Source of the DNA: a virus | Length of the DNA: 20,655 bases | Virus record (IMG/VR): IMGVR_UViG_3300044808_000020 | Coordinates: 1 to 20,655 of that record | Direction: 5' to 3' (one strand) | Part shown: one piece after another, positions 1 to 20,655 of the stretch | Numbering within the stretch: the first letter of the stretch is position 1 | Layout: each line of letters begins with the position of its first letter | The notes under the pieces: generated by a model | Database searches by the model: none | Told to the model about the DNA's origin: nothing | Seen by the model: the letters and a program-made list of their open reading frames with translations, nothing else | Translations under genes and position numbers: made by a program

Positions 1-1563
1 GTAGCTGGTGAATATGAGGAGCTGCTCCCCTTCTGCGACGCCGAGTTCGTCCATCAGCACCATGGCCTCGTCGAACTTGGCCGACTGCTCGCACTCGAGG
101 TACTGGTCGACAGTGCCCTCCTCAGGGTTGCCGGGGAGCTTGACACCCTTCGGGTAGAGGGCGATCTGGCGCAGCCTCGTGAACTGAGCGATCATGATGG
201 GAGCGGCGATGGCGTCCTTCTTCTGGTCATCGAGCCACACGAAGAAGCGGTCCCGCATGTTCTCGTAGAGGGCACGCTGCTCGCCCGACAGTTCGACGTA
301 GCGGACCAGTTCGTCCATGTTCTCGGCAAACCGAGTGACGCCGCCGGTCTTGGGCGGGAGGTCCTTGAGCACCTCGTCCTTGCGGCGACGGATGATGAGG
401 TTCTTGACGGACTTCATCAGCTCGTCGGCGGCGTAGGGGCGGAAGGTGACCTCGCCTCCGTAGGTCGAGCAGTACTCGTTGATGAACCTCTGCTTGTCGT
501 CGAACTTGCCGGCGTACTTGCCTTTGAGGGTCAGCATGTGGAGCAGCGCCCAAAACTCCTGAGGCCTGTTCTGGATCGGAGTCCCGGTCATCGGGAACAC
601 GAGGCCGGCATTCTGGCACAGGTGCTCGATGAAGGAGAACAACTGCGTGTCCGAGTTCTTGAAGGCGTGGGCCTCGTCGAGCACGATGATGGGCCACTGG
701 CGGGGAACCGGAGGGGCGCCGTTGAGCCCGACGACCTGGCCACTCTTGTCGACGGCGAACTGCTCCCAGAGGACGGCCGGCGTGTTCCGCAGGGTCTCGT
801 AGTTGACGACGAGCGTCATCCCGTTCGACCAGGCGAGCTTGGCCATGGCGTCCCTCATGCCGGGGTTGCCCTGAATCTGACCTACAGGGCGCTCCGGGGA
901 CCAGTGCTCGATCTCGGCGGTGGACGTGTCCTTGATCGAGGCCGGGCAGAGCCACAGGACGCTCCGGTGCCAGGGCTTGCAGTCCTCGCAGAAGATGTCG
1001 TGGTCCTGCTCGAGGAGGTCGAGGGTGGCCGTGGCCTGTAGGGTCTTGCCGAGGCCCATCTGGTCGCAGTTGCCCCGGCCGCTCAGCCCGTCGTCCTTGG
1101 CGCCGCTCATGAAGCGAGTGCCGTCCCACTGGAAGCCTCGAATCTTGCGACCTTGAGCGTCGCCCTTGGCCCACACCCAGGAGGACTCGTCGAGGTACTT
1201 GCCCCACTTGGCGTCGGCCTCCATCTGGTCGGCCTGCTCACGCAGCAGGGCCAGAGCGTCCCGCAGTTCACGGCTCAACTGGTCACGCTCCCAGCGGGCG
1301 TCACGCAGTCCCCTCGAGATGTCGTCGGCCTGCTGGCGGAGGTTCCTGACGGTCAGGTTCTTCTCGGCCAAGATGCGCTCGAACTCGATCTGAGCGGCCT
1401 GGTAGTCCTGGGTGGCCTCGACTGCGGCCTGCTTCATCGGCTCGACCAGCTCCTGAAACGTTTTCATCTGGTTGTCGAGCGCCGTCATGCGCTCAGCGAG
1501 GTTCTTGATGGACGGGTGATCGAACCACTGCTCGTCACCACCGGAGAAGATTGCATCACTCAC
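1..1563 (-). CDS. SNF2-family DEAD/DEAH helicase (3' end outside window)
   Basis: Superfamily 2 ATP-dependent DNA translocase or helicase of the SNF2 type, expected to act in phage replication or recombination. The 521 visible codons read open to the window edge. The N-terminal ~120 residues are charged and heptad-like (probably coiled coil). Then come the Walker A motif DQMGLGKT (167-174), Walker B DEAH (296-299) and motif III MTGTPIQN (325-332). LLIFTSY at 515-521 looks like the start of the C-terminal RecA lobe, which is missing here. Cys192, Cys195 and His199 in an insert after Walker A (FCEDCKPWH) could bind metal; this is inference. The start is GTG at 1563, preceded by AGAAGGGACAAACACA, the same AAGGGAC-type ribosome site seen before other genes here. 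It has its own promoter at 1609-1637. The family call is sure; the exact role in the phage is not. Confidence 0.93.
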   Translation of the reverse strand, partial: MSDAIFSGGDEQWFDHPSIKNLAERMTALDNQMKTFQELVEPMKQAAVEATQDYQAAQIEFERILAEKNLTVRNLRQQADDISRGLRDARWERDQLSRELRDALALLREQADQMEADAKWGKYLDESSWVWAKGDAQGRKIRGFQWDGTRFMSGAKDDGLSGRGNCDQMGLGKTLQATATLDLLEQDHDIFCEDCKPWHRSVLWLCPASIKDTSTAEIEHWSPERPVGQIQGNPGMRDAMAKLAWSNGMTLVVNYETLRNTPAVLWEQFAVDKSGQVVGLNGAPPVPRQWPIIVLDEAHAFKNSDTQLFSFIEHLCQNAGLVFPMTGTPIQNRPQEFWALLHMLTLKGKYAGKFDDKQRFINEYCSTYGGEVTFRPYAADELMKSVKNLIIRRRKDEVLKDLPPKTGGVTRFAENMDELVRYVELSGEQRALYENMRDRFFVWLDDQKKDAIAAPIMIAQFTRLRQIALYPKGVKLPGNPEEGTVDQYLECEQSAKFDEAMVLMDELGVAEGEQLLIFTSY

Positions 1564-1608
1564 TGTGTTTGTCCCTTCTAGAGTAAGATCGCCCTGCGGC
1601 ATGAACTA

Positions 1609-1637
1609 ACCGTATCAGACCTGCGCCGACAATGCAA
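1609..1637 (-). promoter_or_regulatory. sigma70-like promoter of the helicase gene
   Basis: On the minus strand TTGCAT (1637-1632) and TACGGT (1614-1609) are separated by 17 nt, giving a predicted transcript start near 1601 and a leader of about 38 nt before the GTG. The -35 is fused to an 11-bp element, ATTACTCGTTG (1645-1635), that is also found at the promoter near 4100. CAGGTCTGA, overlapping the -10, resembles the TTAGACCTA boxes elsewhere. Predicted from sequence only. Confidence 0.55.
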
Positions 1638-1645
1638 CGAGTAAT

Positions 1646-2266
1646 CTAACCCAGGATGCTTCGAGCCCAGGTTTCAAACTCGGAGGCCGTGGCCTCAAGT
1701 TCCTCGAGCGAGACGTCGCCCATCATGTCGAGAAGGGCTGTACCATCCTCCCACAGTGCGGGGAGGTCCAGCAACAGCTGCTCGAGAATCTGGTTGTAGG
1801 TGTCGTGGGCGAGGTACACGTTCTGCATGAGCTTCTTGACCTCAAGCAGCGGGTCGAGCGTGCCCTGCCTGGCGACGTTGAGCACGTCCGACTGGTCCCG
1901 AGACTTGTAGTACGCTCGCCGGTAGAGGTAGGCGAGGGCTCCTGCGACAGCGTTCCCGGTGGCCCGACGAGTCTCGACGTACATCAGGAGGCGGCTCATC
2001 TGGATCGTCTCATGCGACGTCACCAGGAGAACCTCGCCGGTAGTGCCGGCGTTGGCGCTCGCCTGCCACATGCTCTTGCGGCCATCCTTGCGGGTGGCCT
2101 CCTTCGCTCGTCCTGAGTCCCTCAGCGCCCACACGTAGCGGCGAGCGGTCTGCGGGTGCCAGGTGAACTCGTGTGCGATCTGCTCGATCGTCTTGGGCGT
2201 CGAGATGAACTTGAGCAGCTCGGACAGGATTCCGGCCCGCTGAATCTCCTCCATCGAGGCGGTCAT
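1646..2266 (-). CDS. Winged-helix DNA-binding protein
   Basis: 206-aa protein, probably a transcription regulator or DNA-binding accessory protein. Residues ~8-70 look like a winged helix-turn-helix: an initial helix, then TIEQIAHEFTWHPQTARRYVWAL as the HTH, then a basic wing with KDGRKSMWQ. The remaining ~130 residues are mostly helical and acidic, with no recognised motif; they could form an oligomerisation domain. The ATG start at 2266 overlaps the stop of the preceding gene in an ATGA arrangement, so it is translationally coupled and is the last gene of the block driven from near 4100. It ends 82 nt before the helicase start, in front of a new promoter. The fold assignment is by eye; no specific target is implied. 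Confidence 0.8.
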   Translation of the reverse strand: MTASMEEIQRAGILSELLKFISTPKTIEQIAHEFTWHPQTARRYVWALRDSGRAKEATRKDGRKSMWQASANAGTTGEVLLVTSHETIQMSRLLMYVETRRATGNAVAGALAYLYRRAYYKSRDQSDVLNVARQGTLDPLLEVKKLMQNVYLAHDTYNQILEQLLLDLPALWEDGTALLDMMGDVSLEELEATASEFETWARSILG

Positions 2267-2487
2267 GATGCGTTCTCCTTGATCGTCACGGTGTACCAGA
2301 CAGAGCCGTCTGCGGTGTCGACTCGGACCTCGGTGTTCAACTCGTCGACTCGGATGACGACGACTGCGTTCACTCCGAGGACCCGTCGGATGCGCTCCCA
2401 GGAGGCGAGATGCCCGCTCCCCTTGAGGCGCTCATGCACGACGTCTGCGACGAGTGACTTCAAGTGCGGACGGCGACTTTGAGCCAT
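2263..2487 (-). CDS. Small hypothetical protein (74 aa)
   Basis: 74-aa protein beginning MAQSRRPHLKSLV, with a basic N-terminal helix and a C-terminal half of alternating hydrophobic residues (AVVVIRVDELN, VWYTVTI) that suggests a small alpha/beta fold. The function is not recognised. The ATG at 2487 overlaps the stop of the upstream gene by one base (TGATG), and its own stop overlaps the next start (ATGA), so it is firmly inside the operon. A longer reading of this frame upstream to 3054 is excluded because that segment lies opposite the well-supported 170-aa gene and is Arg/Gly-rich shadow sequence. Confidence 0.75.
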   Translation of the reverse strand: MAQSRRPHLKSLVADVVHERLKGSGHLASWERIRRVLGVNAVVVIRVDELNTEVRVDTADGSVWYTVTIKENAS

Positions 2488-2999
2488 CAGAACGGCTCCC
2501 CATCGGCGTCCAGCATCTCGAACATCTTGGCGTTCCGCTCGTCGAGGGTGATGACACCCGCCCGCCACTGAGCCTCGACCTTGCCGTACTTGCACTCCTG
2601 CACGTCGACCGACGCCCGCTCGTGGTCTGGCAGCCCGATCTCGTCCGAGTAGCGGAGGATGGGGTTGGAGCGCCCATCGTAGCCGACGACCATGACCTGA
2701 CGCTCCGGCTGGGAGCGCACCGGGACGTGGTTGCCGTTCGTGCCCTTGCACCACGAGCATACGACCAGCTCCTCGGGGTCGTAGTACTCGTCGGCCTCGG
2801 TGTGGCTGCCCACGAGCACGGCCTGCGACGTGTGCCTCGACATGCACCTGACCTCGAACTCCCGCTCGTCGAAGTCCGGGTCGACCTCCGCCAGGTAGTC
2901 GCTCAGGTTGCGCTGGAGCCTGAGCACGGTCTCGAGCCTGCCCAGGTGACGGGCCTCCCGAGCGTCTCGGATGATGCCTGCGATCTTCTCGTAGTCCAT
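2487..2999 (-). CDS. Hypothetical protein with CxxC-like pair (170 aa)
   Basis: 170-aa soluble protein, not recognised. The N-terminal ~55 residues are helical and charged. A middle segment holds Cys52 (RCMSRH), then CSWCKGTNGNH around residues 81-91, which could bind a metal through Cys/His. The C-terminal third is acidic. The ATG at 2999 follows AGGAGATCATC, a good ribosome site, 9 nt after the stop of the HExxH protein gene. It is part of the block transcribed from near 4100. Possible roles include a small nucleic-acid-binding or inhibitor protein, but nothing in the sequence decides this. Confidence 0.8.
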   Translation of the reverse strand: MDYEKIAGIIRDAREARHLGRLETVLRLQRNLSDYLAEVDPDFDEREFEVRCMSRHTSQAVLVGSHTEADEYYDPEELVVCSWCKGTNGNHVPVRSQPERQVMVVGYDGRSNPILRYSDEIGLPDHERASVDVQECKYGKVEAQWRAGVITLDERNAKMFEMLDADGEPF

Positions 3000-3008
3000 G
3001 ATGATCTC

Positions 3009-3524
3009 CTATACTCCGTGATTGGGAACGGTGAACCCTGCGGCACGAGCACAAGCGTCTGCTGCTCGCTCTTCGGTGATGTAGTCAGGTGACGTGCGAC
3101 CCTGAGCGTTGCGGATGGCGTGGCACACTTCGTGAGCGGCCGCCCCCTGTAGCTCAGTGTTGTTGCCCCACGAGCCGGAGTCGACGAGCACCTTCTTCTG
3201 AGCGTAGATCGTCAGCCCGCCGACCGGAGCGCCCTGGTAGCGCAGAGTCGTCACGCCACGCTCCTGCGGCCACTGGCGGCACTCGAGCGTCCATCCTACA
3301 GGGAGGACCAGCCCCGGAGTGAGGTCGGCCGGGCAGGGGCCTCTCTGGTGGTCGCCCATCGTCCTCCAGTCCCAGCACGCCTCGTCCTCCTGGCAGGTGT
3401 TCGTCGAGTGGAACACGTAGCCTGCGGCCGGCTTACTCGAAACAACGTGGCCAGCGGCCACACCCACTCCGGCGGCGACGCTGAGCGCCAGCACCCCGGA
3501 GGCGATCACGGCCCGGAAGCTCAT
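3009..3524 (-). CDS. Membrane-anchored or secreted HExxH metallopeptidase-like protein
   Basis: 171-aa protein with an N-terminal hydrophobic segment at residues ~5-25 (VIASGVLALSVAAGVGVAAG), probably a signal peptide or anchor, so the rest likely acts outside the membrane. The C-terminal part carries HEVCH (131-135), a zincin-type zinc-binding HExxH, followed by EERAAD (151-156). This gives a downstream acidic residue as third ligand in the manner of gluzincins. Cysteines at 43, 50, 64, 82, 134 and 158 fit extracytoplasmic disulfides. The ATG at 3524 overlaps the upstream stop (ATGA); a longer N-terminus would run through the neighbouring gene and lose the signal segment. It sits in an early-type block rather than with lysis or tail genes. 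The substrate is unknown; a catalytically dead or structural role is possible. Confidence 0.8.
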   Translation of the reverse strand: MSFRAVIASGVLALSVAAGVGVAAGHVVSSKPAAGYVFHSTNTCQEDEACWDWRTMGDHQRGPCPADLTPGLVLPVGWTLECRQWPQERGVTTLRYQGAPVGGLTIYAQKKVLVDSGSWGNNTELQGAAAHEVCHAIRNAQGRTSPDYITEERAADACARAAGFTVPNHGV

Positions 3525-4045
3525 GACCGGCTCCCGAACACCGCTCGCATCGAGGCCGGTTGGGGCTGGACTTCCTCCATCCACGCCTCTGCCTCCTGCC
3601 TGGTGGAGAACAGCTTCCCAGCCGGGAGGCGGCACCACTGAGCGATCCCGCCGATGGTCAGGTAGTGCTCGATGATCCACCCGTTGTTCTCCGCCTCCTT
3701 CACGGTCTCACGAACGCCCTCGATGAAGCCCTCGCAGAACGCCAGGGCCTCGCCCTCGTCGGAGTTGCCCATCAGGTCTCCAGCGATGATGCGAGCGACG
3801 ATCCCCACGAGCGCCTCGTCGTTCCAGCACAGGAGGTTGATGCCGTTCCAGTAGGTCTCCGGGCTCTCGCCCTCGTCCCACTCCCCATCGTGGACGTCAT
3901 CCACTCGCAGGACAGCGGCGGTGACCGTGAGCTTGGTGTAGACGGACACGAACGAGGCGTAGTAGCCGTGAGTGGGAATGTCGACTGCGATGAGCGGGAC
4001 TTCGTTGTTGTCGAGGATGCGAATGTTCAGATTCGAGATGGGCAT
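3521..4045 (-). CDS. Hypothetical protein, first gene of the five-gene early block
   Basis: 174-aa soluble acidic protein, not recognised. The last ~45 residues (WIIEHYLTIGGIAQWCRLPAG, then KLFSTRQEAEAWMEEV) resemble the small beta-strand plus helix units seen in many phage proteins that end in a 'ST-EAE-W' helix. The middle contains a helical stretch ending FCEGFIEGVRETVKEAEN. The ATG at 4045 is preceded by AAAAGGAGCAAGCC, a strong ribosome site; the open frame extends upstream to 4129 but would cross the predicted promoter at 4082-4111. It overlaps the zincin gene by 4 nt. It is predicted to be the most strongly translated gene of its block. Confidence 0.82.
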   Translation of the reverse strand: MPISNLNIRILDNNEVPLIAVDIPTHGYYASFVSVYTKLTVTAAVLRVDDVHDGEWDEGESPETYWNGINLLCWNDEALVGIVARIIAGDLMGNSDEGEALAFCEGFIEGVRETVKEAENNGWIIEHYLTIGGIAQWCRLPAGKLFSTRQEAEAWMEEVQPQPASMRAVFGSRS

Positions 4046-4081
4046 GGCTTGCTCCTTTTGGGTATGCGGTGGCCTGTCGTC

Positions 4082-4111
4082 ATTGTGACAGATTGCTCCG
4101 ATGGAAGTCAA
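4082..4111 (-). promoter_or_regulatory. sigma70-like promoter of the 4045-1646 gene block
   Basis: On the minus strand TTGACT (4111-4106), 18 nt, then CACAAT (4087-4082). The -35 is part of ATTACTCGTTGACT, which shares the 11-mer ATTACTCGTTG (4119-4109) with the helicase promoter. The predicted leader is about 30 nt with AAAAGGAG. A dense TAGGC/GCCTA array begins 37 bp upstream of the -35. Confidence 0.55.
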
Positions 4112-4147
4112 CGAGTAATGTAGGCGCAACTTCTCCCCTTTCCTCTG

Positions 4148-4327
4148 GCCTATTCTCAGCGTTACGTCTGCCTAGGACTCGCCTAGGTTCGCCTAATGTA
4201 ACAGGAGGGTAACAAGTTAGGCAAAGTGCTGGTAGAGCGTAGGCAAACGTAACAGGAGGTTAGGCGAACCTCTGCCTACGACACTAACGAGGGTGCCCCC
4301 ACTAAGAAGGGGCACCCGAGTGTAGGC
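4148..4327. repeat. TAGGC/GCCTA array with nested direct and inverted repeats
   Basis: Non-coding stretch of about 180 bp with nine GCCTA or TAGGC pentamers at 4148, 4170, 4181, 4191 (forward), 4218, 4240, 4261 (reverse), 4274 (forward) and 4323 (reverse). Those at 4170, 4181 and 4191 are spaced by 11 and 10 bp, about one helical turn. A perfect 12-bp inverted repeat, AGGTTCGCCTAA (4185-4196) and TTAGGCGAACCT (4260-4271), encloses two copies of the direct repeat GTAACAGGAGG (4198-4208 and 4249-4259). It lies upstream of the promoter at 4082-4111. It could be a regulator-binding array or part of a replication origin. Confidence 0.7.
4291..4317 (-). terminator. Strong hairpin, probable terminator of the 5458-4560 unit
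   Basis: GGGTGCCCC (4291-4299), a 9-nt loop, GGGGCACCC (4309-4317): a perfect 9-bp GC-rich stem. There is no T tract on either side, as is common in actinobacterial terminators, so the strand is assigned from context: it follows the minus-strand 54-aa gene and precedes the next minus-strand promoter. Confidence 0.6.
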
Positions 4328-4559
4328 AACAGCTTGAGATGGAGAATTCAGAATGGCGCCTGCGAGCGTCGGAGTGGCCGGGAACGCCTAGACATTGCTC
4401 CTCAGGATGCTCACAGCTCCCTGAGATCGACCGATTATGCAGCGCCATAATTACAGGCTCGCTCCGGCCCGGCGCCGGCGAGGTTCGCCGGGCGGCTGCT
4501 CGAGGCCCGTATGTTTTCGTGAGAGGGCAGTTTATCCTCCTGCCCAGGAGGCCGAGCGC
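4328..4559. other. Non-coding stretch with GC hairpins
   Basis: About 230 bp without a convincing gene; a 74-codon plus-strand frame at 4339-4563 lacks a ribosome site and protein-like composition. Three stem-loops are visible: CCGGCG-AGGTT-CGCCGG (4475-4491), CCTCCT-GCCC-AGGAGG (4536-4551), and an alternative GGGCAG...CTGCCC (4525-4545) that shares bases with the previous one. On the minus strand the 4536-4551 hairpin lies 8 nt after the 54-aa gene stop and could be a first terminator or a 3' stability element. Confidence 0.45.
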
Positions 4560-4724
4560 CTAGACAGAGGCGATCTCCTTCCACTTGGAGTCGACGAGGG
4601 CGATCATGGCGGCGACGTCGAGGATCGCCGGCCGGAGGTAGGTGACCTCCTGCTCGGAGGCCTTGAAGTCGAGGTCGAACCTGACCGGCGAGCCGGCGAC
4701 GACCGAGATGGTTGACATGCTCAT
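4560..4724 (-). CDS. Small hypothetical protein (54 aa)
   Basis: 54-aa protein starting MSMSTISVVAGS, with alternating hydrophobic residues in the first half (SPVRFDLDF) and a helical C-terminal half (ILDVAAMIALVDSKWKEIASV). Not recognised. The start is ATG at 4724, preceded by ACGAAGGGACAAGAAC, the same ribosome-site type used for the helicase and methyltransferase genes. An alternative ATG lies two codons later. A longer frame upstream to 4880 is rejected because it is Arg/Gly-rich shadow of the 216-aa gene. It is probably co-transcribed with the 216-aa gene 83 nt upstream; the spacer contains the stem-loop AGGAGC-CGCC-GCTCCT (4775-4790). Confidence 0.72.
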   Translation of the reverse strand: MSMSTISVVAGSPVRFDLDFKASEQEVTYLRPAILDVAAMIALVDSKWKEIASV

Positions 4725-4774
4725 GTTCTTGTCCCTTCGTGAGCGTGAGGACGATCCCCACAGGGCGAGACAGG

Positions 4775-4790
4775 AGGAGCCGCCGCTCCT
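4775..4790 (-). other. Intergenic stem-loop
   Basis: AGGAGC, four-base loop, GCTCCT between the 216-aa and 54-aa genes. It has no T tract. It may attenuate or stabilise the downstream message. Confidence 0.35.
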
Positions 4791-4807
4791 GCCGCACCCT
4801 GTAGCGA

Positions 4808-5458
4808 CTAGCCCTCGGAGGCCTCGACCCGGTGGCCGATGGTCCGAGTGATGCCGTTCACCGTGACCGTGGTCTCCCAAGGCTTCGTGAGCTCGGTCAC
4901 GCCGTTGGCCTCGAGCGCCGACTTGAGGGCCGGAACGCCAGCCCGCTTGAAAGCGTAGAACGCCAGACCCGAGAACGTGTCGTTGGCGTAGCTGGAGGTC
5001 GAGCCGTCCTCGGCCTTGACGTAGTGGGAGCCGCTGGAGGACTTGGCGACCCGAGGCGACGTCGACCCCGAGCCGGAGCCCTTCGGCGCCTTCGGGATCT
5101 CCAGGTCGGCCACCTTCAAGAGCGTGGCCATGGCCTTCGCCGTGTTGACGAGCTCGTCACGCTCGGTGCGGAGGGTCGACAGCTCGGCCCCGACATCGGC
5201 CTTCTGAGCCTTCAGGTAGGCGACCACGGCGTCCTCGATGGCCTGGCGGGCCTCGTCGGCGGCCGACTTGGCGGCCTCCAAGGCGTCGACGGCGAGCTGC
5301 TCGGCCTCGACGAGCGCCAGCCCGTCGTCGGTGTTGCGAATCGCCGTGCGGGCCTCCGCCTTGCGAGCGGTGACGTTGCCGGCGCTCGCCGTCATGCGAG
5401 CGTCGATGGCCTTGATCTGGTCGAGTGTGGCGGTCAGGATGGACTGGTCGAGCTTCAT
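4808..5458 (-). CDS. Coiled-coil protein with C-terminal globular domain (216 aa)
   Basis: 216-aa protein, not recognised by family. Residues 1-~118 are Ala/Glu/Lys-rich and continuously helical with heptad character (coiled coil). Residues ~125-148 form a Ser/Gly linker (SGSGSTSPRVAKSSSGS). Residues ~150-216 are a small globular domain ending in beta strands (TTVTVNGITRTIGHRVEASEG). The ATG at 5458 follows GAAGGGGCAAAAA. It has its own good promoter (5520-5548) and very strong GC3 codon bias, suggesting an abundant early protein. Candidate roles are a DNA-organising or scaffolding-like factor; this is inference only. Confidence 0.82.
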   Translation of the reverse strand: MKLDQSILTATLDQIKAIDARMTASAGNVTARKAEARTAIRNTDDGLALVEAEQLAVDALEAAKSAADEARQAIEDAVVAYLKAQKADVGAELSTLRTERDELVNTAKAMATLLKVADLEIPKAPKGSGSGSTSPRVAKSSSGSHYVKAEDGSTSSYANDTFSGLAFYAFKRAGVPALKSALEANGVTELTKPWETTVTVNGITRTIGHRVEASEG

Positions 5459-5519
5459 TTTTTGCCCCTTCGGGTTTCGGTGGCCGGGTGGCCGGTGGTT
5501 GGTTTTTCCCTACAACGTC

Positions 5520-5548
5520 ATTATGCGCTCATCGGCCGGACATTGCAA
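5520..5548 (-). promoter_or_regulatory. sigma70-like promoter of the 216/54-aa genes
   Basis: On the minus strand TTGCAA (5548-5543), 17 nt, CATAAT (5525-5520). The predicted transcript start is near 5513 and the leader about 55 nt. A TTAGACCTA box (5557-5549) abuts the -35, as an operator would. The TTAGGC inverted-repeat element at 5584-5641 lies 36 bp upstream. Confidence 0.6.
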
Positions 5549-5583
5549 TAGGTCTAACGATATTTCCCAGGATTCTTTTTCTC

Positions 5584-5641
5584 TTAGGCAGCCTTATGTC
5601 ACTCGGTAGGCGAGCCTAACGGAAAAGGTTGGGCTGCCTAA
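5584..5641. repeat. Nested TTAGGC inverted repeats
   Basis: Outer perfect 10-bp arms, TTAGGCAGCC (5584-5593) and GGCTGCCTAA (5632-5641), enclose an inner palindrome TAGGC-GA-GCCTA (5607-5618). The pentamer and the distance to the promoter are as in the array at 4148-4327, which suggests binding sites of the same protein. Confidence 0.65.
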
Positions 5642-5649
5642 TTCGGCGG

Positions 5650-5665
5650 GTGAGGCGGGCCTCAC
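5650..5665. repeat. Perfect palindrome GTGAGGC-GG-GCCTCAC
   Basis: Seven-base arms around GG, followed on the plus strand by TTTCT. No plus-strand gene precedes it, so an operator is more likely than a terminator; as RNA it would form a 6-bp stem with a CGGG loop. Confidence 0.45.
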
Positions 5666-5740
5666 TTTCTGCCGATGCGCCGGAGTGCATAGTTATTCAA
5701 GCGGGGACCGTGAGTTCATGTAGTCTCGACCCCTTTCAGA

Positions 5741-5930
5741 GCCTTTCATGTAATCCCAGATGTATAGTTATACAGAGACGTGCGTCGATGCATGAAGTAT
5801 GAGCAGGGAATATGAGGTAATATGGAATGACATGAGAGGCGTGGCCTGCTATGAAGTATACTCAGATGACATGGGGGATGGCGAGACTGCATGAAATGAT
5901 ATGAAATACTCCGGATGAGAAAGTCGATCG
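5741..5930. repeat. AT-rich block of ATGAARTA-like repeats
   Basis: Non-coding block; 180 bases from 5741 have 44% GC by direct count, against clearly GC-rich neighbours. ATGAAGTAT occurs at about 5792 and 5851; related units are ATGAGGTAAT, ATGAAATGAT and ATGAAATACTC, and upstream TCATGTAGTC and TCATGTAATC in the reverse sense. A perfect inverted repeat TGTATA-GT-TATACA lies at 5761-5774. The 83-codon minus frame over this block (5746-5997) has no ribosome site and is an artefact. Iteron-like origin or regulatory cluster are the main options. Confidence 0.5.
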
Positions 5931-5997
5931 GGTTTCTCGGCCCGCCCCCCACCGGGACGTTAAGGACGTACCGCCAGAATAACTCCAAATCACCCAT

Positions 5998-6080
5998 TAG
6001 ACCTAATAATATCCACGCATATCCTCGACATTAGACCTACCGGGAGAAATAAGAATCCCCCTCGTCTAAGCCTACCGGGA
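5998..6080 (+). promoter_or_regulatory. Operator-like boxes before the tail-fibre operon
   Basis: TTAGACCTA at 5998-6006 and 6031-6039, and a related TAAGCCTA at 6067-6074. The last two are part of a 10-bp direct repeat CCTACCGGGA (6036-6045 and 6071-6080) with a 35-bp period. A weak -35/-10 pair (TCGACA 6025-6030, AATAAG 6048-6053) would place a box between the hexamers. Sites are seen; their regulatory role is inferred. Confidence 0.45.
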
Positions 6081-6115
6081 ACCACGTATCATCATAGTAG
6101 CGAAAGGAGTGCGGA

Positions 6116-6523
6116 GTGGCGTCAATCAACGCACTGAGGAGACGGCTAGGGCTGGGGGGCGGAAGCTCAGCGGCGACTCGAGGCACGACGAACGGCCAGA
6201 GGACGGGGCTGCGCTTCTCGCCCGGAGCGAAGATCGACACGTCTCAGGTAGACGACCGGCGGGTGGCTCCGTCAGAGTCCCCGATGCTGTCACACGCTGA
6301 GGGACGAGCGGATCGCTACCAAGGGCCGGCGGCTGGGACGGGGCCTCGTCAACCTGGAGATGCGGGGACGTGGAGGCCTGACCCCAGCGAGAGTCGAAGG
6401 AAGGCCGAGGCAGACGCCAAGACGAGGGCGCCCCGTCCTACCGGCACCGTCCCTGTAGGCTTGGTGTCCAGAAGTCCAGTGTCTCGAGAGGCACTAACTC
6501 GACGAGTTCAGAGGAGAAAATAG
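6116..6523 (+). CDS. Small basic, largely disordered protein upstream of tail fibre
   Basis: 135-aa protein rich in Arg, Gly, Ser and Pro, with a basic N-terminus (NALRRRLGLGG) and C-terminus (TRRVQRRK). The only distinctive segment is FSPGAKIDTSQVDDRR at residues ~34-49. Probably intrinsically disordered; a minor virion or DNA-binding protein is possible but not shown. The start is GTG at 6116 after AAAGGAGTGCGGA. The stop TAG is immediately followed by the ATG of the tail-fibre gene, whose ribosome site (AGGAG) lies inside this gene, so the two are coupled. It is the first gene of the plus unit that starts after the operator-like boxes. Coding status is supported by ribosome site and spacing more than by composition. 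Confidence 0.68.
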   Translation: MASINALRRRLGLGGGSSAATRGTTNGQRTGLRFSPGAKIDTSQVDDRRVAPSESPMLSHAEGRADRYQGPAAGTGPRQPGDAGTWRPDPSESRRKAEADAKTRAPRPTGTVPVGLVSRSPVSREALTRRVQRRK

Positions 6524-8701
6524 ATGGGTTCAGTGTCGGATCACGAAAACGCTGCCTTGCCTGGAGTTGGCTCAATTGCGGACAGAGAAATCGCTTTCTG
6601 GTCTAGCGGATCGTTGGGCGGAGATGCTCTGGCCAAGGCCGCAAACCTCTCAGACCTTGTTAGTGCTGCGGCGGCTAGAGCGAACCTCGGGCTGGGTGGG
6701 GCCTCTATTCTCAGCGTCGGAAGCGGGGCTGGTGACGTTGCGGCGGGGGACTCTCCTGGAAACCTGGCTTACCAGCTCGCCTTCGGCGCCGGACCTGCTG
6801 GAGTTATCAAGCCGTGGCACGTTCCGGTACCTTATGGGGCTGAGCTATGGGCGCTCGTTAACTTTCGAGCCGGGTTCAATGTCACGGAACTGGCACCGTC
6901 GCTTACTCCAAACAGCACGACGCAGACCAAGCGAACGCTTGTAAGCGTCGGAACAATCCAAGAGGACGACGCTTTCCAACTTTCAGGTCGGGTCATCTCG
7001 ATGCCGAATGTCGGTTGGGCTTACATTCAGGTCAAGCTCGTAGACGCCGGGGGTACAGACCTGGCGGGGACGACTCCGCAAGCGTTGTTCACCAACGGAT
7101 TTGCTCATGCGGCGAATGAGCCATTCCTTTTCGACTTCAAGCCGAGTAACTTGTCAGGCTCTGGTGCCTTTGTTGAGGTACAGTTGCAGCTTTACAACAA
7201 CACCACGGCCGGCTCTGGACTTCTCGCCATAGACAATATGAGTTTGAGGCGAGCGACGGGCCATTCCCGGCCGATGTTCTTCTCTGCCGGCACGCTATCC
7301 CCACCAACTACCAACAACCCTATTCTCCACCAGCAAATATTCAATCCGGCTACCGGGGTTTGGCAGAACACCCGCACCGACTTCGCTACTGACGGCGCTC
7401 TGAGCGTGGCTCTCGGTGCAATTAACCATTTCGATGGGCCGTCTCCGTGGCGATACCCGCCCGCCGATCCCCTATTTCTCGCAGCCACTGGGAACGTCAC
7501 CACCCCTGTTGGCTCGGCCGAGGAATTGGCTGCCAACGCCCTAAGTCGTCCGGTTCGAGTCGGCAACAACGATCAGATTCTAGAAGTGCTCAAGCAGGAT
7601 GGGGTGACGTGGGAGTTGCGAGGTAACGCCCACGGGGGCGAGACTCTAATCTCCGTGGCTTCCCCGAACCTGGTCTACGAGGTTGATAATGGAGATGGTG
7701 TATGGATTCCGTGGGTAGGAACTGGTAACCTGCTGCGGACCTGCCGCCGGTTCCGGTTCACCTTCAACACCCAGCTCGCTCGCTCTGCCCCAGACTCCGA
7801 CGTGTTCGCCACAGTCTCCCATGTGGCGACGTTCTTCCCGGACGGCATGATGCGGATGGATCGCACGATGACTTTTACCAAGGCGATGACGCTCCGCATG
7901 ATGATTGACTGGATGAGCAGCCATTCAGTTACTACTCCGAAGCTCGGCAGGATAGGTGCTGGTCATCAGGTCACGGACGAGATAGACATTTACACCAAGG
8001 CCGCTCGGCCGGTCGCTCCTACGGCCGCCACGGCGACGGTTGGCGGTGTACTGCCAGCAGCGACCTACACGTACACATACACCGACCTCACCGAGGGTGG
8101 TGAAACCACTCCGGCGATTGCAGTTACTCAAGTCACGACCGGCTCGACATCTACAGTTACCCTGACCTTGCCAGCGGTTCCATCTGGAGTAACAGGTCGA
8201 CGCATCTACGGCAGATCAACTGGCGTTATGCGGCAGGTGCTCCTGACCACTCTTGGGCCAGTCACGACATGGACGGATGATGGTTCTATCCCCGCAATCG
8301 GAGCGCAGCCGCCTCGTGTAAACACAGCTAGGCGTCTCGATCAGCCCACGAGCATCGCCCTAGACTCCGCCCTGTCCGACTCGGCAACGTGGTCGGTATG
8401 GAAAGACCTCCCGACCGGCATGTGTTTTGGCAACATCTTCGACCGGGATGCTGTTCTCGGCCGTACTGGTGTTGTCGCCGCCCGGACCAAGCTCGAAGCG
8501 GGAAGTGGGATCGTTAAGAACTACATTCTTCCGGTATGGTTGAACAGTGATACAGCATTAATCGCCGGTGGGACTGTGTGGACAGCTACTCATTGGTGTA
8601 TGTCTTATTGTCCTGCCGACCCGAATGGACGATGGGAACAAGAGATTGCTGACCGTGCCGCTTTCCTCTCGTCCCTCAAGACGCTCTACCCAGCGACATG
8701 A
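6524..8701 (+). CDS. Tail fibre / receptor-binding-like protein
   Basis: 725-aa extended beta-rich virion protein, expected to form a fibre that binds the host surface. Residues 41-59 contain NLSDLVSAAAARANLGLGG, the short helical 'NLSDL...AR.NLGL' unit typical of tail-fibre N-termini. Residues ~90-243 look like a jelly-roll carbohydrate-binding module ending in AIDNMSLRR. Residues ~495-595 look like an Fn3-type domain (AATYTYTYTDLTEGGETTP, then GVTGRRIYGRSTG). The C-terminal ~120 residues are unassigned and would be the most variable receptor-contact part. The codons are visibly less GC-biased than in the early genes, in line with separate acquisition. Its stop is 3 bp from the convergent minus gene. 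It sits away from the head operon. Confidence 0.8.
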   Translation: MGSVSDHENAALPGVGSIADREIAFWSSGSLGGDALAKAANLSDLVSAAAARANLGLGGASILSVGSGAGDVAAGDSPGNLAYQLAFGAGPAGVIKPWHVPVPYGAELWALVNFRAGFNVTELAPSLTPNSTTQTKRTLVSVGTIQEDDAFQLSGRVISMPNVGWAYIQVKLVDAGGTDLAGTTPQALFTNGFAHAANEPFLFDFKPSNLSGSGAFVEVQLQLYNNTTAGSGLLAIDNMSLRRATGHSRPMFFSAGTLSPPTTNNPILHQQIFNPATGVWQNTRTDFATDGALSVALGAINHFDGPSPWRYPPADPLFLAATGNVTTPVGSAEELAANALSRPVRVGNNDQILEVLKQDGVTWELRGNAHGGETLISVASPNLVYEVDNGDGVWIPWVGTGNLLRTCRRFRFTFNTQLARSAPDSDVFATVSHVATFFPDGMMRMDRTMTFTKAMTLRMMIDWMSSHSVTTPKLGRIGAGHQVTDEIDIYTKAARPVAPTAATATVGGVLPAATYTYTYTDLTEGGETTPAIAVTQVTTGSTSTVTLTLPAVPSGVTGRRIYGRSTGVMRQVLLTTLGPVTTWTDDGSIPAIGAQPPRVNTARRLDQPTSIALDSALSDSATWSVWKDLPTGMCFGNIFDRDAVLGRTGVVAARTKLEAGSGIVKNYILPVWLNSDTALIAGGTVWTATHWCMSYCPADPNGRWEQEIADRAAFLSSLKTLYPAT

Positions 8702-8704
8702 GTC

Positions 8705-8968
8705 TTACTCTACGTCTACCCAGCCGTCGAAGATAGTGTCGTATCTCCCGGTGGTGACGTTCGCCTGCTCGTGGAACTGCGCTGACACCCGCTCGGATGG
8801 GAACTCGTCGTCGCTAAACGCTTCGAGTTCCAGAACGAGGTTTCCGATGTCACGATCGTACACTCGTTCCCAGGTGACGCCGACGATGTGAACGTCGTCC
8901 GGGAGATGGAGAAGCTGGTGGAGGAACTCTCCAGCCATCGGCATCAGAGCCTTGCGGTCAGCACTCAT
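8705..8968 (-). CDS. Small hypothetical protein (87 aa), last gene of minus operon
   Basis: 87-aa acidic protein (MSADRKALMPMAGEFLHQLL at the N-terminus, YDTIFDGWVDVE at the C-terminus), with a beta-rich middle. Not recognised. The start is uncertain: ATG at 8968 overlaps the preceding gene by 11 nt, while the in-frame ATG at 9004 would add 12 residues; neither has a good ribosome site, and 8968 was chosen as the shorter overlap. It ends 3 bp from the convergent tail-fibre stop with no hairpin between them, so the two transcripts are likely to run into each other. Confidence 0.68.
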   Translation of the reverse strand: MSADRKALMPMAGEFLHQLLHLPDDVHIVGVTWERVYDRDIGNLVLELEAFSDDEFPSERVSAQFHEQANVTTGRYDTIFDGWVDVE

Positions 8969-9197
8969 GATCGAACCACGCTTTCTTGTCGTCGCAGTAT
9001 CCATGTCTCATATGCATGTAGCAGGCGTTGAGACGCTCCTTGGCGCTGATGAGGAACCACTTCCAGCGAGGATAGGGCGTCAGGTAGGGTGGCCTCCACC
9101 CGAGCTGCTCGAACACCAGAGGCTTCTCGACCTGATGTCTTAGAGCCTCACCGTAGAACTGCTTGAAGTACGCATCTACGGAGTCCCACCCAGGCAT
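8958..9197 (-). CDS. Small hypothetical protein (79 aa)
   Basis: 79-aa protein rich in aromatic residues (FKQFYGEAL, GWRPPYLTPYPRWKWFL) with a C-terminal Cys/His cluster (CYMHMRHGYCDD and a final HEC) that could bind metal. Not recognised. The ATG at 9197 overlaps the upstream stop by one base (TGATG). In the middle of an operon of small genes; such genes in phages often act as host-directed modulators, but nothing here proves it. Confidence 0.7.
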   Translation of the reverse strand: MPGWDSVDAYFKQFYGEALRHQVEKPLVFEQLGWRPPYLTPYPRWKWFLISAKERLNACYMHMRHGYCDDKKAWFDHEC

Positions 9198-9520
9198 CAG
9201 TTGTGGCTCTGGTCGTCGGCGGGCGCCACAGTGTCCTCGGGGTCGAACACTTCCATGGAGAACGGGACGATGTGACCTTGGAAGGTGAGCCAGAACTTCC
9301 AGCCGCCCTTCTCGAGAAGCTCTTTGTCCTCGTCCGTGATCTCGACCAGCACGTTGAGCTCAGGCCGCACCGACCCGTCTCCCTGTAGGGTCATGCCAAC
9401 CATCGCCTCGACGGGCTGAACAGTTCCCTGGTCTCCGTCGGGAGGGCCGATGACGAGATGACGCCAGCCCATCGGCTCGCCTTTCGCCACGATGGCTGGG
9501 TCAATCTTGATCGGTTCCAC
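9197..9520 (-). CDS. Hypothetical protein (107 aa)
   Basis: 107-aa acidic protein, probably mostly beta (HLVIGPP, VGMTLQGDGSVRPELNVLVEITDED, FWLTFQGHIVPFSMEVF) with a polar C-terminal tail. Not recognised. The start is GTG at 9520 after AAGGAGAACA, a clear ribosome site, and it overlaps the upstream 63-aa gene by 20 nt. Confidence 0.75.
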   Translation of the reverse strand: MEPIKIDPAIVAKGEPMGWRHLVIGPPDGDQGTVQPVEAMVGMTLQGDGSVRPELNVLVEITDEDKELLEKGGWKFWLTFQGHIVPFSMEVFDPEDTVAPADDQSHN

Positions 9521-9692
9521 TGTTCTCCTTCATGTCCTCGTACCGCTTGCGGAATCGGATAGGTACAACGAGCTTGATGTCCGGTGCGTCCTCAAGCGCT
9601 CCCAAGGTCACGCCCGTCTCGAGTGTGTCCTTGTAGGAGCCGCCGTTCATCAGGGCCTCCAAGGCCTCTTCACGGAGTCGGCGTCGATCCAT
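9501..9692 (-). CDS. Small hypothetical protein (63 aa)
   Basis: 63-aa protein, MDRRRLREEALEALMNG at the start, with a central segment (TGVTLGALEDAPDIKLVVPIRFRKRYEDM). Not recognised. The ATG at 9692 lies inside the end of the exonuclease gene (23-nt overlap), and its own end overlaps the next gene by 20 nt. The overlaps on both sides and the fit to the operon are the main support. Confidence 0.65.
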   Translation of the reverse strand: MDRRRLREEALEALMNGGSYKDTLETGVTLGALEDAPDIKLVVPIRFRKRYEDMKENSGTDQD

Positions 9693-10287
9693 CCCATGTC
9701 CCCATGATGTGCTCGAACGTGGCCTTGACTTCTCGGGTGTCCCCGAGGGCGGTGTGGCGCTGGTCCTTCGGGGGCCGCTCGAGGCGGAGCTGCTCAGCCA
9801 GCCAGTCGGACTTCCACGGCAGAGGAAGCTCGAGGGCGGTCGGGTAGGTCGTTCCTGCCGACTGAGCGGCTAGGTGACCGACTGCCAGAGCCTCGACGTC
9901 GATCATGTGGTAATGCCACGCAGGAGTGAACCCTTGTGACAGCAAGAGCTTCTCGTAGAAGGATGCGTCGAACCACGGACAAGCTCCGACGATGTGCCTC
10001 CCAGCGGTGGCGTAGGCGAGTTCCTCGGCCACGTAGCGAGGGTCATCCCAAACGTCCGGGCCGGCCTCTCTGACAAGCTCAGTGCGCTGGTAGAAGTTGT
10101 TGATGGATAGAGCGACGGGATCGGCGTCCTGGAGGGCCGGGGGCCAGATGCGTCGAACTTCCTCGACCCACTGGTTCTTCGGAGCGTCGAACACGATCCA
10201 GGCGATCTCCCAGGCGTCGCACCGCTTGGGATCGAGGCCGGTCGTCTCGCAGTCAGTGAAGAACAGCCTGCTCGGGTCGTAGGTCAT
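9670..10287 (-). CDS. DnaQ-like DEDDh 3'-5' exonuclease
   Basis: 205-aa exonuclease of the DnaQ/RNase T fold, removing nucleotides from 3' ends; in a phage it would serve proofreading, recombination or nucleotide salvage. Motif ExoI is FTDCETTGLD with Asp12 and Glu14; ExoII is the PWFD segment with Asp107; ExoIII is HTALGDTREV with His178 and Asp183, so the two-metal set DEDDh is complete. No polymerase domain is attached; length fits a stand-alone exonuclease. The start is ATG at 10287 after AGAAGGAGTCGAA; the longer frame upstream to 10389 would cover the 40-aa gene and has no ribosome site. It overlaps the 40-aa gene by 4 nt (ATGA). Confidence 0.92.
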   Translation of the reverse strand: MTYDPSRLFFTDCETTGLDPKRCDAWEIAWIVFDAPKNQWVEEVRRIWPPALQDADPVALSINNFYQRTELVREAGPDVWDDPRYVAEELAYATAGRHIVGACPWFDASFYEKLLLSQGFTPAWHYHMIDVEALAVGHLAAQSAGTTYPTALELPLPWKSDWLAEQLRLERPPKDQRHTALGDTREVKATFEHIMGTWDGSTPTP

Positions 10288-10406
10288 TTCGACTCCTTCT
10301 GTGGACAGTCCCAAGGACACTCCACAATCTTGATGGTCTTGTTGGGGTCGGCGCATCGGCACTGAGAAACCAATGTGCCATGCTTGCACTCACTTCGGTA
10401 ATGCAC
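10284..10406 (-). CDS. 40-aa Cys/His-rich putative zinc-binding protein
   Basis: Very small gene. The protein is 40 aa: MHYRSECKHGTLVSQCRCAD at the N-terminus, then PNKTIKIVECPWDCPQKESK. Cys7, His9, Cys16, Cys18, Cys30 and Cys34 are spaced as in small zinc-ribbon or knuckle proteins, and this 'C-HG...CRC...K...C' pattern resembles other tiny actinophage proteins. The start is GTG at 10406 after GAAGGAGGAAC, a strong ribosome site; it overlaps the upstream 62-aa gene by 17 nt and the exonuclease start by 4 nt. All six potential ligands and the coupling on both sides make chance unlikely. Function unknown; nucleic-acid or protein binding is plausible. Confidence 0.78.
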   Translation of the reverse strand: MHYRSECKHGTLVSQCRCADPNKTIKIVECPWDCPQKESK

Positions 10407-10578
10407 GTTCCTCCTTCCGCCTCTCTACTTCCTTGTGGTCATGGTGGTGGTTCTCTGCGGTTCGATGGAGCGGGAACGCCTCAACGTCCGCCCACCCGCA
10501 CGAACACCCCGCTCTGTAGTGTTTCTTTCCTCGAGGCCCCCATGGGTATGAGGGGTGGACTCGTAGGCTGTGGATCAA
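10390..10578 (-). CDS. 62-aa Cys/His protein
   Basis: 62-aa protein with GCSCGW near residue 25, then an His-rich helix (HRTAENHHHDHKEVERRKEE). The Cys pair plus the later His residues could form a small zinc site. The start is TTG at 10578, coupled to the methyltransferase stop (TTGA overlap) and preceded by AAAGGGAG. Not recognised by name; small CxCGW proteins of this kind recur in actinophages. The unusual start codon is compensated by the good ribosome site. Confidence 0.7.
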   Translation of the reverse strand: MIHSLRVHPSYPWGPRGKKHYRAGCSCGWADVEAFPLHRTAENHHHDHKEVERRKEERALPK

Positions 10579-11474
10579 AAGAGGCTCCCTTTGGCGAATC
10601 GCTTGTGGCAGATGTCGATGTATTTCTGTGAGAGTTCAGTACCGATGCCAATGCGTCCGAGCTTCTGAGCTACAAGAACCGTCGTTCCCGAGCCGAGGAA
10701 GGGGTCAAAGACCCACTCGTTCGTGTACGTGTAGAGCTTGACGAAGCGCTCGACGAGTTCGTCGGGGTACGTGAATGGATGACCGAGTTTACGACCTTCA
10801 CGCTCAGCTGAAATATGCCAAACCGGGTCCATGAGCCAAGCGTGTTCAGTGGGTCCGAGTTTAGAAGCCGCCTGAATCTCCGGATGAATCTTGGAGACGT
10901 CGACCTTGCGTTGAGAAAACTGGAGTGGCTTCTGAAAGACGAGGCACATCTCGAAAGTGTTTGCAGCCAGGACTCCTTTGGGCATGGGGAAGCTCCCCGA
11001 AGGAGGACTATACGACGCCCCCTTAGCCCAAATGAACTCCTCACGTAGAACAAACCCGATATCGAGACAACGTTTGAGGACGGCGGCAACGTTGGGGTAC
11101 ATACCACTTGCACCAGAGGGAATGTCGTAGATGTTGACCACGAGTCGACCGAGGTCCTCGAGGAGGTTGTAACACATACGCCATACCTTCTCGAGAAAAT
11201 CATGAGAGGCGTTGAAGTCCTTGGGGTCGACGAAGGTGGCATAGTCAGGCTCCGGTTGATCGACTCCCGGATAGGGAGGGCTGGTAACGATGAGAGCGGT
11301 CTTGCTACGAGGGAGCACGAGGTCCATCATCAGGCAGTTGCCGTGATAGATTTGTGCTCGACCATCGTCAATGACGAGTTCAGGCCTCTTCTCTTGATCT
11401 GAAACGGCGTTCAGCATCACCGAGGGTGTCTGGTCCGACCCTGTAATTGGCGAAGTAGGCGTCGACTGACTCAC
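10575..11474 (-). CDS. DNA methyltransferase (N4-cytosine / N6-adenine, beta class)
   Basis: 299-aa S-adenosylmethionine-dependent DNA methyltransferase modifying an exocyclic amino group. The catalytic motif IV TSPPYPG (64-70) comes before the AdoMet motif I DPFLGSGTT (257-265), the order of the beta class; Glu280 (GTE) is the likely ribose-binding acid. An SPPY rather than DPPY motif leans toward N4-cytosine but does not prove it. No restriction nuclease is seen nearby, so it is probably an orphan enzyme protecting phage DNA from host restriction. The start is GTG at 11474 with GAAGGGACGAA upstream, giving a 95-nt overlap with the RHH gene; an ATG at 11417 is the alternative and would drop 19 poorly conserved-looking residues. 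Confidence 0.9.
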   Translation of the reverse strand: MSQSTPTSPITGSDQTPSVMLNAVSDQEKRPELVIDDGRAQIYHGNCLMMDLVLPRSKTALIVTSPPYPGVDQPEPDYATFVDPKDFNASHDFLEKVWRMCYNLLEDLGRLVVNIYDIPSGASGMYPNVAAVLKRCLDIGFVLREEFIWAKGASYSPPSGSFPMPKGVLAANTFEMCLVFQKPLQFSQRKVDVSKIHPEIQAASKLGPTEHAWLMDPVWHISAEREGRKLGHPFTYPDELVERFVKLYTYTNEWVFDPFLGSGTTVLVAQKLGRIGIGTELSQKYIDICHKRFAKGSLF

Positions 11475-11601
11475 GTATGATTCGTCCCTTCGATTTTCCA
11501 GTCACTCGCATGAGGACTTCAATATGCACTTCTTGATCCTCGTACAGGCCAACGGAGGAAACACGGAGCTTTCCCCGCTTGTCCCGCTTAGACCTGCCCA
11601 C
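11380..11601 (-). CDS. Ribbon-helix-helix regulator, apparently leaderless
   Basis: 73-aa protein with a CopG/Arc-like ribbon-helix-helix: strand KLRVSSVGLYE, helix DQEVHIEVLMRVTG, then SKGRIIRESVDAYFANY. Such proteins dimerise and insert the beta ribbon into the major groove, typically repressing their own operon. The start is chosen as GTG at 11601 because a TTGACA-17-CATGAT promoter (11609-11637) predicts transcription to begin on or next to that codon; ATGs at 11610 and 11613 lie upstream of the predicted transcript start. The frame is open to an ATG at 11727 with a GGAGGAAAA in front, but that part lies opposite the XRE-like gene and looks like shadow. It is the first gene of the operon running to 8705. 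Confidence 0.75.
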   Translation of the reverse strand: MGRSKRDKRGKLRVSSVGLYEDQEVHIEVLMRVTGKSKGRIIRESVDAYFANYRVGPDTLGDAERRFRSREEA

Positions 11602-11608
11602 GCCTGTC

Positions 11609-11637
11609 ATCATGGCACATGCGATCGGTGCTGTCAA
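11609..11637 (-). promoter_or_regulatory. Consensus sigma70-like promoter of the RHH-methyltransferase operon
   Basis: On the minus strand TTGACA (11637-11632), 17 nt, CATGAT (11614-11609). The -35 is perfect. The predicted start is at 11603-11601, directly at a GTG codon. TTAGACCTG boxes lie on both sides in opposite orientation (11588-11596 and 11673-11681). Confidence 0.65.
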
Positions 11638-12113
11638 GGAGTAGCCATCCAGTAATCCGGGCCAGGGCCGAAGCAGGTCTAACACTCGCTCAGGCGTCGG
11701 CAGAGGCCGGTTGTCATCTCCAGGCATTTTTCCTCCAAGAGCAGGGAGTCTATCCTCATATCCTTCCAGCCATCGGGGAGTGGATACAGTTGCATGGTTA
11801 CTACTTACCGGAGGCTGAGCGTGAGTACAGGGAGTTCCAGAAGCGAAAGAGAGTCGCTAGCGGTGAGCAGTTCGGAGTCTCGATTCTCGAACTTGGACCT
11901 CCCGAACCTAATCCGATTGTCGGGCTTCGTGCACAACTTCTCCTCAGCCGTATGGGCTTCGCAAAGCGGTTCTGCCTTCATCCAGGAATGCTCTACCGAG
12001 TGGAAGAAGGAATCTCTCGTTCCCTTCCGTCGCAGTTGGCTGAGGCCCTCTTAGAAGCTGGAGTTCCGATCGAGGTAGTGGATGAGCTTCGTGATCGGTT
12101 GGAGGAACAATGA
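11619..12113 (+). CDS. XRE-like helix-turn-helix protein
   Basis: 164-aa protein whose N-terminal ~60 residues match a lambda-repressor-like HTH: IRARAEAGLTLAQASAEAG as helices 1-2, then LQAFFLQEQGVYPHILPAI as recognition helix and following turn. The C-terminal ~60 residues appear to hold a second similar unit (LLLSRMGFAKRFCLHPGMLY, then SLPSQLAEALLEAG), so it may be a tandem-HTH regulator. It is the first gene of the head operon and overlaps the small terminase start by 4 nt (ATGA). The start is uncertain: ATG at 11619 and GTG at 11628 are the only options and neither has an upstream ribosome site; AAGGAGT lies just downstream. It may be a late-operon regulator or a terminase-associated DNA-binding protein. 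Confidence 0.72.
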   Translation: MRSVLSRSSHPVIRARAEAGLTLAQASAEAGCHLQAFFLQEQGVYPHILPAIGEWIQLHGYYLPEAEREYREFQKRKRVASGEQFGVSILELGPPEPNPIVGLRAQLLLSRMGFAKRFCLHPGMLYRVEEGISRSLPSQLAEALLEAGVPIEVVDELRDRLEEQ

Positions 12114-12793
12114 GTCTTTCTGATTCGATGATTGATGTCCTGACATACATCGAGCAGGTTTGGTGGGAGGATAACAAGTCTGTTCCCACTGACGAGAAGA
12201 TCGCTGAGGCTACAGGGGTGGGCCTCCAGACGATCAAAGGTTACTGGAAGGACTCGAACTTCCGAGCAGCGTTGAACGCTCGAGGCGTTACGTTCGTTAA
12301 CGAGATGACCAGCGGCAAGGCGTTGTCGTATGCTCAGCTTCAAGTGGCGAACATGCTCATGAACATCATGGACAAGCGCTCGCTCCGTGAGAAGCTCCAG
12401 GCGGCTAACCTTCCAGGTGTAACTCCGGCTCAGGTGGGAGCCTGGATGCGTCAGCCTGCCTTCCAGGCGCATCTCCGTCGTCGAGCGCAAGTGTTGTACG
12501 ATGACGCTGATGTCTCAGCAAATCTGGCTCTGGTGAAGGCCATCGACGCCGGAGACCTCAAGGCTGTTCAGTTGTTTCTCGAGATGACTGGACGGTACAC
12601 TCCACGATCCACGGTGGACGTTAACATACATGCGGTGTTGGCGAGGGTTGTGGAGATTGTATCCATCCATGTGCGTGACCCCGCTATCTTGGAGGCCATA
12701 GCACACGACATGGAGAACCTGGAGTTGGGTAAGCCACAGGCGATCGTGGTCTCCAGCGAAGTTGTACTCGACAAGGTAAACATCACCCTATGA
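12110..12793 (+). CDS. terS: Probable terminase small subunit
   Basis: 227-aa DNA-binding protein. The N-terminal HTH (VPTDEKIAEATGVGLQTIKGYWKDSNFRAALNARG, residues ~25-59) is followed by a helical region containing a second HTH-like unit (LPGVTPAQVGAWMRQPAFQAHLRRRA) and a helical segment suited to ring oligomerisation. Its position, two genes ahead of the large terminase in the head operon, is the standard place for the small subunit that recognises packaging DNA. The start ATG at 12110 is coupled to the XRE-like gene. The call is by architecture and context, not by a diagnostic catalytic motif. Confidence 0.72.
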   Translation: MSLSDSMIDVLTYIEQVWWEDNKSVPTDEKIAEATGVGLQTIKGYWKDSNFRAALNARGVTFVNEMTSGKALSYAQLQVANMLMNIMDKRSLREKLQAANLPGVTPAQVGAWMRQPAFQAHLRRRAQVLYDDADVSANLALVKAIDAGDLKAVQLFLEMTGRYTPRSTVDVNIHAVLARVVEIVSIHVRDPAILEAIAHDMENLELGKPQAIVVSSEVVLDKVNITL

Positions 12794-12801
12794 GGAGGAA
12801 C

Positions 12802-12993
12802 ATGCAGTTCAGTTCAGGCGCACTCGAACGTCGATTCAAGAAGGTGGCTCCTGGTTCCGGGACGCCGGGTCCGAGCGGCGGCAAGTCCGACATGGCTCCC
12901 TTCAACAAGAAGCGAGCCGGTTCGATGTTCAAGCCGAACCCCGGTGCGGGGCGAGTGTTCAAGGCGCTCCACAACCTTCCCAAGCCTCGCTAG
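12802..12993 (+). CDS. Small basic protein between terminase genes (63 aa)
   Basis: 63-aa protein rich in Lys, Arg, Gly and Pro (ERRFKKVAPGSGTPGPSGGK, then FNKKRAGSMFKPNPGAG), probably disordered and nucleic-acid binding. The ATG at 12802 follows GAGGAGGAAC; the in-frame ATG at 12790 overlaps the previous stop but would place the ribosome site inside the gene. The stop TAG is directly followed by the TTG proposed as the large terminase start. Confidence 0.68.
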   Translation: MQFSSGALERRFKKVAPGSGTPGPSGGKSDMAPFNKKRAGSMFKPNPGAGRVFKALHNLPKPR

Positions 12994-14493
12994 TTGGCGA
13001 GGAAGAGCGGCCCAGGTCGTGTACCGAGCAGCTCGGAGGCTTTGCGGCGTGTGGCGCAGGGTCTCCGGGTTGCAGCCGTTCGTCCCTCGATCCATGGTTA
13101 CCAGCCACACGAGAAGCAGATAGCGTTTCACTCGTCGCAAGCCAGGATTCGAGCACTCTTCGGAGGTAACCGAAGTGGTAAGACGGTTGGCGGGGGAACT
13201 GAGTCGGTTATGCGAGCTACTGGTCGATCTCCCTTTCAGCATGTCAAGCCGGCTCCGACTCATGGTCGGGTTGTCGCTGTCGACTTCAAGGAGGGCGTCG
13301 AGAAGATCGTCAAGCCGGAGATAGCCCGGTGGATGCCTCCATCTGAGTTGCAGTACGGGTCTTGGGAAGAGTCATACGACAAGGAACTTCGCACGTTGAC
13401 GCTGGCTAACGGCTCAACTATCGAGTTCATGTCGTATGAACAGGATACAGAGAAGTTTGCCGGTACGTCCCGAGATTGGATTTGGTACGACGAGGAGCCG
13501 CCTCGGGCTATCTACACTGAGTGTCAGATGCGTTTGATCGACATGGGCGGTCGCTCGTGGATGACCATGACTCCGCTCGAGGGTATGACGTGGGTGTATG
13601 ACGAAATCTATCTCCGGGCGCAGGTAGACCCGCTCGTCGAGGTATGGGAAATCGACATCTCGGACAACCCGCATCTGAACTCGGTTGAGATCGAGGCTAT
13701 CATGTCCGGGTTAACGCCCGAGGAACGTGAAGCCCGAGCGCATGGCAAGTTCGTTCAGATTGGTGGACTCATCTACAAAGAGTTCAGCGAAAGGAACATC
13801 GTCAAGCCGTTCATTCCTCCGAAGGACTGGCTGTGGGTGGCCTCGCTGGACCACGGACTCAGCAACCCGACTGCCTGGGGGTGGTTTGCTATCGCTCCTG
13901 ATGGTCGAGCCGTGATGTTCGACGAGTGGTACAAGAGCGGATTCGTGGTGGCCTACCATGCTCAGAAGGTCCACGAGGTCAATGCCCTACATGAACGTCA
14001 GCCTGACTACTATGTAGGTGACCCCTCGATCCGCAACACGGACCCGATCACAGGTACGTCGGTCCTGATCGAGTACATCAACCATGGTATTCCCATTGTT
14101 CTCGGCAATAACGACGTCAAAGCTGGTATTGACCTCGTTAAAGGCAAGATCATTGGTCTCGGAGATCCTCCTGACAACATGCCGCTCTTCTACGTCACGA
14201 GCAACTGCGTCAATACTATCAAGGAGCACCAGCGGTATAGGTGGGCGAAGTGGGCTTCTCGCCGGGCAAACGAGGATAAGAACAGGAAAGAGGAGCCGGT
14301 CAAGAAGGATGACCACACCTGCGATATGGTGAGGTATTTCTTCGCTTCACGTCCAACTCTCGAGGACGGTCAAACTGTTCCCGAGAAAAAGGTGCCCACA
14401 GGCGCAACCGAACCTGTCGACGCCTATGCTTCAATTGCGGTCGTGGAAACGGACGCCGAGCAGGGTGACTATCACCTTGGAGTCGAATACTGA
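12994..14493 (+). CDS. terL: Terminase large subunit
   Basis: 499-aa packaging motor: an ATPase that translocates DNA into the prohead and a nuclease that cuts it. The ATPase domain has Walker A GGNRSGKT (57-64), Walker B IWYDEE (163-168) and a coupling-type MTMTP (190-194). The RNase H-like nuclease domain has Asp286 (SLDHG), Asp343 (VGDPS) and the DDHTCD segment (439-444). All expected residues are present. The start is uncertain: TTG at 12994 directly abuts the previous stop but has no ribosome site; GTG at 13051 follows GGAGG by 9 nt and would give 480 aa, still including the whole ATPase domain. Confidence 0.95.
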   Translation: MARKSGPGRVPSSSEALRRVAQGLRVAAVRPSIHGYQPHEKQIAFHSSQARIRALFGGNRSGKTVGGGTESVMRATGRSPFQHVKPAPTHGRVVAVDFKEGVEKIVKPEIARWMPPSELQYGSWEESYDKELRTLTLANGSTIEFMSYEQDTEKFAGTSRDWIWYDEEPPRAIYTECQMRLIDMGGRSWMTMTPLEGMTWVYDEIYLRAQVDPLVEVWEIDISDNPHLNSVEIEAIMSGLTPEEREARAHGKFVQIGGLIYKEFSERNIVKPFIPPKDWLWVASLDHGLSNPTAWGWFAIAPDGRAVMFDEWYKSGFVVAYHAQKVHEVNALHERQPDYYVGDPSIRNTDPITGTSVLIEYINHGIPIVLGNNDVKAGIDLVKGKIIGLGDPPDNMPLFYVTSNCVNTIKEHQRYRWAKWASRRANEDKNRKEEPVKKDDHTCDMVRYFFASRPTLEDGQTVPEKKVPTGATEPVDAYASIAVVETDAEQGDYHLGVEY

Positions 14494-14506
14494 GAGAGGA
14501 GTTCTC

Positions 14507-15328
14507 ATGCCGTTCAGCCTCCGATACCGAGGCGAAACCATCCTGACCGTGGACGAGCAAGTGCTGGGAGTCGCCATCCAGACCGCTCGTGGCGAGACGG
14601 CCACCACTGGAATCGCTCCCAACGAAGGCGTCGTCGACATCGTTCTCAACACGGTCGCCGCCGGTGGCCCGCCCCGACTCGACCAGATCGAGATGGCGGC
14701 TGTCCAGGCCACTCGTGACCGGGCCGTCGAGGGCCAGTCCGTCGGTCGGGTGCGTGACTTCGACGTGGAGCCCACCCGCTCGACGCAGGGGTTCCACGAC
14801 GAGACCCTCCGTGAGGGTGGAGTCGACCGGGGCCAGGAGCAGGTGTTCACGCAGGGTCCGAGTGTCGACCTGGCCCAAGGGCTGCACCCGTCCGACAGCG
14901 AGACCCTCACCGCCCGCATCGAGGCGTTCAGCGACCACGGCGATGCTCAGCGGGCGATCAAGGACAACCAGCCCTCCGGCCAGGGCTTCACCGCAGAGAA
15001 GGGAGCGACCCCCTCCGGCACCGCCTCCGACTCCGTCTCCTCGTCTGACTCCCCTCCCTCCGACGTGGCCCGGCCTGTAGGCGCTCCTGTTCCGGAGGCC
15101 GGCGAAGGCAACTCCTCCGGCTCCGGCGATGCCAACCCGAGTGGCCCGGGCTCTGGCTCGTCGGAGTCGGGGGACAACCGGGACTACGACACCAAGAGCG
15201 CCACCCAGCCGGACTCGCCGGCGGGTAACCCCCCGTCCACGTCCGCCGCTCCGGGTATCAAGCTGCCCGGCAAGTCAGAGGGCTCTGCTGGCAAGACCGG
15301 CGGAACCAAGGCCGGAACGAAGGAGTAA
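14507..15328 (+). CDS. Hypothetical head-operon protein with disordered tail
   Basis: 273-aa acidic protein, not recognised. Residues 1-~60 look folded (MPFSLRYRGETILTVDEQVLGVAIQ). From about residue 150 to the end it is low complexity, dominated by Ser, Gly, Pro and Asp (GEGNSSGSGDANPSGPGSGS and similar), typical of disordered segments. The ATG at 14507 follows GAGAGAGGAGTTCTC, a good ribosome site, 13 nt after the terminase stop; a longer open frame upstream lies inside the terminase gene. It sits between terminase and portal, where head-maturation or accessory proteins are often found. Confidence 0.8.
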   Translation: MPFSLRYRGETILTVDEQVLGVAIQTARGETATTGIAPNEGVVDIVLNTVAAGGPPRLDQIEMAAVQATRDRAVEGQSVGRVRDFDVEPTRSTQGFHDETLREGGVDRGQEQVFTQGPSVDLAQGLHPSDSETLTARIEAFSDHGDAQRAIKDNQPSGQGFTAEKGATPSGTASDSVSSSDSPPSDVARPVGAPVPEAGEGNSSGSGDANPSGPGSGSSESGDNRDYDTKSATQPDSPAGNPPSTSAAPGIKLPGKSEGSAGKTGGTKAGTKE

Positions 15329-15330
15329 CC

Positions 15331-15810
15331 ATGCAGGTCATCACACGACAGCAGGCGGTCGCACTCCCAGGGACATGCATCTTCTGTCCAGGGAGTGTTC
15401 GTGATCGCTTTGTCGACACCGGCATCCAGGTGGAGTGGTATGGCGCCATCATCATCTGTGAGCAGTGTGTGACCTCCATGGGGCAGCAGTTCGGGATGGT
15501 GACTCGTGGTCAGGTGTCTAATCTCGAGGCCATCATGCTCGAGAAGGTAGACGAGATCTTCTCGTTGCAAACGCAACTCGCTACGCTGGAAGGAGTCCGA
15601 AATGCCTTGGCTGCTGGGGGCTGGGTGGCTCCTGACGGTACTGGTGTGCTGGCTGTTCCATCTCCTGCTCGTTCGGGAGATGATGGAGTCGCACCGCCAC
15701 CGGGAAGCGACGTGGGAACTCAAGGAGGAGCGGCTCCTGAACAGGTGCATGACGAAGGACTGGCAGAGCTACGTTCAGATGAACGGGGCACTGGCGTCCT
15801 CAATATCTGA
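15331..15810 (+). CDS. Zinc-ribbon coiled-coil protein; 3' part overlaps next gene
   Basis: 159-aa protein with a likely zinc ribbon, CIFC (16-19) and CEQC (43-46), then a coiled-coil segment (~58-90) and a Gly/Pro/Asp-rich tail. This layout, 'CxxC...RFVDTG...YG...CxxC' then heptads, recurs in small actinophage proteins. The ATG at 15331 follows AAGGAGTAACC, two bases after the previous stop. From 15602 to its end it overlaps a membrane protein gene in another frame by 209 nt; the disordered tail of this protein is the overlapping part. Function unknown. Confidence 0.78.
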   Translation: MQVITRQQAVALPGTCIFCPGSVRDRFVDTGIQVEWYGAIIICEQCVTSMGQQFGMVTRGQVSNLEAIMLEKVDEIFSLQTQLATLEGVRNALAAGGWVAPDGTGVLAVPSPARSGDDGVAPPPGSDVGTQGGAAPEQVHDEGLAELRSDERGTGVLNI

Positions 15811-15940
15811 GCCAGGTGAAGGTGTCGGACTGAGTGAGGAGTCCGAGGCTATCGCATGGGCCAAGGCTCATGGGATGCCAGAACTTGGTGACGTGATTCT
15901 CGATCAAGAGGACTTGAAAGACTTGGGTCTGCTCCAGTGA
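15602..15940 (+). CDS. Membrane-anchored protein, overlapping frame
   Basis: 112-aa protein with one N-terminal transmembrane helix (residues ~4-24, LLGAGWLLTVLVCWLFHLLLV), then a charged helix (REMMESHRHREATWELKEERLL) and an acidic C-terminus. The ATG at 15602 follows AAGGAGTCCGAA, one of the best ribosome sites in the window, although it lies inside the zinc-ribbon gene. The stop overlaps the portal start (GTGA), so it is needed for the operon chain. A single-pass membrane protein in a head operon is unexpected; it could tether assembly to the membrane or act in host interaction. Confidence 0.8.
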   Translation: MPWLLGAGWLLTVLVCWLFHLLLVREMMESHRHREATWELKEERLLNRCMTKDWQSYVQMNGALASSISEPGEGVGLSEESEAIAWAKAHGMPELGDVILDQEDLKDLGLLQ

Positions 15941-17937
15941 CGCTGACAGCGCCGAACCCTACGAGTTACGGTCAGGGCGAGGGCGGCGCTGCACCCAAGC
16001 GCAAGCGCTCTAACCCGATCCTGGAACGGACTCGGGACGCAGAACTCATCACAATGATGCACGACTGGTTCCAGACGTGTCGTCAGGGACGTCTCTCCTA
16101 CGAGCGGGAGTGGTACGAGAACCTGGCGTTCTACTTCGGGAAGCAGTACGTTCAGTGGGCCAACAAGGTCGCAGACGCTGGACTCATGCGTCTCATCGAG
16201 CCGCCCATGCCGCCGTGGCGTGTTCGACTCATTAGCAACAAGATCAAGCCGGTTATTCGTAAGGAGCTGGCGAAGGTCACTAAAGAGAAGCCTCAGCCGT
16301 TCGTCATCCCAGCCTCGACAGATGACGACGACCTGGCTGCTGCTCGAGCTGGCGAACAAATCTTCGAGCATGTAACCAGAGAGCTCAAGTTCGATCGCAC
16401 TGTGCGTCGGACTCAGTTCTGGACGCTTCTCTGTGGTACGGCGTTTATGAAGGACTGGTACGATCCGAATCTCGCTGACGCCAACGGCGTAATGGGCTCC
16501 ATCCAAATCGAGCCGATCACTCCGTTCCAGTTTTTCATCCCGGACCCTCAGGAAGAGGAGCTCGACAACCAGCCTTATGGCATTCACGTCTTGGCCAAGA
16601 CGCCGGAGTTCGTCGAGGGCACCTACAAGAAAACTGTCGAGGCAGACTCCAATACTGGCAGCGGTCTGCTGGAGCAGCGATTCCTTCACTCCATCGGCGT
16701 CGAGCAGCTTCCCCGAAAGTTCGTGGCTGTCAAAGAGTGCTGGATCAAGCCATGCAAGAAGTTCCCCGACGGAGCGGTTATCACGTATGCGGGTGACGTG
16801 ATCCTCAACGTAGCGGAAGAGTGGCCTTTCCAGTACCGGGACTATCCCTTCACCAAAATGGAGCACGTTCCGACGGGCCAGTTCTACGCTCAGTCGGTGA
16901 TCCCGGACCTCATTCCGCTCCAGAAGGAGATGAACCGTACAAGGTCTCAGATCATCGAGGCCAAGAACCGTATGTCCAAGCCTCAGTTGATCGCCCCTCG
17001 TGGATCGGTCGATCCGTCGAAGGTGACGTCTGAGCCTGGTCTCATCATCTTCTACACACCTGGGTTCGCTCCTCCGCAGCCGCTTCCTCTAGTAGCGGTT
17101 CCTGGATATGTGATAGACGAGATCAACCGCTGCCAACGAGACATGGACGACATCTCGGGGCAGCACGAGATCAGCAAAGGCAACGCTCCTACAGGTGTGT
17201 CGGCGGCTACGGCTATCTCGTTCTTGCAGGAGCAGGACGATGCGATGATCTCGCCCTCGATCACGTCGTTAGAGGAGTGCGTCGCCAGGATCGGGACACA
17301 CCTGCTGTCTCACGTCGACCAGTTTTGGGAGGCGGAGCGGACGATTAAGGCGATAGGCGAGAACAACGCATTCGATGTCGTCATGTTCAATAAGGCGGCG
17401 ATCAACGGCAATACCGATCTCAATATTCAGGCGGGAAGTGCGACGCCGAGAAGCACCGCAGCCAAGCAGGCGTTCATCATGGAGATGATGGACAAGAAAT
17501 ACATCACCGCCGAGCAAGGCTTGCGCTACCTCAATATGTCTGAGACCGGACGCATGTACGAGGAACTCCAGGTCTCGACACGTCAGGCGGAACGTGAGAA
17601 CCTTCGTTTGTCACAAGGCGAGGAGATTCAGACCAACACGTTTGACGAGGACCAGATTCATGTTCTGGCTCACGATATGTACCGTCGTCGCCAAGCGTTC
17701 GATAGACTCCCGGACGAGGTAAAGATCGCCTTCGAGAATCACGTTCAGCAGCACAAGCAGAAGATGGGCCTCCAGCAGGGAACTCCGATAGCTCCAGGTG
17801 AGCCGTTGCCTCCGTCCCCTGATGGTCAGCTCGGTGCTGCTTCCCCGGACGGGGGCGGAGGACCTCCGGGAATGCCACCAATGCCTCCTGGCGGAGCCCC
17901 TCCGCAGGCAGGTCCGCCTCAACAAGGAATGGAGTAG
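15937..17937 (+). CDS. Portal protein
   Basis: 666-aa portal, the dodecameric ring at the capsid vertex through which DNA is packaged. Visible features are a long N-terminal helical region with LAFYFGKQYVQW, a conserved-looking core (SNKIKPVIRKELAKVTKEKP), a central DWYDPNLAD segment, and a long C-terminal helical part with the NRCQRDMDDISG and GNAPTGVSAATAISFLQEQ stretches typical of portal stem and crown regions. The size and layout fit the larger (P22-like) portals. The last ~45 residues are Gly/Pro-rich and disordered. The start is GTG at 15937, overlapping the previous stop. The neighbours, terminase before and scaffold and capsid after, agree. Confidence 0.92.
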   Translation: MTLTAPNPTSYGQGEGGAAPKRKRSNPILERTRDAELITMMHDWFQTCRQGRLSYEREWYENLAFYFGKQYVQWANKVADAGLMRLIEPPMPPWRVRLISNKIKPVIRKELAKVTKEKPQPFVIPASTDDDDLAAARAGEQIFEHVTRELKFDRTVRRTQFWTLLCGTAFMKDWYDPNLADANGVMGSIQIEPITPFQFFIPDPQEEELDNQPYGIHVLAKTPEFVEGTYKKTVEADSNTGSGLLEQRFLHSIGVEQLPRKFVAVKECWIKPCKKFPDGAVITYAGDVILNVAEEWPFQYRDYPFTKMEHVPTGQFYAQSVIPDLIPLQKEMNRTRSQIIEAKNRMSKPQLIAPRGSVDPSKVTSEPGLIIFYTPGFAPPQPLPLVAVPGYVIDEINRCQRDMDDISGQHEISKGNAPTGVSAATAISFLQEQDDAMISPSITSLEECVARIGTHLLSHVDQFWEAERTIKAIGENNAFDVVMFNKAAINGNTDLNIQAGSATPRSTAAKQAFIMEMMDKKYITAEQGLRYLNMSETGRMYEELQVSTRQAERENLRLSQGEEIQTNTFDEDQIHVLAHDMYRRRQAFDRLPDEVKIAFENHVQQHKQKMGLQQGTPIAPGEPLPPSPDGQLGAASPDGGGGPPGMPPMPPGGAPPQAGPPQQGME

Positions 17938-17940
17938 ACA

Positions 17941-18180
17941 ATGGCAACCCTACAGATCGGAAACAACGCCGGTTTCGCCGCCAAGGCAGGCAAGAACATC
18001 AACGGAGGCGACGACGCCATGGCGGCGCTCAACAACGCCAACCAACTCACTCTCGCCGCCAAGCGGACACGGCTCACGGCGATCAACGGGACGTACTACA
18101 CGGCGGCGTTCCTCGACAAGCTCACCGCCAACGACATCGACTACGCCCTCCGGCTGGCCGACAACCCGACGAGCATCTGA
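17941..18180 (+). CDS. Small head-operon protein (79 aa)
   Basis: 79-aa Ala/Asn-rich helical protein (MATLQIGNNAGFAAKAGKNI at the start), not recognised. The ATG at 17941 follows AAGGAATGGAGTAGACA. The stop overlaps the next start by one base (TGATG). Very strong codon bias suggests high expression; a minor capsid or decoration-like role is possible but unproven. Confidence 0.78.
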   Translation: MATLQIGNNAGFAAKAGKNINGGDDAMAALNNANQLTLAAKRTRLTAINGTYYTAAFLDKLTANDIDYALRLADNPTSI

Positions 18181-18665
18181 TGTCCATGGGACAGGGGCAA
18201 GGCCCCTCACCTCGTCGAGTTCGTCCGAACAGCTTCCCAGGCGGAGGGAGATCTGCGACCAAGGCTCCTGGCAGCCCCAACGGCTTCTCCCCCCTCGGTG
18301 GTGGAGGCGGCTCGCCCCTGGGACCTCCCCCTGTAGGTCAGTCTCAGGGAACCGAGGGAGGAGCGATGGGCATGTACCGCAACGCCATTCTCCGCAGGAT
18401 GCAGGGAACGGCGGGCGGGATGCCTCCGGTCGGAGGACCGATGCCTGGGGCGCAGGCTCCAGGTATGGCTCCGCCTCCTGGTATGGCTCCTCCCCCCGGT
18501 GGGCCGCAGCAGGCTCTTGGTGGGCCACAGATGGCTCCGCCAGGGCAGGCGCCCCCTCAGATGGAAGGTGGAGCTGAGGGAGTGCAGGGGATGATCCAGA
18601 ACCTCTTGCGTACTCGCAACAGCCGACGAGTTCTTGGTGGAGCTTCTGGCCCATTGGGCCAGTAG
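18180..18665 (+). CDS. Gly/Pro-rich disordered protein (161 aa)
   Basis: 161-aa low-complexity protein dominated by Gly, Pro, Gln, Ala and Met, with short repeats (PGMAPPPGMAPPPGGPQQA), and a more helical C-terminus (GVQGMIQNLLRTRNSRRVLGG). Not recognised. It is coupled to the previous gene by TGATG. The Pro/Gly style is close to the C-terminal tail of the portal, so shared ancestry of the tails or co-assembly is possible. Probably a minor head-associated protein. Confidence 0.7.
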   Translation: MSMGQGQGPSPRRVRPNSFPGGGRSATKAPGSPNGFSPLGGGGGSPLGPPPVGQSQGTEGGAMGMYRNAILRRMQGTAGGMPPVGGPMPGAQAPGMAPPPGMAPPPGGPQQALGGPQMAPPGQAPPQMEGGAEGVQGMIQNLLRTRNSRRVLGGASGPLGQ

Positions 18666-18735
18666 GTCTGTCAAGATAGATCAACAGCAGCGCCAGGGCC
18701 GGTTTTCGGTACAGCGACGAGCAAGGAGTGATGCA

Positions 18736-19674
18736 ATGAGTTTCACGAACCAGGGAACCAACGAGACAGGCAGCGGAGGGTGGAACACGCTCCCGCAGCA
18801 GCAGCACTTCTCGGTGGACCAGGGTGCAGGAGGTTCGGCTCAGGCCGGCGGAGACCCCCAAGCCGCAGTCGTGGCGGCGATGCAGGCAGGGGCTCAGAAC
18901 GGGAACGGCCAAGGCGCTCCGACGGGAGCCGCACAGCCTCAGGGCCAGCCTCAGGGAGGAAATCAATTCCTTGATGGCATCCTGGCACAGATCGACCCGG
19001 CTCACCGGCCGATAGTCGAGCCGTACCTCGGCAAGTGGAACGCAGGCGTCACTCGCAGGTTCCAAGAGCTACACGGTGAACTGGAGCCTTACAAGCAGCT
19101 CGGGGCAGACCCGGACACGCTTGCGGAGGCCTACCAGCTCTACCAGGCGATCGACTCCAATCCCCAAGGCGTGCTGGAAATGCTCCAGCAGGCCATGGCG
19201 GAGATCGCTCCTCAGGGACAGCCGCAAGGGCAAGGGAACCAGCAGGCTCCGGAAGGCGAGGGTGGCCAGCAGGCAGCCCTCCCTCCGGAGTTCCAGGAGA
19301 AGATGACACAGTTCGAGCAGGCTCTGGAGTTCATGGCCTCCAGGTTCCTGGAGCAGCAGACCTCGCAGACCGAGGAAGCCGAGGACGCTCAGCTTGACCA
19401 GTACCTCGGCAACCTCAAGGGCGAGTTCGGTGACTTCGACGAGGATTTCGTCATCGCCAAGATGATGGCCGGAGTCTCTGGTGAGGATGCCGTCAAGGCG
19501 TACCACCAGGCTATCCAGGGTCAGGTCAACCAGCGTGCTCGGACTCCCAACGTTCCTCCCATCCTTGGAGGCGGCGGTGCCGTCCCTCAAGAAGGCAAGA
19601 GCGTGGTGGACGCTTCTCCCAAGGACACCAAGGCGCTCGTCGCCCAGATTCTCGCCGCAAGCCAAGCCCAATGA
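18736..19674 (+). CDS. Head scaffolding protein
   Basis: 312-aa acidic, Gln-rich, mainly helical protein immediately upstream of the capsid gene, the usual place and composition of the assembly scaffold. The N-terminal ~85 residues are Gly/Gln-rich and flexible, the middle (GILAQIDPAHRPIVEPYLGK onward) is helical with heptads, and the C-terminus (SPKDTKALVAQILAASQAQ) is a short amphipathic helix of the kind that binds capsid protein. The start is ATG at 18736 after AAGGAGTGATGCA; an earlier in-frame ATG at 18634 falls inside the preceding gene. No protease motif is seen. No hairpin in the 70-bp gap before it. Confidence 0.82.
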   Translation: MSFTNQGTNETGSGGWNTLPQQQHFSVDQGAGGSAQAGGDPQAAVVAAMQAGAQNGNGQGAPTGAAQPQGQPQGGNQFLDGILAQIDPAHRPIVEPYLGKWNAGVTRRFQELHGELEPYKQLGADPDTLAEAYQLYQAIDSNPQGVLEMLQQAMAEIAPQGQPQGQGNQQAPEGEGGQQAALPPEFQEKMTQFEQALEFMASRFLEQQTSQTEEAEDAQLDQYLGNLKGEFGDFDEDFVIAKMMAGVSGEDAVKAYHQAIQGQVNQRARTPNVPPILGGGGAVPQEGKSVVDASPKDTKALVAQILAASQAQ

Positions 19675-19686
19675 AAGAGAGATGAC

Positions 19687-20655
19687 ATGCCCGCAACCAT
19701 GACAACCGTGGACGGAATCCTCAAGGAGGTCTACGGTCCACGTCTCGTCAACCAGCTCCAGAACGAGACGCTCGCCCTCAAGCGCATCGAGCGTACGAGC
19801 GATGGCGTCGTGGAGACGGTCGGCGGCAAGTACGTCGACTTCCCCCTCAAGGTCGCCCGGAACTCCGGCATCGGCTACCGGAACGAGCTCGAGCAGCTCC
19901 CCAACCCCGGTCAGCAGGGATACGCCGAGGTCCACGTTCCACTCCGCTACGGCTACGGTCGTGCGAGGGTCTCCGGTCAGGTCATGGACCTGGCCGAGAC
20001 GAACTACCAGGCGTTCGCATCCGGCCTCGACAACGAGATGGACGGCCTCAAGGACGACCTCGCCAAGGACTCGAACCGGGTTGCCTACAACGACTCCTCG
20101 GGCCTCATGGCGTCGATGACCGACGCTGCGACCTCGGCCACCCACACCGTCGACAACGCTCAGTACCTCGAGATCGGCATGATCGTCGACGTGCTCACTC
20201 GTTCCAACGGCGCCACGGTCTCGCTGTCTCTGACGATCACCGACATCAACGGCCTGACCGTCACGTTCTCGGCTTCGTTCGTGTCCGCCCTCACCGCCGG
20301 TGTGTACCGCCAGGGCAACTACGGTCGTGAGCCGGCAGGCTTTGGCCTCATCGTGGACGACACGGCCACGCTCCACGGTCTCAACCCTGCTACCCAGCGG
20401 AAGTGGGCAGCGACGATCCTCGCCAACGGCGGCGTCAACCGGGCGCTCAGCGAGGCGCTCATGATCCAGACGTGCGACGGCATCCGTACCAAGAGCGGCA
20501 AGCGTCCGAGCGTCATCTTCAACAACCTCGGCGTGCGCCGGGCCTACTTCAACCTGCTCACCCAGCAGCGCCGGTACACCGACACCAAGGAGTACGCCGG
20601 CGGCTTCCAAGGCCTCCCGTTCAACTACGGTAAGGAGATTCCGGTCGTCGAGGAC
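19687..20655 (+). CDS. Major capsid protein, HK97 fold (3' end outside window)
   Basis: 323 codons visible, open to the right edge. Features of an HK97-type capsid protein: N-terminal arm with VDGILKEVYGPRLVNQL, the KYVDFPLKVARNSG strand segment, a basic RYGYGRARVSGQVMDLA E-loop/spine region, and a P-domain-like TQRKWAATILANGGVNRALS. Residues ~155-220 (TVDNAQYLEIGMIVDVLTRS to SALTAGVYRQGN) form a beta-rich insert resembling an added insertion domain. The start is ATG at 19687 after GAAAGAGAG, 12 nt past the scaffold stop. Codon bias is very strong, as expected for the most abundant virion protein. Confidence 0.92.
   Translation, partial: MPATMTTVDGILKEVYGPRLVNQLQNETLALKRIERTSDGVVETVGGKYVDFPLKVARNSGIGYRNELEQLPNPGQQGYAEVHVPLRYGYGRARVSGQVMDLAETNYQAFASGLDNEMDGLKDDLAKDSNRVAYNDSSGLMASMTDAATSATHTVDNAQYLEIGMIVDVLTRSNGATVSLSLTITDINGLTVTFSASFVSALTAGVYRQGNYGREPAGFGLIVDDTATLHGLNPATQRKWAATILANGGVNRALSEALMIQTCDGIRTKSGKRPSVIFNNLGVRRAYFNLLTQQRRYTDTKEYAGGFQGLPFNYGKEIPVVED

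Follow-up and report, generated by a model that had tools for sequence, protein, structure and literature searches.

A probable operator array of phased palindromes in the early region of a podovirus-like phage genome fragment

Background

In the OR and OL regions of phage lambda, palindromes of 16-17 bp recur about every 23 bp within an early control region, and the iterons of the lambda origin resemble tandem palindromes at 22-23 bp. The stoperators of cluster-A mycobacteriophages are short repressor sites that occur in many copies per genome and are asymmetric and scattered, and the SRL and SRR elements of T7 are short repeats lying beside a packaging site or terminal repeat. Direct repeats also extend over the TerS promoter in the pac region of SPP1 (PMC4737164), and Microbacterium phages of clusters EC, EG and EI carry conserved short intergenic motifs, which in EG are inverted repeats (PMC7302621). 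On the host side, IdeR/DtxR binds the sequence TTAGGNNNNCCTAA as a single dimer (PMC8464063). We found no description of the control logic in the podovirus lineage that includes Arthrobacter phage Jasmine.

Here, we analyse a 20,655-bp IMG/VR fragment, hereafter the window, meaning the whole stretch of DNA studied. Its left part carries leftward genes, including those for a helicase and a winged-helix protein, and its right part carries rightward TerS-like, TerL, portal and capsid genes. The relatives are podovirus-like actinophages, including Arthrobacter phage Jasmine and its kin, Cellulosimicrobium phage DS1, Microbacterium phage Shocker and the metagenomic genome ctEqG8, and the hosts of the window phage are probably actinobacteria. 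Judging from sequence comparison, two repeat clusters among the leftward genes probably form an operator array in which a palindrome common to an actinobacterial phage lineage, GTTAGG-N4-CCTAAC, recurs in full and half copies that are clustered and in phase with the helix. An operator that is defined and keeps strictly to a 23-bp register offers a concrete handle on the control logic of this lineage.

Sequences and comparisons

The operator was compared across about 60 TerL/TerS relatives. The search for it was prompted by the window, but the key tests were run with the window excluded, and the operator matrix was trained on 53 sites outside the window. Searches with o174, the helicase or o216 returned no close relative with the same early region; the closest relative, L002, lacks that region. 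The Streptomyces griseosporeus JCM 4766 contig NZ_BNBR01000011.1 (46,429 bp; L108/L197) is apparently a phage genome belonging to the lineage, with sequence overlap between its two ends. The genes that matter for the argument are as follows.

1646..2266, minus strand: winged-helix ORF, candidate binder, conserved in relatives as part of the leftward operon
3521..4045, minus strand: first ORF of the leftward operon, leading to the winged-helix ORF and an SNF2-type helicase
4808..5458, minus strand: coiled-coil-like ORF (o216), 216 aa, in the place of the Jasmine Lsr2-like gene
12110..12793, plus strand: TerS-like HTH protein (PF13022); candidate binder

Homology of o216 to Lsr2 was considered and rejected, as it has no detectable similarity to the Jasmine Lsr2-like protein.

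Architecture of the two arrays

The first cluster (array 1) lies in the gap between the start of a leftward ORF at 4045 and the end of the next leftward ORF at 4560.

4082..4111, minus strand: leftward promoter-like site P1, TTGACT-18-CACAAT, downstream of array 1 (-35 at 4111, -10 ending at 4082; consensus match only)
4121..4327, unstranded: array 1, ten TAGGC/GCCTA units at 4121+, 4148-, 4170-, 4181-, 4191-, 4218+, 4240+, 4261+, 4274- and 4323+
4161..4176, unstranded: weaker operator-like dyad GTTACG-TCTG-CCTAGG, centre 4168.5, rank 8
4182..4197, unstranded: operator-like dyad CCTAGG-TTCG-CCTAAT, centre 4189.5, left arm of the 12-bp inverted repeat, rank 6
4198..4259, plus strand: twin GTAACAGGAGG copies, 51 bp apart, within a 17-nt 88% direct repeat
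4238..4253, unstranded: operator-like dyad CGTAGG-CAAA-CGTAAC, centre 4245.5, rank 3
4259..4274, unstranded: operator-like dyad GTTAGG-CGAA-CCTCTG, centre 4266.5, includes the right inverted-repeat arm, rank 4
4291..4317, unstranded: 9-bp perfect hairpin GGGTGCCCC-CACTAAGAA-GGGGCACCC, on the far side of array 1, without a T-run

Ranks are among all 16-mers of the window under the window-excluded matrix. The initial annotation had described nine TAGGC/GCCTA units in the non-coding interval 4148-4327, three of them at 10-11-bp spacing, and a perfect 12-bp inverted repeat enclosing twin direct repeats, and this description holds: the interval lies within the gap, the nine units become ten if counted from 4121, those at 4170, 4181 and 4191 are 11 and 10 bp apart, the arms 4185-4196 and 4260-4271 are 100% complementary, and GTAACAGGAGG occurs at 4198-4208 and 4249-4259. 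Of the flanks that it named, a terminator-like hairpin and an early promoter, the promoter has a counterpart by consensus match in the promoter-like site P1, but the hairpin at 4291-4317 has no T-run and falls inside the interval rather than beside it.

The clustering and the geometry of the units both exceed chance. No other pentamer of the window is as clustered as TAGGC: it occurs 9 times in 180 bp, a count that did not exceed 7 when the region was shuffled 5000 times, and its clustering reaches a Poisson score of 12.3, where the best downstream word has 5.7. On the minus strand (4148, 4170, 4181, 4191), neighbouring units are 22, 11 and 10 bp apart, and on the plus strand (4218, 4240, 4261) 22 and 21 bp, while three inverted unit pairs have a common axis at 4206.5-4207; none of 20,000 random placements of ten sites produced four same-strand pairs at 21-22 bp together with three coaxial inverted pairs.

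Each arm of the inverted repeat is itself near-palindromic (TAGG-TTCG-CCTA), which indicates that one dyad is present twice here and that the arms are not the sides of a stem. The region does fold better than its shuffles (z of -5.2 for RNA on the minus strand, hairpin included, and -3.8 for DNA), as would be expected if the inverted repeats formed a structured RNA or single-stranded DNA element, but good folding is expected of any array that has units on both strands. A conserved RNA fold was rejected because the arrays at the same spot in relatives (L061, DS1, L042, L076 and L091) do not stand out; array 1 also lies upstream of P1, and so outside the P1 transcript, which counts against an RNA, and Rfam and tRNA scans of the window gave no match, the lack of an Rfam match again speaking against a folded element. 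We regard such an element as extremely unlikely.

TAGG-N4-CCTA is exact within the dyad at 4182-4197, and the dyad at 4161-4176 forms a 14-bp, 93% inverted repeat with 4240-4253. Most units of array 1 are half-sites, those at 4218, 4274 and 4323, for example, having no good second half, and only three full dyads score well, at modest values (about 5, where shuffled windows average 1.3 matches above 4 each).

A second TAGGC cluster at 5585-5665, absent from the initial annotation, is more regular.

5520..5548, minus strand: leftward promoter-like site P2, TTGCAA-17-CATAAT, for the ORF starting at 5458 (consensus match only)
5583..5665, unstranded: array 2, four operator positions with implied centres 5590.5, 5612.5, 5634.5 and 5657.5 (spacing 22, 22 and 23 bp)
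5997..6074, unstranded: related word in three copies 34-35 bp apart, TTAGACCTA at 5997-6005, TTAGACCTA at 6031-6039 and CTAAGCCTA at 6066-6074, upstream of the rightward ORF at 6116

Array 2 contains the two best operator matches of the window, GGTAGG-CGAG-CCTAAC at 5605-5620 and GTGAGG-CGGG-CCTCAC at 5650-5665. Both arrays lie upstream of a promoter-like site and overlap none, array 1 at about 50-190 bp from P1 and array 2 at about 77-144 bp from P2. A TAGGTCTAA copy at 5549-5557 adjoins the -35 of P2, and the TTAGACCTA repeats at 5997-6074 and 5549-5557 are possibly a second operator type. Among the relatives, the array word before the coiled-coil gene is seen in the window only, save for a single copy in L031.

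A palindrome common to the lineage

The 16-bp palindrome GTTAGG-N4-CCTAAC is present in the early/late control gap of relatives. When all tetramer dyads were scanned, TAGG-N4-CCTA came second of 3328 by site count and was the most widespread of the top few. With the window included, 12 sites with at most one mismatch lie upstream of TerS against 0 downstream, and at two mismatches the counts are 28 and 10; with the window removed, the hexamer ranking gave 11 sites in 7 loci upstream (208 kb) against 0 downstream (619 kb), a comparison between regions that differ in non-coding content too. In this ranking of all spacer-4 hexamer dyads, GTTAGG came first (P 6e-10), more than five orders of magnitude ahead of the runner-up (1.8e-4), and the excess is confined to the 4-bp spacer, no other spacer from 0 to 13 being comparable. 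Among the most enriched dyads upstream of TerS was also TCGAAC. SOS-box-like sites of the actinobacterial type, CGAAC-N4-GTTCG, occur in tandem 34 bp apart in L044 (1178, 1212, 1246), also in L041, and in L065 (2044, 3113), and L006 carries two GGTCTAGACC palindromes 19 bp apart, GntR/DasR-operator-like, at 8261-8290 upstream of TerS.

The copies keep a strict register. In seven phages they are spaced by 23, 45, 46, 48, 68, 69 and 92 bp, corresponding to a period of 23 (R 0.975) that was matched in 0 of 400 random sets, and degenerate copies, clearest in L109, occupy the intermediate rows of the 23-bp grid. In IMG/VR, 12 loci hold two perfect operator copies within 50 bp, compared with 0 for a scrambled control; these loci are mostly outside the lineage, several carry WhiB-family genes, and one of them, L209, has four near-perfect copies in 23-bp steps.

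The six best matches of the matrix in the 20.6-kb window (5605, 5650, 4238, 4259, 5627 and 4182) all fall in the two clusters, for which chance gives 4e-11. The window holds two strong and at least four weaker dyads of one consensus, with implied centres mostly 20-23 bp apart, although its spacings taken alone, with a free period, are phased only moderately beyond chance (reached in 7 of 400 random sets). The lineage-wide palindrome on a 23-bp grid explains array 1, and the initial suggestion of an operator array with helically phased, cooperative binding gains support from it and from the placement of the best matrix matches. A dimeric regulator would bind copies that lie about two turns from one another and face the same side of the helix, and the resulting cooperative nucleoprotein complex could set early transcription, as in tandem lambda-type operators. 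Protein binding, cooperativity and early-gene regulation are what we infer from these patterns, and the upstream placement would be compatible with repression as well as with activation. Several points weigh against this reading: the half-sites and modest scores of array 1, the position of both arrays outside their promoter-like sites, the other words that relatives have in arrays at the homologous spot, and the place of the operator in most operator-bearing relatives, which is nearer the rightward (TerS) side instead of ahead of the leftward early operon.

Tandem palindromes at 22-23 bp would also suit a replication origin, in which they would act as initiator-binding iterons like those of lambda ori, an identity that the initial annotation had put forward together with a GC-skew check. 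The cumulative GC-skew minimum of the window is indeed found close by, at 3906, but divergent gene layout and transcription would be equally expected to produce it. In the relative ctEqG8, DnaA boxes do cluster in this gap, with 5 in 300 bp and a density found nowhere else in that genome, but the gap of the window has no DnaA box, array 1 has a GC content of 0.55 and no AT-rich unwinding element beside it, so that the pairing of a DnaA-box cluster with an AT-rich element that marks a DnaA-dependent origin is absent there. It would furthermore be unusual for one origin to comprise two arrays apart from each other, both of them upstream of a promoter-like site, and we consider this identity unsupported and very unlikely. 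In ctEqG8 (L022), the five DnaA-box-like sites span 34184-34440 of the homologous gap, and two are perfect TTATCCACA.

The homologous gap in relatives

In several relatives, the gap has the same order as in the window: leftward gene, array, hairpin, leftward gene. The array words differ in many relatives, being CTATCC in Jasmine, CCTAGG in DS1, TATCCA in ctEqG8, GCATA in L031 and in L060/L061, CGTAT in L042, TCTCA in L050 and CGTGTA in L076 and L078, and TAGGC triplets were found in none of six relatives. Lack of conservation of the pentamer spacing had been named as refuting the initial reading; this lack is seen for the literal TAGGC, which other words replace, but not for the operator with its 22-23-bp spacing. 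Co-variation of proteins with shared array words gave no clear signal.

Several other elements occur in these gaps. The core CTCTGACCTGCG or close variants lie in the early gap of many relatives, several mid-array where the word is variable (L003 6365, L006 7175, L050 1864, L062 4175, L064 3941, L069 251, L072 5697, L076 5053, L078 987, L081 319, L088 831 and L197 9373); it was not found in the window. A hairpin with the conserved stem-loop core TATATAAGGAACGTTATA is common to two otherwise diverged gaps (L003 6435-6462 and L006 7261-7288), and in the jasmineviruses L104, L105 and L021, near 45072-45260, the short conserved palindromes CTATCAGATAG, ATTGTTCAAACAAT and ATAGACTTAGTCTAT, distinct from the CTATCC array, lie upstream of a leftward early promoter.

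The gap also bears on packaging. Direct terminal repeats of 1330 bp in Jasmine (where the repeat has been reported, PMC5513430), 1551 bp in Adat and 1558 bp in Casserole begin inside the hairpin directly after the corresponding, different-word array, and the window hairpin at 4291-4317 occupies the position of this boundary hairpin, the order of array, hairpin and next leftward gene being retained. Array and hairpin could thus mark a terminal-repeat boundary for terminase recognition and concatemer processing, the repeats being bound by the small terminase during packaging. The fast divergence of array words between phages, as is possible for packaging specificities, would fit this, as would the universal presence of a TerS-like protein, the operators that closely precede TerS in L201/L209 and several relatives, and the direct repeats that SPP1 pac likewise has over its TerS promoter (PMC4737164). 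Against it, the 484-bp terminal repeat of Shocker starts about 550 bp from the gap, inside a gene, the same operator is present at a second site of the window and in unrelated phages, and palindromic operators suit a dimeric regulator better than a TerS ring. We consider a packaging role unlikely, and favour the operator array.

Candidate binding proteins

The operator is common to unrelated actinophages, which suggests a host factor. Its core, TTAGG-N4-CCTAA, is the sequence published as the target that IdeR/DtxR binds as one dimer, TTAGGNNNNCCTAA, so that the likeliest binder would be a factor common to many actinobacteria. Half-sites and spacer are exact in relatives and carry one mismatch in the window at 5606-5619 and 4183-4196. 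The 19-bp double-dimer box TTAGGTTAGSCTAACCTAA, by comparison, reaches at best 15/19 in the window, all top matches deriving from the same dyads, and the corresponding spacer of 9 is not enriched in relatives. The conserved G/C flanks of the phage sites (9/12 flanks are G) lie outside the IdeR consensus and speak against IdeR, as does the missing enrichment of the 19-bp spacing; a control scan gave only 53 loci with other inner flanks, far more being expected if the flanks were irrelevant.

The alternative candidate is a phage protein, either the TerS-like PF13022 protein or the winged-helix protein. PF13022 is the only HTH family found in all relatives of the lineage that bear the operator, and a member adjoins the four-copy array of L209, but this universality is partly built in, since TerL served to select the loci and TerS to anchor them. 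The RHH and XRE-like proteins proposed earlier are weak candidates: an XRE-like protein was not found in five operator-bearing loci (L061, L065, L003, L006 and L109) and was set aside as binder.

A doubtful but conceivable extension is that tandem single-dimer IdeR/DtxR sites arose independently in the control regions of several actinobacteriophage lineages, with the host iron sensor serving as phage repressor or timing switch and the LexA-type boxes of L041/L044 and L065 representing a second case. With the host iron sensor as binder, the iron status of the host would feed into phage development. Deletion of dtxR in C. glutamicum raises induction of the prophage CGP3, but via SOS (PMC6173762), which is context and not support.

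Comparison with known systems

In layout, the arrays resemble lambda OR/OL in palindrome size, in the repetition at about 23 bp and in the location in an early control region. The sequences are unrelated, the window arrays lie upstream of promoters and not over them, and no CI/Cro-type gene pair was identified. The stoperators are similarly short and multi-copy, whereas the window sites are palindromic and confined to two clusters. In sequence, they resemble the IdeR/DtxR iron box TTAGGNNNNCCTAA of an actinobacterial regulator, which has the same half-sites and the same 4-bp spacer (PMC8464063); the phage sites add conserved G/C flanks and a tandem 23-bp spacing, most window units are half-sites, and the 19-bp double-dimer box is absent in the window. 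The EC, EG and EI motifs occupy several gaps near start codons, have other sequences and do not form phased arrays as in the window. SPP1 pac and T7 SRL/SRR likewise consist of short repeats, whereas the window carries what appear to be palindromic operators upstream of promoter-like sites.
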